Notes under the pieces: model-generated
Told to the model about the DNA's origin: nothing
What the model saw: only the letters and a program-made list of their open reading frames with translations
Databases searched by the model: none
Source: Clostridia bacterium
GTDB taxonomy: Bacteria; Bacillota; Clostridia; Oscillospirales; RGIG577
DNA: 64,000 nt
Assembly: GCA_017405765.1 (NCBI GenBank)
Contig: JAFQZS010000027.1
Span: 1 to 64,000, forward strand
Reading direction: 5' to 3'
Translations under genes and position numbers: made by a program
Shown: positions 1 through 64,000 of the stretch, piece after piece
Position numbering within the stretch: position 1 is the stretch's first letter
How the letters are laid out: every line of letters begins with the position of its first letter

Positions 1-26
1 CACAGAGGGCCAGACCGAGCCGCGCC

Positions 27-75
27 GAATTTGAGAAAGCCTCGTCGCCTACGGCTCCTCGTCTTTCTCAAATTC
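27..75. repeat. 13-bp perfect inverted repeat around a 23-nt centre
   Basis: GAATTTGAGAAAG at 27-39 is repeated as its exact reverse complement at 63-75. The centre also carries CCTCGTCG and CTCCTCGTC, so the whole element is G+C-rich inside and A+T-rich outside. No T-run follows on either strand, so it is not a standard terminator. It looks like a short palindromic repetitive element, but only one copy is visible in the window. Confidence 0.5.
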
Positions 76-337
76 GCACATATAACCTTCGTCATATTTT
101 TTCGGGTGAAGTGTCACACATCATTGACGACTCTACAAAAAGTACTGTCAAGAGCTCCGAGACTGTATAGACAAGACGCGGCGCAAATGATAAAATAATA
201 AAAATCGACGGCGATGTTGAATTTTGTTCTGTATATGCCTATCCTTATCATATTTATATATCAGTATATCATCCTTAATTTGTAAATACGCGGCGTAAAG
301 CCGACGGCAAAAAGATAATAAAGGCAGGTCAAGCAGT

Positions 338-673
338 ATGTCGGAAGAAAAAAACAAAAAACAGGAGCTTTCACCATTGGAAAATGAAAGCGGCCGCGCC
401 CCTGTGAAACATAAATTAAGCGACAGACTCGCTTTTAATCGCACAAAACTTGCAAACGAAAGGACCATGCTTGCATACATACGCACCGCCATAGGATCTG
501 GCGGCGCGGGGATGGCGCTTTTTAAGCTTATAGAGATACCCGATGCAAAATATATAGGGATCGCGCTAGTAGCGGCGGCGCCGGTCATACTTGTAATAGG
601 CATATTGCGTTTTATCAGAATGAATAAAAAGGTCGATGATTACAAAAAAATAGATGAAGATGACGAAGATTAA
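338..673 (+). CDS. DUF202 family small membrane protein
   Basis: A 111-residue protein with the DUF202 (YidH-type) signature NERTMLAYIRTAI at about residues 44-56. It is followed by two hydrophobic segments (about 57-67 and 74-90) and a charged, acidic tail ending in DEDDED. The N-terminal 40 residues are hydrophilic and lysine-rich. Members are small inner-membrane proteins of unknown function. The start is set by AAAGGCAGG about 9 nt upstream. It is monocistronic, closed by a terminator directly after the stop codon. Function cannot be inferred from its neighbours. Confidence 0.85.
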   Translation: MSEEKNKKQELSPLENESGRAPVKHKLSDRLAFNRTKLANERTMLAYIRTAIGSGGAGMALFKLIEIPDAKYIGIALVAAAPVILVIGILRFIRMNKKVDDYKKIDEDDED

Positions 674-730
674 AAGAGACTGTGAACAAGCGGACAATTA
701 AAATCGCGTAAGTCACAGCCTCTTTTTTTT
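674..730 (+). terminator. Rho-independent terminator after the DUF202 gene
   Basis: AAGAG and CTGTGA pair with TCACAG and CTCTT, followed by a run of eight T. The left arm begins at the base after the stop codon. Confidence 0.8.
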
Positions 731-785
731 AAAAGCTTAACATTTTATCTTGTGTACATGATAAACGGCAAAACGCCTGCGGGAT

Positions 786-1742
786 CTATGCTTTACCGAA
801 CTTATCCTTGCTCTGTTTGCATCTGGGGCAGCGCCAGTCGGCGGGGAGGTCCTCAAATTTCGTGCCTGCCGGTATACCGTGCTCCGGGTCGCCTTTTTCG
901 GGATCGTATACATATCCGCATACGCCGCAGACATACTTGCCGGTAGCCTCTTTTGCCTTGACCTCGCCGGGAGGGATTATCGCGGGAGGATTGTCAAGAT
1001 CGACAATGCGCTTAGCCTCAAGGTTTTCATATCCGAGAGGCGTGTGAGTTGAAACGTAAACGGTGGGATGTTCGCGCACGAATTGGCGCACGCGGTCAAG
1101 CGTTTCGCGCGCTGCCTTCGGGTCCTCGAAGACAATGGAAAGCTTGTTTTCATAAAGCGCCTCGTCCGTATACGTAACGTCGCCGTGCAGCATGTAGAAA
1201 AGGCCGCCGTCCTCAACTATGACTATGCTGTTGCCGTTCGTGTGTCCCTTAGCCTTAATGAAATAAATGCCGTCGGCTATCTTGTCTGCCGCAGGGAAGT
1301 TATAATACGGGCCGTCCTTATATTGGGCGCGGATGATGTTTTCACCGCTAAGGCCCATAGCGTCGGCGTCCTCGGGGCCTATGTAAACTCGCGCATTGGG
1401 GAATGCGCGAAGCTCGCCCACATGGTCGTCGTGCTTATGAGTTACAAGTATCTTCGATACCTGCTCAGGCTTATAGCCTGCGTCAGCCAGAGCGGAAACA
1501 TAATCATTAACGCGCTCACCCATATAGATTATGGACTTTTCATCGGGCACCATATCGGGCATTTCCTTGGGCAAGCCCGTATCTACCAAAATTACTTCGC
1601 TGCCCGTATCTATAACGTAATTCTGCAAAGAGGAGCGGTATTTTACGGAAGGGTCGAATTTGTCGGGGCCTTCCTCGCCTCCGAAAGGAAGCGGCTGGCG
1701 CATAAAGCCGTTTTCGTAAAGCTTAACTGCAGTGATCTTCAT
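786..1742 (-). CDS. Metallo-beta-lactamase-fold hydrolase with C-terminal rubredoxin domain
   Basis: 318 residues. An MBL-fold domain fills about residues 1-255, with the metal motif THKHDDHVG (HxHxDH) and later histidines in KGHTNGN and HGDVTYTD; the order resembles the AHL-lactonase/glyoxalase II-like branch. A complete rubredoxin domain follows at about 268-315 ([15 protein letters not shown]... then [11 protein letters not shown], four iron-ligand cysteines). The start at 1742 is preferred to the upstream ATG at 1793 because AGAAAGGAT lies 9 nt before it and [13 protein letters not shown] aligns with the fold start. Unlike flavodiiron proteins there is no flavodoxin domain. Substrate unknown; the rubredoxin suggests electron transfer in an anaerobe. 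Confidence 0.8.
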
Positions 1743-1901
1743 TTTTGGACATCCTTTCTCCCTAAGGGTGTGATTATAATAAAATCGTAGCACACAATTT
1801 TATTTTATTCAATATATGCTGAAAAACAAAATGATTATGCACCCCTCTAAAAAGCAAGGCAACAACAGGCTTTTTTAAAGAAGCTCTCATCAAAACCTGC
1901 A

Positions 1902-1942
1902 TTTTACGACAAATTTACGACAAATGAGAGTTTAATATAGCA
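1902..1942 (+). repeat. Dispersed repeat, copy 1 (core only)
   Basis: Contains the tandem TTTACGACAAAT unit followed by GAGAGTTTAATATAGCA. Same core as copies near 6283, 16019 and 20227. Lies between the MBL-rubredoxin gene and the M6 protease gene. Confidence 0.75.
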
Positions 1943-1984
1943 ATACGTTGACAAACCTGCAATACGCACACGAGCTCAAATAAA

Positions 1985-2010
1985 GGGGCGCGGATTATCT
2001 TCCGCGCCCC
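1985..2010. terminator. Strong GC hairpin, possible terminator of the minus-strand M6 gene
   Basis: GGGGCGCGGA at 1985-1994 pairs perfectly with TCCGCGCCCC at 2001-2010 over a 6-nt loop. On the minus strand it is followed by a weak T-rich tail (CTTTATTTG). It lies about 160 bp past the M6 gene stop. The rest of 1743-2168 holds repeat copy 1 and no recognisable gene. Confidence 0.5.
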
Positions 2011-2168
2011 GCTTTAAAAAAAACGTATCCTGCCTTAAGTCATGTTATTTTTTGCCCGGTTGGGCTTGTATTACCCTATGATCCTCGCAACGGTGCCGCA
2101 AAAGCTTTTAAACGACAGACACTTTTGCCGCATCCATGCACATGAAGAAAGACCCTACAGCAGTTTGA

Positions 2169-5100
2169 TCAGTTCGGCAGACTGAGCGAAACGGATGCTC
2201 CGTCGGCGCTGATGCTGTTCACGGTCAGCACCATGGCGGGGGCGCCGTCGTCCCAGTAAAGCGTCACGCTGTCTCCTGCCCGGAACAGATCGTCGTCCGT
2301 TGCGAAGGAACCTGGTTTCTTAAATTCCGGTACGGGGCCTCTCCGGAGCAGCCGGAGAAAATTCTCCGCATTGAAATAAAAGCCTAAGCTGTCCCGCGGG
2401 ATTGAAGGATCTGCGGGCTTCAGTTCGCTGTTCACGTGGTAGACCGTGACGCCATAGTCGGTGAAAATCGGATCACCCATGCAGTTCATAACGAAGTCCG
2501 TTCCGATCGGCGCATGGAAGGAGATCGTGTAATACTCGCCGAAGACCGTTGCCTCCGGATCCCGGGAGACCATGATGACGTCGTCGCTCGTTTCCATAGG
2601 CCTAAGGGTACGCGTGGCCGGTGCATAGTACAGCACCTCGGGATCGGACCATCCAAGCAGCATGCGGCTGAAGGGCGTCAAGGAGCCGCCGATGGTGTCC
2701 ATAAGATCGGTGCTGCCCGTGGTGCATCTGTCGTAATAATCCGCCAGCCCCAGCGTATGTCCGGTTTCGTGTATAAGCGTAGAGCAGTCTGCGTTCAGCG
2801 TGAGGTCGCCGATCTGCATGTACATATCGAAGAAATCAAGGCTCATCCACACTACGCTGCTCATCGTCATATCGTCATCTCCGACTTGCACTCTCAGGCT
2901 GTTGCTCCATGATCCCCAGCCAAAGCTATACTGATCGCCGAGATAAACGAAGTACACGCAGTCGATGTCTCCGTCTCCGTCGTTGTCATATTTGGAAAAG
3001 TCGCCCTGTCCGGCATAGGCATTAATCGCGTCAATCATGATCGCATCCATTTTGTCAGTGGTGTTGATTGAGTCATTGGCGTAGGAGTAGACATAGGGCT
3101 CGAGAATGTCGGCGTGCAGATGCAGCCTCCCGCCGGATTCCGCCTCGTAGTATTCTGTGAGAGAATACCAGCCGGTGGCTCCGGTGGTGTCGTTGAAGCA
3201 CATCTCCAGAAAGGCTGCCAGTTCGTCTTCCGGCGTATCCGGATCGTCCATATGTGCGCTTTCGTAGCCGTTGTCCGGGAAGATCACAGGAATGACGAGG
3301 ACATCTGTCCGGTTCTTGCCTTCCGCATCCCGTGAGGGCAGCTCCGGCGCTAAGTATCCCTCTCCAAGATCGGACAGGCGGGGTAAATCAGCGCTCTCCT
3401 CGGGTGTAAGCCGCCTGCTCTCATAGACATGCACGTTCACCGGGATTTCATATCCGCCGCAGCATACCGTGACTTCATAGATCCCGTCCCTCTCCGCGTC
3501 ATAAGTCTCCGATACGAACGAGATGCCCGGATCGTCCGCCTGATAGATGACCTTGCCCGTGCCCTCGTCAATCAGTTCGACCATTCCGGCCAAATCATCG
3601 ATGGCTGTGCCCACGGGAACGGAAAGGGCGCCCGGATTCGCCGCCGGATAGTATCCGACCCTTGTAGGAGCGATGGGCAGCAGCATAACGTCATCGTTGT
3701 CTGTGAGGACCGCCAGAACATGCTGGAGATTGAACGTGCCCTCTACGGAATCAAGGGACTCACGTAACTCGTCGGATGCGTACTCCATCAAAAACCGGAA
3801 CTCATAGCCTTCCGCGTCATAGACCCAGAAGCTCCCGTCTTCTTCTTTGAGCGTGACCTGTCTTAAATCCAAAGGATAGGGGTAATTCGAGAAATATACG
3901 GGGACGAATGTATCCATCTGGTTGAATCCCCTGCAGGAAGCTTCCTGCTTCCAGATCTTCTGAGCATCCAGCTCCAGCGCATACGGAAGCAGCTCGTCTC
4001 CGGTAAGACGGACCGTGACCACAGCGTCAAAGACGTTCCCACTTTCCAAAAGAGCGGCAACGGATGCGTCACAGCGAACGGGGATCGCGGCAAAGCAGAC
4101 ACCCGAATAGCTGTACACGGAGACCGCGAAGCCTTCGTTGTTTTCCAGCCATAGCATGCCGAGCCCTTGCATATAGTATTGCGCCCCGTCCGTGTACGGT
4201 TCACCCTGATTATAGAAAGTAGTGCTATCGAGCAAAGTAAACGTCTCCGTCGGAACGGAGAATTCCGTATGCCCGTAATCGCTGAACCGGCAGTCGACTG
4301 TTTTCTTGACACCGTAGTTATTTTCGGAATACAGATACATGCCGGTTATGACGCCGTTTGCCGCAGTCAGCCGAACTGTTTTAAGATTAGCCCGATCATA
4401 ATCATACTCATAGAGCATTTTTGCCAAGTCAGGCAGATGTTCTGCCTGCAGCTCGAAAACGCCGGGCTCCGTCTCTGTGAACCAGCCGGCCTCCACTCCG
4501 GTCAGGGACAGGTGGTTCATCGAATAATCTTGCCCCATGTAGGAAATATCTTGCTCTACCCAGAGGCCCGAAGGCTGATCGAACATCTCGCGGCCTTTTT
4601 CCCAGTCAAAGATGTACATGGATATACCTTTTTCGGGCTCGCTAAGTTCCATCTGCTCCATGGAGCCCTTCTCCCGGAGAGTATGGATGGTTATGTTAGA
4701 AGGGCCCGAATTGGAATAAGTGCTTATGATATTCACCGAGATCGTGTAGTTATCGCTGTGCGCGTTGAAGTGGGCTATGGCATCGGCCAGCGTGTACTGC
4801 TTCGTACGTCCTCCCCCGGAGCCTCCCGACGAGGACTGTTTCACCTCGTTTTTCACCGTGTCTGCGATCTTCACCGCGTCGGCGTTGCCCAGGACGGCCT
4901 TGCAAGAGCTGTCGCGGAGGCCGACAGTATCCGTTACGCCGCTTCCGACGCAGAGACGCTCAAGCGAAGATTTCTCGATCGTGACCCCGTTGCAGCTTAC
5001 AAGAACAGACCCGGTAAGCCCTGTGTACACTCCCGGCTCCGATATATACGTATCGAAAATGTTGTAGAACACCTGACATACGGCTTCCCTGGTAATAAGC

Positions 5101-5696
5101 TCGTCGGGCTCAATGCCGCGGTCGGTGCCGCGGATGAATCCGGCCTCAAGCATGGACGCGACAGTGCCCTGCGCCCAGACCGGGACGTCCGCGCCGTCCG
5201 GATAATCCTTCAGTATTTCGGGATCGCCCTCCGAAAGACCGAGCGTGCGCGCCGTTACGGTAAAGAACCTTGCGCGTGAAACGGGAGCTTCGGGCATAAG
5301 ATGGCCGTCTCCGTCTCCCTTAATCCATCCCGCACCTACCGCATACGACATCTCGTCATAATACCAAGCGTCGGGCGGTACGTCAGTATATCCGGAAAGC
5401 CCGGCCTTTTCTCCCGCGCCGAAGGCCCGCACCATTATTGCGGCAAGCTCACTGCCCTTAATGGTGTCGCCCGGGTGCAAAAGTCCCTCGCTGTCACCGT
5501 TTAAAAGGCCGTTCTCCACGGCGGACGCCACGGCATCGTGCGACCAGCCCGAGGGCATATCCGCGGGAACGGTTGTCACCGCGTCATCTCCCGCGGAAGC
5601 AGCAGGCGCATCATTCGGAGCCGCAAATGCGGCGCTTGAGGACAACAGAAGAACCAGAAGAATTATAATACAGCGCTTCAGTAACCTCATATGCAT
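2169..5696 (-). CDS. Secreted SLH-domain M6-type metalloprotease
   Basis: About 1175 residues. A signal peptide (basic start, LLKRCIIILLVLLLSSSAAFA) is followed by three SLH motifs within about residues 45-220 (for example GYTDVPPDAWYYDEMSYAV), which tether proteins to secondary cell-wall polymer. A long middle region has no family I recognise. The C-terminal third is an M6/immune-inhibitor-A-type peptidase: VIPVIFPD at its start, and zinc motif LIHETGHTLGLADYYD (HExxHxxGxxD). The start at 5696 follows AAGGAAGG closely; ATG at 5690 (better spacing) is an equal alternative. Ile codons look ATC-rich, unlike the core genes. Likely a surface-anchored degradative protease. Confidence 0.8.
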   Translation of the reverse strand: MHMRLLKRCIIILLVLLLSSSAAFAAPNDAPAASAGDDAVTTVPADMPSGWSHDAVASAVENGLLNGDSEGLLHPGDTIKGSELAAIMVRAFGAGEKAGLSGYTDVPPDAWYYDEMSYAVGAGWIKGDGDGHLMPEAPVSRARFFTVTARTLGLSEGDPEILKDYPDGADVPVWAQGTVASMLEAGFIRGTDRGIEPDELITREAVCQVFYNIFDTYISEPGVYTGLTGSVLVSCNGVTIEKSSLERLCVGSGVTDTVGLRDSSCKAVLGNADAVKIADTVKNEVKQSSSGGSGGGRTKQYTLADAIAHFNAHSDNYTISVNIISTYSNSGPSNITIHTLREKGSMEQMELSEPEKGISMYIFDWEKGREMFDQPSGLWVEQDISYMGQDYSMNHLSLTGVEAGWFTETEPGVFELQAEHLPDLAKMLYEYDYDRANLKTVRLTAANGVITGMYLYSENNYGVKKTVDCRFSDYGHTEFSVPTETFTLLDSTTFYNQGEPYTDGAQYYMQGLGMLWLENNEGFAVSVYSYSGVCFAAIPVRCDASVAALLESGNVFDAVVTVRLTGDELLPYALELDAQKIWKQEASCRGFNQMDTFVPVYFSNYPYPLDLRQVTLKEEDGSFWVYDAEGYEFRFLMEYASDELRESLDSVEGTFNLQHVLAVLTDNDDVMLLPIAPTRVGYYPAANPGALSVPVGTAIDDLAGMVELIDEGTGKVIYQADDPGISFVSETYDAERDGIYEVTVCCGGYEIPVNVHVYESRRLTPEESADLPRLSDLGEGYLAPELPSRDAEGKNRTDVLVIPVIFPDNGYESAHMDDPDTPEDELAAFLEMCFNDTTGATGWYSLTEYYEAESGGRLHLHADILEPYVYSYANDSINTTDKMDAIMIDAINAYAGQGDFSKYDNDGDGDIDCVYFVYLGDQYSFGWGSWSNSLRVQVGDDDMTMSSVVWMSLDFFDMYMQIGDLTLNADCSTLIHETGHTLGLADYYDRCTTGSTDLMDTIGGSLTPFSRMLLGWSDPEVLYYAPATRTLRPMETSDDVIMVSRDPEATVFGEYYTISFHAPIGTDFVMNCMGDPIFTDYGVTVYHVNSELKPADPSIPRDSLGFYFNAENFLRLLRRGPVPEFKKPGSFATDDDLFRAGDSVTLYWDDGAPAMVLTVNSISADGASVSLSLPN

Positions 5697-5713
5697 GATC
5701 CCTTCCTTTGGCA

Positions 5714-5729
5714 GTAAAAATATTTTTAC
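5714..5729. promoter_or_regulatory. 16-bp perfect A+T palindrome just upstream of the M6 gene start
   Basis: GTAAAAATATTTTTAC is its own reverse complement and lies 17 nt upstream of the M6 protease start, immediately before its ribosome-binding site. It could be a repressor site in the 5' untranslated region, or an A+T hairpin. Inference only. Confidence 0.35.
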
Positions 5730-5988
5730 CTTTATTTGTAAACAGCCCAAAGTCCACCGCTTTGATTTCTCTGTTTATATAATTATAGATTACACTATTC
5801 TTCGCGCCGAATCAAGCCGCACAAGCAATATCAGGAAACATTTATCCGGGCGTTGTTTTTCCGTTTATGGAGAAAACAGCAGAGACCTGCGTATTCTTTT
5901 TCTCCGGTTTTATTTGTAAAGCAAATAGTAGTGTGTTATACTTTAATCATCAAAATATAGTCAGGCTTTAAGCGGGGATTAAAGAAAA

Positions 5989-6267
5989 ATGTTTGCCCTG
6001 TCGGAAGCGGCAGAAAATAAAGACGACTTCAAAAGCATTCCTCTTGACATGGTGATGGAAGAGACATATGGGATCTAAAGTGTCTGATTTCGGTTTGTTG
6101 GAATACTCAAAGAAAGGCGCAAATTCCCGTTTCTCGGGATGATTGAAAAACAAGATGGAAAAACGATGCTTTGTGATCCCCAAAAAAGCAGAAGTAAAGA
6201 GCTGACTGCGGAAGATAAAAGCTTTATGGGGATATTATATCTAATTACAGATATATTTCAGAGATAA
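5989..6267 (+). pseudogene. Degraded coding remnant with two in-frame stops
   Basis: One frame runs from ATG 5989 to TAA 6265-6267 with internal TAA (6076) and TGA (6085). The last segment reads as plausible protein (KERRKFPFLGMIEKQDGK, then KELTAEDKSFMGILYLITD). I do not recognise the family. It ends about 15 bp before dispersed-repeat copy 2, which fits a gene tail left at a module boundary. Could also be chance; the rest of 5751-6834 otherwise holds only repeat copy 2 and the remnant at 6502. Confidence 0.3.
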
Positions 6268-6282
6268 TTAAGCAGGATCGCA

Positions 6283-6376
6283 TTTTACGGCAAATTGACG
6301 ACATATGAGAGTTCAATACAGCAGCAGGTTTTAAACGCATAAAAGTGAATAGGAGTATTATTATGACGAACAGGGG
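6283..6376 (+). repeat. Dispersed repeat, copy 2 (core plus downstream arm)
   Basis: The core is diverged (TTTTACGGCAAATTGACGAC then ATATGAGAGTTCAATACAGCA). Downstream similarity to copy 3 continues through ACGCATAAAAGTGAATAGG and AGTATTATTATGACGAACAGG. A CCTGTTTTTTATT tail at 6405-6417 may form a weak terminator with AACAGG. Confidence 0.65.
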
Positions 6377-6501
6377 CCATGACCGGATCAGTTGAATCAG
6401 GTTGTCTCCTGTTTTTTATTGTAATTTGCTCGGCGGTATGATAAAATAAAAGGGCAAAAAAACGCACTCGCATAAATTGATTTTGTAAATATGTGATACA
6501 G

Positions 6502-6685
6502 CCGGACGCCGATCACCCGGATGAGCCCACCGACGCCATCGTGCCTATCATCAATCGTTTTCATAATAGACAAAGGCGATCCGGCTGTCGCATTCGGCGC
6601 GGGCCGCGCCATTAAAGGCAGTACGGGCAATCTTGCGCCGAGGCCTATCTTCGTGCAGATCAGCGAGATCACAGAGCTGCCTTGA
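6502..6685 (+). pseudogene. Frameshifted gene fragment of unknown family
   Basis: Two frames join into one plausible protein tail: PDADHPDEPTDAIVPIINRF from 6502, then after a +1 shift near 6565, IDKGDPAVAFGAGRAIKGST continuing to ELP and TGA at 6683. I do not recognise the family. It has no start codon or ribosome-binding site, so it is a 3' remnant at most. Confidence 0.3.
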
Positions 6686-6834
6686 GCAGGAAAGAAGACC
6701 GATCATTCTGCGCTGATCGCAGCGATCCCAAAAGGGCCGGAACGAATTGGCGCGCGTATGCGAAAGGTGAACTGCCATTGCGGGATTGCGCTTTCAGTGG
6801 CTGAAGCTATACGGAAAAAGGATGGGAAATCGAT

Positions 6835-9372
6835 ATGAAAAAAGCGTGGATCGCTCTTGTCAATATCGCGATCATGGCAGGAATACTGGTCTTTGTCATA
6901 CTGTATTCCGGCTATGAAAGCAATGCTGTCTACCGGCGTCAGGTGGAGAGCTTTGTAAGCACCACCATCGCGATGGAGCATGTGACTGAAAACTATCTGC
7001 AAGGGGAACAGAACATCTGTGATTTACGGGCGTTCTATATCGACGGCAGAAGGATGACCATGGAGGAAGCGGCGGAGTTTATCCGCGATTCCCATGTGGT
7101 CGGAAATACCTCCGCGCATCTGCTTTACACTGATACCTTATGCGGCATTTCCACGCAGCCAAGTGTCAGATCTCCGGATGACTTTACTGTTTCCTATAAA
7201 AATATCGGTTTGTTCGGCGATACGGAGTGGATCTCCACGGTCGGCACTTCGATCAATATCACCCGTGCCTATACAAATCCGATAAACGGTGAACAGTCCC
7301 TTGCCTTCTGCAACAAGATCACGCTCTGGGATGAAGACGCAGCACGGGAGAGAAGCGCGCTCCTGCTTAGGGTCATACCGCTCTCTGATCTCGAGGATAA
7401 ATGGGTTTTCCCGCAGGAGGAATTCAAGGACGCGGAGTTTACCATGATCGACGGCGAGGGTGATTACATCATCAAGGGACGCTCTTTCAAAAACAATAAT
7501 TTTCTTGAATTCTACAAGTCCTACAACAGTATCGATCCGTCCAGGATGAACGAACTGGAAGCTTCTCTCATGACGGGAACAGGATCCCTTCATATGACCG
7601 ATTCCCGAGGGAGGGACTGCGTGTTGGCGCATACCCCTATCACTTCCACAGGCGGGTGGGTACTTTTGAGCTTTGTTCCGTCTGACAGTTTACAGCGGGA
7701 CACGCAGGATTGGCTGTTGACGGGCGTTGTTACGCTTGGGCTGCTCATGCTTTTTGTCATTGATCTGCTGTATATGCGGTTTTTCAACAAGAAATACCGG
7801 CAGCTTGCGCGGGAAGCGGAGTCTGCAAACAAAGCGAAAACCGATTTTCTCTCAACCATGTCGCATGATATCCGCACGCCGATGAACGCTATTATGGGCT
7901 TGACGACCATTGCGGAGAAGAACCTGGGAGACACGGAATCAGTTGCGGATAATCTTCGGAAAATCGGCCTTGCAAGCAATCATCTTTTGTCTTTGATCAA
8001 CGATATCCTGGATATCTCCAAGGTGGAGAGCGGCAAGCTGAATCTGAGCCCGCTGGTCTTCTCCATCGTCGATACGGTCGAAAACCTGGTCAACATCTCC
8101 CAGCCGATGATAAGGGAAAAGAATATCAACTTCTGTTTCCGGATAAATCGTATGGAAAAGGAATATCTGTATGCCGATCAGCTGCGCTTGAATCAGATTT
8201 ATATCAACATCCTTTCCAACGCGATCAAATACACGGAGCCGGGCGGAAGCGTCAGTGTAGATATGCTGGAGGAGGAAAGCAAAACGCCCGGCTGTGTCAA
8301 GCTGACCTACATCGTAGCCGATACGGGCATGGGTATGAGCCCCGAGTTCATGGCAAAGATGTACGAGCCCTTTTCCCGTCAGACAGACAGCCGTGTCAAC
8401 ACCATTCAAGGCACCGGCCTTGGCCTTGCGATCACGAAGCAAATGGTGGATCTGATGAACGGCATCATCGACTGCCAAAGCGAGCTGGGGAAAGGTACCA
8501 CATTCACCATCGTTTTAGATATTCCGATTGCGGACAAACAACTCGACGACATGCAGTTAGAACCCGTCGACGTGTTAATCGCGGACAGCGACACGGTCTT
8601 GCTGGAGACCGCCGTGGACGCGCTGGAGTCTTTGGGCGTCGCTGCAGAGAAGGCCGAAGACGGCCTGACGGCGTTGGGAATGATCAGGCGCCGTCAGGAA
8701 TCCGGCAGGCAGTACGGTGTCGTGATCCTGGATCGGAAGATGCCCGGTATGGACGGCGTGGAAACTGTAAGACGCATCCGATCCGAGATCGGCGACAGCA
8801 TCCCGCGTGTGCTGATTTCGGCCTATGATTGGTCCGACATCGAAGACACGGCAAAGGAAGCCGGCGTAAACGGGTTTATCAGCAAACCTCTTTTCCGCTC
8901 AAAGCTATGCGATAAGATCAATGAGCTGATGGGAACGGGAGCAAAGTCTGCGGAGCCGGAGGATGATTACTCCGACCTTGCCGGGATGAGCATTCTCGTC
9001 GCGGAGGATAACGACATCAACTGGGAAATCATTTCCGCTATGCTGGGAATGTACGGCATCATAACTGAGCGCGCGGAAAACGGTCAGATATGCGTTGATA
9101 AGATGAAGGCAGCCAAACGCGAAAAATACGCCCTTGTCTTTATGGATATCCAAATGCCGGTCATGAACGGACTGGACGCCACAAGGAATATCCGTACGCT
9201 GGATGATCCCTGGGCATCTTCCATCCCGATCATCGCCATGACAGCAGACGCATTCTCGGAGAACGTCACAGAATGCCTGAACGCCGGCATGAACGGACAT
9301 ATTGCAAAACCTGTAGACATTAGACTTGTCATCAAAGAGATCCGCAGGATAAAGGAGGAAAAGAAATCATGA
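6835..9372 (+). CDS. Hybrid sensor histidine kinase with two receiver domains
   Basis: 845 residues. One N-terminal membrane helix (about 5-25), an extracytoplasmic sensor of about 265 residues, a second helix (about 291-313), HisKA with phospho-accepting H344 in [12 protein letters not shown], and an HATPase with N-box [13 protein letters not shown] and G-boxes DTGMGM and GTGLGL. Two receivers follow, with phospho-acceptors D633 ([11 protein letters not shown]) and D771 ([11 protein letters not shown]). No Hpt or output domain is present, so the downstream partner is not in this window. The stop overlaps the start of the solute-binding lipoprotein gene (ATGA), implying co-translation; together they may form a ligand-sensing pair. 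Ile codons are mainly ATC. Confidence 0.9.
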
Positions 9373-10661
9373 AAAAGGTGATATGCATCATTTTAGCCCT
9401 CTGCACAGCTGTTGTGCTGACATCCTGCGGCAGTAAAACGCAGGATGATACGGTCACGGGGTTCAAGCCGGCTCTTGACACAAGCACAAGCTGCAGTATC
9501 ACGGTAGCCGGAAGCTATGACAACTTTGAGGCGCTTGAGGCGGAATTTGATCGGTTCAACGAGTTCTATCCGAATGTGCGGTTTTGCTATGTGAAACTGG
9601 ACGACTATAACAACACGCTGGCCGCTGCGCTGGAAGGCAACGACAAGCCCAATATTTTCTTCTCCTTTGCCTCGATGATCGGGAACGAACAGTACGATCC
9701 GGTATTTGCCCTTGCGGAGGATCTTTCGGATCCTGCTCTGACTTTGGATCTGGGCTGTATCCGCCCCGGCCTTATCAACCATGATACGGAAGGACGCGTG
9801 CTGATGGTTCCGGTTTTTTCCAGGTCTTATGGCATGTTAGTGAACAAAGACCTGTTTGAAAAAGAAGGGCTCAACATTCCGACCACATGGACGGAGCTTA
9901 TGGCCGTGTGCGAAGAATTTCGCAGCAAGGGTTACGCAAGCCCCATGATGGGATACAGTCTTAAATCGTCGAGCTGTTTCATGTACACTGTTGCCTATCC
10001 GCTATTTGCGGCAACGCTTGCCGAAAACCCGGAGGCGCTTACTCTCGCAGTTGAACTGGATCCTGCTGCGGGAGAATACATGCGTCCGGCATTGGAAGCA
10101 GTTGAGGCGTTGATTCGTAACGGGTGTATCGATCTCGATGCGTGTGACAAGATCGAAGACAACTATACCAAGGTGATCCTGCGCTTTTTTGGGGGCGACG
10201 TGCCGATGATGATTTGCGCCGGGGATACCGTATCCGGGACCAGGAAACGTGAGAGCCAGTCTGAGGCCTTTACCAATGCGCCTTTCAATTACACCTTTGT
10301 CCCGATCCCGTTGACGGAGGAAGGCGGATATTTTATTGACAGTCCTTCCGTGGAGTTTTCCGTTAACAAAAGCTGCGATGATCTGGAGATGACAAACGAA
10401 TTCATGCGGTTTTTGATCTCAAATAAGGAGCTCAATGAGATGGCTTCCGTGAAGCGTCTGATAACGCCCACTACCGATATGTCTTTTGATTCGGTTTACG
10501 CGCCTTTCGGGCAGGTGCCGTCAAATCGGACCGTATCCCCGGAAGTGCTTGGTATTACGGACGCTCTCACGGCTCAAATACGGATCGCCGCGTTCCGGGT
10601 AGGAAAAGGTGAGATCACTGTGGATGAAGCCGTAACAATGTATGGAAGCTTTGAAGAATAA
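9369..10661 (+). CDS. Family 1 extracellular solute-binding lipoprotein
   Basis: 430 residues with a lipoprotein signal (lipobox LTSC at about 17-20). The body looks like a carbohydrate-type ABC solute-binding protein: [20 protein letters not shown] near the start, then [20 protein letters not shown], the classic hinge/ligand segment. It overlaps the sensor kinase stop by 4 nt. No ABC permease or ATPase genes follow, so it may present ligand to the kinase rather than to a transporter; that role is inferred. Confidence 0.85.
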
Positions 10662-10739
10662 TCGACGAGCGAAATGCATCCGGGCAGCAGCATTCGCGGC
10701 CGGCCCGTTACATGAGGACGCACGGCGTTTTTCAGGCAG

Positions 10740-10792
10740 CCCTGACGTGATGCGTATCCCGTCAGGGAAGTAAGACCGGGCGCTATGCCCGG
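10740..10792 (+). other. Two consecutive stable hairpins in a 306-bp gap
   Basis: CCCTGACG (10740-10747) pairs with CGTCAGGG (10760-10767), and CCGGGC (10776-10781) pairs with GCCCGG (10787-10792). Neither is followed by a T-run. They lie between the solute-binding gene and the second kinase gene, and could be a transcript-stabilising or leader RNA structure. I match them to no known riboswitch. Confidence 0.35.
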
Positions 10793-10967
10793 ACGGCGAA
10801 AACGCTGATAAAGTGTATACACGAAAAGAAGCTGACCGCAGCGAACAAGCCTTTTTAAGCCTGACGATCTGATAAAAACACTGTATCGGTATATGGCCGA
10901 TCAATGAACACGCGCTATGCGGACTTTGAGAGTATAACCGGGTAATATGCAAAAAGGAGGAAAAAGC

Positions 10968-13900
10968 ATGAAGATAAGAAAGAATACGGCGCTTTTGGCC
11001 TGCATTGCAATACTGCTGTTTCTTATCCTGTCGGTCGGAGTGCCGGTCCCGATAAACGCGGCGGCTTCAGGCCGCGAGGGTATTACTGTCCGTGTAGGCT
11101 ATTATGAAAACGAGATTTTCCAGGAAGGCGCAAAGGAGGGGACTGTCAAATCCGGGTACGCTTATGAGTACTATCAGAAGCTCTCAGAGTATACCGGATG
11201 GCACTATGACTACGTGTATGGCGAATTCGGCGACCTGTACCAGATGCTTCTGGACGGCGATATAGATTTTCTCGCGGGTCTTGCTTGGCGGGAGGACCGC
11301 GAGGATATCATAGGGTATCCGGACGCGGCTATGGGCAATGAGACATATAATCTCGTCAAGCATGACGTAGACGAGGATATAACCGTTGCCGCCTCTTCGC
11401 TGGACGGGAAAAAGATCGGCGTCTTAGACAGCGCTATGGCTGCTGTGCTGCAAACATATTTGGATGAGCACGAGGTACAGGCCGAAATCGTTCTTTTTAG
11501 AGACTATGAGCCCCTCTTTAATGCTTTTGACAACCATGATATTGACGTTATGGCTGCGGAAGGAGACGGGGCATACGGGCGGGAACACGCAGAGCTTTTA
11601 TATGCGTTTGGTGCTTCAGACTATTATCTTTGCGTTGCGAAGTCACGCCCGGAACTGTTAACTGAACTGAATAAAGCGCAGACGGAGCTTGCGGCGAACG
11701 AACCGAACTATATCAATTTGCTGCGCAGCAGATACTATCCTGTCAGCATTTCGAGTCGGCATTCTCCGCGGATGAAAAGCAGTGGCTCTCCGAACACGAC
11801 AAGCTGCGTGTAGGTTATTTGAAACACTACCTGCCATACAGCGACACGGATGATTCGGGAAATGTAACCGGCATCATCGGGGATGTTGTTTCGAGGATGC
11901 TGGAAGAGCTCGGGATCAGCCGTATTTCAGTTTCCTTTATCGGCTACGACAGCTACGACATGATGATCTCCGCCCTGAGCGACAAAGAGATAGATACGGC
12001 CTTCCCCGTTGGCGGCGGTCTGTATTACTCTGAGGAGAGCGGCATCTTCCAGTCCTCTCCCGTCGTATCTGCCGCCACGGAGCTGGTCTACCGCGGAGAG
12101 TATACGGAGGAAACGACATCCTGTTTCGCGGTCAATGAGAATAACCGTATGCAGTACTACTTCGTGATGACCCATTATCCGGATGCTGAGATCGTTTTCT
12201 ATGCCTCGATCGACGATTGCCTGAAAGCGGTCAGCGAAGGAAAGGCGGGCTGCACCACTTTGAACGGACTGAGAGCGAACGATATCCTGCGCAACAGCCG
12301 TTACAGCGGTCTGGCCCTGATCCAGACGACGTACGATGACGACCGTTGCTTTGGCGTTCAGATCGGTAATGCCGGACTTTTGAGACTGCTCAACCGGGGG
12401 ATCAATGTGCTGGGCTCTGATTATGCGCAGAATTTGGCGTTCCGCTATACGGATCAGCTGTATTCCTATTCCGTCTGGGACATGATCCGAAATAACATGG
12501 CGCTCTTTGGCGGCGTTATTCTCGGTATCGCTGCATTGATCATCCTGTTTCTCGTTCGCGATGTCAGAAGATCCAGAAGGGAGATCCGAAACAAAGAAAA
12601 TGCCCGGGTCGAACTGGAAAAAGCAAATGCGGAGCTGGCCGAGAGCCAGGCGGCGAAGCAGCGCGAGCTGGAGGAACGGCTGGCACTGCAGGAGGAATTG
12701 TTGAAGCAGCAATCGCGCCGAGAGCAGCAGGACAAGATGATCACCGCGCTGGCATCGGATTATCGCTGTGTATATCACGTCGATCTGGATCATAACGATG
12801 CCGTTTGTTATCGGAAAGATCCCACTGACTCGGAGCAGACAGAAGAGGGGATCCATTTTCCGTATCATGAGCGGTTTGTACGGTATGCAGAGCTTTGTGT
12901 CGCGGACAGTTACCGCGACGGTTTCCTGCGGTTCATCGATCCCGAGTACATACGGTCGGCTCTTTCGAACAATCTGATCATTGCCTATCGGTATCTCGCC
13001 CAAAGAAATGGGAAAGAGTACTATGAAATGATTCGTATTGCGGGCGTACGCCACGCGGAGGATCGTGACGACCATATAGTACACGCCGTGGGCCTCGGTC
13101 TGACAGTCATCGACGAGGAAATGCGGGAGGAGATGGCGAAAAACCAAGCACTGGCGGAGGCGCTTAGCGCAGCAGAGGATGCAAATAAAGCCAAGACGGC
13201 GTTCCTGTCCAATATGAGCCATGAGATCCGCACGCCGATGAACGCGATAATCGGTCTGAACGACATCGCGATGAACGATCCCACTGCAAGCGATAAGGTC
13301 AAGGAATACCTGAGTAAGATCGGCAACTCCGCTCAGCATTTGCTGGGGATCATCAACGATATCCTTGACATGAGCCGCATCGAATCCGGCCGCATGACCA
13401 TCAAGAAAGAGGAATTCTCCTTTGCCAAGGCCCTGGAGCAGGTCAACACGATCGTCAGCGGCCAGTGCCGGGACAAAGGTCTCGTTTACGACTGCCGCAT
13501 CAACGGGCAGGTGGACGATACCTACGTCGGCGACGCCATGAAGCTCAAGCAGGTGATGATAAACATTCTCGGCAACGCGGTCAAATTCACGCCGGAGGGC
13601 GGGACGGTCCGCTTTGTGATCGAGGAGGGCCCGCGCTATGACGGGCAGGCGACGCTGCGCTTCATTATCAGCGATACCGGCATCGGCATGAGCAAGGAAT
13701 TTCTACCGCGATTATTTGATGCCTTCAGCCAGGAGGACTCTTCCTCCACCAGCCGCTACGGTTCGACCGGTCTGGGCATGCCCATCACCAAGAGCATCGT
13801 GGAGCTGATGAACGGCCGCATAGAGGTAGAAAGCGAAAAAGGTAAGGGCACTGTTTTTACGGTGACCGTTACGCTGGGCGAATCTGACAGAAAGAATCTC

Positions 13901-14722
13901 CGGACCGAAGAAGATCTGGTTTCTCAGGATCTAAACGTGCTGGTGATCGACGATGACCGGATCGCGCTGGAGCATGCCGAGATCATTCTCGGCCAGGTGG
14001 GCATAAGCTGCGATACTGCGGAATCCGGTTGGGAGGGTGTGGACAAGGTTCGCATTCGTTACGGACGACGGGAGCACTATGATCTGATCCTGATCGATTG
14101 GAAAATGCCCGAAATGGACGGTGTGGATACGACGAGGCGTATCCGTGAAATCGTCGGTCGTAATACACCCATTATCATCCTTACGTCGTTTAATTGGGAT
14201 GAGATAGCAGATGAAGCCAAAGAGGCCGGCGTAGACACGTTCGTGTCAAAGCCATTGTTTGCCGATAACGTAATGGACGAGTTCAGGGAGGCTTTCCGCC
14301 GCAAGAATAAGGCGCTGGAAGAGAAAACGGCAGACCTGAAGGGTCGCAGGGTGCTTCTGGCGGAGGACGTGAAGGTGAACGCCGAAATCATCATGATGGT
14401 GCTCGCTATGCGGGAGATGGAAGTGGATCTGGCGGAGAACGGCAGGATCGCCGTGGATTTGTTTGAAGCCCGCGAGCCGGGCTATTACGATGCAATCCTG
14501 ATGGACATGCGCATGCCGGAAATGGACGGCCTGGAAGCCACAAAGGCTATAAGAGCGTCAGACCGTGCCGACGCGAAAACAATTCCCATTATCGCCCTGA
14601 CCGCCAACGCTTTTGACGAAGATGTACAGCGCAGCATGCAGGCCGGACTAAATGCTCACTTGTCCAAGCCAGTTGAGCCGGAGGTATTGTTTGATACCCT
14701 GGAAAGCCTGATAAAAGATTAG
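10968..14722 (+). pseudogene. BvgS-like hybrid sensor kinase split by a frameshift
   Basis: Start at 10968 follows AAAGGAGG. Frame 1 (10968-11813) encodes a signal/anchor segment and a first SBP_bac_3-type domain (GITVRVGYYENEIFQ). Near 11735-11757 the frame shifts; the second frame enters as SAFSADEKQWLSEHDKLRVG, the usual start of a second SBP_bac_3 domain, and runs to 14722. Then come a membrane helix, a long coiled coil (ELEERLALQEELLKQQ), HisKA (His codon at 13220, [13 protein letters not shown]), HATPase, and two receivers (Asp codons at 14096 and 14504). Restored length is about 1250 residues. Could be a real inactivating mutation or a sequencing/assembly error; the downstream 967 residues look intact. 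Confidence 0.8.
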
Positions 14723-14854
14723 CTGAATAATCATTATTATCACTGCGGATGAAAGCTCGCATTATTTACTCCGGATACCTGTCTGTCCCATAGATCCGGT
14801 CAAATAATATGAAAATGTGATTTTACCCTTGACAACGAGGTTCTCAACACATTA

Positions 14855-15115
14855 ATGTTGTTGGATTCTCTTAAAGCAGTACAGTCATTCTCGAAAAAGG
14901 GCTATCCCTTTTTCCATGCTTGTTGTGAATCTTTCTTCAAATTTCTCAAAAAAGAAGAAACAAACCGATGGATCTATCACTCTTTGGATAAGTTGAAGTC
15001 TTCTTTTTTCGAATATATTGGAGGATTCTATAACTCCGGAAGGCCTCACGGTTTTCTTGGAATGTTTACGCCTGACCAAAAGAAAATCTCTTCCGGGATC
15101 AGGTGCGGCATCTGA
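14855..15115 (+). mobile_element. IS3-family transposase C-terminal remnant
   Basis: 86 codons matching the end of an IS3-type OrfB integrase core: SFSKKGYPFFHACCESFFKF carries the final catalytic Glu region (ESFF), then LKKEETNR, EYIGGFYNSGRPHGFLG and TPDQK. The first two catalytic aspartates and OrfA are absent, so it cannot transpose. The usual DNA after GYP is changed to FHA. The rest of the gap 14723-15233 shows nothing else I can name. Confidence 0.75.
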
Positions 15116-15233
15116 TCCCGCAAGATTTCTTCCGCAAATCGTGTCTGCTTACTTGACTACGGTTAAATTATGAAGAAAAATATGAAACTGTCAAAATTGA
15201 AACTGAGTCTGATCATATGGAGATGTGCTTTTT

Positions 15234-15821
15234 ATGAAAAAAAAATTACGTTTTTTAGCTGAGACATGTTTAGCGATGGTTTTGGTACTGTTATGTGTCG
15301 CTTGCAGTTCTGCCGCGCAGGGAAACGATCAGGAGACTGCGAAAAGCTTAACGAACACTGAAAACAGTGTGCAGAACGAACAGGAATCTGCGCCGGTATC
15401 CGACCCGGATTTTGATCGGGCAAAATTGATCAAAATGGCAATCGAGAATCAGAAATCCTCCTACGCTCCGTATTCCGGATACAATGTTTCCGCCGCGGTG
15501 CTGATGGATTCCGGTGAGATTTACACGGGTGCGAATGTTGAGAACGCTTCGTATCCGGCCGGAGTCTGTGCGGAGCATAACGCAATCAATATTGCCGTTC
15601 TGAACGGCGAGAGGAAGATCGTCGCTATCGCCATTGTCGGCGGCGCGGATTATACGGTCAGCGATTACTGCGCCCCGTGCGGAATCTGTCGACAGGTCAT
15701 GCGTGAGTTTTGCGACCCCACAAAAATGCGCGTGATTATCGCGATTTCCCCGACCGATTACAAGGAGTATACTCTTGAGGAACTGCTGCCCGAGAGCTTT
15801 GGCCCGTCTAATCTGGAATAA
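15234..15821 (+). CDS. Cytidine deaminase-like protein with lipoprotein signal
   Basis: 195 residues. A type II signal (KKKLRFLAETCLAMVLVLLC then VAC|SS lipobox) is followed by a polar linker to about residue 62 and a complete cytidine/deoxycytidine deaminase fold. It has SSYAPYSGYNVSAAVL, the zinc/catalytic motif CAEHNAI (Cys-Ala-Glu) and PCGICRQ. Known tetrameric CDAs are about 130-residue cytosolic enzymes, so export is unusual. ATG at 15234 is chosen over GTG 15225 because GGAG sits about 12 nt before it. If acylated as predicted, it would act outside the membrane, perhaps on scavenged nucleosides. Confidence 0.8.
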   Translation: MKKKLRFLAETCLAMVLVLLCVACSSAAQGNDQETAKSLTNTENSVQNEQESAPVSDPDFDRAKLIKMAIENQKSSYAPYSGYNVSAAVLMDSGEIYTGANVENASYPAGVCAEHNAINIAVLNGERKIVAIAIVGGADYTVSDYCAPCGICRQVMREFCDPTKMRVIIAISPTDYKEYTLEELLPESFGPSNLE

Positions 15822-15964
15822 GCATAGTTTATTGCGGAAATCTAGGCCTTATCGGCGAACATATGCCTTAAAAATAATCGATAATTTAATAATAAATGCC
15901 TGTCATACAGAAATATTCATAAAACTTTATATACAATTAAGTAACAAAAAAAAAATTAAGGTAA

Positions 15965-16100
15965 AAAACCCAGTGTTCATGCGGCTTTCTAAGGATGACA
16001 ATTATATCCAAACCGCTTTTTACGACAAATTTACGACAAATGAGAGTTTAGTACAGCATCAAGTTTTTGACCGTATAAAAGTTAATCGCAGTATTACTAT
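15965..16100 (+). repeat. Dispersed repeat, copy 3 (longest copy)
   Basis: Has three parts: an upstream 36-bp imperfect palindrome (GCGGCTTTCTAAGGAT to ATCCAAACCGC), the tandem TTTACGACAAAT core, and the downstream arm shared with copy 2 (CCGTATAAAAGTTAATCGC). The upstream part and core are about 90% identical by eye to copy 4 at 20172. Copies 3 and 4 flank the large SLH gene in direct orientation. Confidence 0.8.
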
Positions 16101-16137
16101 AAGAACGAGGCAAACGCCTCGTTCTTACTTTTCTTCA
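16101..16137 (+). terminator. Perfect 11-bp hairpin terminator at the end of repeat copy 3
   Basis: AAGAACGAGGC pairs with GCCTCGTTCTT over loop AAAC, then ACTTTTCTT. It follows the repeat directly, so the repeat could be a short transcription unit. The remainder up to 16408 holds a TATAAT box near 16327 and no gene. Confidence 0.65.
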
Positions 16138-16408
16138 CCGAAATACTTCGGGAACGGGATGCGGCACGGAAGGAGAACCCTTACGCCGCGGCATACATGA
16201 CAAGAAACTGTCACCGGATACAGCATAAAGACTCCGGGGAACTGAGAGTAACAGATGATGAGAAAAACAGAGGCGTTTTTTATGACGCTGTACTTAAAAA
16301 CCGGTGGCAAAAAGCGTATCTGTGTTGTATAATCGAAATAAAAGAAATCGAAATGCACTGATCCGTCCTGAGGATTATTGAAACTGAGCATAAAAAAGGA
16401 GGCCCTCC

Positions 16409-19400
16409 ATGAAAAAAAGAATACTGTCCCTTATTATCTGCGCCGCACTGGCGCTGAGTCTGCTGCCCGTGGCAACGCTGGCGGCGGAGACTGCGTACTC
16501 CATCACCTGCGAGGGCGGGGTCACTGCCCTGGTGAACAGACAGAAGGTGACAGAGGCCCCTGCGGGGTCGATGGTCGTTCTCTCCGGCTTCACGCCGGGG
16601 GCAACCCTGACCGTAACGGACGCGAACGGGCAGCCCGTGCCCCTGAATGAAAACGTCTTCACCATGCCCCAAAGCGATGTGACGGTGAGGGCGACAGAGA
16701 GCGACGACCCGGCGCCGCCGGAACCGACGGACCCGGAGTACTATGGAGGGAAAGAAGATCCTGATTCCTGGCAAGAACTGTTGACACGGATGAGGGACGG
16801 GGAAACCGTTAAACTGACCGAGGATGTGACCCGCACAACAGAGGATACGATCAGCTTTAATGGCACACTGGATCTGAACGGCTATTGTCTGGATGGAGGA
16901 GATAAATTCAGCACACCCATCATAAACGGCGGCAAACTGACGATCTGCGACAGCAGCACAGCCGGAACAGGAAAAATAATATGTCATAGCAACTGCGCGA
17001 TTCGCATTGAAACTGGTTCCTCCCTGACCCTTCTGGGAGGCAGCATCACCGGAATCGAGACTGGCGTGTGTGTGTCCGGCGGTAGCTTCATCATGACCGG
17101 AGGCAACATCACCGGGAGTTGGAACGGCGTATTAATTGAAGTCAGCCCAAACGACGGGAACAGCGGCAGCTTCACCATGTCCGGCGGCAGCATCACCGGA
17201 AGCGGGACCGGCGTGAATGTGTCCGGCGGAAGCTTCACCATGACCGACGGCAGCATCACAGGGAATGAGCTTGGCGCGCTTGTGAGTGCGTACGGCAGCT
17301 TCACCATGACCGGCGGCAGCATAACCGGGAACAAGACCGGCGTGAATTTGAACAACGGCAGCTTCAGCGTATCCGGCAGCCCCGAGGTCACGGGAAACGT
17401 AGATGAATGGAATAATACGAGCAATGTGTATCTGGACTCCGACAGTCCCTTAACCGTCGTCGGGCACTTGGAGGAGGGCGCGGCCATAGGCGTGAGCACA
17501 TGGAATTATGAGCCCGGAGTGTTCGCCCGCGGGACTGATAGCTATACCCTCACCGATGAGGACATTTCCCATTTTTCCATCGATGACCCGTCCTATATCG
17601 TTGTTCTGAACAACAATGGCGAAGCGGAGCTGGTGAAGCCGGTACCGCTCTACCAAATCAAATACCTGGCCGACGTCACCGTATTGTTGAACGGTCAGAA
17701 GGTCACTGGTACGGTTGCGCCCGAAGACGGCCAAATTAATTTCAAAGTCCCGGAGGGAGTCTCTGTCGCCTTTCTCTGCCCTGATACAGGCAGAGGCTGT
17801 CCGATTCTGAACTCCCGTTGGGAGTTTTATGGCGACAGTGGTTATTATAATGATGCATCGAAAATCTCCTTCCCGGCGGGCCGTGCTTTCATCATGCCCC
17901 CGGCCGATGTGACGGTAGTAGTGGGAGAGTATGCGGAATTCGTTGAAGCAAACAGTTGGGATAAACTGTATGCCTGGCTGGAAAAAGGGAAAAACGTCCG
18001 TCTGACTGGGAATGTGGATCGCACTGTTGATGAATCGCTGCACGAATGCTCCGGGGTGCTGGATCTGAACGGATGGCAGTTGGACTGCGGAGAAGGGTTT
18101 CACGAGCCCATTATAAACGGCGACAGCCTGACGATCATGGACAGCAGCACAGACGGGAAAGGGAGAATAATATACCATAACTACAGACCTATCAGTGTTG
18201 GAACTGAAGATGGCTTTATTAACGTATCTTCACTTACGCTTCTCGGCGGCAGCATCGAGCCTGCGGAGGGTGTGGAAGGCGGCACCGCGGTGAACATAAG
18301 AAAGGGCGGCAGCTTCCTCATGACCGGCGGCAGCATCACCGGGAACGAGTACGGCGTGTATGTCGAGGGCAACTTCATCATGACCGGCGGCAGCATCACC
18401 GGGAACGAGTACGGCGTGTATGTCGCGGGCAACTTCATCATGACCGGCGGCAGCATAACCGGGAATGAGAAAGGCGTGATTGTGAATTCAGGCGGCAGCT
18501 TCAGTGTATCCGGCAGCCCCGAGGTCACGGGAAACGTAGATGAATGGAATAATACGAGCAATGTGTATCTGGACTCCGACAGTCCCATAACTGTCGCTGG
18601 ATCTCTGGAGAAGGGCGCGGCGATAGGCGTGAATACATGGATGAACGAGCCCGGCGTGTTCGCCCGTGGAACCGAAAGCAATACCCTCAAAGAGGAAGAC
18701 CTGAAGCATTTTTTCAGCGACGCGGAAGGCCTGACAGTCGCTTTGAACGACAATGGAGAAGGAGAACTTATCAGCTCTGCGCCCGGCGGCTGGCCGCCGG
18801 ACAGCGGTGAGATATATCTTATCACTGCAATAGACGCCGATACAGGCGATTTACTGCAGGGCGCAAAAATCACGATCATCGAAAAGGAAACCGGCAAAGT
18901 GATCGATGAGTGGACAAGCACTGACGGGCCTCATGAGAGCCTGAGTCTGAAAAAAGAGACCGTGTACATCATGCGTGTGCTCGAGACCCCGGAGGGCTAT
19001 GAAAAGCCGGATGACGTTGAGTTCATGATCAATGAAACAGAATGGAATGGTATCACAGTATTATCGGGGCCCGGCGAGATAACGAACGACGGCTTACGGC
19101 TGTTATTTAAGCAAAAGCCCGCGCAGCCTGCCCACAGAGGCGGCGGAGGAGGCGGCGGCAGCGTCACCTACGCGGTCGCTACGGACAGGGCGCAGAACGG
19201 CAGTGTAAGCGCTTCTCCCACAAATGCGGCGTACGGCAGGAAAGTGACGCTCACGGTTACCCCCGATGAGGGATACAGGCTTGACAGCCTGACCGTAACG
19301 GATAAAAACGGCAATGAGGTTTCCGTGACTGAGAAGGGCAGCGGCGTATACTCCTTCACCATGCCGGACTCCAAGGTCACCGTAACACCGGTCTTCGCAA

Positions 19401-20014
19401 TGATAGCGTCGCCGGATCCCGATAACGGAGAGGACTTTGGCGCGGACGCAGACTGCCCCTTAAACAGATTTACCGATGCGAGTCCCGCGGCGTGGTATCA
19501 CGACGGCGTACACTGGGCGCTCGAAGAGGGCGTGATGAACGGCGTCGGAGCCGACAGATTCGCACCCGACGGCACGGCGACGAGAGCGACGGTGGTCACC
19601 ATGCTCTGGCGACTTGAGGGAGAGCCCGCCGGCGCTGACGATCCCTTTGACGACGTGCCTGACGGCGCGTGGTACGCGCCCGCTGTAAGCTGGGCGGCAG
19701 AAAACGGCGTTGTAAACGGAACGAGCGAAACTACGTTTGACCCCGAGACTTCGGTCACCCGCGAGCAGCTTGCGGCGATACTCTACCGCTATGCACAGTC
19801 AAAGGGGCAGGGCTTTAGCGAAGCTTGGGCGTTTCCGCTCGATTTCTCCGACGCGGCCGACGTGTCGGAATACGCTTATGAGCCGATGTGCTGGATGACG
19901 ATGAACGGCATAATCACCGGTATGAGCGGCGGAACGCTTGCACCGAATGAGAACGCGACACGGGCACAGATCGCTACCATGTTCATGCGCTTCTGCAATG
20001 TGAGTGAGGAGTAA
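16409..20014 (+). CDS. Large SLH-anchored beta-helix surface protein
   Basis: 1201 residues with signal peptide (KKRILSLIICAALALSLLPV). A module of about 400 residues occurs twice (about 30-405 and 415-795): a small beta domain ending in FTMP/FIMPPADVTV, an LDLNG segment, then tandem SFTMTGGSITGN repeats of a right-handed beta-helix, closing with SGSPEVTGNVDEWNNTSNVY in both. A Cna-B/SpaA-like domain follows (GEIYLITAIDADTGDLLQGA), then a glycine-rich linker, a Flg_new-type bacterial repeat (NGSVSASPTNAAYG), and three SLH motifs from about 1015 to the end. Likely a wall-attached adhesin or glycan-binding protein. It lies between direct repeat copies 3 and 4. Confidence 0.85.
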   Translation: MKKRILSLIICAALALSLLPVATLAAETAYSITCEGGVTALVNRQKVTEAPAGSMVVLSGFTPGATLTVTDANGQPVPLNENVFTMPQSDVTVRATESDDPAPPEPTDPEYYGGKEDPDSWQELLTRMRDGETVKLTEDVTRTTEDTISFNGTLDLNGYCLDGGDKFSTPIINGGKLTICDSSTAGTGKIICHSNCAIRIETGSSLTLLGGSITGIETGVCVSGGSFIMTGGNITGSWNGVLIEVSPNDGNSGSFTMSGGSITGSGTGVNVSGGSFTMTDGSITGNELGALVSAYGSFTMTGGSITGNKTGVNLNNGSFSVSGSPEVTGNVDEWNNTSNVYLDSDSPLTVVGHLEEGAAIGVSTWNYEPGVFARGTDSYTLTDEDISHFSIDDPSYIVVLNNNGEAELVKPVPLYQIKYLADVTVLLNGQKVTGTVAPEDGQINFKVPEGVSVAFLCPDTGRGCPILNSRWEFYGDSGYYNDASKISFPAGRAFIMPPADVTVVVGEYAEFVEANSWDKLYAWLEKGKNVRLTGNVDRTVDESLHECSGVLDLNGWQLDCGEGFHEPIINGDSLTIMDSSTDGKGRIIYHNYRPISVGTEDGFINVSSLTLLGGSIEPAEGVEGGTAVNIRKGGSFLMTGGSITGNEYGVYVEGNFIMTGGSITGNEYGVYVAGNFIMTGGSITGNEKGVIVNSGGSFSVSGSPEVTGNVDEWNNTSNVYLDSDSPITVAGSLEKGAAIGVNTWMNEPGVFARGTESNTLKEEDLKHFFSDAEGLTVALNDNGEGELISSAPGGWPPDSGEIYLITAIDADTGDLLQGAKITIIEKETGKVIDEWTSTDGPHESLSLKKETVYIMRVLETPEGYEKPDDVEFMINETEWNGITVLSGPGEITNDGLRLLFKQKPAQPAHRGGGGGGGSVTYAVATDRAQNGSVSASPTNAAYGRKVTLTVTPDEGYRLDSLTVTDKNGNEVSVTEKGSGVYSFTMPDSKVTVTPVFAMIASPDPDNGEDFGADADCPLNRFTDASPAAWYHDGVHWALEEGVMNGVGADRFAPDGTATRATVVTMLWRLEGEPAGADDPFDDVPDGAWYAPAVSWAAENGVVNGTSETTFDPETSVTREQLAAILYRYAQSKGQGFSEAWAFPLDFSDAADVSEYAYEPMCWMTMNGIITGMSGGTLAPNENATRAQIATMFMRFCNVSEE
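18321..18478 (+). repeat. 60-bp tandem repeats inside the surface protein gene
   Basis: Units 18321-18380 and 18381-18440 differ by one base (GTCGAGGGC versus GTCGCGGGC); a third unit from 18441 is diverged. Each adds one 20-residue beta-helix turn. Near identity points to recent slippage or recombination and likely length variation between strains. Confidence 0.85.
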
Positions 20015-20072
20015 AAGCCTGTATAGACGAACGGACCCATTTGCAAAATAACGAATCAATAAGATAAATAAT

Positions 20073-20106
20073 ACGCCTCCGAATCAATCAGTTCGGAGGC
20101 GTTTGT
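20073..20106 (+). terminator. Terminator after the SLH surface protein gene
   Basis: ACGCCTCCGAA pairs with TTCGGAGGCGT over an 8-nt loop, followed by TTGTCTGT. 11-bp perfect stem. Confidence 0.7.
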
Positions 20107-20171
20107 CTGTCATACCGTAATATAAATTGTGAATCTTATGTGAATTTCAATAAGTCTCTCGGTAAAGGCTC

Positions 20172-20266
20172 AAAAACCCAGTGTTTATGCGGCTTTCTAA
20201 GGATAACAATTTTATCCAAACCGCGTTTTACGACAGATTTACAACAAATGAGAGTTTAGTACAGCA
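20172..20266 (+). repeat. Dispersed repeat, copy 4 (palindrome plus core)
   Basis: Includes GCGGCTTTCTAAGGATAA with TTATCCAAACCGC (inner arms GGATAA/TTATCC) and the core ending GAGAGTTTAGTACAGCA. The homology stops exactly where the YbaK gene fragment begins. Confidence 0.8.
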
Positions 20267-20269
20267 AAG

Positions 20270-20599
20270 TTTATCTATGATGTGGCCGCATATTTGAAAA
20301 CGCTGTTCGGACATGCTGTTGGTGGTGTCTGTCCGTTTGGCGTCAATTAAGGCGTGATGATCTACCTTGACGAATCACTGAAAAGGTTCCCGACAGTTTT
20401 CCATGCAAGCGGAAGCAGTAATAGCGCGATTGAACTGTCAATTGCTGAATTGGAAAAGTATTCAGGCCTTGCAGCATGGCTTGATGTTTGTAAAAACTGG
20501 CAATCCTGTGAAGTCTATAAAGGAATGAAAACGAGTCTCTTTGGCCATCACACAGGCGCTCCTTCTGGGGCGTCTTATTTCGTGCCGGTGGTTCCTTGA
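20270..20599 (+). pseudogene. YbaK/EbsC-type aminoacyl-tRNA deacylase remnant
   Basis: The frame reads GHAVGGVCPFGVN, an in-frame TAA (20348-20350), then YLDESLKRFPTVF, SSNSAIELSIAELEKYSG and WLDVCKNW. These are the C-terminal half of the YbaK/EbsC (Cys-tRNA(Pro) deacylase) family; the stop replaces a residue of the usual FAVNEGV segment. The N-terminal half is missing: the fragment starts at the edge of repeat copy 4. After about 20505 the reading frame no longer resembles the family. Confidence 0.7.
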
Positions 20600-20600
20600 G

Positions 20601-20647
20601 GTTGACTTTCGAAAGAAGATGTGATATAATTCCAAACGAAAGTCAAC
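20601..20647 (+). promoter_or_regulatory. abiE promoter flanked by an 11-bp inverted-repeat operator
   Basis: TTGACT (20602-20607), 17-bp spacer and TATAAT (20625-20630) form a near-consensus promoter. GTTGACTTTCG (20601-20611) and CGAAAGTCAAC (20637-20647) are perfect inverted repeats: one overlaps the -35, the other lies past the -10 over the transcription start. AbiEi antitoxins of studied AbiE systems bind inverted repeats at their own promoter, so these are the likely autoregulatory sites. Confidence 0.8.
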
Positions 20648-20664
20648 TAAAAGGAGGTGCTTCC

Positions 20665-21261
20665 ATGAACAACATTAATCCGATAATTATGGATGCACTA
20701 TCGAAAAACAACAACATGGTCACCACCTCGCAGGTTCAGGAACTGGGATTTTCCAAACAAACTCTGAGCAATTATGTGAAAGCCGGGCTGCTGGAAAGAA
20801 TCCGACAGGGTGTTTATATTATCCCTGATGCTGTACATGACGATATGTATACGCTGATGCTCAGGTCAGAGAGCATTGTTTTTTCGCATGAAAGCGCGTT
20901 GTTCCTACATGGCATTTCCGATCGGACTCCGTTCATGCATACAATAACCATGCCCAGCAACAAGGTTGTACCAGGTTCGATTAAGGATGAGTGTATCTGT
21001 TTTTATATTAAACCAGTGTGGCACAAGGTCGGTGTAATGGAAAAGCCGACCACATTTGGACATCCGGTGCGATGTTATGATGTTGAGCGTACGATTTGCG
21101 ATTTCCTGCGGACTCGGAATCGCTGTGATGAGGAAACGGTGATCTCTGCCATCAAGAATTATGCGGCTTCTGACAACAAGGATCTGAATCGACTTTCTGT
21201 CTATGCTGAAATGTTCAAAGTGGAGGGAGAGCTGAGAAAATATATGGAGGTGCTGCTATGA
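20665..21261 (+). CDS. abiEi: AbiEi-type antitoxin and autorepressor
   Basis: 198 residues. The N-terminal winged-helix DNA-binding region (VTTSQVQELGFSKQTLSNYV then GLLERIRQGVYII) is followed by the AbiEi antitoxin core (SESIVFSHESALFLHGISDR, RCYDVERTICDFLR). AAAAGGAGG is 8 nt before ATG 20665, which decides the start. It overlaps the toxin gene by 4 nt (ATGA). It is intact, while its toxin partner has an internal stop, so it may be retained as a solitary regulator. Confidence 0.9.
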   Translation: MNNINPIIMDALSKNNNMVTTSQVQELGFSKQTLSNYVKAGLLERIRQGVYIIPDAVHDDMYTLMLRSESIVFSHESALFLHGISDRTPFMHTITMPSNKVVPGSIKDECICFYIKPVWHKVGVMEKPTTFGHPVRCYDVERTICDFLRTRNRCDEETVISAIKNYAASDNKDLNRLSVYAEMFKVEGELRKYMEVLL

Positions 21262-22085
21262 GTTCAAAGGCGATGAGTTTGAAAGCCAAAATCAGAAACT
21301 ATGCCAAAGACAAACGTATAGCGGCACAGGTGGTTCTCCAAAACTATATGTTTGAGCGGTTCCTGGCCCGTTTGTCACGATCGGAATATAGGGACAAGTT
21401 TGTGATCAAAGGCGGCATGTTGATTGCAGCAATTGTAGGTCTTGACACCCGATCCACAATGGATCTGGACACTACACTCAAAAGATTGCCACTGACAGAA
21501 GAAAAAATCCTTGATGCAGTAAACACAATCAGCAAAATCGATCTGGGTGATGACGTGTCCTTTGAAACGATATCCATAGACCCGATTCGAAAGGATGATA
21601 TCTATGGCGGCTATTGTGTGAGAATCAATGCGATCTACGATACGATAGTCACGCCTCTCTCTGTTGATGTTTCTACGGGAGATGTCATCACGCCGGGGGC
21701 TGTCTTATATGAGTTCGGCGGGATTTTCGATGAGAGTGTGCAGATCAGTCTATGGGGATACAATATTGAAACTGTGATGGCAGAAAAGGCGGAAACCATT
21801 CTCAGCCGTGGTGTATTTAATACAAGACCAAGGGATTATTATGATGCTTATATTCTCAGTACAACATAGGAATATGACAAACAGCTGTTTGAGGAGGCAC
21901 TTAATGCTACCGCTGAGCACCGGGGCAGCGTGGAAAGTATAGCAGACCGCGTCGGGATAATCGAGAGAATATCTGAAAGCAATGAACTTCTGAACATGTG
22001 GAAAAAGTATCAGAAAAGGTTTACCTATGCGGGTGGAATCGAGTATGCGAATATTATGAAAGCACGGCGGGAATTGCTTTTGTGA
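21258..22085 (+). pseudogene. abiEii: AbiEii-type nucleotidyltransferase toxin with in-frame TAG
   Basis: The frame encodes KFVIKGGMLIAAIVGLDTRS then TMDLDTTLKRLPLT, the nucleotidyltransferase signature (GG followed by DxD) of AbiEii toxins, and later ETVMAEKAETILSRG and RPRDYYDAYIL. TAG at 21867-21869 ends it after 203 residues. The same frame continues openly for 71 more codons (YDKQLFEEAL to KARRELLL) and stops at TGA 22083, giving the roughly 275 residues expected. One base change (for example from CAG or AAG) explains it. The truncated protein keeps the catalytic motif but loses the C-terminal helical part; activity is doubtful. Confidence 0.85.
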
Positions 22086-22106
22086 ATGTAAGGGGAAGAA
22101 ATAGCG

Positions 22107-22370
22107 ATGAAATACAGCATTGTTGATGGATCAGAAAAAATGAACGTCGATGCAGTCATCCGACTTCTTCGTATTACGTATTGGGCAGATAAGCGTTCAG
22201 CTGAGCAGATCGAAAAGTCTATGCAGCGTTCATCGTGTTATGGCGTGCGGGCTGGATAATGGAAAAAACTTGTCGGTTTTGCAAGAGTCATCAGCGACTA
22301 CGCTACAACATATTATCTTTGTGATATTATTATTGAAAAGCCTAAAACAATAGGAAACATTATAATGTGA
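22107..22370 (+). pseudogene. GNAT-family N-acetyltransferase remnant
   Basis: The frame from ATG 22107 resembles small GNAT enzymes: LLRITYWADKRSAEQIEKSM, SSCYGV, an in-frame TAA at 22257-22259, then KKLVGFARVISDYATTYYLC and DIIIEKP, ending at TGA 22368. The acetyl-CoA-binding half (R/Q-x-x-G-x-G/A) is absent. It is the third consecutive gene here carrying a premature stop. Confidence 0.7.
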
Positions 22371-22464
22371 GATTATAATCGATGATTAGATAACAAAAAA
22401 AGAATATTTTACTGATAAAACATAAAAAATCCGGGTCATAACTGTATCAAACAAAATAGAACAG

Positions 22465-22493
22465 TTGCGCGATTTAAAATTATGATGTATACT
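22465..22493 (+). promoter_or_regulatory. Predicted promoter of the dus-sigma-anti-sigma operon
   Basis: TTGCGC (22465-22470), 17 bp, TATACT (22488-22493), 29 bp before the dus start codon. Nothing else is seen in 22371-22521 apart from a duplicated ATTATAAT. Confidence 0.55.
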
Positions 22494-22521
22494 GATTTTA
22501 TATGTGAAAGCGGGAGCATTT

Positions 22522-23514
22522 ATGGATTTTGCAGGCATAAAGGTAAGAAATAATATATTTTTGGCTCCCATGGCGGGAGTTTGCGACAGAGCATACCGTG
22601 AAGTCTGCATGGGCATGGGCGCCGGTCTTTGCGTTTCAGAGATGGTAAGCGCAAAAGCAATATGCTATAATGATAAAAAGACGGAATCTCTTTTGGCATT
22701 CGGAGAAAGCGAACGCCCGTTTCTTATCCAGCTTTTCGGAAGCGAGCCCGACATAATAGCGCGCGCTATAAACATAATAGAAACGAAGCTTTCGCTTCAT
22801 CCCGACGGCTACGATATAAATATGGGCTGTCCCGCGCCGAAGATAGTATCAAACGGCGAGGGCTGCGCCCTTATGAAAGAACCCAAGCTTGCAGAAAAGA
22901 TAGTGAGAGCGGCATGTGCCGCAACAGAGCTTCCCGTAAGCGTAAAGCACAGAAGCGGCTGGGACAAGGAGCATATAAACGCCGTTGAATTTGCGCTGAG
23001 GATGCAGGAGGCGGGCGCATCTTTTATAACGCTGCACGCGCGCACGCGCGATCAGTTTTATGCGCTCAGAGCCGACCTTGAGCTTTTAAAAAAAGTAAAA
23101 GACGCGCTTTGTGTGCCCGTTGCGGGAAGCGGCGATATCTTTTCTGCGAAGGACGCGGCGCATATGCTGAGCTTTACGGGATGCGACGCCGTTATGGCCG
23201 CGCGCGGCGCGCAGGGCAACCCGTGGATATTTCGCGATATTATTTCTTATCTTGAAAGCGGCAAAGAGCCGAAGCGCCCCTCCATGCGCGAACGCATGGA
23301 GACGATGATAAAGCACGCAGAGCTTATGTGTTCCTATAAAGAGGAGCGCGCCGCTATGCGTGAGTTTCGCAAGCATATAAACTGGTACATAAAGGGCATA
23401 AAAAATGCAACCGTCTATAAGAACCGCGCAAATACCGTTTCATCGCTTGACGGGCTTTATTCGCTTTCGGCTGATATAATCGCATCGTATGAGGACACGA
23501 ATACGTTTTTATAA
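22522..23514 (+). CDS. dus: tRNA-dihydrouridine synthase
   Basis: 330 residues. FMN-binding TIM-barrel of the Dus family: LAPMAGVCDRAYREVC at the start, MGCPAPKIVSNGEGCALM (catalytic Cys motif), VKHRSGWD, ITLHARTR and AGSGDIFS. It reduces uridines in the tRNA D-loop using NAD(P)H. ATG 22522 follows GGGAG; the GTG at 22504 lacks a site. It lies 15 bp upstream of an ECF sigma gene. Very rich in ATA codons, like the other core genes. Confidence 0.93.
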   Translation: MDFAGIKVRNNIFLAPMAGVCDRAYREVCMGMGAGLCVSEMVSAKAICYNDKKTESLLAFGESERPFLIQLFGSEPDIIARAINIIETKLSLHPDGYDINMGCPAPKIVSNGEGCALMKEPKLAEKIVRAACAATELPVSVKHRSGWDKEHINAVEFALRMQEAGASFITLHARTRDQFYALRADLELLKKVKDALCVPVAGSGDIFSAKDAAHMLSFTGCDAVMAARGAQGNPWIFRDIISYLESGKEPKRPSMRERMETMIKHAELMCSYKEERAAMREFRKHINWYIKGIKNATVYKNRANTVSSLDGLYSLSADIIASYEDTNTFL

Positions 23515-23529
23515 AGGAGGTGCGAGGAT

Positions 23530-24117
23530 TTGGAAAGAGACGATAATATAGATCTGATCATAAAACAAGTGCTTGGCGGCGATACCAACGCTTTTGAGCT
23601 TATTGTAAAGCAGTATGAAAAGAAAGTATACAACCTCGCACTTAGGTATCTGAAAAATCGGGACGACGCGCTGGATCTGTCGCAGGAGGTATTCATTCAG
23701 GTATACAATAATCTTGCGCAATTTCGCAAAGAGGCGCAGTTTTCAACGTGGATATACCGCATAACGTATAACAAATGTGTTGATTGGCTTAGAAAAACAC
23801 AGAAAATAAAGCGCAATGTAGTTATGTCTATCGACGATGAAAATTTCTTTGAAACGCGCGACAATAAGGCCTCTGTAGAGGAGAGCTACGAGGGGCGAGA
23901 GACGCTTCTTGGCGTAATGAAGATAATAGACACGCTGCCTGCCGACCAGCGTGACGTGGTGATGCTTAGGTATATAAAGGATCTAAGCTACGCACAGATA
24001 GCAGATGTTTTACAGATAGCCGAGGGTACCGTAAAATCGCGTCTTAACCGCGCACGATTAAAAATTAAAGAACAACTTCATGAAAGCGGAACAAAAACGC
24101 TTTCATGGCCGTCATAA
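23530..24117 (+). CDS. ECF-type RNA polymerase sigma factor
   Basis: 195 residues starting with TTG after AAAGGAGGTG. Region 2 (AFELIVKQYEKKVYNLALRY to DLSQEVFIQVYNNL, FSTWIYRITYNKCVDWLRK) and region 4 (LPADQRDVVMLRYIKDLSYA, EGTVKSRLNRARLKI) are both complete. SigW-like. It is followed by a gene encoding a zinc-binding anti-sigma protein, its probable regulator. Confidence 0.92.
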   Translation: MERDDNIDLIIKQVLGGDTNAFELIVKQYEKKVYNLALRYLKNRDDALDLSQEVFIQVYNNLAQFRKEAQFSTWIYRITYNKCVDWLRKTQKIKRNVVMSIDDENFFETRDNKASVEESYEGRETLLGVMKIIDTLPADQRDVVMLRYIKDLSYAQIADVLQIAEGTVKSRLNRARLKIKEQLHESGTKTLSWPS

Positions 24118-24159
24118 AGAACAAACGGCAAAAATAAGTTACGGGGGAGGTGACTTTAT

Positions 24160-25137
24160 TTGGCCTGCAATGAGTATATTGATCTTATTTTCAAGAAGAT
24201 CGACAAAGAGATAACGACCGAAGAGGAGGCAGAACTCAACGCGCATTTTGAAATGTGTTCCGAATGCCGCGATGAGTATCATGAGCTTTGCGCGCTTGAA
24301 GATACGCTTTTAAGGCTGCCCGAAGAGGACGTGCCGCAGAGCTTTGCGGCCGAAGTCACCGAGCGCATAGCGGCGCAGAGCCTCAAACCTAAAAAAATAA
24401 GATTCAAGCCGTATTTCTCGCTTGCGGCGGCGTGCGTGGTGCTTGTCGTTGTGCTGTTTTATAATGTGATCGACGGCACGCTCTATAAAAGAGACGCAAT
24501 AATTGAAAACCCGAGAAGCGCCGTAAGCGAAAATGCGACCGAAGGCGCAAGCGACATGGGCGAAAATATGTATGATCGTGCGACCGATGAGACAGTCAAT
24601 GGATCTGAGGACATCAATGATTACGAGTTTGATGAAGCGGCGGCCAAGCCTCAGGAAAAACCGCATCTTTTTAACGCAGCGGATACGGGCAATAGTTCGT
24701 CCGGAGACAGCTCGTCCGGCAGCAGTTCGTCCGGTAGCAAAGCATCGGCTGAAGAATACGCCGCAGAGTCTTACGATGCGGCCGACGCAGTAATGCAGGA
24801 AAGCAGCGAGGCAGAAACTTTTGACGATGCGCAGGACTTTACCGACATCCCCGATGAGAGCGTACCGCTTGTAGCGGCTATCCAATCCGCCCCGCAAGAC
24901 GATATGCTAAAAAACAGCGAATATGCGACGGTAGCGTCGGTAACGATAACACAGTCGAGCCTTGAGGGATCGCTTGACGGATTAAGCTATACGCTCAAAG
25001 AAGATGACGTTTACGAGATGAGCGAAGAAGACTTTGAGATATTCAAAGAGCGCATGGATGAGCTGGGAGTAACCGTGAGCGAAGAGAGCCACAATCCCGA
25101 AAGCAATATCGTAATGATAATCGTTTCAATACAGTAA
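24160..25137 (+). CDS. Membrane anti-sigma factor with zinc-finger domain
   Basis: 325 residues, TTG start behind GGGGGAGGTG. The N-terminal anti-sigma zinc finger has H-x3-C-x2-C in NAHFEMCSECRDEYHELC. One membrane helix (LAAACVVLVVVLFYNVI, about 87-103) separates it from an extracytoplasmic domain with a low-complexity serine/glycine stretch (about 186-203). It likely sequesters the upstream ECF sigma factor until an envelope signal triggers release. Confidence 0.88.
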   Translation: MACNEYIDLIFKKIDKEITTEEEAELNAHFEMCSECRDEYHELCALEDTLLRLPEEDVPQSFAAEVTERIAAQSLKPKKIRFKPYFSLAAACVVLVVVLFYNVIDGTLYKRDAIIENPRSAVSENATEGASDMGENMYDRATDETVNGSEDINDYEFDEAAAKPQEKPHLFNAADTGNSSSGDSSSGSSSSGSKASAEEYAAESYDAADAVMQESSEAETFDDAQDFTDIPDESVPLVAAIQSAPQDDMLKNSEYATVASVTITQSSLEGSLDGLSYTLKEDDVYEMSEEDFEIFKERMDELGVTVSEESHNPESNIVMIIVSIQ

Positions 25138-25144
25138 GCGAAAA

Positions 25145-25195
25145 AGAGCGCGTCGAAATTAGTTTTACCCAACTTTTTTTCGGCGCGCTTATTAT
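25145..25195 (+). terminator. Terminator of the dus operon
   Basis: AGCGCG-TCG arm pairs with CGGCGCGCT across a T-rich loop; TTATTATTATTG follows. Confidence 0.6.
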
Positions 25196-25217
25196 TATTG
25201 GACCGAGGCCCAAAAGG

Positions 25218-25250
25218 AAAGCAGGCGTTTAAAAAAGGCGCCTGCTTTTT
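25218..25250 (-). terminator. Hairpin terminator between convergent operons
   Basis: AAAGCAGGCG pairs with CGCCTGCTTT, with T-runs usable on both strands. It serves mainly the minus-strand lipoprotein gene ending at 25283. Confidence 0.65.
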
Positions 25251-25282
25251 AATAATATTATCTTTATTACTCGCATCGAAGG

Positions 25283-25981
25283 CTATGAAAACACGCTTTC
25301 ATTGCTCACGAAATATTCGATATCCACCGTTTCGAGAGTATACACCGTTTGCTCGCCAAGCTTGCTCTCAACGCGCAGGGGTATGCCGTCGGAAGCGCGG
25401 ACAGCGTACTTTTCTATGAACTTAAGCTCGGGATCGCCGTAAGAAAACGATATCACGGCGTCGGCCCCTTCATATTCGAAAGTGATATCCGAGATGTTTT
25501 CGGACGGTCCGTTTTTAAGGAGAAGCACGGGATCGCAAAGGCTTGCCGTGCTTCCCAGATAATCAGAGTCAAACCCTTCGCGGACAAGGGTCTCGCCCGT
25601 TTGCATGTCATAAACGCTAAGCGTTTCGCCGTCGTATATCGAATACATAAGCTGTGTGCCGGCGGATGAGTATTTGTCACAGCGCTCGCGTGCGCCCGAG
25701 ACCTGCTTTACGACGGTATAAGACGCCTCGTCTTCATCGAACATGTACGTTACGCGGCACGTCCATGTATATTCGGCAGGCGTTTTTATATGCGCAAGCA
25801 GCTCGCCGAGCTTTTCGCCGTCAAGCGAAAGCTTAACTACATCGTCGCGGCTTTTAACGGAGTCGCTTTCAAGCGAATCGTAAGGAAAGCCGTCCTTTGC
25901 GCTGCCTCCGCCGGAAAAGCTGCATCCGGCAAGCGCGCATACTATTATGATAATAACGATAGAAATAACGATCTTTTTCAT
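25283..25981 (-). CDS. Hypothetical lipoprotein
   Basis: 232 residues with a lipoprotein signal (KKIVISIVIIIIVCALAGC, lipobox LAGC). The mature part alternates beta strands (YTWTCRVTYMFDEDEASYTV, QLMYSIYDGETLSVYDMQTG), reminiscent of outer-leaflet LolA/LppX-type or germination-associated lipoproteins, but I cannot assign a family. Last gene of a minus-strand operon behind tagO, trpS and an aminotransferase; 13 bp gap. Confidence 0.75.
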   Translation of the reverse strand: MKKIVISIVIIIIVCALAGCSFSGGGSAKDGFPYDSLESDSVKSRDDVVKLSLDGEKLGELLAHIKTPAEYTWTCRVTYMFDEDEASYTVVKQVSGARERCDKYSSAGTQLMYSIYDGETLSVYDMQTGETLVREGFDSDYLGSTASLCDPVLLLKNGPSENISDITFEYEGADAVISFSYGDPELKFIEKYAVRASDGIPLRVESKLGEQTVYTLETVDIEYFVSNESVFS

Positions 25982-25994
25982 AGAAATCTTTTAT

Positions 25995-27116
25995 TCAAAT
26001 GTCGTCGTCGTCCAAAATACGGTGCCGCTCTTCATCTTCCTTCTTTTTTTGCTCGTCAAGCGCCTTTCTGTGCGCGCGTTCGCGTTCAAATATTTTAAAG
26101 GCGATAAAGCCCACTACGAAAATGCTCACAAGCAGAATGACCGCCTTGAACATATCGTCGGACGCCCATATTATTGCGCACAGTCCCAAAAGCGCGCTGA
26201 TGATATAAAGTATAGCAACGGTCTGCTTCTGAGAAAAGCCCATGTCAATGAGCCTGTGGTGAAGGTGTCCGCGGTCGGCAGTCATGGGCGACTGTCCTTT
26301 TGCGAGACGGCGGACGATAGCGAACAGCGTATCGAATATCGGCAGACCCATAATGAGGAACGGCACGAGGAAGGATATTATCGCATAAAACTTAAAGAAG
26401 CCCGTTATGGATATCGTAGCGAGGATGTACCCTAAGAACATCGCGCCGGTATCGCCCATAAATATCTTTGCTGGATTGAAGTTATACGGTATAAAGCCGA
26501 CGCAGCCGCCCGTCAAAGCAGCCATTACTATCGCCACCTGAGGCTCCGCTATAAACAGCGCTATGAACAGAAGCGAAAGAGACGATATCGCCGATACGCC
26601 TACCGCAAGGCCGTCGAGCCCGTCTATAAGGTTTACGGCGTTTGTAACGCCGACTATCCATATTATCGTTATGGGTATGGAAAGAAAGCCGAGAGAGATA
26701 TAAGGGCTGCCCACGGGCAAAATGTTGGAAAACATCTCTATTCTCACGCCGTAAAACAGCGGTATTACGGCTGCCACGACCTGTCCGGCAAGCTTTATTT
26801 TTGCTTTAAGCTGCACTATATCGTCTACAACGCCCAAAACGACTATGACAATGCATCCGAGCATTATGCCTCTAAGCTCCGTCGTTATATCGCAGAACGC
26901 GAGCATAGAGAAGATAAAGCCCATGAATATCGCCATTCCGCCGAGGCGGGGAATAGGCGTTTTATGCATACGCCGGTCGTCTTTCGGCACGTCCATTGCG
27001 CCGACACGGGTCGCAAACACCTTGACGAGCGGCGTAGTGGCAAACGATATGACGCCCGAAAGCACGAAAGCTGCAATGAGCGCTATGATATTTATGTCAA
27101 TATTGTTAAAAATCAT
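25995..27116 (-). CDS. Undecaprenyl-phosphate sugar-1-phosphate transferase (TagO/WecA type)
   Basis: 373 residues with about 10-11 membrane helices. Shows MraY/WecA family motifs: PKDDRRMHKTPIPRLGGM, VLGVVDDIVQLKAK (Asp pair), TNAVNLIDGLDGLA, FMGDTGAMFLGY and RGHLHHRLI. It transfers a HexNAc-1-phosphate to undecaprenyl phosphate, starting synthesis of wall teichoic-type or secondary cell-wall polymer. That polymer is the usual ligand of SLH domains, so it links to the SLH proteins elsewhere in the window. Charged C-terminal tail ends in DDDDI. Confidence 0.9.
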   Translation of the reverse strand: MIFNNIDINIIALIAAFVLSGVISFATTPLVKVFATRVGAMDVPKDDRRMHKTPIPRLGGMAIFMGFIFSMLAFCDITTELRGIMLGCIVIVVLGVVDDIVQLKAKIKLAGQVVAAVIPLFYGVRIEMFSNILPVGSPYISLGFLSIPITIIWIVGVTNAVNLIDGLDGLAVGVSAISSLSLLFIALFIAEPQVAIVMAALTGGCVGFIPYNFNPAKIFMGDTGAMFLGYILATISITGFFKFYAIISFLVPFLIMGLPIFDTLFAIVRRLAKGQSPMTADRGHLHHRLIDMGFSQKQTVAILYIISALLGLCAIIWASDDMFKAVILLVSIFVVGFIAFKIFERERAHRKALDEQKKKEDEERHRILDDDDI

Positions 27117-27143
27117 AACTGCACCTTTTAAAGACAGAAATTA

Positions 27144-28157
27144 TTATCTTATAAGTCCTACTTTTCTGTATACCTTGGAGAGCGTTTTATTCGATAAATA
27201 CTTTGCTCGTTCGCTGTTCTGGGTATACATCTTTTCAAGATAAGCCTTGTCCGAAGAAACTTCCGCAAAACGCTCGCGCACGGGGGCGAGCGCATCGGAT
27301 ACGGCTTCTCCGACCGCAAGCTTTAAGTCGCCGTAGCCCTTTTGGGAAAATTCGCTTACGCATACGTCCATATCCTTGCCCGTTACGGCGGAATATATGG
27401 ATAAAAGATTTGTCACGCCCTCGCGCCCTTCTTCGCCGGGCGCAAAGCGTATCTCTGCAAACGAGTCGGTAACGGCGCGCTTGAACTTTCTTATTATCGT
27501 GTCGCGGTCGTCTAAAATGGCTATCGTGGAGTTCTCGTTAGTATCCGATTTCGACATCTTTTTAGTCGGGTCGGTAAGACTCATTATTTTTGACGTTTCC
27601 TTTACGGTAAAAGGTTCCGGCACCTTAAAAGTGGGGCTGTATGTGTTGTTGAAGCGTATCGCAATGTCCCGCGCAAGCTCCAGATGCTGTTTTTGGTCTA
27701 TGCCTACGGGCACAAGGTCCGCCTGATAAAGAAGTATATCGGCCGCCATAAGCACGGGATATGTAAAAAGGCCCGCGTTCACGTTGTCTTTATGCTTTTG
27801 AGCTTTGTCTTTAAACTGAGTCATGCGCGAAAGCTCGCCGAATTGCGTATAGCAGGAGAGTATCCACGAAAGCTCCGCATGAGCGGGCACCTGACTTTGG
27901 ATAAATACCATCGTTTTTTCAGGATCGAGGCCGCATGCTATAAGCAGGGCATAAGTGTCGAGCACACGCTTTCTAAGTATCTTTGCCTCCTGGCGTACCG
28001 TCAGCGCGTGGAGATCGGCCACCATATAATAGCACTCGTACTGGCTTTCGGGGTCGTTCTGAAGTTTTACCCAATTTAAGACTGCGCCTAAGTAGTTGCC
28101 CAGCGTTATTGCGCCGGAGGGCTGTATTCCGCTTAAAATTATTTTTTTATCGCTCAT
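27144..28157 (-). CDS. trpS: Tryptophanyl-tRNA synthetase
   Basis: 337 residues, class I synthetase. HIGH-type motif GIQPSGAITLGNYLGA near the N-terminus, tryptophan-pocket region MAADILLYQADLVPVG, and KMSKS motif as KKMSKSDTN. Length is normal for TrpS. It sits between an aminotransferase gene (24 bp upstream) and tagO in one minus-strand run. No T-box leader is visible directly before it. Confidence 0.95.
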   Translation of the reverse strand: MSDKKIILSGIQPSGAITLGNYLGAVLNWVKLQNDPESQYECYYMVADLHALTVRQEAKILRKRVLDTYALLIACGLDPEKTMVFIQSQVPAHAELSWILSCYTQFGELSRMTQFKDKAQKHKDNVNAGLFTYPVLMAADILLYQADLVPVGIDQKQHLELARDIAIRFNNTYSPTFKVPEPFTVKETSKIMSLTDPTKKMSKSDTNENSTIAILDDRDTIIRKFKRAVTDSFAEIRFAPGEEGREGVTNLLSIYSAVTGKDMDVCVSEFSQKGYGDLKLAVGEAVSDALAPVRERFAEVSSDKAYLEKMYTQNSERAKYLSNKTLSKVYRKVGLIR

Positions 28158-28181
28158 TTTGTTACCTTCCCAGTTTGTCGC

Positions 28182-29381
28182 TTATTTTAGTTCTTCTTTT
28201 ATTACCGCGCCCAATATTTCCATGCCGCGCACTATCTGTTCGTCGGACGGAGTGGAATAGTTAAGGCGTATCGCAAAGCTTTCTTCGCTCGTGTCTACCA
28301 AAAAGGCGCTGCCCGGCACTATTGCGACCTTTTTGTCGAGCGCCGCGCGCGTAAGCTTCGTTATATCGGTGCCGACGGGCATTTCGCACCATACGAAAAG
28401 GCCGCCCTCGGGCGTTACTACCTTTACGCGGGGGTCGAAATGAGCCTTTGCGCCGTCGAGCATAAGGCGGCTCTTTCTTCCGTATATCGACTGCACCTTC
28501 TTTACCTGTGCGTCGAAGTCGTATTCCGTTAAGAATTTATGAGCAAGTATCTGAAAGAACATATTCGTATGCACGTCGGAGCACTGCTTGGCAACGGTCA
28601 TTTTTGCGATTATGGGCCCCGGAGCTACGCAAAAGCCCAGGCGTATGCCGCTCGAAAGCGTCTTTGAAAACGAGCCCACATATATTACGATGCCGTCCTC
28701 GTCGAAAGATTTTATCGTCGGCACGTCGTCTCCAGCGAAGCGAAGCTCGCCGTAGGGGTTGTCCTCCAATATAAGCACGCCGTATTTTTTGCAGATCTCG
28801 TACATGGCCTTGCGCTTGTGAAGCGGCATTGTCTTTCCCGAGGGGTTCTGGAACGTGGGTATCGTATAGACGAAGCGCACGTTTTTATTTGACTTTATCG
28901 CATCTTCAAGAGCCTCTATGTTCATGCCGTCGTCGTCCATGGGAACGCCTACAAGCTTTGTATTGTATGAACGGAACACATTGAGTGAGCCGATGAACGA
29001 CGGACTTTCGCATATAACGACGTCGCCTTCGTTGCAGAGTATCTTTGTCGAGAGATCCATTGCCTGAGTAGCGCCCGAAAGTATCACCGTGTCGTCAAAA
29101 TCACGGCCTATGTTGAAGTGAGACTTGTTTCGCGCCTTTAAGTCGGCGATGAGCGGCGCGAAGCCTTCGGATATGCCGTATTGCAGCGCGGGAATGGGGT
29201 CGTGCGCGTATATATCTGCGCTTATTTTTGCCATTATTTCAACGGGAAAAGATTCGGAAGCCGGATTGCCCGCCGCGAACGGGATTATATCGGGATTTGA
29301 CGCATATTTTAATATCTCGCGTATAGCAGAGGGTTTTAAGGGATTTATTTTATCGGAAAATGTATAATTCACAAAGGGCAC
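28182..29381 (-). CDS. PLP-dependent class I/II aminotransferase
   Basis: 399 residues of fold type I. PLP lysine in SFSKTLSSGIRLGF, substrate Asn in TFQNPSGKTM, DNPYGELRF and phosphate-binding GATQAMDLSTKIL. Closest in architecture to 2-aminoadipate or aromatic/branched-chain aminotransferases lacking the GntR domain of MocR proteins. First gene of the minus-strand operon; substrate not determinable. Confidence 0.88.
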   Translation of the reverse strand: MPFVNYTFSDKINPLKPSAIREILKYASNPDIIPFAAGNPASESFPVEIMAKISADIYAHDPIPALQYGISEGFAPLIADLKARNKSHFNIGRDFDDTVILSGATQAMDLSTKILCNEGDVVICESPSFIGSLNVFRSYNTKLVGVPMDDDGMNIEALEDAIKSNKNVRFVYTIPTFQNPSGKTMPLHKRKAMYEICKKYGVLILEDNPYGELRFAGDDVPTIKSFDEDGIVIYVGSFSKTLSSGIRLGFCVAPGPIIAKMTVAKQCSDVHTNMFFQILAHKFLTEYDFDAQVKKVQSIYGRKSRLMLDGAKAHFDPRVKVVTPEGGLFVWCEMPVGTDITKLTRAALDKKVAIVPGSAFLVDTSEESFAIRLNYSTPSDEQIVRGMEILGAVIKEELK

Positions 29382-29570
29382 CTCTTTTATTATTATTTAT
29401 TCTATTTATATTAACATAACTAATATGGGATTGACAATGTTTTTCGCTTATTTTTGAAAATATTCCTCTGCTTTAAAGCCGGAAGTACGTTTTTAGAACA
29501 AAAGGTCTATAATTCTTTTTCGCATTGAATAGCATAATTTCTTTTTTGTATGGATTATATGAAGCAAATA

Positions 29571-29579
29571 TGATATAAT
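29571..29579 (+). promoter_or_regulatory. Extended -10 promoter of gltX
   Basis: TGATATAAT fits the extended -10 pattern TGnTATAAT, 43 bp before the gltX start. The -35 (TGGATT, 17 bp upstream) is weak. The 240-bp gap 29382-29621 holds the divergent promoters for the two operons. Confidence 0.55.
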
Positions 29580-29621
29580 TTAAAAAAACATTCAAAGAAC
29601 TACCAAGGAGGTCACAACGCC

Positions 29622-31064
29622 ATGCAGACGCGCACACGCTTTGCGCCAAGTCCCACGGGATATATGCACGTGGGCAATTTACGTACCGCACTTTACGCAT
29701 ATCTTATAGCGAAAAAGGATAAGGGCAGCTTTATACTGAGGATAGAAGATACAGACCGCGGCAGATTTATTGAAGGCGCGGTGGACGTTATATATAAGAC
29801 CTTGAAGGAGACGGGACTTAAGCACGACGAAGGCCCCGACGTGGGCGGAGATTACGGCCCTTACGTTCAGTCGGAGCGCATGGGCCTTTACATGGAATAT
29901 GCAAAGGAGCTTATTGCGCGCGGTCACGCATACTACTGCTTCTGCGGCAAGGACGAAGAGGAGCAGCCCCACGGCCACGACAATAAGGGCGCGCAGAAAT
30001 ATGACCGCCGCTGCCTGAGACTGAGCCCCGAGGAAGTAAAGGCCAATCTTTCTGCGGGCAAGCCGTTCGTTATAAGGCAGCGCATACCCGACGGAGGTTC
30101 GACTTCCTTTACCGACGAGGTGTACGGCACTATAACCGTTGACAACGACGAGATAGAGGATCAGATACTTATTAAGAGCGACGGGTTCCCGACTTATAAC
30201 TTTGCAAACGTCATAGACGATCACCTTATGGGGATCACGCATATAATCAGAGGCTCGGAATATCTTTCTTCAACGCCCAAGTATAACCTTCTTTATTCGG
30301 CGTTCGGCTGGGAGATACCTAAGTATGTTCATTGCCCGCCCGTTATGAAGGACGCGCAGAACAAGTTAAGCAAGCGCAACGGCGACGCATCTTACGAAGA
30401 CCTTATAGAAAAAGGATATTTAAGCGACGCCATCTTAAATTATATAGCGCTTCTCGGTTGGTCGCCCGGCGGCGAGCGTGAAAAATTTTCGCTTCCCGAG
30501 CTTGTAGAGGCGTTTTCCGTGTCGGGCATATCCAAGTCGCCCGCCATATTCGACCCGGCAAAGCTCGAATGGTTAAACGGCGAGTATATAAAGGCGCTCT
30601 CGCCCGAAGAATTCTATGAGATTGTAAAGGATCGTCTGTCGTCGTTTTTAAACGACAAGGACCTTGATATCTACACGCTTTCAACGCTTCTTCAGAAGCG
30701 GACGACAAAGCTTACCGATGTTACAGAGCAGTCCGACTTTTTAAACGAGCTTTCTGACTATGATCCGCAGATGTACGTTCATAAGAAAATGAAGACGACT
30801 CCCGAAAGCTCGCTTGCGGCGTTAAAGGAAACTCTCCCTGTGCTTTCCGAGCTTCAAACGTGGACTATAGATGCGATACACGACGCCATGATGGGTATTG
30901 TGGCGAAAAAGGGCGTTAAAAACGGTCAGATACTTTGGCCGCTGAGAACTGCCGTCTCGGGCAAGGCGGTGACTCCCGGCGGAGGCGTGGAGATTGCGTA
31001 TCTTTTAGGCAAAGACGAGACTTTAAGAAGAATAAACGCGGGAATAAAAAAGCTGGAACAGTAA
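29622..31064 (+). CDS. gltX: Glutamyl-tRNA synthetase
   Basis: 480 residues. Class I catalytic core with [20 protein letters not shown] (HIGH motif as HVGN), IEDTDRGRF, and the KMSKS motif in the form NKLSKRNGD. The anticodon-binding domain is complete at the C-terminus. CAAGGAGG precedes ATG by 9 nt. It charges tRNA-Glu, and in lineages without GlnRS also tRNA-Gln. Confidence 0.95.
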
Positions 31065-31107
31065 AACCATAAATATAAATTATAAATAAAAAAGGGAGGT
31101 AAAAGTT

Positions 31108-31764
31108 ATGGCAAAATTCAAGTGCAAGATATGCGGCGAGGTGTTTGAGGCTCCGAGCGCAGCCGAGGCTGTATGCCCCAAATGCAAGGCAAAGGGCGAC
31201 AAGTTGGAGGAAATAAAGACAGAGAATAAAAATCCGTATGCGGGCACGCAGACAGAGAAAAATCTTGAGGCGGCTTTTGCTGGCGAATCGCAGGCGCGCA
31301 ACAAGTATACGTATTATTCGTCTGTAGCTAAAAAGGAAGGTTATGAGCAGATAGCAGCTCTCTTCCTTAAAACGGCCGACAACGAAAAGGAACACGCAAA
31401 GATGTGGTTCAAGGAACTAAACGGCATAGGCAATACGGCCGAAAATCTCGCGGCGGCGGCCGACGGCGAGAATTACGAGTGGACAGATATGTACGAGGGC
31501 TTTGCAAAAACTGCCGAAGAGGAGGGCTTCCCCGTGCTTGCGGCCAAGTTCCGCATGGTAGCGGCTATAGAGAAGCATCACGAGGAGCGCTACCGCGCGC
31601 TTTTAAAGAATGTTGAGATCCAGGAAGTATTCAAAAAGAGCGAAGTGAAGGTTTGGGAATGCCGAAATTGCGGTCATATCGTAGTCGGAACGAACGCGCC
31701 GGAGCTTTGCCCCGTATGCGCTCATCCGCAGAGCTATTTCGAGATAAACGCAGAGAATTATTGA
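31108..31764 (+). CDS. Rubrerythrin with rubredoxin-like metal sites at both ends
   Basis: 218 residues. N-terminal zinc-ribbon/rubredoxin-like [11 protein letters not shown] with CPKCKAKG, then the four-helix ferritin-like diiron domain ([46 protein letters not shown]) and a C-terminal rubredoxin [10 protein letters not shown] with CPVCAHPQ. A peroxide-scavenging protein of anaerobes that reduces hydrogen peroxide with NADH via redox partners. Ribosome site GGGAGG. Own transcription unit after gltX. Confidence 0.92.
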
Positions 31765-31781
31765 TATTTTTTAAAGAGTAA

Positions 31782-31867
31782 GCGGCGCGGCCTTTCGGCT
31801 TCGCCGCATAAGACAGTTTTATTACAATTGGCAGGTATGGCATGACCTTTGGGTCATGCCATACCTG
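31782..31867. terminator. Two hairpins between rubrerythrin and the minus-strand cluster
   Basis: GCGGCG/CGCCGC (31782-31807) precedes CAGTTTTATT and probably ends rubrerythrin. A perfect 16-bp stem, CAGGTATGGCATGACC with GGTCATGCCATACCTG (31832-31867), lies next to the minus-strand peptide gene stop and is likely its terminator. Confidence 0.65.
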
Positions 31868-31869
31868 TT

Positions 31870-32031
31870 TCATTTTACCTGCACCGCGCCGTGTTCGCCG
31901 ATGATCAGGGTAACGGTGCAGGGAATGGACACCGTGATGAGCCGTGTGCCGAATGAATCCACATATGCTTTTGGGGACAGGGCAGATGAAAGAGTAAGAA
32001 TGAGAATCAGTATGCCGATTGTTCTCTTCAT
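31870..32031 (-). CDS. Small secreted or membrane peptide, 53 residues
   Basis: ATG at 32031 opens KRTIGILILILTLSSALS, a clear signal-type hydrophobic segment, then about 33 residues with SFGTRLITVSIPCTVTLIIG and a C-terminal AVQVK, stop TGA at 31870-31872. It contains one cysteine. A GGGG-rich site lies 8 nt upstream. It follows the amber-interrupted secreted-protein gene by 32 bp on the same strand and is probably its operon partner. No family recognised. Confidence 0.5.
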   Translation of the reverse strand: MKRTIGILILILTLSSALSPKAYVDSFGTRLITVSIPCTVTLIIGEHGAVQVK

Positions 32032-32063
32032 CTGTCTTACCCCGATCTAATCAGCAGTTTTGT

Positions 32064-33281
32064 CTAATTAAGGTTCTCCAACGCGGAACTATAAGTGACC
32101 GTGGTCGTATACGTTCCGGGCACAGCAGAATACCAGTCACTTTCCGTGATTATCAGAAGTGCCGAAGGGCAAGACGAAGTCGTAAAATACCCGGCGGGGA
32201 TGCTGCCACCCTGTAAGTTCAAATAGGAGTAATATCCAAGCCTGCGCATCTCGTTGGCAGGGATCTCCCTTTCACCGCCGAGATATACTACGGTGAAGGG
32301 GATCGTATTGGTCCCGCTTGTCAGAGTTCCGGTATGCTGCATATAGTAGGAAATACGCCTGTTGTGACCGAGCAGATCCTGATTTTCGGCGTCGCAGGTA
32401 ATAAACGTATTGTCGCTTGTGAAGATGGGTGTTCCGTCCGGCTCAAAGGTACTGATCGTCACGCTGGCCGGGATGTTCAGCGTCCACTCAGGCGACGCCT
32501 GCGTCTCGACAGTATAATAAAGGATATACTCGCCGAGAGAGGTATACCGGGTAGCCTGTCTGCCGTTAACGGTGAGCGTCGTATCATTTGTCAACGTATA
32601 GCTTCCTTCTTCGCCGGTTTTGACTTTGATTTTGACGATGATCGTATAGGTTTTTCCGTCCTCAAATGTATCGGAATCGGTCATAACAGTATCTCCGTCT
32701 TTGATTACGATACTGTCTACTTCATAGTGAGCTTCGTCGGGGACTGTTCCGTTCAGGTTGGGTTGTGCGCCCGCAGCCGGAAGCGTCATAGTCACAGAAG
32801 CATCTGTGATCGCTGTGCTCGAAGAAGACCCGGCAGGGACTGTGTATTCAAGCGTATAGATTCCGGTTTCCTAATTTAGAGTATTCTTATTTGCTGAGAG
32901 GGTATTGTTTACGGTCAGCGTATTCAGACCGCCTTCTGTATTGTCGAACTTGTAAGGATTGATACGGTCGATTTGAATGGCGAGCGTGTATGTTTTTCCC
33001 GCTTCATAGGTGTAAGTGGTACTGTCATATAGATTGCTGCCGTTCTCGTCCACAACTGAGGTGATTTGCGCGGTATACTTTTCGGCGTCTGCTGTGTTTG
33101 CCGCAAAAGACGGATTTGCTCCGGCAGAGGGCAGACGGATCGTCACACTTGCGCTTGTGATGATCTGCGCCTCCGGGATCGTAACCGTAAGAGTCTGGCT
33201 GCCGCTGGTGTCTGCATACGCCGTTAGGGACAGACAGCACAACAAAGTGAGTGCCAGCACGATAGCAAAAAATCTTTTCAT
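32064..33281 (-). pseudogene. Secreted repeat protein interrupted by in-frame TAG
   Basis: A single frame runs 33281 to 32064 (404 residues if the TAG is bridged). It has signal peptide KRFFAIVLALTLLCCLSLTA and two copies of a beta domain: ITSASVTIRLPSAGANPSFA (first) and ITDASVTMTLPAAGAQPNLN (second), each ending near GKTYTLAIQI or GKTYTIIVKI. A third beta region follows (PEWTLNIPASVTIS). TAG at 32871-32873 splits it after residue 136. Downstream codons (ETGIYTLEYTVPAG) continue the same style, so the gene is either recently inactivated or read through. No sortase or SLH anchor seen. Confidence 0.75.
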
Positions 33282-33314
33282 GGTCTTTCCTCCTGTAGTA
33301 TTATATGTCTTGAA

Positions 33315-33914
33315 TCAATAGACTTTCAGCTTAATAGGACTGTTTGCGCCGTTCAAGGGTGTTTTTGCAGCGTCGTTAGTGACGCATTCATAGATTAAAT
33401 TAGCGTCATATTCTCCGGGAGAAAGGGTATGTACCAGCACCATCGGCGCTGAGGTTTCGCCGGGTTTCAGAAATGTTGACTGCCATAGTACTTCTCCGTC
33501 CATGAAGATGGTGACGCGAAACTGGGCAAAATTTTCCGCAGGATTGGTAAATGTTTTGGCCTGCTCCGTCTTATCCGCGTCCAGGTTGATCCATGCCATC
33601 TGCGGCAGCGCGATCTGATCAGTCAAGTGTTCCTGGGTTTCGGTCAGGGCAGCGGGCGCTTCGATCGCCTGGCTTGTCGGTGCGTCTTTGTTTCTCGTCA
33701 TGATAGCCCAAACAGCGACAAGGATCGCCAGGATCGCGATAACGGCAAAAACGATCAGAAGGATATCCCGGCGATCCTTTCCTTTCTTCTTTTCGGATGA
33801 TACATGCTTGCCGATTGTTGTCACCTCCCCGATCAGTTTCTCCGGAGGGAAGAGAAAGCCCTCCTTCGGCAGTCTCGAAGGAGGGCAAGAACACCATATA
33901 ATCCCCCGAGGCAT
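33315..33914 (-). CDS. Single-pass membrane protein, unknown family
   Basis: The hydrophobic segment ILLIVFAVIAILAILVAVWA follows a lysine-rich stretch (SSEKKKGKDRRD), so the C-terminal 125 residues are probably extracytoplasmic; they contain IFMDGEVLWQSTFLKPGETS, beta-rich. The true start is uncertain: GGGGAGGTGACA at about 33819-33830 is a strong ribosome site, but the in-frame codons just after it are not standard starts. The ORF opens at 33914. Co-oriented with the secreted repeat protein and separated from it by 33 bp, likely one operon. Confidence 0.55.
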   Translation of the reverse strand: MPRGIIWCSCPPSRLPKEGFLFPPEKLIGEVTTIGKHVSSEKKKGKDRRDILLIVFAVIAILAILVAVWAIMTRNKDAPTSQAIEAPAALTETQEHLTDQIALPQMAWINLDADKTEQAKTFTNPAENFAQFRVTIFMDGEVLWQSTFLKPGETSAPMVLVHTLSPGEYDANLIYECVTNDAAKTPLNGANSPIKLKVY

Positions 33915-33923
33915 AATACGCGT

Positions 33924-34084
33924 CTCAGAGGCTTTGTCTGTCCTCAGAAGCTTTGTCTGTCCTCAGAGGCTTTGTCTGTCCTCAGAGGCTTTGTCTGTCC
34001 TCAGAGGCTTTGTCTGTCCTCAGAGGCTTTGTCTGTCCTCAGAGGCTTTGTCTGTCCTCAGAGGCTTTGTCTGTCCTCAGAGGA
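33924..34084. repeat. Minisatellite: eight 19-bp tandem units plus a partial unit
   Basis: Unit CTCAGAGGCTTTGTCTGTC starts at 33924, 33943, 33962, 33981, 34000, 34019, 34038 and 34057, with a partial at 34076. Only unit 2 differs (AGAAGC for AGAGGC). The period is not a multiple of 3, and open frames through it are translation artefacts of the 57-bp super-period. It lies just upstream of the membrane-protein gene on the minus strand. Confidence 0.9.
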
Positions 34085-34196
34085 CTAAGGTTATAATAAT
34101 CCTTTTTAAGGATGCCACAAACTCATAGAAAAGTCAAGGCTTTTGGGGTGTTACATACTGAGATATTTAACTTCAACTAAAAGCATAGCAAATAAA

Positions 34197-34228
34197 GATG
34201 CGCCGTTTTCGGGGGCGTCTTTTTTTAT
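34197..34228 (-). terminator. Terminator near the phosphoesterase gene end
   Basis: GATGCGCC pairs with GGGGGCGTC, flanked by a T-run on the plus strand and an A+T-rich tail on the minus strand, next to the stop of the minus-strand phosphoesterase gene. Confidence 0.5.
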
Positions 34229-34230
34229 TA

Positions 34231-35439
34231 TCACAGAGCAAACCGCGTATGGTCGCGTCCCGCTTCTTTTCGCACCGACGAAAGATACCGCCCCGTGAAC
34301 GTGCCGCTCCTTTCCCACAGAGCGCCGAGGCGTCCGTTTGGGTCACGGTCTTCAAGAGAGCGCAGGTCGCCCGAAAAATAGGCGAAATTCGCTTCCTGCG
34401 CATATGATATCATCGCACGCTTTTCATCGGATGAGAAGGGCTTATCCGAAAGCTCCTTAGTCGTTTGAAGCGCTGTCTTTTCGTCCATGCGGCGGCGGGC
34501 ATAATCGGCGAACGAAAGAAGGTTCTTATCGCTCATCTTTTGCGAAAGAGCCCATGAGGAAACGTCTGCGCGCCTTGTAGTATAGCAAAGCTCGTCGCCG
34601 TCCAAGGTGACGACGCCGTATTGACATGCGCCTACCGGCAGCGCGGAGGTCGCGATCTCCGTAACGCCGCCCTTCGTTAAAATGTGCTGTATATGCATAT
34701 GCCCGCTCAAAAAGAGGCGTACGCCGTATTTTTCAAACAATTCGTAAAGAGCGGCCGCGTTCTTTATGACGTAGCCCTTATCGAATATGGAGTGACGAAA
34801 CAGATTCTGATGTCCGACTGCGATGATGCGCATCCCGTTTCGCCGCGCATCAAAAAGCTTTGCCTCGAGCCATGAAAGAGTGTCTAAAGACACGCCGCAC
34901 GGGCAGGCGGGGGAGTTCGCGTCGAGCATCACAATGAGCGTACCGCAAAGATCGAAAGTATACGAAAGCGAGGCCGCATCGCGACTTTTTGCGCCGCCGT
35001 ATCCGAAATCACCGTAGATGTCGATAAAGCCGCCGCTCGTTACGGATCCTGTCTCTGTTACGTGTGTACCCGAGAATGAGAACGCTTTTTTATTCGATAT
35101 ATCATGATTTCCCGTAGTAACCAGCACGCATATGCCCGCGTCCTTTATAGGCTTCAGCTTTTTGGCAAGCCGCAAGTGGCTTTCTTTTTCGCCGTTAAAG
35201 CTCAAATCGCCTGCGATTATAAGCGCATCGGGGCGCATTTGCGCGATCTCGTGGAAAAAAGCGTCTGTCAGCGCATCGCCGTATTCTACGGTCTTGGCGT
35301 CGTTCGATACGACAAGACGCGAAAAAAGCCCGTTGTTTTCCATAAGAGAGGGCGAAAGATAATGTATATCTGCCGCCACAGCTATTTTAATCTTATGCTC
35401 ATATGCCTTTTTATCCGCGTTTTTCATGTGATCAGTCAT
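34231..35439 (-). CDS. Calcineurin-like metallophosphoesterase
   Basis: 402 residues. Metal-binding motifs are all present in order: AADIHYLS, IIAGDLSFNGEKE, VTTGNHDIS, VGHQN, and GHMHIQH. No signal peptide. The C-terminal 130 residues (ALSQKMSDKNLLSFADYARR) are helical and outside the core. A cytosolic phosphoesterase of unknown substrate. It lies 17 bp downstream of a methyltransferase gene on the same strand. Confidence 0.88.
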   Translation of the reverse strand: MTDHMKNADKKAYEHKIKIAVAADIHYLSPSLMENNGLFSRLVVSNDAKTVEYGDALTDAFFHEIAQMRPDALIIAGDLSFNGEKESHLRLAKKLKPIKDAGICVLVTTGNHDISNKKAFSFSGTHVTETGSVTSGGFIDIYGDFGYGGAKSRDAASLSYTFDLCGTLIVMLDANSPACPCGVSLDTLSWLEAKLFDARRNGMRIIAVGHQNLFRHSIFDKGYVIKNAAALYELFEKYGVRLFLSGHMHIQHILTKGGVTEIATSALPVGACQYGVVTLDGDELCYTTRRADVSSWALSQKMSDKNLLSFADYARRRMDEKTALQTTKELSDKPFSSDEKRAMISYAQEANFAYFSGDLRSLEDRDPNGRLGALWERSGTFTGRYLSSVRKEAGRDHTRFAL

Positions 35440-35456
35440 AACAGCACTCTCTTTTT

Positions 35457-36077
35457 TTATATATCCTTACGACCCACGGCGCATACCCAGCGCCCGTTTT
35501 CATGAGTATAGGCCAAAACAGTTGAAAATCCCGCGCCGCGCATAAGACAGGCAAGCTCGTCTGCCGAATAAAACGTCATAGAAAGCGCGCGGCCTATCTC
35601 CTCGTTCCCCGACAGACAGCCGTCCTCGTTGCATACAAGGAAAACGCCGCCGGGGGAAAGCATACTCAATATGTTTTTGAACGCGGAGGCGGCATTTTTC
35701 CAATAATACGTCGTTTCAAACGCAGTTACCGCGTCAAATGTGACGTCTTTATATAAAAGCGCGTCTGCGTCCGAAAGCGTGAGCGTAAGTCGTCCCGCCT
35801 TTATAAGCGAGGAGCAGAGCGAGGCCGTCTTTTTAAGGCTTGCCTGTGATATGTCGGCGCCGTAAAGATGCGAAAGCGGCGCGGCCTTGGCCATGTTGTA
35901 AAGGTTTTTTCCGCCGCCGCAGCCGACGTCGAGGATATTCTTAGCATTTTCTACGGAAATATGTCCGTGTCCCCATGCATACAGCAGCGCGTGATGCTCG
36001 TTCATGCGCTCGAGCATGAGGCGGCCGTATTCATCGTCGCGCGGGTTTGCCGCATTCAGAGTGACCTTATCTATCAT
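35457..36077 (-). CDS. SAM-dependent class I methyltransferase
   Basis: 206 residues. Motif I ILDVGCGGGKNL, motif II region YGADISQASLKK and motif IV-like FDAVTAFETTYYWKN, typical of small-molecule methyltransferases (Methyltransf_11/25). Length normal for a stand-alone domain. Upstream of the phosphoesterase gene, likely co-transcribed. Substrate unknown. Confidence 0.88.
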   Translation of the reverse strand: MIDKVTLNAANPRDDEYGRLMLERMNEHHALLYAWGHGHISVENAKNILDVGCGGGKNLYNMAKAAPLSHLYGADISQASLKKTASLCSSLIKAGRLTLTLSDADALLYKDVTFDAVTAFETTYYWKNAASAFKNILSMLSPGGVFLVCNEDGCLSGNEEIGRALSMTFYSADELACLMRGAGFSTVLAYTHENGRWVCAVGRKDI

Positions 36078-36267
36078 ATATGAGCCTCCTTGTACGATAT
36101 ATTCATATTACCACATTTAAGCGGCGTATGCATGCGCGAGGGCGAAGTTTTGAGGCGGTAAGGGCGTTTACAAAAAAACAGAGTTATAATTTTATAAAAA
36201 ATTACTTCAATTTATCCGACATTTTGGCGTCATCAATTGTATTAGCAGTGAAAGGAGGCAAGGCGAG

Positions 36268-36768
36268 ATGTCAAAATCTTTGCTGCGCACTGACAAAGAG
36301 ATTGCGGAAATTTATGTACGCCACGTTACGACGGTTTATCGGGTCTGCTTTGCTTATATGAAAAATCCCGCCGATACAGAGGATGCGGTTCAGGATACAT
36401 TCTTTCGGCTGATCAAGAGCGCTCCCGCTTTTTGCAGTGAAAATCATGAAAAGGCATGGCTGATAAGAACCGCTTCAAACGTATGTAAAAATGTTCTGCG
36501 GCATTGGTGGCGGAAGCGGAAGAATATAGAAGATTTCTATGATCTTCATGGCCCGGACAAAATTGAGACAGATGACGTTTTTCATGTGGTCATGGAGCTT
36601 CCTGAAAAGTACAGGACCGTAGTCTATCTGTATTACTGCGAGGGATACAGCGGCGCGGAAATCGCAGACATCATGAAGAAGCCGCAATCGACAGTCCGCA
36701 ATTATCTGCACGAAGCTCGTGCCATCCTCAAAGAAAGGTTAGGTGATGATTTCAATGAAGAACAGTAA
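36268..36768 (+). CDS. ECF-type sigma factor
   Basis: 166 residues. Region 2: YVRHVTTVYRVCFAYMKNPA, DTEDAVQDTFFRLIK, WLIRTASNVCKNVLRHWWRK. Region 4: LPEKYRTVVYLYYCEGYSGA and QSTVRNYLHEARAILKERL. Start after AAAGGAGG. Its 3' end overlaps the next gene, probably its regulator. Ile codons here are mainly ATC/ATT, unlike the dus-linked sigma gene. Confidence 0.9.
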   Translation: MSKSLLRTDKEIAEIYVRHVTTVYRVCFAYMKNPADTEDAVQDTFFRLIKSAPAFCSENHEKAWLIRTASNVCKNVLRHWWRKRKNIEDFYDLHGPDKIETDDVFHVVMELPEKYRTVVYLYYCEGYSGAEIADIMKKPQSTVRNYLHEARAILKERLGDDFNEEQ

Positions 36769-37510
36769 AATCATTGCTTCATGGGATAAAATCGAACCGA
36801 GCGATTCCGCAAACGAGCGTATGCTTTCTGCAATACTTGAGGAAAACCGCCGTGTTCACAAAAGAAAGGATAAGGCGATTTTTGTGTCACGCACCGAAAA
36901 GGCAAAAAAACTGTGTTTTTCTGCCGTAGTCTGTCTGGCGGCGCTTATTGCAATAATCGGAATTGCAGGCATCAATCTTAATTGGTTCGGCACAAAGGAC
37001 ATTGTCGGAAGTGATGCGGGAACGGGCGTTGACGGTACGGTGATGCCCGGCGGCTCTGTGCCCGAAGGCATTGATCCCGTGGTGTCGAGCGTTGCCGTAT
37101 ATCCCGCAGATAAAAGCCTGGCGGACATTGCGGACGCATCGCTGAAAGAACTTACCGAGGATGAGGCGTACAGCTTTGAAAAATTGAGCACGCATCTTCC
37201 GTCTGCGGCCGTTGACGGGTACCGCTTCGGGAATGCAAGCCTTTATGAAACAACAATGAAGGACGGGAGCAAGTATTATATGTTGAGGGTCGATTTTACG
37301 ACTGGCGACGGGAATACCGCAGATTATTCGGTTCAGGTGACGAATTTTGAACCGCAGACCGAAGACGCAATTCTTACGTCGGATAACATCCCAAGTAATA
37401 TTTCCGAAACGGGATACTTTCATTTTGTGATGAGCGGCATATACTTCGGCATGAATCCGGGCGATTTGACTTATGAAGAGATCATGCTGGTCGTTAATTC
37501 GATTGACTGA
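36755..37510 (+). CDS. Probable membrane anti-sigma or sigma-linked protein
   Basis: 251 residues; ATG 36755 is placed 7 nt after AGGTGAT, a long match to the 16S anti-SD, and overlaps the sigma gene. N-terminal 60 residues are cytoplasmic and charged (IIASWDKIEPSDSANERMLS). One membrane helix (LCFSAVVCLAALIAIIGIAG, about 50-69) and an extracytoplasmic domain (SLADIADASLKELTEDEAYS) follow. No zinc-finger cysteines, so it differs from classical ZAS anti-sigmas; role inferred from position. Confidence 0.75.
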   Translation: MKNSKIIASWDKIEPSDSANERMLSAILEENRRVHKRKDKAIFVSRTEKAKKLCFSAVVCLAALIAIIGIAGINLNWFGTKDIVGSDAGTGVDGTVMPGGSVPEGIDPVVSSVAVYPADKSLADIADASLKELTEDEAYSFEKLSTHLPSAAVDGYRFGNASLYETTMKDGSKYYMLRVDFTTGDGNTADYSVQVTNFEPQTEDAILTSDNIPSNISETGYFHFVMSGIYFGMNPGDLTYEEIMLVVNSID

Positions 37511-37597
37511 TAATAAAAAAGCGTAATACAGACAAAGGCGCCTCGCTGCCGGTAAAGTGCCCGCAGATATCCGCGCCCTATGCGCGCCAATTTTATC

Positions 37598-37626
37598 TTG
37601 ACAAATGTTAGCAAATGCGTTAATAT
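37598..37626 (+). promoter_or_regulatory. Promoter of the thiamine operon
   Basis: TTGACA (37598-37603), 17-bp spacer, TAATAT (37621-37626). The TPP aptamer begins about 10 nt after the -10. Confidence 0.75.
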
Positions 37627-37633
37627 AATTAAC

Positions 37634-37722
37634 AAAGAGGGGAGCTCGCGCGAGCGGGCTGAGAAATGGCTTTTCGCCTATACCCATAACCTGATTTGGA
37701 TAATGCCAACGTAGGGAAATAA
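37634..37722 (+). ncRNA. TPP riboswitch aptamer (THI element)
   Basis: Shows the conserved thi-box order: GGGGAGC, GGGCTGAGAAATGGC, ATACCCATAACCTGATTTGG, then ATAATGCCAACGTAGGGAA. It binds thiamine pyrophosphate. Placed between the promoter and an intrinsic terminator upstream of thiD, so it most likely controls premature termination. Confidence 0.95.
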
Positions 37723-37752
37723 GAAGCCGCGGGCAAAAGAAAGTCCTTTCGG

Positions 37753-37790
37753 GCGGAAAACCTCTTTTGGGTTTTCCGCTTTTTGTTTTG
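37753..37790 (+). terminator. Riboswitch-controlled terminator before thiD
   Basis: GCGGAAAACC (37753-37762) pairs with GGTTTTCCGC (37770-37779), followed by TTTTTGTTTT. A segment between aptamer and hairpin (CCTTTCGGGCGG) could take part in an antiterminator. Confidence 0.85.
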
Positions 37791-37870
37791 CGCACACACA
37801 GCGGCAGATCGGGGGCACCACCTTCTGTCGCATAAGAAAAGTAATGCAATCTGTTTGGGAGATGATTTAA

Positions 37871-38674
37871 ATGAAAACAGCATTAACGATCGCCGGAAGC
37901 GACACCGGCGGAGGCGCCGGAATACAAGCGGATATAAAGACGATGACGGTAAACGGCGTGTACGCCATGAGCGCGCTTACGGCGCTCACCGCGCAGAATA
38001 CCGTGGGTGTGCAGGCGATATACGAGATAACGCCCGAGTTCCTTTCGCAGGAGCTTGACAGCATATTCACCGATTTTACGCCCGACGCAGTAAAGATAGG
38101 TATGGTATTCTCGATACCGCAGATAAAGGTAATCGCAGAGAAGTTGAAACAATACGGCGCAAAGAACGTCGTTTTGGATCCCGTTATGGTGGCTACGAGC
38201 GGCTCGAAGCTCATAAACGACGACGCGGTAGAAGCGTTAAAGACGTATCTTATACCGATGGCGGACGTAGTGACCCCGAATATCCCCGAAGCCGTTATCC
38301 TTTCGGGCATGGAGATAAAGAGCGCCGAGGATATGGAGACGGCAGCAAAGAAGATAGGCGACGAATTCGGCTGCGCCGTGCTTTTGAAGGGCGGCCACAG
38401 CTTAAACGACGCGAACGACCTTTTATACCGCGACGGCGGTTTCAAATGGTTCAAGGGCAGACGCATAGACAATCCCAACACGCACGGCACGGGCTGCACG
38501 CTTTCGAGCGCGATAGCGTCGAATCTTGCGAAGGGATTCGATATGGACACGGCGGTGGAGCGCTCGAAGGAGTATATCTCCGGCGCGCTCGAAGCGATGC
38601 TCGATTTAGGCCGAGGCTCCGGTCCGATGAAGCATGCCTTCAACGTGACGGGCTATTTCGCCGAGGAGAGGTGA
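37871..38674 (+). CDS. thiD: Hydroxymethylpyrimidine (phosphate) kinase
   Basis: 267 residues of the ribokinase-like ThiD family: TIAGSDTGGGAGIQADIKT at the start, DPVMVATSG, TPNIPEA, LLKGGH and the anion-hole motif NTHGTGCTLSSAIA. It phosphorylates HMP to HMP-PP for thiamine synthesis. First gene behind the TPP riboswitch; tenA starts 4 bp after its stop. Not fused to ThiE. Confidence 0.95.
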   Translation: MKTALTIAGSDTGGGAGIQADIKTMTVNGVYAMSALTALTAQNTVGVQAIYEITPEFLSQELDSIFTDFTPDAVKIGMVFSIPQIKVIAEKLKQYGAKNVVLDPVMVATSGSKLINDDAVEALKTYLIPMADVVTPNIPEAVILSGMEIKSAEDMETAAKKIGDEFGCAVLLKGGHSLNDANDLLYRDGGFKWFKGRRIDNPNTHGTGCTLSSAIASNLAKGFDMDTAVERSKEYISGALEAMLDLGRGSGPMKHAFNVTGYFAEER

Positions 38675-38678
38675 GCTT

Positions 38679-39341
38679 ATGTCCGTTGCAGCTCGTCTTT
38701 TGGACGAAACGAAAGATATCTGGGCGCGCTACGACAGCCATCCGTTCGTTTTGGGACTCGGAGACGGAAGTCTTGACCGCGAGAAGTTCAAATTCTATAT
38801 GATACAGGACTATCTCTATCTCATTGACTACGCAAAGGTGTTTGCGCTCGGCGTGTCAAAGGCCGAGGATACGGAGACGATGCGCTATTTTGCGAATTAT
38901 CTTCATCATATACTCGACGTTGAAATGGATATCCACAGAGGCTATATGAAGCGGCTGGGCATATCGCTTTCGGAGGCGGAGAACACGCCCGCCGCGCCCG
39001 ATACGGCGCTTTACGGCTCGTATATGCTTCGCACGGCATACGAATACGGCGCGGCGGAGGCGGCGGCGTCTATTTTGGCGTGCGCGCTCAGCTACGAGGT
39101 CATAGCTAAGAATATACTTAAGAAAAATCCCGACGCGGCGAAGCATCCGTTCTACGGCGAATGGGTGGAGGGCTACTCGAACGAGGAGTACGCCGAGGAG
39201 AATAAAAAGCTTACGGCTATGACGGAGCGTCTCTGCGCGGGCAAGAGCGAACGCGAGATACGGCGCATTTCGGAAATATTCACCGTATGCTCCGTGCTTG
39301 AAGAGCGTTTTTGGGACATGGCGTGGGAAATGAGGCGATAG
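38679..39341 (+). CDS. tenA: TenA/thiaminase II family aminopyrimidine hydrolase
   Basis: 220 residues, all-helical TenA fold. HPFVLGLGDGSLDREKFKFY at the N-terminus, QDYLYLIDYAKVFALG, and the catalytic-cysteine region ILACALSYEVIAK; the late glutamate region is VLEERFWDMAWEM. Salvages HMP from degraded thiamine (aminopyrimidine hydrolysis). Position between thiD and the transporter genes fits a salvage operon. Confidence 0.93.
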   Translation: MSVAARLLDETKDIWARYDSHPFVLGLGDGSLDREKFKFYMIQDYLYLIDYAKVFALGVSKAEDTETMRYFANYLHHILDVEMDIHRGYMKRLGISLSEAENTPAAPDTALYGSYMLRTAYEYGAAEAAASILACALSYEVIAKNILKKNPDAAKHPFYGEWVEGYSNEEYAEENKKLTAMTERLCAGKSEREIRRISEIFTVCSVLEERFWDMAWEMRR

Positions 39342-39343
39342 CG

Positions 39344-40096
39344 ATGCTTGAATTTCGTGACGTTTCATTCAAATATGACGCCGACGACTATACGATAATC
39401 GACGGGCTTTCGTTCCACGTTGACAGAGGCGAGTTCGTGTCTGTGGTAGGCCCGTCCGGCTGCGGCAAAAGCACGATATTCCGCCTTGTAAATCAGCTTC
39501 TTTCGCCCGACCGCGGAGAGATATTCGTTGGCGGCGAGAGCATCGCGGGGCGAAAGAATTACTGCGGATACATGCCGCAGAGCGACCTTCTTTTCCCGTG
39601 GCGCACCGTTTCGGGCAACGTGAGGCTGCCGCTTGAGATACGCGGCGGATACACGAAGGAAGAGATGGCCGCGCGCGTAAGCGAGGCGCTTAAGACCGTG
39701 GGGCTTTTTGGCACGGAGGAAAAAATGCCGTCGGAGCTTTCGGGCGGTATGCGCCAGCGCGCGGCGTTCGCGCGCACCGTGCTCACGGGTTCCGACCTTC
39801 TTTTGCTTGACGAACCGTTCTCCGCGCTCGACTACATCACGCGCATAACGATGCGAGAGTGGCTTCTGTCGCAGTGGGAGCGAGAGAAAAAGACGGTGCT
39901 GTTCATCACGCACGACGTAGAGGAGGCAGTGTTCCTTTCAAGCCGCATACTTGCGGTAAAACAAGCGCCGATAACGCATCTTACGTCGATAAAGGTGCCG
40001 CTCGATTATCCGCGAACGAGAAGATCGCTGGAGAACAAGGAGGCGGCACAGCTTAAGGACAGCCTTATAGAGATGCTTCGGAGGGATACGGTATGA
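39344..40096 (+). CDS. thiZ: ABC transporter ATPase, thiamine-precursor type (ThiZ-like)
   Basis: 250 residues. Walker A GPSGCGKST, Q-loop region YMPQSDLLFPW, signature LSGGMRQRAAFART, Walker B LLLLDEPFSALD and switch His in FITHDVEEA. Belongs to the nitrate/sulfonate/taurine-type subfamily that includes ThiZ. ATG 39344 (2 bp after tenA) is preferred to an in-frame upstream ATG at 39311 inside tenA. Overlaps the permease gene by 4 nt. Confidence 0.9.
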   Translation: MLEFRDVSFKYDADDYTIIDGLSFHVDRGEFVSVVGPSGCGKSTIFRLVNQLLSPDRGEIFVGGESIAGRKNYCGYMPQSDLLFPWRTVSGNVRLPLEIRGGYTKEEMAARVSEALKTVGLFGTEEKMPSELSGGMRQRAAFARTVLTGSDLLLLDEPFSALDYITRITMREWLLSQWEREKKTVLFITHDVEEAVFLSSRILAVKQAPITHLTSIKVPLDYPRTRRSLENKEAAQLKDSLIEMLRRDTV

Positions 40097-40848
40097 AGAA
40101 CAGAGCTTATGCAAATATCCCTGCGGTGATACTCCTTCTTGCGATAATCATGGCGTGGCAGTTCGCGGCAATGGGCATAAACGCGGCGTATATACTGCCC
40201 TCTCCCGTGCAGGTGGTCGTTAGGCTGTGGGAGCTTCGCGGGCCGCTTTTCGGGGCGCATCTTCCGGCCACGATGGAGGTAGTGGGCGTGGGTCTTCTTA
40301 TCTCGATAGTGCTGGGCGTATTGCTTTCGGTGCTCATGGACAGAAGCCCCATAGCGAAAAAGGCGCTCTATCCTTTAATCATAGCGTCGCAGACGATACC
40401 TACGACAGCGCTTGCGCCGCTGTTCGTTTTGTGGTTCGGCTATTCTATATGGAGCAAGGTGCTCGTTACGATACTTATGACTTTCTTTCCCGTGGCGATA
40501 ACGCTTTTTGACGGCTTTCAGTCGGTAAAGACGGAGCGCGTGGAGCTTATGCTCACGCTCGGCGCGACACAGAAGCAGATATTCTGGAAGCTCAAGTTCC
40601 CGTGCGTGCTGCCGTATTTCTTTTCGTCGATAAAGATGGCGATACCTATCTCGATAATAGGCGCGGCCATAGGCGAGTGGCTGGGCGCGCAGAGCGGACT
40701 TGGCTACTTCAGCCGCCGCATGATGACGCAGCTCGACGGCGCCGGCGTATTTGCGCCGATACTGCTTTTGTCCATAGTTGCGATGATAGTCGTGGGGATC
40801 ATCACGATACTGGAGAAGAAGATAATAACGTGGCGCAATGATATGTAG
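40093..40848 (+). CDS. thiX: ABC transporter permease, thiamine-precursor type (ThiX-like)
   Basis: 251 residues with about six membrane helices and the BPD_transp_1 EAA-like loop (ELMLTLGATQKQIFWKLKFP). Pairs with the upstream ATPase, start codon overlapping its stop (ATGA). Predicted to import HMP-type thiamine precursors because of the riboswitch and thiD-tenA. No substrate-binding protein (ThiY, NMT1 family) follows; the operon ends at a terminator and the CRISPR array begins. Confidence 0.88.
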   Translation: MKNRAYANIPAVILLLAIIMAWQFAAMGINAAYILPSPVQVVVRLWELRGPLFGAHLPATMEVVGVGLLISIVLGVLLSVLMDRSPIAKKALYPLIIASQTIPTTALAPLFVLWFGYSIWSKVLVTILMTFFPVAITLFDGFQSVKTERVELMLTLGATQKQIFWKLKFPCVLPYFFSSIKMAIPISIIGAAIGEWLGAQSGLGYFSRRMMTQLDGAGVFAPILLLSIVAMIVVGIITILEKKIITWRNDM

Positions 40849-40860
40849 GACGTGAAAGAT

Positions 40861-40897
40861 AAAAAAACGCCTGGTGCGGAAGCATCAGGCGCTTTTT
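40861..40897. terminator. Bidirectional terminator between the thi operon and the CRISPR array
   Basis: ACGCCTGGTGC pairs with GCATCAGGCGC over loop GGAA, with seven A before it and CTTTTTG after it. Works for the plus-strand thi operon and for the minus-strand pre-crRNA. Confidence 0.85.
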
Positions 40898-41313
40898 GAT
40901 AAATGAGTAGAAATTCAAAGGAGTTATCCAACCGTCCCGCATGGTAAGAATACTTGAAAATCTACAATAGTAGAAATTCAAAGGAGTTATCCAACCGTTA
41001 TTGCGTAATTGTCGGCAATGGATCTACAATAGTAGAAATTCAAAGGAGTTATCCAACAATCACATATACAGACGAAGGAGGAGGAATCTACAATAGTAGA
41101 AATTCAAAGGAGTTATCCAACCTAGCAAACATCCTAGCAAATGCGCTAGATCTACAATAGTAGAAATTCAAAGGAGTTATCCAACAATGAAGTGAATACA
41201 GATAATTGGTATCATCTACAATAGTAGAAATTCAAAGGAGTTATCCAACCGTATACCGTACATTGCCCTTTGTATCGATCTACAATAGTAGAAATTCAAA
41301 GGAGTTATCCAAC
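40897..41313 (-). CRISPR. Type V-A CRISPR array, 6 full repeats plus 1 degenerate, 6 spacers
   Basis: 36-nt repeats at 40960, 41022, 41086, 41150, 41214 and 41278 are identical; in crRNA sense each starts GTTGGATAACTCC and ends AATTTCTACTATTGTAGAT, the Cas12a 5' handle hairpin. Spacers are 26-28 nt. Transcription is on the minus strand with the leader at the high-coordinate side. The leader-distal repeat (40897-40932) keeps only its 5' part (22 nt) and has lost the hairpin, as expected for a terminal repeat. No spacer matches elsewhere in this window by eye. Confidence 0.97.
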
Positions 41314-41448
41314 TCCTGCGTAGTCGGATCGCACATATTAAGCAATCCGGTTTTGTTTAACATACATAAAAATTTGGCTGTTTTTATTAGATAACTCCTT
41401 ATATACATATTAAATCCCGCCATGAAGACCGAGGTTTGCAAATAATCC
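41314..41448 (-). promoter_or_regulatory. CRISPR leader with embedded anti-repeat
   Basis: 135 bp between the first repeat and cas2, mostly A+T-rich. At 41387-41400 it carries, on the crRNA strand, AAGGAGTTATCTAA, which can pair with the repeat segment TTGGATAACTCCTT (one G-U pair). The 28 nt next to the first repeat (41314-41341) are more G+C-rich and spacer-sized. TATATA near 41400-41405 could be a -10. Confidence 0.65.
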
Positions 41449-41724
41449 TTACGTTACTATTATCATATCACTTTCTTCGTTCCTTGCATAGCCGTATCTT
41501 ACTATTTCACAATTCGGATTTAGTTTTATTATATATACGCTGTCCGTTTGATCAAAGGTCTTTAAAAACTTGTTGTCGATGTCGCTCATAATATTATTCA
41601 ATATGCGCTCGCTGTTTTCGATTTGGAACACAGAGTATTGCAGACGGTAACCGAATTTGGATAAATACTTTGCAAATTTGGTCCGCTTTTTGTTGTCTGA
41701 TATATCGTAGCTTATAATAATCAC
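41449..41724 (-). CDS. cas2: Cas2, CRISPR adaptation nuclease-fold protein
   Basis: 91 residues with the ferredoxin-like Cas2 start IIISYDISDNKKRTKFAKYL (catalytic-position Asp in YDISD) and LQYSVFQIENSE. It dimerises and bridges two Cas1 dimers for spacer integration. Overlaps the cas1 stop by 4 nt. Last cas gene before the leader. Confidence 0.93.
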   Translation of the reverse strand: MIIISYDISDNKKRTKFAKYLSKFGYRLQYSVFQIENSERILNNIMSDIDNKFLKTFDQTDSVYIIKLNPNCEIVRYGYARNEESDMIIVT

Positions 41725-42695
41725 GGTTTTTGCCCTCCAAAATAAAAGACAGGATAATCCTGTATGTCCTTATGCCGCATGAATGCCCGGTAATAACTTT
41801 GAATATATAAATATATCTCCTCCCTGTTTTCAATAATGGGTTTGGCAAGCCATGCAGTGTATTCGGCGTTCTTCTCCCATTTGAGCAAATATTGCCCCTG
41901 CTTAACAATAAAATCGTCCTCTTTGCATCTCTTCAGGTTAATTGCTTTTCTCAGCTCGCTGTCTATAAGGGGCCTGAACGGTTCTACGATATCACATACG
42001 AGGGACTTTCTCATATAAAACTCCCTGTGCAGCACTCCGCAGTATGTATCAAAACCGTAGCAGCCAAGAAGCGCGTCGATATAAGAAAACAGTATCGTAT
42101 ATCCGATATCCAGAAGTGCGTTTATCATATCGCATTTGGTGCGGGGAGCACGCCTCTGCCAAAGCGTGTTGTTGAATATGGCAGGGAAATAAATCCGCGA
42201 CGCGCTTCCTTCGAGCCCGAGTATCGTATGCAGAGTATCGGCGTTTGATATATTGTCTTCGTATTCTTTTAAAAGCGCTATCGCTTCCGTCTGCTTTTCG
42301 CTTTTTGTTCTTATTTTTGAAATGGCCAGCCTTTGATTTGCAATCTTGTTTTTAATCAGATGTCCGGCGATATCCAGTGAATCATACATATACTGCGCTC
42401 TGCGCAGCAGGGTATTGCCTTCAAGACGGGAGCCTATAACCTGATAGGGCTTCATACTGTGGGTGAGCAGTATGATGGAAAAACCGAATTTTTTTGCTCT
42501 CTGTATAAGCCCGCTTGTGATGCTTCCGCTTCCGATTGCAAAAACGGCGAATATTCGGTAACAGGTGCATTGAAATTTTATCTTTCCCTCGGCTGTTTTC
42601 ACGACGAGATTATCGTTGGAGAACGAAAGCTTTTCTCCGCGGCTGAAAAAGACAAACAGAACTTGCTTTTTTGAAAAATCACCGGCTGAAATCAT
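41721..42695 (-). CDS. cas1: Cas1 integrase, type V-A
   Basis: 324 residues. Metal ligands are visible as Glu in LGLEGSASRIYF, His in GVLHREFYMRKSLVCD, and acidic residues in DIVEPFRPLID. Integrates new spacers with Cas2 at the leader end. 12 bp after cas4. Confidence 0.95.
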   Translation of the reverse strand: MISAGDFSKKQVLFVFFSRGEKLSFSNDNLVVKTAEGKIKFQCTCYRIFAVFAIGSGSITSGLIQRAKKFGFSIILLTHSMKPYQVIGSRLEGNTLLRRAQYMYDSLDIAGHLIKNKIANQRLAISKIRTKSEKQTEAIALLKEYEDNISNADTLHTILGLEGSASRIYFPAIFNNTLWQRRAPRTKCDMINALLDIGYTILFSYIDALLGCYGFDTYCGVLHREFYMRKSLVCDIVEPFRPLIDSELRKAINLKRCKEDDFIVKQGQYLLKWEKNAEYTAWLAKPIIENREEIYLYIQSYYRAFMRHKDIQDYPVFYFGGQKP

Positions 42696-42707
42696 TTTTT
42701 TGCTCCT

Positions 42708-43268
42708 TCAATCCAATAACGACCTGTCGCAGAGAGGCTCGTATATGCAAGCCCTGCATTTGCTTTCGTTTGTTTGCTTATAATTCGATAAATCGAACGT
42801 TCGCAGACCGGTTATCGCCGCTTCAAACTTTACGAGCATATCTTTATCGTTTTCCGGAAGCTTTAAAGGATAGCGCTTATTGTCATCCAGACTGTAAAGA
42901 TTGAGCGAATTTACCGTATATCCCATTTCGCGCAGCGCAAAGCATTGAGCGTACATCTGGAAAACGTAGCCGTCGTAAATAACGGAAATCTTCTTTTTTC
43001 GCTCAGTTAAAACGCCGTGTTTTTCGTCAAAGACATCGATCTTGCCGAGCAGGCCGTATTTTTCGCAGTAAACAGACTGCCCGCTCACTACGGCGGCGCG
43101 TGTCGAATACTTTGCTTCGTCTATGGTCTTATGAGCGTGAGTGCCGTTTATCTGCGCCTGCTCTTTGAAAGCAAGCGCATCACGGCTGCCGTAAAGATTA
43201 TGAAAGTATATTGAGGCGGGGCAGAATATAAAATCATTTATCCAGGCAATCTGTATCGGCTCTTCCAT
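42708..43268 (-). CDS. cas4: Cas4 exonuclease, spacer-processing
   Basis: 186 residues. Iron-sulfur cysteines in FCPASIYFHN and KCRACIYEPLCD (C-x2-C-x5-C). RecB-like nuclease residues: His in GTHAHKTIDE, Asp in GKIDVFDEK, Glu-x-Lys in TERKKK, and QMYAQ. Trims prespacers and checks the PAM in type V-A adaptation. Starts 1 bp after the cas12a stop. Confidence 0.95.
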   Translation of the reverse strand: MEEPIQIAWINDFIFCPASIYFHNLYGSRDALAFKEQAQINGTHAHKTIDEAKYSTRAAVVSGQSVYCEKYGLLGKIDVFDEKHGVLTERKKKISVIYDGYVFQMYAQCFALREMGYTVNSLNLYSLDDNKRYPLKLPENDKDMLVKFEAAITGLRTFDLSNYKQTNESKCRACIYEPLCDRSLLD

Positions 43269-43269
43269 C

Positions 43270-46200
43270 TTACTTAAACCTCGTTTGCACGTATCTCAGC
43301 CATTCGGCGTTCGATATCTTTGTCGTCCAGTCGCCGTAGCCTTCGGCGCGGTCTATCTGTTCAAGCACCCAAAGCCCCTTTCTCGCTATGTTGAACGCGC
43401 CGTTCGCGTCCGCGTCGGCGGGCAGTCCGTCCGCGCCCGCTTCGCTTGAGAAGAAAACGCCGTTCTCGTCGGCCACGGGCGAGAGGATAAAGTCGCGTCC
43501 GACGCTTGCCGAGCTGTATCTTAAAGCAAACACGAGCCTTAAGTCGGAAATGAGCTCGGCGAAGAAGCGGGCACCGTTTTGGTTAAGTATCTCTTCTTTA
43601 ATATCGCCGCGCTTCCAGTCGATATCATTCCCGTCAAAGAGCGCCTTTAAGTGCTTCGTTACGTTTCGCGTCTCTACGCCGCCTTTGCTGTTATTAAGGC
43701 TGCGGTCGTATCTGTATCGTGTGTCGCCGTGTGTGCATACGGTCCATTCGGTGCGGGAACCGCGGGCCTTGTCCGTAAAGTCGTTGTAATCAAAGGAGAA
43801 CTCGAACCAATCGCCGTCTGCGTTATACGATATGCTCTTGAATTTCGAGAAAAACGCCTTTGCCTTTGCGATATTTTCATATTTGGGCTTCAAAAGATCG
43901 GTAAAGCCCGTCACGGGGTCTATTTTGCTCGTGTTCCACGCCGGAACGTAGAAGATAAAGCCGCACTGCTTCTTAAGCTTTTCGAACGACTCGAATCTGC
44001 TCGTGAGCTGGAGCGCGTTGTAAAGTCCGCCCGGCTCGTTCTCGCCGCAGTCCTTTAAGACGAGATAGTTGAGCTTTTCGATAAGCGCCTTTTCGAAATT
44101 CTGATATACCTGCTTTTCAACTTTTTTTCGCGTATTCTTAAAGCCGCTGTTTAAGTCTTCCATAACGACTATGGCGTTGTACTTCACCATAAAGCGCGCG
44201 ATATGCGAGACGGCCTGACTCATGTATCCGGCCTTCAGCTCTTTGATGCTTTCTATGGCTCCCCAGTTCTCGCGCGCAGCCTTTCTCTTTTCCTCGCGCT
44301 CGTCGAGTATTTTATGATACGGCGTTTCAAACGGGATTTCTTTTCCGCTTCGGTCCGTGTATTTTCCCGTTATCGTATTGAGGGAATACTGAATTGGCCT
44401 GCCTTTTTCATCCTTAACGACGCGGCCGCTTCTGTCTATCATTGAAATATAGAGCAGATTGCGTTCGCCGCGGTCTATGCCGATTATATTTACGCCCGGA
44501 TTGTTTTTCAGGTACGTGCATACTTCGTCGTTTATGTCGCTTCGTCCGTTCGCCTTGAAATTCATCGTTATCGGCACGTGGAACAGGAACTTGTCGACCG
44601 TATAGCGTCTGTCTTTGATTATGTCGTAATCAAAGAGCGACGTTTCGCCTTTTTCCTTCGCGTTCGGGTTCTTCTTCTCTATCGGCTGTCCCTTTGGGTG
44701 CGTGACGTTCTTTGGAATTGACTTTTTGCGGTAGAACACCTCGGCCTCGCCGTTTAGCTTATATACGACGTCGGCAAGATTTTTTTCGTCGAACAGCGCG
44801 CGCCAGTACATCGTGTGGAGCGAGGGACGCCCCTTGCTGTAAGGCGAAAAGTCCTTGTTGTATATCTCAAAGAGATAGAGCTCGCCTTCTTTTACGAGAG
44901 AGTCAATATATTTTGCGTCTATGTTTTTATACGTTATCTTGTACCCCTGTTCGCTTACTTCACGGTAGAACGCGCTTATGTCGGCGTACGTGTCCGTATC
45001 TGAGAACGAGAAGTCGAATACGTCCCAACCTTCATATTTTGATATTGCTGATTTATAAAAATCAATAAGCTTGTGGCAGTCGGATATTGAAAAATGCTCA
45101 CCTTTTGTGAAGCTTTTATTTTCTTTGATACTTATTATTTCATCCGACGCGCCGTGTTTTTTAGGGTTTTTTGTAGGGATGAGATTTTTCGGGAGGCTCA
45201 TGTGTGGGTTGGGCAGCAGTTTGTACTGCACTTTTTTATATACGTCCGAACCGTCAGACCCTTTTACGTTCTCAAAGCTCTTATTATGCTTCTTGTCCAT
45301 TATGCCGAGATAGTATTTGCCGTCTTTTATAAAGAGCAGGCCGAGATTAGCCTTTTCCTTACTCGTGTCCCAACCGTTGAGAAGGGTGCTGCTTGAAAAA
45401 TTGAGCTTTATCTTTTCGGTGCTGTACGGCTTTTTCGTCGCGAAGTTGCGCACCTTGTCGTAAAGTCTCGTGACGGGCTCAAGATGCCCGTACAGCGGGT
45501 CGAACGCGCCGTAGAACGCATCGTTTTTCTTATATTCCGCATCGGACGGCACATAGAGCGGCTTTATGAAGTGATATAGCTTTAAAAGCGCGTCAAGCAA
45601 CGCCTTTAAAAGCTCTCGGTCTTTCTGCCCGAGCTTACAGCCGTCCTCGCGCGGAGCGTTCAAAAGCGCGTCCGCGTTCTTATACGCCTCGACGAACGCG
45701 GTTGTCCTGTCGTCTGCGCCCGCCGCGAAATATCGGCTGACGAGCTTATCCCCGTTCGCCCGTACGCCGTACACGTCCGAGTCAAGCTTGCGCACGTATG
45801 CGTCAACGGCTTTTTCGACTTCCGCAAGGAGAATATACGAGGGATCTTTCCTTTTTCCCCGGCTCTCGCCGTCATCCGACCGATCTTCCCCGTAAACGGC
45901 GCGCGGGATTACGCTGTAATCGCCGAATATAGCGACGGAGATGGCGGTTATCGCGTCGCTTTTTACGTATAAATCGTCAAGACCGCCGTCCCGGAGCGCG
46001 GATAAAACGTCTTTCAATTCCGCAAGCACGCTTTTACCGTCCTTCTCTGCGGTAAGCTCCCGGCAGAAGCCGTTGACCGCGTCCAGAAGCGCGTCCGCGT
46101 CGTCGAAGGCCTCCGGGAGGAACGATACGCTTTCCCGGTCCGACAGTATCTGCTTTCGAAGCATCGTCATGAGCGGTAGCTTGTCCTTCGGATTTTTCTG

Positions 46201-46998
46201 ATTATAGAGGTTTATATATACGTTTATTCCCTTAAACAGCGATTTGTCCGTTTTTTTGCCGCCGATGATGAGATTGTATTCGTCTATGCCGCCCTGCGTG
46301 AGAACGTTGTTATAGTTTTCGAGAGTGAATAAGTCGTTAAGTGCGCGCCTGTTCAAATATTCTCCCAATTCACCTTTAAGCGTTTCAAGCTCTGACGAAA
46401 GGTGAGGCCGGATAATCTCATATACGCGCATATTATTTATAAAGATGGGCAAATTCTCGTTTATCAGCCTGAACGCCACGGCGGTGGATTTTTTTTCGGC
46501 AGTGTACATATTCATGCGGTTCGTGTTAAAGCCCGTAAAATACGTCGTAAAGCTCTTGAAGCTTTCGTCAAAATACAGATCCGGGGCGTTTTTTTCTATC
46601 CACCCTTCAAGCTCTTTTTGTATAAGCTCTTTTTTGTTGAGTTGCTTATATTTTTTATTGTCGGTGAACGACGCAGCGATTTCCTTTCTCAAGGCAATTT
46701 TGACTGCGTCAAACGATATTTTCCATTTTTCTTCTTTGCGCTCGTCGGCAGACGACGTGTAAAGCCGATAAAAGGATTCGAGATTGCTCAGCGTAACGTT
46801 TGAGAGACATTCGTCTATAAAGCTTTTATGGTACTCGTCGATGGTCTTTTTCATTTTTTTATAGCTTTCGGCCAGGGCTTCGTCTTCGTCGAGCACATGG
46901 CGGGCTTCGATGTATTTTTGGGTCTCAGCAATGGGGATAAGGGCAAAGCGCAGTGTTTTGCTTTGCGGATATTTGCGGGTAAACTCGTTTAACGTCAT
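43270..46998 (-). CDS. cas12a: Cas12a (Cpf1) RNA-guided endonuclease
   Basis: 1242 residues, normal for the family. Begins with EFTRKYPQSKTLRFALIP. crRNA-processing region HPKGQPIEKKNPNAKEK (His about 767) precedes YDIIKDRRYTVDKFLFHVPI. RuvC residues: D842 in IIGIDRGERNLLY, E947 in IVVMEDLNSGFK, D1197 in DADANGAFNIARKG. All three catalytic motifs are intact, so it should cleave PAM-adjacent DNA and process its own pre-crRNA. AAAGGAGG lies 10 nt before the ATG. Transcribed from a strong promoter at 47068-47096 that carries a candidate self-repression target. First gene of the cas12a-cas4-cas1-cas2 operon. Confidence 0.97.
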   Translation of the reverse strand: MTLNEFTRKYPQSKTLRFALIPIAETQKYIEARHVLDEDEALAESYKKMKKTIDEYHKSFIDECLSNVTLSNLESFYRLYTSSADERKEEKWKISFDAVKIALRKEIAASFTDNKKYKQLNKKELIQKELEGWIEKNAPDLYFDESFKSFTTYFTGFNTNRMNMYTAEKKSTAVAFRLINENLPIFINNMRVYEIIRPHLSSELETLKGELGEYLNRRALNDLFTLENYNNVLTQGGIDEYNLIIGGKKTDKSLFKGINVYINLYNQKNPKDKLPLMTMLRKQILSDRESVSFLPEAFDDADALLDAVNGFCRELTAEKDGKSVLAELKDVLSALRDGGLDDLYVKSDAITAISVAIFGDYSVIPRAVYGEDRSDDGESRGKRKDPSYILLAEVEKAVDAYVRKLDSDVYGVRANGDKLVSRYFAAGADDRTTAFVEAYKNADALLNAPREDGCKLGQKDRELLKALLDALLKLYHFIKPLYVPSDAEYKKNDAFYGAFDPLYGHLEPVTRLYDKVRNFATKKPYSTEKIKLNFSSSTLLNGWDTSKEKANLGLLFIKDGKYYLGIMDKKHNKSFENVKGSDGSDVYKKVQYKLLPNPHMSLPKNLIPTKNPKKHGASDEIISIKENKSFTKGEHFSISDCHKLIDFYKSAISKYEGWDVFDFSFSDTDTYADISAFYREVSEQGYKITYKNIDAKYIDSLVKEGELYLFEIYNKDFSPYSKGRPSLHTMYWRALFDEKNLADVVYKLNGEAEVFYRKKSIPKNVTHPKGQPIEKKNPNAKEKGETSLFDYDIIKDRRYTVDKFLFHVPITMNFKANGRSDINDEVCTYLKNNPGVNIIGIDRGERNLLYISMIDRSGRVVKDEKGRPIQYSLNTITGKYTDRSGKEIPFETPYHKILDEREEKRKAARENWGAIESIKELKAGYMSQAVSHIARFMVKYNAIVVMEDLNSGFKNTRKKVEKQVYQNFEKALIEKLNYLVLKDCGENEPGGLYNALQLTSRFESFEKLKKQCGFIFYVPAWNTSKIDPVTGFTDLLKPKYENIAKAKAFFSKFKSISYNADGDWFEFSFDYNDFTDKARGSRTEWTVCTHGDTRYRYDRSLNNSKGGVETRNVTKHLKALFDGNDIDWKRGDIKEEILNQNGARFFAELISDLRLVFALRYSSASVGRDFILSPVADENGVFFSSEAGADGLPADADANGAFNIARKGLWVLEQIDRAEGYGDWTTKISNAEWLRYVQTRFK

Positions 46999-47067
46999 AA
47001 TTATAGATCCTCCTTTGATAATACTTACGTATACAATTAACGGTAAATCCGGCTTATCTTAATTTAA

Positions 47068-47096
47068 ATTTTATTGTGTTATGTTATTGATGTCAA
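47068..47096 (-). promoter_or_regulatory. cas12a promoter
   Basis: On the minus strand TTGACA (47096-47091), 17-bp spacer, TAAAAT (47073-47068). Predicted start near 47061, giving a 5' leader of about 63 nt before the cas12a ATG at 46998. Confidence 0.85.
47070..47084 (+). promoter_or_regulatory. Candidate CreR target: PAM plus 11-nt seed inside the cas12a promoter
   Basis: TTTA (47070-47073) is a Cas12a-type PAM and overlaps the -10. It is followed on the plus strand by TTGTGTTATGT (47074-47084), identical to the first 11 nt of the pseudo-spacer downstream of the isolated half-repeat. Identity then breaks (positions 12, 13, 16 and beyond). Such limited seed matching permits Cas12a binding without cleavage in known CreR systems. 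Confidence 0.8.
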
Positions 47097-47111
47097 GCAT
47101 TTTTAACAAAA

Positions 47112-47218
47112 AGTGTAAAAAGCGTCTGCTGCATAAGTGCGGCAAACGCTTTTGGGAACGTTGTTTACGGGCGTATTAAAAAAACCACATAACACAAATC
47201 TACAATAGTAGAAATTAT
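47112..47218 (-). ncRNA. Candidate CreR: solitary crRNA-like RNA regulating cas12a
   Basis: Predicted transcript of about 107 nt. It starts 2 nt before AATTTCTACTATTGTAGAT (47216-47198), identical to the 3' hairpin half of the array repeat, so the 5' end would need almost no processing. The pseudo-spacer begins TTGTGTTATGTGG at 47197. No second repeat follows. A hairpin terminator (AAAAGCGTTTGC / GCAGACGCTTTT, 47153-47117) with T-rich tail ends it 15 bp before the cas12a -35. The fit to the cas-regulating RNA class described for type V-A is strong; expression is not shown. Confidence 0.8.
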
Positions 47219-47224
47219 AAATAT

Positions 47225-47253
47225 ATTATACCGCGCTTTTTTCGCATTTTCAA
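47225..47253 (-). promoter_or_regulatory. Promoter of the candidate CreR
   Basis: On the minus strand TTGAAA (47253-47248), 17 bp, TATAAT (47230-47225): near consensus, so constitutive expression is likely. +1 is expected at about 47218. Confidence 0.8.
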
Positions 47254-47345
47254 CACCACATATCTGGCCAAATCAAAATCCCTTATGATCCGTTTCATTC
47301 AGCGATCCGCGTTTCTCACACGGCGGTCAAAACTCCCTCGCCGCG

Positions 47346-47374
47346 TTGACTTCTCTGGCGCTAAACGGTATAAT
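47346..47374 (+). promoter_or_regulatory. Promoter of the LRR surface protein gene
   Basis: TTGACT (47346-47351), 17 bp, TATAAT (47369-47374); 62 bp before the start codon. Confidence 0.8.
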
Positions 47375-47436
47375 TTTCTTGATAGGTCGTCTTTGGCCGA
47401 ACAATTAAAAAGGCAAAGAAAAGGGACGTGACTGCG

Positions 47437-49116
47437 ATGAAAAAGCTGATAAAATTATTGGGCGCCGTCTGTTTTATTGCCGCGCTGAGTGCGGCGATCA
47501 CGGCGTCGGCATCTGCCGCGGACTTGATCGACAGCGGCTTTTGCAGCTGGGATTACGAAACCGGAGAGTGGACGACGGACGTTTCATGGTCGCTGTCTTA
47601 TGACGGCGTGCTGACAATAAGCGGCTCGGGCGATGTGCGCGGTTATATGGATCCGGGCACATGGCCGTGGGACGCATACCATAAGGATATAAGATCGGTA
47701 GTAATAAAGCAGGGCGTAAAGAGCATAGGAGTTATATTTATGGAGCCGGAGGGAGAAGATTATTACACGGGCCTTACGTCGGTCTCGCTCCCCGCGTCGC
47801 TTGACTACGATATAGCGGATGAGGCAAGCGCCGGCTTTCGCCCGTTTCGGGGCTGCCCCAATCTGAAAGAGATAAGCATAAATCCCATGAACAGAGACTT
47901 CGCCTCTGTGGACGGCGTTGTATACGACAAGGGAAAAACCTCGCTCTATCTGTGCCCGGCGGGAAAGGAGAGCGTAAGTATTCCCGCAACGGTTAAGTCC
48001 ATTCATTTTTATGCGTTTGAGGGCAACGATCACCTTACCAGCCTAACCATACCCGACAGTGTGGAGACCATATACGGCCGGGCGTTCAAGGACTGCACCG
48101 CCCTTGAGAGCATAAAGATAGGAAAAGGACTTAAAACGTTCTACAATTCGCCTTTTGAGAATATGCCGAGTCTTAAAAGCATCGCAGTTGATGAGGGGAA
48201 CACGAAGTTTTCCTCGCTCGACAACGTGATATACAATAAGGACAAAACGGCTGTTATATATTGCCCCGAGACAATAACGACCCTCAGACTGCCCGCGACG
48301 CTCACACAGGAGCCGTCGATCGATAATACGAATATAGAACGCTTTGAGATAGACGAGGCAAACGAGACGTTTTCTGTCGCCGACGGCATCGTTTACAGCA
48401 AGGACATGAAAAAGATAGTGCGCTGTCCCGTTAAAAGAAAGGGCGAGGTCGCGATACCTAAGGGGGTAACGGAGATAGGCGAGAGCTGCTTTTCGGAGTG
48501 CGGCGAGATTACTGCCGTTCTGATCCCGGACAGCGTAAATGAGATAGGCTATTCGGCCTTTGAGAACATGAGCGCGCTTGAGAGCATAGTGATACCCGAC
48601 GGGATAACGAAGATAGGCGGCTGGTTCGGAAGATGCACAAGCCTTAAGACGATAACCGTTCCGGCAAGCGTTTCGCAGTTCGGGTATGCCGCGTTCATGT
48701 GGTGCGACAGCCTGACGGACGTTTATTTTTTGGGAGACGCCGAGGCGTGGGAGGCGCTTACGGAGGATCTTAGCCCGAGCGCAGACGCGAATCTTTTGAA
48801 CGCCCGCGTTCACTTTGCGGCGGACGAGATAAGGGATACGCCCGTAGGAAATATAAAGCTTGAAAAAACAGACGCCGGAAGCTGCGTGACCCTGACCGTT
48901 GATTTCTATAACGGAAGCGCCGCGGCCAAGGCCTGCGTAGCCCTATATGACGAAAGCGGCCGCATGACGGATGCGGCGCTCGTGACGCTGCCGCAAAACG
49001 GCGCCGTGACAAAGACCGTAAAAAGCGCGTCGGACGTGCGCGAGGCGAAGGTGTTCGTTCTGGACGGCGCGTTTCTGCCGCTTTATGAACATTCCGAAGC
49101 CGCCCTGACCGACTGA
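47437..49116 (+). CDS. Secreted BspA-like leucine-rich-repeat protein
   Basis: 559 residues with signal peptide (KKLIKLLGAVCFIAALSAAI). Multiple LRR_5/BspA units (LTSLTIPDSVETIYGRAFKD, ALESIVIPDGITKIGG, LKTITVPASVSQFGYAAF) span about 85-445. A C-terminal beta domain of about 90 residues (SCVTLTVDFYNGSAAAKACV) resembles Ig-like modules seen in Clostridia surface proteins. No SLH or LPxTG anchor, so it may be released or held non-covalently. Stand-alone gene divergent from the cas operon. Confidence 0.88.
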   Translation: MKKLIKLLGAVCFIAALSAAITASASAADLIDSGFCSWDYETGEWTTDVSWSLSYDGVLTISGSGDVRGYMDPGTWPWDAYHKDIRSVVIKQGVKSIGVIFMEPEGEDYYTGLTSVSLPASLDYDIADEASAGFRPFRGCPNLKEISINPMNRDFASVDGVVYDKGKTSLYLCPAGKESVSIPATVKSIHFYAFEGNDHLTSLTIPDSVETIYGRAFKDCTALESIKIGKGLKTFYNSPFENMPSLKSIAVDEGNTKFSSLDNVIYNKDKTAVIYCPETITTLRLPATLTQEPSIDNTNIERFEIDEANETFSVADGIVYSKDMKKIVRCPVKRKGEVAIPKGVTEIGESCFSECGEITAVLIPDSVNEIGYSAFENMSALESIVIPDGITKIGGWFGRCTSLKTITVPASVSQFGYAAFMWCDSLTDVYFLGDAEAWEALTEDLSPSADANLLNARVHFAADEIRDTPVGNIKLEKTDAGSCVTLTVDFYNGSAAAKACVALYDESGRMTDAALVTLPQNGAVTKTVKSASDVREAKVFVLDGAFLPLYEHSEAALTD

Positions 49117-49150
49117 CAAAGCCGCATCGAGAGTCAAAAATTATAACGGA

Positions 49151-49187
49151 GAGCCGTTTATCCGCGCCGGTAAGCGGCTCTTTTTAT
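49151..49187 (+). terminator. Terminator after the LRR gene
   Basis: GAGCCGTTTA pairs with TAAGCGGCTC (one G-T), then TTTTTATG. Confidence 0.7.
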
Positions 49188-49313
49188 GATTTTGGAGTAT
49201 GCGGACGAACATGTTTTTTGTCGCCCGTCAAATCAAGATCCTGCATAATTCGAGAAAACTTACAGATACTACACTTGAAACGTCGGTTTTAAAATGTATT
49301 ATTGGAGGAAAAT

Positions 49314-49856
49314 ATGAAGGCAACGGGTATCGTAAGACGGATAGACGACTTAGGCCGCATCGTTATACCAAAGGAGATAAGGCGCACGCTTCGCATACGC
49401 GAGGGCGATCCGCTTGAAATATTCACCGAAAAGGACGGCGAAGTAATATTTAAAAAATACTCGCCGATAGGCGAGCTTGCGCCGTATGCGCTTGAATACG
49501 CCGAAACGCTTGCAAGGTTTCTTAACTGCGCATGCGCCGTGTGCGACCGCGACAACATCGTGGCGGCGGCGGGTCCGGCGAAGCGGGATATTATAGACCG
49601 CCGCGTCTCCGGCGCGCTTGAGGAGTTTATGAGCCAGAACAGAACGTACAGGCGGGAGCGCACGGATGAGAGACTGCCGGTATGCGACGCGTCGGATAAA
49701 TACTGCGTCGCCGCAGCCGCGCCCATATGCACCATGGGCGACGTGATAGGCGCAGTCCTTATGATCGCGTCGGACGACAAGGAAACGCCCGACGATACGG
49801 ATCACAAGGTGATCTGCGCGGCTGCGGGCTTTATTTCGAGGCATATGGAGAGTTAG
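49314..49856 (+). CDS. spoVT: SpoVT-type AbrB/GAF transcription regulator
   Basis: 180 residues. N-terminal AbrB/MazE swapped-hairpin domain (ATGIVRRIDDLGRIVIPKEI, RRTLRIREGDPLEIF) and a C-terminal GAF-like domain (LARFLNCACAVCDRDNIVAA). Matches SpoVT, a forespore regulator in endospore formers. ATG 49314 follows TTGGAGG. Indicates a lineage with sporulation ancestry; other spore genes are not in the window. Confidence 0.88.
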   Translation: MKATGIVRRIDDLGRIVIPKEIRRTLRIREGDPLEIFTEKDGEVIFKKYSPIGELAPYALEYAETLARFLNCACAVCDRDNIVAAAGPAKRDIIDRRVSGALEEFMSQNRTYRRERTDERLPVCDASDKYCVAAAAPICTMGDVIGAVLMIASDDKETPDDTDHKVICAAAGFISRHMES

Positions 49857-49951
49857 ACGGTAAAAATATTCGTTTTATGCATAAAAAGACGCTAAAAAGG
49901 CTTGCAATTTGGTTTTTTGTGTGTTAAAATGCCAATAAAGATAGTAGTAGT

Positions 49952-49985
49952 CAAAGAGTGGGTCGTTCCCGCTCTTTGTTTTTGT
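49952..49985 (+). terminator. Hairpin before the rimP-nusA operon
   Basis: CAAAGAG-GGG pairs with CCC-CTCTTTG, followed by TTTTTG. Either terminates spoVT transcription or acts as an attenuator in the rimP-nusA leader, as it lies 26 bp before rimP. Confidence 0.6.
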
Positions 49986-50010
49986 AACAGAAATTTTCGG
50001 ACGGTGCAGC

Positions 50011-50487
50011 TTGAAGAAAGATCAAGGTAAAAAAAATATAGCAAAAACAGTTGAAGCGTGGGCTTCGCCTATTGCAGAGTCTTTGGGGCTTTATGTGTGG
50101 GATGCGGAGTTTAAAAAGGAAGGCGCGGATTGGTTTTTGCGCGTATATATCGATTCAAACGAGCGAGGCATATCTACGGACGACTGTGAGGCCGTGAGCC
50201 GTGCGCTTGAAGAGATACTTGACCGCGAGGACCCGATAGAACAGGCGTATTTCCTTGAAATATCCTCTCCCGGTATAGAGCGTGTGCTTTCGCGTCCCGG
50301 GCATTTTATGAAATATATCGGACACGACGTAAGCGTAAAGCTTTATTCCCCGATAAACGGCCGAAAGGCGTTTACGGGCACGCTCCTTTCGTATGACGAC
50401 GGCACGGTCACGGTCCGTGCAGGCGACGAGGAGATAAGCTTTGACGTTTCAAAGGCGGCCCAGATAAAGCTTGACATAATATTCTAA
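50011..50487 (+). CDS. rimP: Ribosome maturation factor RimP
   Basis: 158 residues, TTG start. RimP signature regions: DAEFKKEGADWFLRVYID, DDCEAVSRALEEILD, FLEISSPGIERVLSRPGHF. Supports 30S subunit assembly. First gene of the conserved rimP-nusA-rnpM-ylxQ-infB operon. Confidence 0.93.
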   Translation: MKKDQGKKNIAKTVEAWASPIAESLGLYVWDAEFKKEGADWFLRVYIDSNERGISTDDCEAVSRALEEILDREDPIEQAYFLEISSPGIERVLSRPGHFMKYIGHDVSVKLYSPINGRKAFTGTLLSYDDGTVTVRAGDEEISFDVSKAAQIKLDIIF

Positions 50488-50510
50488 GTAAAAGATCACG
50501 GGGGAAAATC

Positions 50511-51575
50511 ATGAACAGCGAGTTTTTTGACGCCTTAGACATGCTTGAAAAAGAAAAAGGCATAAAAAAATCTTATATGCTTGAAAAGGTACATGCCGCG
50601 CTTACGAGCGCATTTAAAAGAGACTTCGGCTCGGATAACGTAGTAATAGTTTTGGACGATGAGAAAAAGGAAGTCAAAATGTACGCCTCTAAGGAGGTAG
50701 TGGAGGAAGTGGAAAACCCGTCCACACAGATAAGCGTGGAGGATGCGCAGCTCATCGCCAAAAAATACGGCGTGGGCGACACGGTGCAGATAGAGATAAA
50801 ACCGAAGAATTTCGGCCGCATCGCCACCGGCGCGGCAAAGCAGGTAATAATTCAGGGCATACGCGAGGCGGAGAGAAGCATGGTGTACGACCAGTTCGCG
50901 AACAACGAGCATCAGGTGCTTACCGCCGTAGTAAATAAGATAGATCCGAAAAACGGCAACGCCACCATAGAGCTTAAAAAGACGGAAACGCTTCTTTTAA
51001 AGTCGGAGCAGATACCGGGAGAGGTATTGCGGGAAAATCAGCGCATAAAGGTATATGTGATAGAAGTTAAGCGCGCAGCAAAGGGCCCCGTCGTTGCAGT
51101 TTCGCGCACGCATCCCGGCCTTGTAAAGCATCTTTTCGAGCTTGAGGTGCCCGAGATATACGACGGTACCGTGGAGATAAAGAGCGTTTCGCGCGAGGCG
51201 GGCAGCCGCACTAAGATAGCCGTGCTTTCGCACGATGAAAACGTGGACCCGATAGGCACCTGCGTGGGACCGAAGGGAACGAGAGTGGCGAATATAGTTG
51301 ACGAACTGGGCGGCGAAAAAATAGATATAATAAAGTATTCCGACAATACAGACGAGTATATTGCAAGCGCGCTTGCTCCGGCGAAGGTGCTCTCCGTAGG
51401 CGTGGACGCCGAAGCGAAAAGCTGTCAGGTAATAGTACCGGACGACCAGCTGAGCCTTGCAATAGGCAAGGAGGGACAGAACGCCCGCCTTGCGGCTAAG
51501 CTTACCGGATGGAAGATAGATATAAAACCTTTGAGCGCTATAAGAGAAAAGTATAAAGATGAGCTTAACTTTTAA
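50511..51575 (+). CDS. nusA: Transcription termination/antitermination factor NusA
   Basis: 354 residues. N-terminal domain ([20 protein letters not shown]), S1 domain, and two KH domains with [20 protein letters not shown] and [20 protein letters not shown]. Lacks the C-terminal acidic repeats of E. coli, as in Firmicutes. Binds RNA polymerase to regulate pausing and termination. Confidence 0.95.
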
Positions 51576-51593
51576 GCTTTGAAGGAAAAATAT

Positions 51594-51860
51594 ATGAAGA
51601 CGAAAAAAATCCCGCTTCGCATGTGTCTCGGCTGCGGCGAAATGAAGCCGAAGCGCGAGCTTATCCGCGTCGTTAAGAATAAGGACGGCGAGCTGTTTTT
51701 GGACCTCACCGGCAAACAGAACGGACGCGGCGCCTATATATGTAAGAACGCCGAATGTTTTGCAAAAGCAAAAAAGGCGCGCCGCTTTGAGCATAAGCTC
51801 GAAGCCGCAATACCCGAAGAGGTATACGAGCGCTTGCAGCGCGAGCTTTCGCAGGAATAA
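51594..51860 (+). CDS. rnpM: RnpM/YlxR-family RNA-binding protein (DUF448)
   Basis: 88 residues. YlxR motifs RMCLGCGEMKPKRELIRVV and GRGAYICKNAECF. Family members in Gram-positives modulate RNase P. ATG 51594 is behind GAAGGA; an upstream in-frame TTG at 51579 is less likely. Lies between nusA and ylxQ, the standard order. Confidence 0.9.
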   Translation: MKTKKIPLRMCLGCGEMKPKRELIRVVKNKDGELFLDLTGKQNGRGAYICKNAECFAKAKKARRFEHKLEAAIPEEVYERLQRELSQE

Positions 51861-51874
51861 AAAGGAGACCTGCC

Positions 51875-52225
51875 ATGAGCGATAAACTGATTGGATTTAT
51901 ATCGATCGGCATGAAAGCGGGCGCATATACGTTGGGCAGCGATATGACGGAGCGCGCCGCGCGCGCGGGAAAGGTGCACCTCATTCTTTTATCCTGCGAC
52001 GCATCGGCAAATACAAAAAAGCTTGTTTACAATGTTGCAAAGACAAAAAATATAGAAGTGATAGAGCATTACGACATGGATACGTTGGGCGGCGCCTGCG
52101 GAAAGCCGCAGCTTTCCGTGATCGGAGTAAAAAACAAGGGGATAGCCCGACAGATCATTTTATTGTACGCAAAAACTGTTAAAGGGGGGACGCTTGATGA
52201 CAGATCAGAAATACCGAGTTCATGA
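51875..52225 (+). CDS. ylxQ: L7Ae/YlxQ-type ribosomal protein
   Basis: 116 residues of the L7Ae/L30e/YbxF fold ([34 protein letters not shown]). K-turn RNA-binding family. Its 3' end overlaps the infB start by 29 nt, implying translational coupling. Confidence 0.85.
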
Positions 52226-54554
52226 GGTAGGCAAGGATTTTAATGTTTCAAGCAAGGAAATAATGACTCTTTTAGAGTCCTTCGGGAGGCCGGTAAAAAA
52301 TCATATGACGGCGCTGTCTGAAGACGACTTGAACCTTATTTTCGATTATTATACTCAGAAGAAGAAGGTGGAGAGTCTGGACGCATATTTTGCCTCCTTC
52401 CGCGATAAGAGCGCGGAAGAATCTGTGCAGACGCCGAAAAAGGACGCGCCCGAAGAGACTAAAAAGGACAAGGGCGACAAAAAAAGCGCGCCCGAAGAGA
52501 CTAAAAAGCCCAAGGCGCCTTCAAAGGAGACCCCCGAACAAAAGGAGCAGGCTCCCCAGCAGCAAAAGCCTGCGGGGCGCTTTGAAAAGCGTTATATAGA
52601 CACAAAGGGCGCCGACGTTAATTTGGGCAAGTTCGACGAGCGCCTTGAGAATCTCGCACCCGAGCGCGCAAAATCGTTCAACCCCGGAAAACAGAAAATA
52701 AAGAAGGGCGGACAGATGGGTCGCGGCAAGAAGCCTCAGCGCTTCGACCGCGCAGCCGAGGAAGAAAAGCAGAGACGCATAAAGGCGATGGAGGCAAAAA
52801 AGCAGCCGCTTAAGGTAACTATACCCGAAGAGATATCTGTAGGCGAGCTTGCGCAGCGTCTTAAAATCTCGAACGCCGAGATAGTAAAGAAGCTTATGAT
52901 GCTCGGCATCATGGCGTCGGTATCTCAGGTAATAGATTACGATACGGCGGCGCTTGTATCGGAGGATCCGGGCGCGATAGTTGAAAAGGAAGTTGTCGTT
53001 TCGATAGAGGAGCGCCTTTTTGACGATTCGGAGGATCCGCCGGAGAGCCTTGTTCCCAGAAGCCCCGTAGTAGTCGTTATGGGTCACGTTGACCACGGCA
53101 AGACTTCGCTTCTCGACGCGATAAGACATTCTAACGTAACGGACACCGAGGCGGGCGGTATAACGCAGCACATAGGCGCTTACAGAGTTGAGATAAACGG
53201 ACAAAAGATCACCTTCCTTGACACACCGGGACATGAGGCGTTCACTGCCATGCGTCAGCGCGGCGCACAGGTCACCGATATAGCCATACTCGTAGTTGCC
53301 GCCGACGACGGCATAATGCCTCAGACGATAGAGGCCATAAACCATGCGAAGGCTGCCGGTGTAAATATAATAGTTGCCATAAATAAGATCGATAAAGAGG
53401 GCGCGGATCCGGAAAGAATAAAACAGGAGCTCACCGAATACGACCTTCTCCCCGAGGAATGGGGCGGAGATACGATATGCGTTCCCGTTTCGGCAAAAAA
53501 GCGCGAAGGTATCGATACGCTTCTTGAGATGGTGCTTTTAGTTGCGGAGATGAAGGAGCTTAAAGCTAATCCGAACCGCAACGCAAAGGGTACCGTCATA
53601 GAAGCGAAGCTCGACCGCGGACGCGGCCCCGTTGCGACGGTCATCATTCAGAACGGTACGCTCAAGCTGGGCGATGTTGTTATCGCGGGCACTGCGGTAG
53701 GCCGTGTGCGCGCAATGGTGGACGAGAACGGCCGGAAGGTACAGAGCGCAGGCCCCAGCGTGCCCGTTGAGATAGTCGGCTTTTCCGATGTTCCTACGGG
53801 CGGCGACGAGTTCTACGGCGTAAATGACGAAAAGATGGCGCGCGAGCTTGTTGAGCAGCGAAAGGAAGCGCAAAAACAGGAGACGTTCAAGTCTGTGCCG
53901 AGAGTCACGCTCGACGATTTGTTCAATCAGGTAAAGCAGGGCGAGGTAAAGGACTTAAATCTTATAATAAAGGCAGACGTTCAGGGCTCTGTGGAGGCCG
54001 TGAAACAGTCGCTTGAAAAGATATCTAACGACGAAGTGCGCGTGCGCTGCATACACGGCGCGGTAGGCGCGATAAACGAATCGGACGTAATGCTTGCATC
54101 CGTATCGAACGCTATAATAGTCGGCTTCAACGTGCGTCCCGACGCCGGTGCGAGAGCTTCGGCCGAGGCGCAGGGAGTAGACATACGTCTTTACCGCGTA
54201 ATATATACGGCGATAGAAGAGATAGAGGCCGCAATGAAGGGCATGCTTGCCCCCGAATACAAGGAAGTAGTACTCGGTACCGCCGAGGTGCGTCAGGTGT
54301 TCAAGATAACCGGCGCGGGCACCGTAGCCGGCTGTTATGTTCAGAGCGGCAAAATAGTAAGAAACGCGCAGTCGCGCATAATACGCGACGGCATAGTCGT
54401 ACACGAGGGCGAGCTCGGCTCCTTAAAGCGATTTAAAGACGACGCAAAGGAGGTCTCCGAGGGCTTCGAGTGCGGCATAACGATAGAACGCTTCAACGAT
54501 ATAAAGGAAGGCGACGTTATAGAAGCCTACGTTATGGAAGAGATAGAGCGCTGA
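52197..54554 (+). CDS. infB: Translation initiation factor IF-2
   Basis: 785 residues. N-terminal IF2_N ([19 protein letters not shown]), a lysine/glutamate-rich linker, a second IF2_N, then the GTPase: [39 protein letters not shown] and PVSAKKREG. Domains II-IV follow. ATG 52197 is preferred over the adjacent TTG (52194), behind a GGGGGG site inside ylxQ. Confidence 0.96.
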
Positions 54555-54575
54555 CAGAGCGCCAAGGAGAAAAAC

Positions 54576-54944
54576 ATGGCAAGACATCGCACCGACCGCA
54601 TAAACGAAGAGGTAAAGCGCGAGCTTTCCGCTATACTGCGCGAGCTTCGCGACCCGCGCATACCGGAGCTTCTCAGCGTAACTTCGGTCGAGGTTACGCC
54701 GGATCTCAAATTCTGTAAGGCATATATAAGCCTTTTCGGACGCGAGGATGTAAAAACAATAATGAAAGCTTTGAATAATTCGGCGGGATACGTAAGGCGC
54801 GAGCTCGGCGCGCGCGTAAAACTCAGGAACGTGCCTCAGATCTCGTTCGTGTTTGACGATTCGATAGAGCACGGCTCGAAGCTTTTAAGCCTTATAAATT
54901 CGCTTGAAATACCCGAAGAGGAGCAGGGCGAGAACGAAGAATGA
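54576..54944 (+). CDS. rbfA: Ribosome-binding factor A
   Basis: 122 residues. KH-type RbfA fold: RTDRINEEVKRELSAILREL, DPRIPELLSVTSVEVTPDLK and KLRNVPQISFVFDDSIEHG. Cold-shock/30S maturation factor. Overlaps the next gene by 4 nt. Confidence 0.94.
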   Translation: MARHRTDRINEEVKRELSAILRELRDPRIPELLSVTSVEVTPDLKFCKAYISLFGREDVKTIMKALNNSAGYVRRELGARVKLRNVPQISFVFDDSIEHGSKLLSLINSLEIPEEEQGENEE

Positions 54945-55903
54945 AAGTAACTTTTGATACCGTATGCGAGTTTTTACGCTCAAACGACAATTTTATAATA
55001 CTGACCCACCGTGCGCCCGACGGCGATACGCTGGGCTCTGCATACGCGCTCGAGCGTGTGCTCAGAAAGACGGGCAAGACGGCATATGTGAAAAACTGCG
55101 ACCCCGTGCCGAAGAAATATATGTTTCTTTCACAAGGCGCCGCCGATTTGCCCGAAGGCTTTGCGCCCGGCTTTATAATAGCCGTAGATGTGGCGGAAAA
55201 CGCCATGCTTGGCGCGCTTGCGCCCGTATATGAGGGCAAGGTCGATCTTTGCATAGATCACCACATATCAAATTCCGATTATGCTCGCAGCACATATGTC
55301 GACGCAGACGCGGCGGCAACAGCCGAAATAATATTTGGGCTTTTAAAGGCGCTTAATGTATCGCTGGATACGGAGATCGCAAAGCTCATCTATACTGCTA
55401 TAGTTACGGATACGGGCAGCTTCAAGTTTTCCAATACGACGCCGCATACCCTTATGACGGCTGCCGAGCTTATCTCTATGGATTTTGATTTCAACGCCAT
55501 ACAAAGAGAGCTTTTCGACCTTAAAACATTTGAAAGGCTTGAGCTTGAAAAGCTCGTTTTGTCTACACTGAAGCTTTATGAAGGCGGAAGCGTAGCTGTG
55601 ATACATGTTACCGACGAGATGCTCATAAAAAGCGGCACGACTTCGGAGGATATGGACGGGCTTGCTCAGATACCGCGCAACATAGAGGGCGTGCGCGTAG
55701 GAATAACGATGAAGCAAAGCGGTGAGAACGGCTGGCGCGTAAGTATGCGCTCAAGCGATGTGAACGTGTCCGAAGTATGCAAATGCCACGGCGGCGGCGG
55801 TCATCCCCGCGCGGCAGGCTGTGAAGTGGATGGCGGGCTTTCGGAGGCGAGAGAGTCGATACTTTCCACGATACGCCGCTTTATGCAAAAAAAAGACGCA
55901 TGA
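54941..55903 (+). CDS. nrnA: DHH/DHHA1 phosphoesterase (NrnA-like)
   Basis: 320 residues. DHH motif set: ILTHRAPDGDTLGSAYAL, IIAVDVAENAM, CIDHHISNSDYA, and TAIVTDTGSFKFSNT; C-terminal DHHA1 with CHGGGGHPRAAGCEV. Degrades nanoRNAs, cyclic dinucleotide linear products and pAp. Positioned between rbfA and truB as in many Firmicutes; both junctions overlap. Confidence 0.92.
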   Translation: MKVTFDTVCEFLRSNDNFIILTHRAPDGDTLGSAYALERVLRKTGKTAYVKNCDPVPKKYMFLSQGAADLPEGFAPGFIIAVDVAENAMLGALAPVYEGKVDLCIDHHISNSDYARSTYVDADAAATAEIIFGLLKALNVSLDTEIAKLIYTAIVTDTGSFKFSNTTPHTLMTAAELISMDFDFNAIQRELFDLKTFERLELEKLVLSTLKLYEGGSVAVIHVTDEMLIKSGTTSEDMDGLAQIPRNIEGVRVGITMKQSGENGWRVSMRSSDVNVSEVCKCHGGGGHPRAAGCEVDGGLSEARESILSTIRRFMQKKDA

Positions 55904-56772
55904 CAGATTACGTTTTAAATATAAACAAGCCCGAGGGCTTTACGTCGCACGACGTTGTGGCAAAGCTGCGCGGAATTCTTAAAACAAGGCGCATAGGCCA
56001 CTGCGGCACGCTTGACCCGATGGCGACAGGAGTGCTTCCCATATGCGTGGGAAAAGCCACAAAAGCGTCGGACTTTATTATGGGCTTTGATAAGGAGTAT
56101 ATCGCTTCGGTGCGATTCGGATTTACTTCCGATACGCAGGACATAACGGGCGAGGTAAGAAAAACGGGAGCTTCGCTCCCTTCGCGCAGCGAGGTGGAGG
56201 CGGCGCTTTTAAAATTCACGGGCGAGCTTTTACAGACGCCGCCCATGTATTCGGCAATAAAGATAGGCGGACAGAAGCTTTATACGCTTGCCCGGCGCGG
56301 CATTGAAGTTGAACGAAAAACGCGCGCCGTAACGATAAAATATATCGACATTTTATCGGCGCACGAAGAAAAAGGAGAATATATCCTTAAAATAGGCTGC
56401 TCAAAGGGTACGTACATACGCACTCTCTGTCATGACATAGGAGAGTATATCGGCGCGGGCGCGCTTATATTCGCGCTTGAGCGCACAAGAACGGGAAAGT
56501 TTACGTTGGAGCGGTCCGTAACGCTTGACGATGTGGAAGCGGGCGATTATTTAAAGGGCGCATACGCTCTGTCGGAGATCTTTTCCGATTATCCCGCGGT
56601 CTTTGCAGACGAGGCGTGCGCGCGTCTTATAAAGAACGGCGTCAGACTGTCTGCCGAGAGACTTTCGGCGTGCGAGGGCGAAACGTATGCCGTATATGAA
56701 CAAAACAACGAACTGATATGCATCTCGCATGTTGAGGACGGCATACTAAAAATGATAAGAGGTTTCTATTAA
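55900..56772 (+). CDS. truB: tRNA pseudouridine-55 synthase
   Basis: 290 residues. NINKPEGFTSHDVVAKLRGI, catalytic Asp in GHCGTLDPMATGVLPI, YSAIKIGGQKLYTLARRGIE. Makes Psi55 in the T-loop of tRNAs. Overlaps nrnA by 4 nt. Confidence 0.95.
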   Translation: MTDYVLNINKPEGFTSHDVVAKLRGILKTRRIGHCGTLDPMATGVLPICVGKATKASDFIMGFDKEYIASVRFGFTSDTQDITGEVRKTGASLPSRSEVEAALLKFTGELLQTPPMYSAIKIGGQKLYTLARRGIEVERKTRAVTIKYIDILSAHEEKGEYILKIGCSKGTYIRTLCHDIGEYIGAGALIFALERTRTGKFTLERSVTLDDVEAGDYLKGAYALSEIFSDYPAVFADEACARLIKNGVRLSAERLSACEGETYAVYEQNNELICISHVEDGILKMIRGFY

Positions 56773-56800
56773 CCGATTTACCGTAAGGAGTGCATCGGCT

Positions 56801-57736
56801 TTGGTGGTTTTCAATTCAGATATAAAAAGACTGCCCGAGGAATACCGAGGCGGCACCGCCGCTTTGGGATTTTTTGACGGCGTTCACATAGGACATGCGT
56901 GTCTTATACGAACGGCTATGGACAAGGCAAAACAAAAGGGCAAAGCGGCTATGGTATATACGTTTGATATTTCTCCGAAGAATTTCGGCGGCAAGTCTGT
57001 CGTGTCGGAGATAACGCCGCTTGAAATAAAAACCGAGGTGTTGTCCGATACAGGGCTTCAGGCAGTATATATAGACAGCTTCAGCGAACAATTAAGAGGC
57101 ATGTCAGGAGAGGACTTTGTACGCGAGGTGCTGCATGAAAAGCTGGGCGTTTCTCATGTGGTGGTCGGCTTTAATTACCGTTTTGGACGTAAGGCCGCCT
57201 GCGGCGGAGACGAATTAAGAGAATACTGCTCGCGTTTCGGCATAGGCGTAAGTCAGCTTCCGCCGCTTTTTGCCAAGGACAATACGCCCGTATCAAGCAC
57301 GCTCATACGTTCTATTATTAAAGAGGGCGATATGGAAACGACGGCAAAGCTTTTGGGCAGGCCGTTTTTCATAAAGAGCCGCGTGGTACACGGTCAGCAG
57401 ATAGGCAGCGCGATGAAGATAAAGACGATAAATCAGGAGTTCTCGCAAAATACGATAATTCCGGCGACAGGCGTGTATATAACGCGCGCCGTTATTGGAG
57501 AACACGAGTATAAGTCTATAACGAACGTAGGAACGCGCCCCACCGTAAATTCGGGCAGCGACGTGCGCGCGGAGACGCATATACTTGATTTTGACGCCGA
57601 TATCTACGGGAAAGAAGTTCGCGTGGAGTTTTTAAAGTATATACGGGAGGAGAAAAAGTTCGAGTCTTTAGATGCGCTCAAAGCGCAGATATTGAAAGAT
57701 ACGAATGCGGCGCTTGATTATTTTAAAAAAGACTGA
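56801..57736 (+). CDS. ribF: Bifunctional riboflavin kinase/FAD synthetase
   Basis: 311 residues, TTG start after AAGGAG. FAD synthetase part: [42 protein letters not shown]. Riboflavin kinase part from about 180 with [27 protein letters not shown], and [20 protein letters not shown]. Last gene of the long operon, followed by a terminator. Confidence 0.94.
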
Positions 57737-57756
57737 CGGAAACATATAGACGATAT

Positions 57757-57788
57757 CCCCGCCGTTTTTATCGCGGCGGGGCTTTTTT
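57757..57788 (+). terminator. Terminator after ribF
   Basis: CCCCGCCG pairs with CGGCGGGG, then CTTTTTTG. Confidence 0.85.
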
Positions 57789-57822
57789 GAAGCCTGAAAA
57801 CAGATGTGAAGGAGTGACGACG

Positions 57823-58212
57823 ATGAACAGCGAAATAAGGGCGCTTATAGCGGCCGCAGACAAGGCTATACGCGAGGAGCGGTTCGACGACCTTATGAGC
57901 TTTTATACCGACGACGCCGTGCTTGTCGTACGCCCTGGCCTTGAGGCGCGGGGAAAGGCGCAGATCAAAGACGCTTTTATTAAGATCGCCGCTTATTTTA
58001 AAAACAGCATCGTGCCTGCGCAGGGCAAAATGATCATGATAGAAGCGGGCGATACCGTGCTTGTGCTGTCGCAGACTTTGCTTCAAGCCGAGAACAGCGA
58101 AAAATCAGAATACCCGATGGAGAGAAGAGCGACTTATGTATACAAAAAAATAAACGGCAATTGGCTTTGTGCAATAGACAATTCATACGGCACGTCTCTT
58201 ATTGACGATTAG
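57823..58212 (+). CDS. SnoaL/DUF4440-like NTF2-fold protein
   Basis: 129 residues. [32 protein letters not shown] and [20 protein letters not shown] fit the SnoaL-like NTF2 fold. ATG 57823 is set by GAAGGAG. Small stand-alone gene; enzymatic role, if any, unknown. Confidence 0.75.
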
Positions 58213-58249
58213 TATGATAAAAAACTTTTAATTATTGAGAAAAAATATA

Positions 58250-58278
58250 TTTACAAGATGAAAGTCTTATGATATCAT
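58250..58278 (+). promoter_or_regulatory. rpsO promoter
   Basis: TTTACA (58250-58255), 17 bp, TATCAT (58273-58278). The leader of about 120 nt that follows contains GCTGACTTAGGCAGC-type pairing and may hold the S15 autoregulatory structure (inference). Confidence 0.65.
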
Positions 58279-58405
58279 ATCTAATGTTGCTGACTTAGGC
58301 AGCCTGCCTTTTTCTGAGTTGCGGGACTAAAGACGCCATCGCGTGCTTCACCCGCCCGCTACCCGGATCTGCGGCATTATTTTAAATTTCGGAGGTGAAA
58401 CTATC

Positions 58406-58669
58406 ATGGAAAAAGAGTTAAAGACGAGCATTATCGCCGAGAACCGTCTGCATGAGACGGACACGGGCTCGCCGGAGGTGCAGATCGCCATTCTTACCGA
58501 GCGCATCAACCACCTTACCGAGCATTTAAAGGTCCACAAGAAGGATAATCACTCGCGCCGCGGCCTTTTAAAGATGGTTGGTAAAAGACGTAATCTTTTG
58601 AACTATCTCGTTAAGACCGATATAGAGAGATACCGCGCGATTATCCAGAAGCTCGGCATAAGAAAGTAA
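58406..58669 (+). CDS. rpsO: 30S ribosomal protein S15
   Basis: 87 residues. [39 protein letters not shown] and [17 protein letters not shown] are the universal S15 core. The start at 58406 follows GGAGGTGA; the longer reading frame upstream is leader sequence. Followed by its own terminator and by pnp, the common rpsO-pnp arrangement. Confidence 0.96.
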
Positions 58670-58686
58670 TTTTACTGCTTAAGAAC

Positions 58687-58718
58687 GAAAAAAACCGCGC
58701 GCTACGCGCGGTTTTTTT
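58687..58718 (+). terminator. Terminator between rpsO and pnp
   Basis: CCGCGCG pairs with CGCGCGG over CTA, flanked by A-run and T7. May also serve as an RNase III-type processing hairpin in the pnp leader. Confidence 0.85.
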
Positions 58719-58825
58719 CTAAACTCACAAAAAGCGAGGGTCGAGAATAGAAGAGAACGGACGCGCGCGTCCGCTGTCTTCTGTTTTCTGCCCTTGCATA
58801 TTAAAAAAATAACAGGAGGGCAAAA

Positions 58826-60904
58826 ATGGAAAGAATATTCGAAACAACCATGACCGGAAGAAAGCTCGTCGTTGAGACCGGCAAGATCGCACAGCTTGCA
58901 AACGGCTCGTGTCTTGTACGTTTCGGTGATACCGTTGTTCTGGCAACGGCGACCATGTCGCAAAAACCGCGCGAGGGCATAGACTTTTTCCCCTTGAGCG
59001 TTGATTTTGAGGAGCGTCTTTACTCCGTCGGAAAGATCCCCGGCGGCTTTATCAAGCGTGAGGGACGTCCCTCCGAAAAGGCGATACTCGCATCGCGCGC
59101 GATAGACAGACCCATACGTCCGCTTTTCCCGAAGGATTTGAGAAACGACGTTTCCGTAGTCATCACCGTGCTTTCGGTAGACCAGGACAATTCGCCCGAG
59201 ATCGCGGGCATGATAGGCGCGTCGGTCGCTCTTTCTATATCCGACATACCGTTCGGCGGCCCTGTGGCGGGCATCCACGTAGGTCTTATCGACGGAGAAT
59301 ATGTGTTCAATCCCAATGAGGAAGAGCGCGCAAAGTCGGATATGCTCGTAACGGTAGTAGGCACGGCAGAGAAGGTAGTTATGCTTGAAACGGCAGCAAA
59401 TCAGGTTCCAGAGCAAGTTGTTATAGACGGCATACTTGCAGGCCATGAGGAAGCCAAGAAGACGGTAGAGTTCATAAATTCCATCGTTTCGGAGATAGGC
59501 AAAGAGAAGATGCCGTTCACGCCGGTGGAGGTCGATCACGACATATACGAAAAAGTTAAGGCATATGCTCAGGACAAGGTGAAATACGCGCTCGACACGC
59601 CCGACAAGAACGTCCGCGAGGAAAGACTGAAGGTCGTATTCGACGATATTATAGAGAATTTAAGCGAAGAGATAGAGACGCTTTCTGAGGTGCTCGACGA
59701 CGTTTTATACAAGCTTCAAAAGGAGATAGTGCGCCGCTGGATGCTCGACGAGGGACGCCGCGTTGACGGACGCGCGATCGACGAGATACGTCCGCTCTCG
59801 GCTGAGGTGGGACTGCTCCCGCGTACTCACGGCTCCGGCCTCTTTACGCGCGGTCAGACGCAGGTGTTGACCGTTGCGACGCTCGGCGCGGTAGGCGAGC
59901 AGCAGATGCTAGACGGCATAGACAACGAGGAGTTCAAGCGCTATATGCACCATTACAACTTCCCGTCGTTCTCGGTAGGCGAAACGCGCCCTTCGAGAGG
60001 CCCCGGCCGCCGCGAGATAGGCCACGGCGCGTTGGCGGAAAAGGCGCTGTTGCCCGTTATTCCCGATGTTGAGACGTTCCCCTATGCGATAAGGCTCGTG
60101 TCCGAGGTGGTCTCGTCGAACGGCTCCACTTCCCAGGGCGCTATCTGCGGCTCCACGCTTGCGCTTATGGACGCGGGCGTTCCGATACTCGCTCCCGTAG
60201 CCGGAATTTCGTGCGGACTTATGAGCGAGGGCGACAAGTGGATAACGATGACCGACATACAGGGTCTAGAGGACTTCTTCGGCGATATGGATTTTAAGGT
60301 GGCAGGCACGAAGAAGGGCATTACGGCAATTCAGATGGACTTAAAGAACGACGGACTTACTCCCGAGATAATAACTAAGGCCATTTATCAGACGCGCGAC
60401 GCGAGATACCGCATACTCGACGAGGTAATGCTTCCGTGCATACCCGAGCCGAGAGCCGAGCTTTCAAAGTACGCGCCCAAGATGTTCACCATGACTATCC
60501 CCGTAGATAAGATACGCGAAGTTATCGGCTCCGGTGGCAAGGTCATACAGAAGATAGTTGCCGACACCGGCGCGAAGATAGATATAGAGGACGACGGTAA
60601 GATATTCATTGCGGCGGTAGAGCCCGGAAGCGGCGAGCGCGCTATGGAGATAATAAACGCCATCGTGCTCGACCCCGAGGTAGGCAAGACGTATTCGGGC
60701 AGAGTAACGCGTCTTATGACGTTCGGCGCGTTCGTAGAGATCGCTCCCGGCAAGGAGGGCCTCGTACACATCTCGAAGATGGCCGACAAGCGCGTTGCAA
60801 AGGTAGAGGACGTTGTAGCAGTCGGCGACGAGGTGCGCGTAAAGCTTACGGAAATAGACAAGCAGGGCAGAATAAATCTTTCGATGAAAGATGCGGATAA
60901 ATAA
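58826..60904 (+). CDS. pnp: Polyribonucleotide nucleotidyltransferase
   Basis: 692 residues. First RNase PH domain ([20 protein letters not shown]), helical domain, second RNase PH domain with [16 protein letters not shown] and phosphate-binding [15 protein letters not shown], then KH ([20 protein letters not shown]) and S1 ([20 protein letters not shown]). 3'-5' phosphorolytic exoribonuclease of the degradosome. Confidence 0.96.
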
Positions 60905-60918
60905 CACGGGATCAAAAA

Positions 60919-60942
60919 GGCGGCAGGGAGCCGCCTTTTTTG
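60919..60942 (+). terminator. Terminator after pnp
   Basis: GGCGGC pairs with GCCGCC over AGGGA, then TTTTTTG. Confidence 0.85.
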
Positions 60943-61010
60943 CGTCAAATCTCCTATTTAAAATTATTTTCTTGCTTTCAAAGTAAGAAAAAGATACTTG
61001 AAAAGGAACC

Positions 61011-61028
61011 TTAGAACCTTGGTTCTAA
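61011..61028. repeat. 18-bp hairpin palindrome TTAGAACC-TT-GGTTCTAA
   Basis: Perfect 8-bp arms with TT/GG-centre in the gap between pnp and ung. Too short a T-tail for a terminator; a possible protein-binding site. No nearby promoter is obvious. Confidence 0.3.
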
Positions 61029-61110
61029 TGAAGCACTGCGCCTCTCGTGAGAGGCATACGCGCAGGCGCAGCATATGAAAAACTTCAGGCGCATCGGCGC
61101 ACAAAAGCGC

Positions 61111-61152
61111 ATAAAATATAAAAAGCCGTATTCGCGGCTTTTTATATTTTAT
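61111..61152. terminator. 18-bp perfect-stem terminator overlapping the ung stop codon
   Basis: ATAAAATATAAAAAGCCG pairs with CGGCTTTTTATATTTTAT over loop TATTCG-type bases. Convergent terminator for ung (minus) and read-through from pnp (plus). The ung stop lies inside the stem. Confidence 0.75.
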
Positions 61153-61810
61153 CCCATAATATTTCTTTTCCGCCGTGCGAGCTCAAAAATTCATTAGCAC
61201 GCACGAAGTGACCGCAGCCGAAAAATCCGCTGTGAGCTGAAAGCGGGCTTGGATGCGCGGCTTCCAGCACGAGATGACGGTCGTTTAATATAAATTCGCG
61301 CTTTGCGCGCGCATGCGCGCCCCAAAGCATGAAAACGAGCGGCCTTTCGCGCTCAGAAAGCGACCAGATTATCCTGTCCGTAAGATGCTCCCAGCCGAGC
61401 TTTTTATGCGAGGCAGGCTCATGCGCGCGCACCGTGAGCGTTGTATTAAGAAGCAGTACGCCCTGACGCGCCCAGCCGGTAAGACAGCCTGTTTTGGGCA
61501 TTTTCAGCCCCGTTTCCGTTTCGATCTCTTTAAAAATATTTACAAGCGAAGGAGGAGGCTTTATTCCGTCCGGTACGGAAAAGCAGAGTCCGTGCGCCTG
61601 ACCCTCGCCGTGATACGGGTCCTGCCCGAGTATCACCACGTTTGTATCGCCGTAGGAAGTGAGTTTAAGCGCGTTGAAGATATCGCCCATAGGCGGAAAA
61701 ACGGTCTGAGTTCTATACTCCTGCGCCAAAGCGGTGCGAAGCTTTTTGTAATAGCCCTTGTCAAACTCTCCCGAAAGCACATCGTCCCAGTCGTTGCCTA
61801 TATGTACCAC
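61142..61810 (-). CDS. ung: Uracil-DNA glycosylase, family 1
   Basis: 222 residues. Catalytic water-activating motif GQDPYHGEGQAHGLCFSV, uracil-binding NTTLTVRAHEP and DNA-intercalating loop HPSPLSAHSGFFGCGHF. Removes uracil from DNA in base-excision repair. Starts 15 bp after the hexomutase gene. Confidence 0.95.
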   Translation of the reverse strand: MVHIGNDWDDVLSGEFDKGYYKKLRTALAQEYRTQTVFPPMGDIFNALKLTSYGDTNVVILGQDPYHGEGQAHGLCFSVPDGIKPPPSLVNIFKEIETETGLKMPKTGCLTGWARQGVLLLNTTLTVRAHEPASHKKLGWEHLTDRIIWSLSERERPLVFMLWGAHARAKREFILNDRHLVLEAAHPSPLSAHSGFFGCGHFVRANEFLSSHGGKEILWDKI

Positions 61811-61824
61811 CTGAAATCACCTCG

Positions 61825-63342
61825 TCAGTAATTAAGAAGCGGCGACGTATCTACATAAGGGTAAGCTTTCAAAAACTCTGCCATACGGTGTGCAATCTCG
61901 CGCACGCCGCCCTCGTTGTCGGTTTCTATATTAAGCGGCAAAAGCGGATCGTGAAGCGACATGCGTATGAGCAGCCAGCCCTGCGCCGAAATATCGGAAA
62001 ACGATACGCGAACGCCCTCATAAGAGTTTTCGGCTACATCATAGCCTGACTTATGCGCATATTCTTCAAAATCGTGGAGCACCTTTGATGCGCAGCTTTT
62101 GAAATCTTCGTCGGATATCTTTAAGCGAAATTCCTTTGCCTCTTTCGCTTCCTTTAGATCTGATATAAGCGAATCTATCGTTTTGCCTTTCTTAAAAAGA
62201 CGGGAGGCTTCAATTATTATTTTTACGGTGAGATATGCTCCGTCGTCGAGGAAGAAATTTTCTCCCAGCGCGCAATGTCCCGACGTTTCTATTGCAAGCT
62301 CGCACTTAAGACCGGCGCGATTCAGGCGAATAGCTTCGTTGATAACGTTTTTATATCCGCGCTTGAAGCGTTTGTGCGTCATTTTAAGATCGCGTTCGAG
62401 AAAATCCGTAAGCTTGTCCGACGTTACGGAGTCGGTGACTACTATGCTGTTCGGGCAGTACGTTGAAACGATAGACGCCGCAAGAGCGACGATGGCGTTC
62501 CTGTTTATAGGACGGCCGTTCTTGTCTACTGCGGCTGCACGGTCAACGTCGGTGTCGAAAATAAGTCCCAGGTCGGCGCCGTTTTTCACAACAGCACTGC
62601 ATAAGGCGTCCATGGCCGCCGCATTTTCGGGATTTGGTTCGTGATTCGGGAACATTCCGTCAGGCTCAAGATAGAGGCTCCCCTCTGTATCGGCGCCCAG
62701 CGGATCCAAGACCTTTTTTACAAAAAAGCCTCCTGCGCCGTTTCCGGCGTCAACGATTATTTTAAGGCCCTTTAAGGGATGCTCACGATCGAGCGCGCCG
62801 ACGCCGTCCTTTATCTTTTCCCTGAGAAAACGGCAGTAGCGGTCCATAAGAGGCATGAAAGCGGGAGTAAAGCTTTCATCGGGAGCATATGACGACGAGT
62901 CGTCTTCGGCAGCCGAAATAAGCTCCTTTATATCGTTTTTTTCAAGTCCGCCGTGACTGTCAAAAAATTTCATGCCGTTTCTGTTGTATGGCAGATGACT
63001 TGCGGTTATCATGATCGCGCCGTCGGACCCAAACTCCTCGAAGACCGTTGACATGAACATGGACGGCGTGGAGGAAAGCCCCGTATAAAAACCGTTTGCG
63101 CCCGTGCTGATAATGCCTGAGATCACCGCTTTAGATAATGGGATAGCCGTTATACGCGAGTCGTGTCCCACATATATTGAGATCTTCGACAGATCCTTCC
63201 CTGTGCGCCGAGATAAGAATACCGCAAAGGCGCGCGCCAGACTGTATGCAGCCTGCGGCGTAAAATTTGCCTCTTTGTTTTCATCAGATACGCTTACTCC
63301 GCGTATATCGCTGCCGTTTTGAAGATCAGAGTATTTTGCCAT
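61825..63342 (-). CDS. Phosphomannomutase/phosphoglucomutase family enzyme
   Basis: 505 residues. Alpha-D-phosphohexomutase: catalytic serine in MITASHLPYNRNGMKFF, metal loop FDTDVDRAAAVD, sugar loop IETSGHCALGENFFLDDGAY and a C-terminal phosphate-binding region with DNEGGVREIAHRM. ATG 63342 is favoured over 63351, which would abut the AAAGGA ribosome site. Supplies sugar-1-phosphates for envelope polymers; substrate not resolved. Confidence 0.88.
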   Translation of the reverse strand: MAKYSDLQNGSDIRGVSVSDENKEANFTPQAAYSLARAFAVFLSRRTGKDLSKISIYVGHDSRITAIPLSKAVISGIISTGANGFYTGLSSTPSMFMSTVFEEFGSDGAIMITASHLPYNRNGMKFFDSHGGLEKNDIKELISAAEDDSSSYAPDESFTPAFMPLMDRYCRFLREKIKDGVGALDREHPLKGLKIIVDAGNGAGGFFVKKVLDPLGADTEGSLYLEPDGMFPNHEPNPENAAAMDALCSAVVKNGADLGLIFDTDVDRAAAVDKNGRPINRNAIVALAASIVSTYCPNSIVVTDSVTSDKLTDFLERDLKMTHKRFKRGYKNVINEAIRLNRAGLKCELAIETSGHCALGENFFLDDGAYLTVKIIIEASRLFKKGKTIDSLISDLKEAKEAKEFRLKISDEDFKSCASKVLHDFEEYAHKSGYDVAENSYEGVRVSFSDISAQGWLLIRMSLHDPLLPLNIETDNEGGVREIAHRMAEFLKAYPYVDTSPLLNY

Positions 63343-63382
63343 AAGTACCATTCCTTTGCTTTGCGAAAAAAGTGTGCGGCGT

Positions 63383-64000
63383 CTATTTTATCCTGCGGCA
63401 TTCAAGGTAATACCGCTTGTCCCACGCTTCTCCCATGGAAAATGTCTTTCGGGGAAGCGCGCCGTCCTCTATAACTGTGGGGAACAGATCGCTTTTATAT
63501 ACTTCGGGGAGTATAAAGCCCACATTTTCGGGCTTTTTTGAATGCACACGCACTACGGTCTTGCCGTGTATGTAATCCACCTCGCCGCCGTGAGCGGCGG
63601 TGTAAGCGTCCAAAAAATTCTGAAGCGAACCGACGCACAGCTTTGAAGTAGGCTTTGTAATGGAAACGGTGTGAGGTTCGGTATTTATTATATATGTAAA
63701 AGTCTGTTCTCCGTCTCCTTCTATAAGGCCAAGCGCCTCGGTCATCTCTCGCACAAGATCTTCTGTATCTGCGCCGAAAAGCACGCGGTGTATCGGCTCG
63801 AAGACAAGCGCCTTCGAGTGAAGGTTCACCACTTCGACAAGCGCATACCTTGCGGGATGGCTGGCAGCCGCTTCGTTTCCTATTTCGGCCTTTAAGTTTT
63901 CGTAGCACTGCTTTGCCGTTGCAAGCGAATGGTTCCCGTCGCCCATTGCAAACAAAAGCACGCCCTTGTTTTTGGTGTTGTATTTCTTTTCAAACGTCTC
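63383..64000 (-). CDS. DUF1015 family protein, 5' end outside the window
   Basis: C-terminal part of a DUF1015 protein: FAMGDGNHSLATAKQCYENL (the family GDGNHS motif) and VYKSDLFPTVIEDGALPRKT. The frame is open to the window edge at 64000, so the N-terminal half is missing. Often near serA/serC-type genes in Clostridia; function unknown. Separated from the hexomutase gene by 40 bp on the same strand. Confidence 0.85.
   Translation of the reverse strand, partial: ETFEKKYNTKNKGVLLFAMGDGNHSLATAKQCYENLKAEIGNEAAASHPARYALVEVVNLHSKALVFEPIHRVLFGADTEDLVREMTEALGLIEGDGEQTFTYIINTEPHTVSITKPTSKLCVGSLQNFLDAYTAAHGGEVDYIHGKTVVRVHSKKPENVGFILPEVYKSDLFPTVIEDGALPRKTFSMGEAWDKRYYLECRRIK

Follow-up and report, generated by a model that had tools for sequence, protein, structure and literature searches.

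A candidate creR gene upstream of cas12a in a type V-A CRISPR locus of a Clostridia bacterium

Cas12a is a major genome-editing enzyme, and the cellular limits on its self-damage have been little studied. Does the short interval in front of a cas12a gene in a Clostridia bacterium encode an RNA that turns Cas12a against its own promoter? The interval lies in a 64,000-nt stretch of contig JAFQZS010000027.1, which was analysed as a whole (the window). A first-pass annotation of the window had proposed a self-contained CreR circuit at this position, aimed at the cas12a promoter. CreR (cas-regulating RNA) is said to stem from 'modulatory mini-CRISPRs', reportedly described by Liu et al. in Cell Host Microbe in 2023. 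Two reviews describe CreRs of types I-B, I-E and V-A as autorepressors that act on cas promoters via partial complementarity (PMC13131331, PMC12737573), and the annotation was correct in treating such autorepression, type V-A included, as known.

The type V-A locus and the candidate creR gene

The type V-A locus of the window is complete and lies on the minus strand, in the order cas12a-cas4-cas1-cas2-array:

43270-46998, minus strand: cas12a (1242 aa; NCBIfam TIGR04330 with 1319.8 bits, cut-off 300)
42708-43268, minus strand: cas4, type V (TIGR04328)
41721-42695, minus strand: cas1, type V (TIGR04329)
41449-41724, minus strand: cas2 (TIGR01573)
40904-41313, minus strand: CRISPR array with six repeats GTTGGATAACTCCTTTGAATTTCTACTATTGTAGAT and a terminal repeat without the handle half

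The six array repeats with a handle half extend from 40960 to 41313. Neighbouring ORFs resemble, by eye, rimP, nusA and infB. A divergent gene on the plus strand adjoins the CRISPR locus (47437-49116) and encodes a protein that looks like a leucine-rich-repeat surface-type protein, with weak NCBIfam similarity to adhesin families.

Upstream of cas12a, and in the same direction, the minus strand carries in succession a putative creR promoter, a half-repeat, a pseudo-spacer, a hairpin and the cas12a promoter. The features of this interval are:

47225-47253, minus strand: putative creR promoter TTGAAA-17-TATAAT (11/12 consensus in the promoter scan)
47198-47216, minus strand: solitary crRNA handle (3' half-repeat) AATTTCTACTATTGTAGAT, with 19/19 identity to the 3' half of the array repeat
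47178-47197, minus strand: pseudo-spacer TTGTGTTATGTGGTTTTTTT, with its seed in nucleotides 1-11 (47187-47197)
47118-47153, minus strand: terminator-like hairpin between creR and cas12a (from the fold; a presumed terminator)
47068-47096, minus strand: cas12a promoter TTGACA-17-TAAAAT (11/12 consensus in the promoter scan)
47074-47084, plus strand: target of the seed (protospacer, non-target strand) between the cas12a -35 and -10, with 11/11 identity to the pseudo-spacer
47070-47073, plus strand: PAM TTTA, complementary to the TAAA of the cas12a -10 and adjoining the seed target

The promoter, half-repeat, pseudo-spacer, hairpin and cas12a promoter were all located where the first-pass annotation had placed them. 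In the putative creR promoter, 17 nt separate the -35 (TTGAAA, 47253-47248) from the -10 (TATAAT, 47230-47225). With 8 nt between the end of this -10 and the handle, transcription would start at the handle or 1-2 nt ahead of it, which agrees with the start that had been predicted 2 nt before the half-repeat.

The Cas12a crRNA handle is formed by the 3' half of the repeat, which is the half retained in creR. Genome-wide, the handle AATTTCTACTATTGTAGAT occurred only in the array and at 47216-47198, and the 17-nt 5' half of the repeat (GTTGGATAACTCCTTTG) was not present at the solitary half-repeat. Close to the array, at 41384-41403, lies TTAGATAACTCCTTATAT, which is similar to the 5' half absent from creR and shares GATAACTCCTT with it in the opposite orientation.

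The predicted creR RNA of 108 nt has a folding energy of -30.9 kcal/mol (z = -4.95). The strict terminator scan did not call the hairpin at 47153-47118, because its U-run is broken and lies partly within the stem. Rfam gave no family match for the region and, besides cas12a, no ORF of at least 80 aa started in the creR interval.

Pairing between the pseudo-spacer and the cas12a promoter

The seed target lies between the cas12a -35 (TTGACA, 47096-47091) and -10 (TAAAAT, 47073-47068). The match of 11 nt beside the TTTA in the -10, followed by a break, was confirmed to the base as annotated; identity between pseudo-spacer and target ends after nucleotide 11. In a pattern search of the 2.17-Mb genome, TTTN followed by the first 10 seed nucleotides had a single site, the cas12a promoter. 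None of 1000 shuffled pseudo-spacers gave a TTTV-anchored match of 11 nt in the cas12a upstream region of the window (longest match, 9 nt), nor did any of 653 foreign array spacers under the same criterion (longest match, 8 nt). A chance match is therefore rejected for the window.

Solitary half-repeats in other cas12a loci

The annotation had suggested a search for covariation of pseudo-spacer and promoter in related genomes. No further cas12a was found in the nearest genomes searched, two congeneric genomes lacking the gene, and a wider collection was therefore assembled. It comprised 74 non-redundant cas12a loci, 52 from a genome-contig collection and the others from genome searches. Isolated half-repeats were searched for both with and without knowledge of the target.

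In total, 11 of the 74 loci (window included) had a solitary half-repeat whose pseudo-spacer matched the upstream region of its own cas12a beside a TTTV PAM. Pseudo-spacer and target varied among these loci and matched inside each locus. The covariation that the annotation had asked about was thus found, in unrelated loci. According to their record titles, the hosts included Clostridia, Bacteroidota and Campylobacterota. On a Cas12a tree in which 8 of the 11 carriers were placed, creR carriers were dispersed, never two as sister tips. In L015, whose Cas12a was the closest relative found (58% identical), no half-repeat was detected.

Seed lengths were 15 nt in L129, 11 nt in the window, 10 nt in L110, 9 nt in L021, L023, L032, L055 and L133, 8 nt in L030 and 7 nt in L022; L024 matched at 8/10 positions, with a mismatch at position 6 and an uninterrupted match of 5 nt. 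The PAM was TTTG in L023 and TTTA in the other 10 loci. TTTA accounts for 54% of the TTTV sites in these upstream regions, and the probability of at least 10 of 11 being TTTA is about 0.013. Nine loci, including the window, had a solitary half-repeat that lay at most about 650 bp upstream of cas12a with no more than one handle mismatch, and every half-repeat of this kind matched its cas12a upstream region beside TTTA. The remaining two were L023, with its guide beyond the array and its TTTG PAM, and L133, where the handle loop is 3 nt longer and the PAM is TTTA.

When 654 ordinary array spacers were compared with their own cas12a upstream regions, the longest TTTV-anchored match was 8 nt. The pair scan gave 7 hits against 0 for a control motif. 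The weakest single cases were L022, whose 7 nt were equalled by 6 of 1000 shuffles, and L024. Judged by these sequence comparisons, chance is excluded as the source of the half-repeat/seed pairs.

A degenerate-handle scan of the remaining loci yielded 5 raw hits, close to the 3.4 found on average in the controls. L133 alone was accepted, because its handle forms a proper hairpin and it also has a terminator and places its PAM in a -10-like site; the other four were judged to be chance hits. Degenerate look-alikes of the half-repeat ahead of cas12a in L020 and L059 had no PAM-anchored match of at least 7 nt and were left uncounted. In the interval from +3833 to +4380 relative to its cas12a start, L059 also carries a twelfth half-repeat, which stands before a truncated second cas12a (a 66-aa remnant). 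Its pseudo-spacer matches 9 nt beside a TTTC, around 125 bp before the start codon of the remnant, and this guide seems to have outlived its cas12a gene.

These comparisons bear on other readings of the half-repeat. It might be a decoy or sponge, with an RNA that merely occupies Cas12a and a spacer sequence that is irrelevant. Solitary repeat units proposed to compete with crRNAs do exist in viruses (PMC8616872), and the creR handle is intact. However, the pseudo-spacers match the local cas12a upstream regions with a PAM far beyond the controls, and the context is not phage-like. There was no significant phage match, viral contigs, phages and plasmids gave no useful homologue, and the half-repeat of the window lies beside a complete cas locus, not on a virus or mobile element. 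We therefore regard a decoy as unlikely.

Debris of a former or relocated array, combined with a chance seed match, is very unlikely. Just half a repeat is left, and L018 and L065 show that single repeats occur at array or contig ends. Nevertheless, the half kept is exactly what Cas12a binds, a promoter and a hairpin of its own are present, neither the 1000 shuffles nor the 653 foreign spacers reproduced the match, and unrelated loci have the same arrangement. We give just as little credence to an addiction system of the CreTA/CrePA kind, in which the RNA would repress a toxin instead of, or besides, cas12a. CreA RNAs are similar in general anatomy (PMC9458426), but the sole genomic site with PAM and seed is the cas12a promoter, and besides cas12a no ORF of at least 80 aa starts in the interval, a limit that a smaller ORF or a toxic RNA would escape.

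Layouts were assigned by eye from consensus promoters, with Bacteroidota promoters left unscored. The order promoter, half-repeat, pseudo-spacer, hairpin and target was common to the window, L110, L129, L133 and L024, and the first four of these have a compact layout. The distance from -10 to handle was 8 nt in the window and in L110, 6 nt in L129 and 9 nt in L024; in all four, the promoter is positioned to give a start at the handle. A PAM within a -10-like TAAA was found in the window, L032, L055, L110 and L133. Hence, the traits that the first-pass annotation had called distinctive (a PAM that doubles as the -10, a 5' end set by the promoter, and compactness) are not unique to the window but recur in other loci.

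Other arrangements also occurred. The half-repeat was antisense to cas12a in L022. In L023 it lay past the array end, at +7336 (~7.3 kb) from the cas12a start, with a 9-nt TTTG match to the cas12a upstream region. In L032 and L055, where it was about 50-150 bp from cas12a on the upstream side, the targeted promoter comes first and the half-repeat follows before the cas12a start, so that the guide is apparently part of the cas12a mRNA leader. Processing by Cas12a could there cleave its own mRNA, freeing the guide. The leader position in these two loci would suit a pre-crRNA-like hairpin whose sole role is as a site of processing or an element of mRNA stability. In the window, however, half-repeat and cas12a promoter are separated by a hairpin, and this reading, the least likely of all, would leave the seed match unexplained.

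With the bulge described below counted, all pairings were 7-16 bp long. In L021, L030, L032 and L055, the match restarts for 6-7 nt once one extra guide nucleotide after the seed is skipped. Accordingly, 4 of the 10 guides have exactly one extra nucleotide directly after a seed of ~9 nt. For a single RNA insertion, the ten pairs gave 29 matched nucleotides where 6.6 were expected (shuffling test, p about 5e-5); mismatches, DNA insertions and two-base insertions showed nothing unusual in the same ten-pair test. L024 is similar past position 9, yet falls outside the count. The test was designed after the pairs had been seen, and L032 and L055, which have ATTGTA in common, are possibly not independent, so that the bulge is a lead and not a result. 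A bulge in the guide of the window itself was ruled out, as the match does not restart after one extra base; the pattern is thus confined to other loci.

Proposed circuit and related systems

The half-repeat, PAM and seed match, kept in 11 loci although their sequences differ, strongly support the proposed CreR-like circuit. The interval is very probably the creR gene of this type V-A locus, with an RNA that would guide Cas12a to repress its own promoter. From sequence alone we infer that creR is transcribed, that its RNA is loaded into Cas12a and that it represses cas12a. Transcription from 47253-47225 would start at the half-repeat or no more than about 2 nt away from it. The RNA would then have a 5' end that is nearly a mature crRNA handle from the start, and would need little or no processing by Cas12a. 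Its 3' end is probably at the hairpin (47153-47118), with probable 3' trimming. Cas12a with creR RNA would read the TTTA PAM in the cas12a -10 and pair with 11 nt of the spacer between -35 and -10, which would be sufficient to hinder RNA polymerase but insufficient to complete the R-loop and cut. In this way Cas12a would lower its own expression, and array crRNAs or anti-CRISPRs that occupy Cas12a would relieve the repression; this titration logic is carried over from the published CreR class.

The limitation of pairing to at most 16 bp fits guides selected for binding without cutting. In vitro, AsCas12a needed 17 matched nucleotides for stable binding and cleavage (PMC6050341) against 11 nt here, so that occupancy in vivo may be weak. 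The main objection to the circuit is that 11 bp might bind too briefly for repression.

As the CreR class has already been published, the creR of the window is a further case of it. It shares with CreR a crRNA-like RNA near the cas genes, a PAM with limited promoter complementarity and, as predicted here, autorepression by the effector. Unlike CreR, as far as the available descriptions go, it has a single half-repeat and a 5' end placed by the promoter. The long-form tracrRNA is an autorepressor of Cas9 that also uses a short match to repress without cutting, in type II and with another scaffold. Like CreA of CreTA, creR combines an ectopic repeat, a seed-limited promoter match and, as predicted here, the effector as repressor (PMC9458426). 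Unlike CreA, its target is cas12a and not a toxin, and its handle is undegenerated; type I CreA usually has two degenerate repeats (PMC9458426). The scaRNA of Francisella novicida Cas9 likewise represses transcription through a short match without cutting, but belongs to type II, has another RNA scaffold and acts on a lipoprotein operon (PMC9458426). The solitary repeat units put forward as RNA anti-CRISPRs of viruses are also isolated repeat-derived RNAs able to load the effector, but they are carried by viruses and are not known to match cas promoters (PMC8616872).

The half-repeat form, the promoter-set 5' end, the PAM in the -10, the leader-embedded form and the one-nucleotide bulge were not mentioned in the literature searched, and the primary CreR paper may have them. 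The pairings of at most 16 bp and the bulge in 4 of 10 guides are possibly new. We tentatively suggest, as a possibility that we rate below even, that half-repeat CreRs are a widespread and repeatedly evolved autorepressor of Cas12a, with a promoter-set 5' end, a PAM in the -10, pairing below the ~17-bp cleavage threshold and often a one-nucleotide bulge after a seed of ~9 nt.

The compact circuit, in twelve loci from several phyla, points to natural guides that may let active Cas12a bind and not cut. The contrast with the ~17 bp needed for stable binding in vitro makes this question directly testable. The one-nucleotide bulge, if real, would offer a simple design of repression-only guides for wild-type Cas12a.
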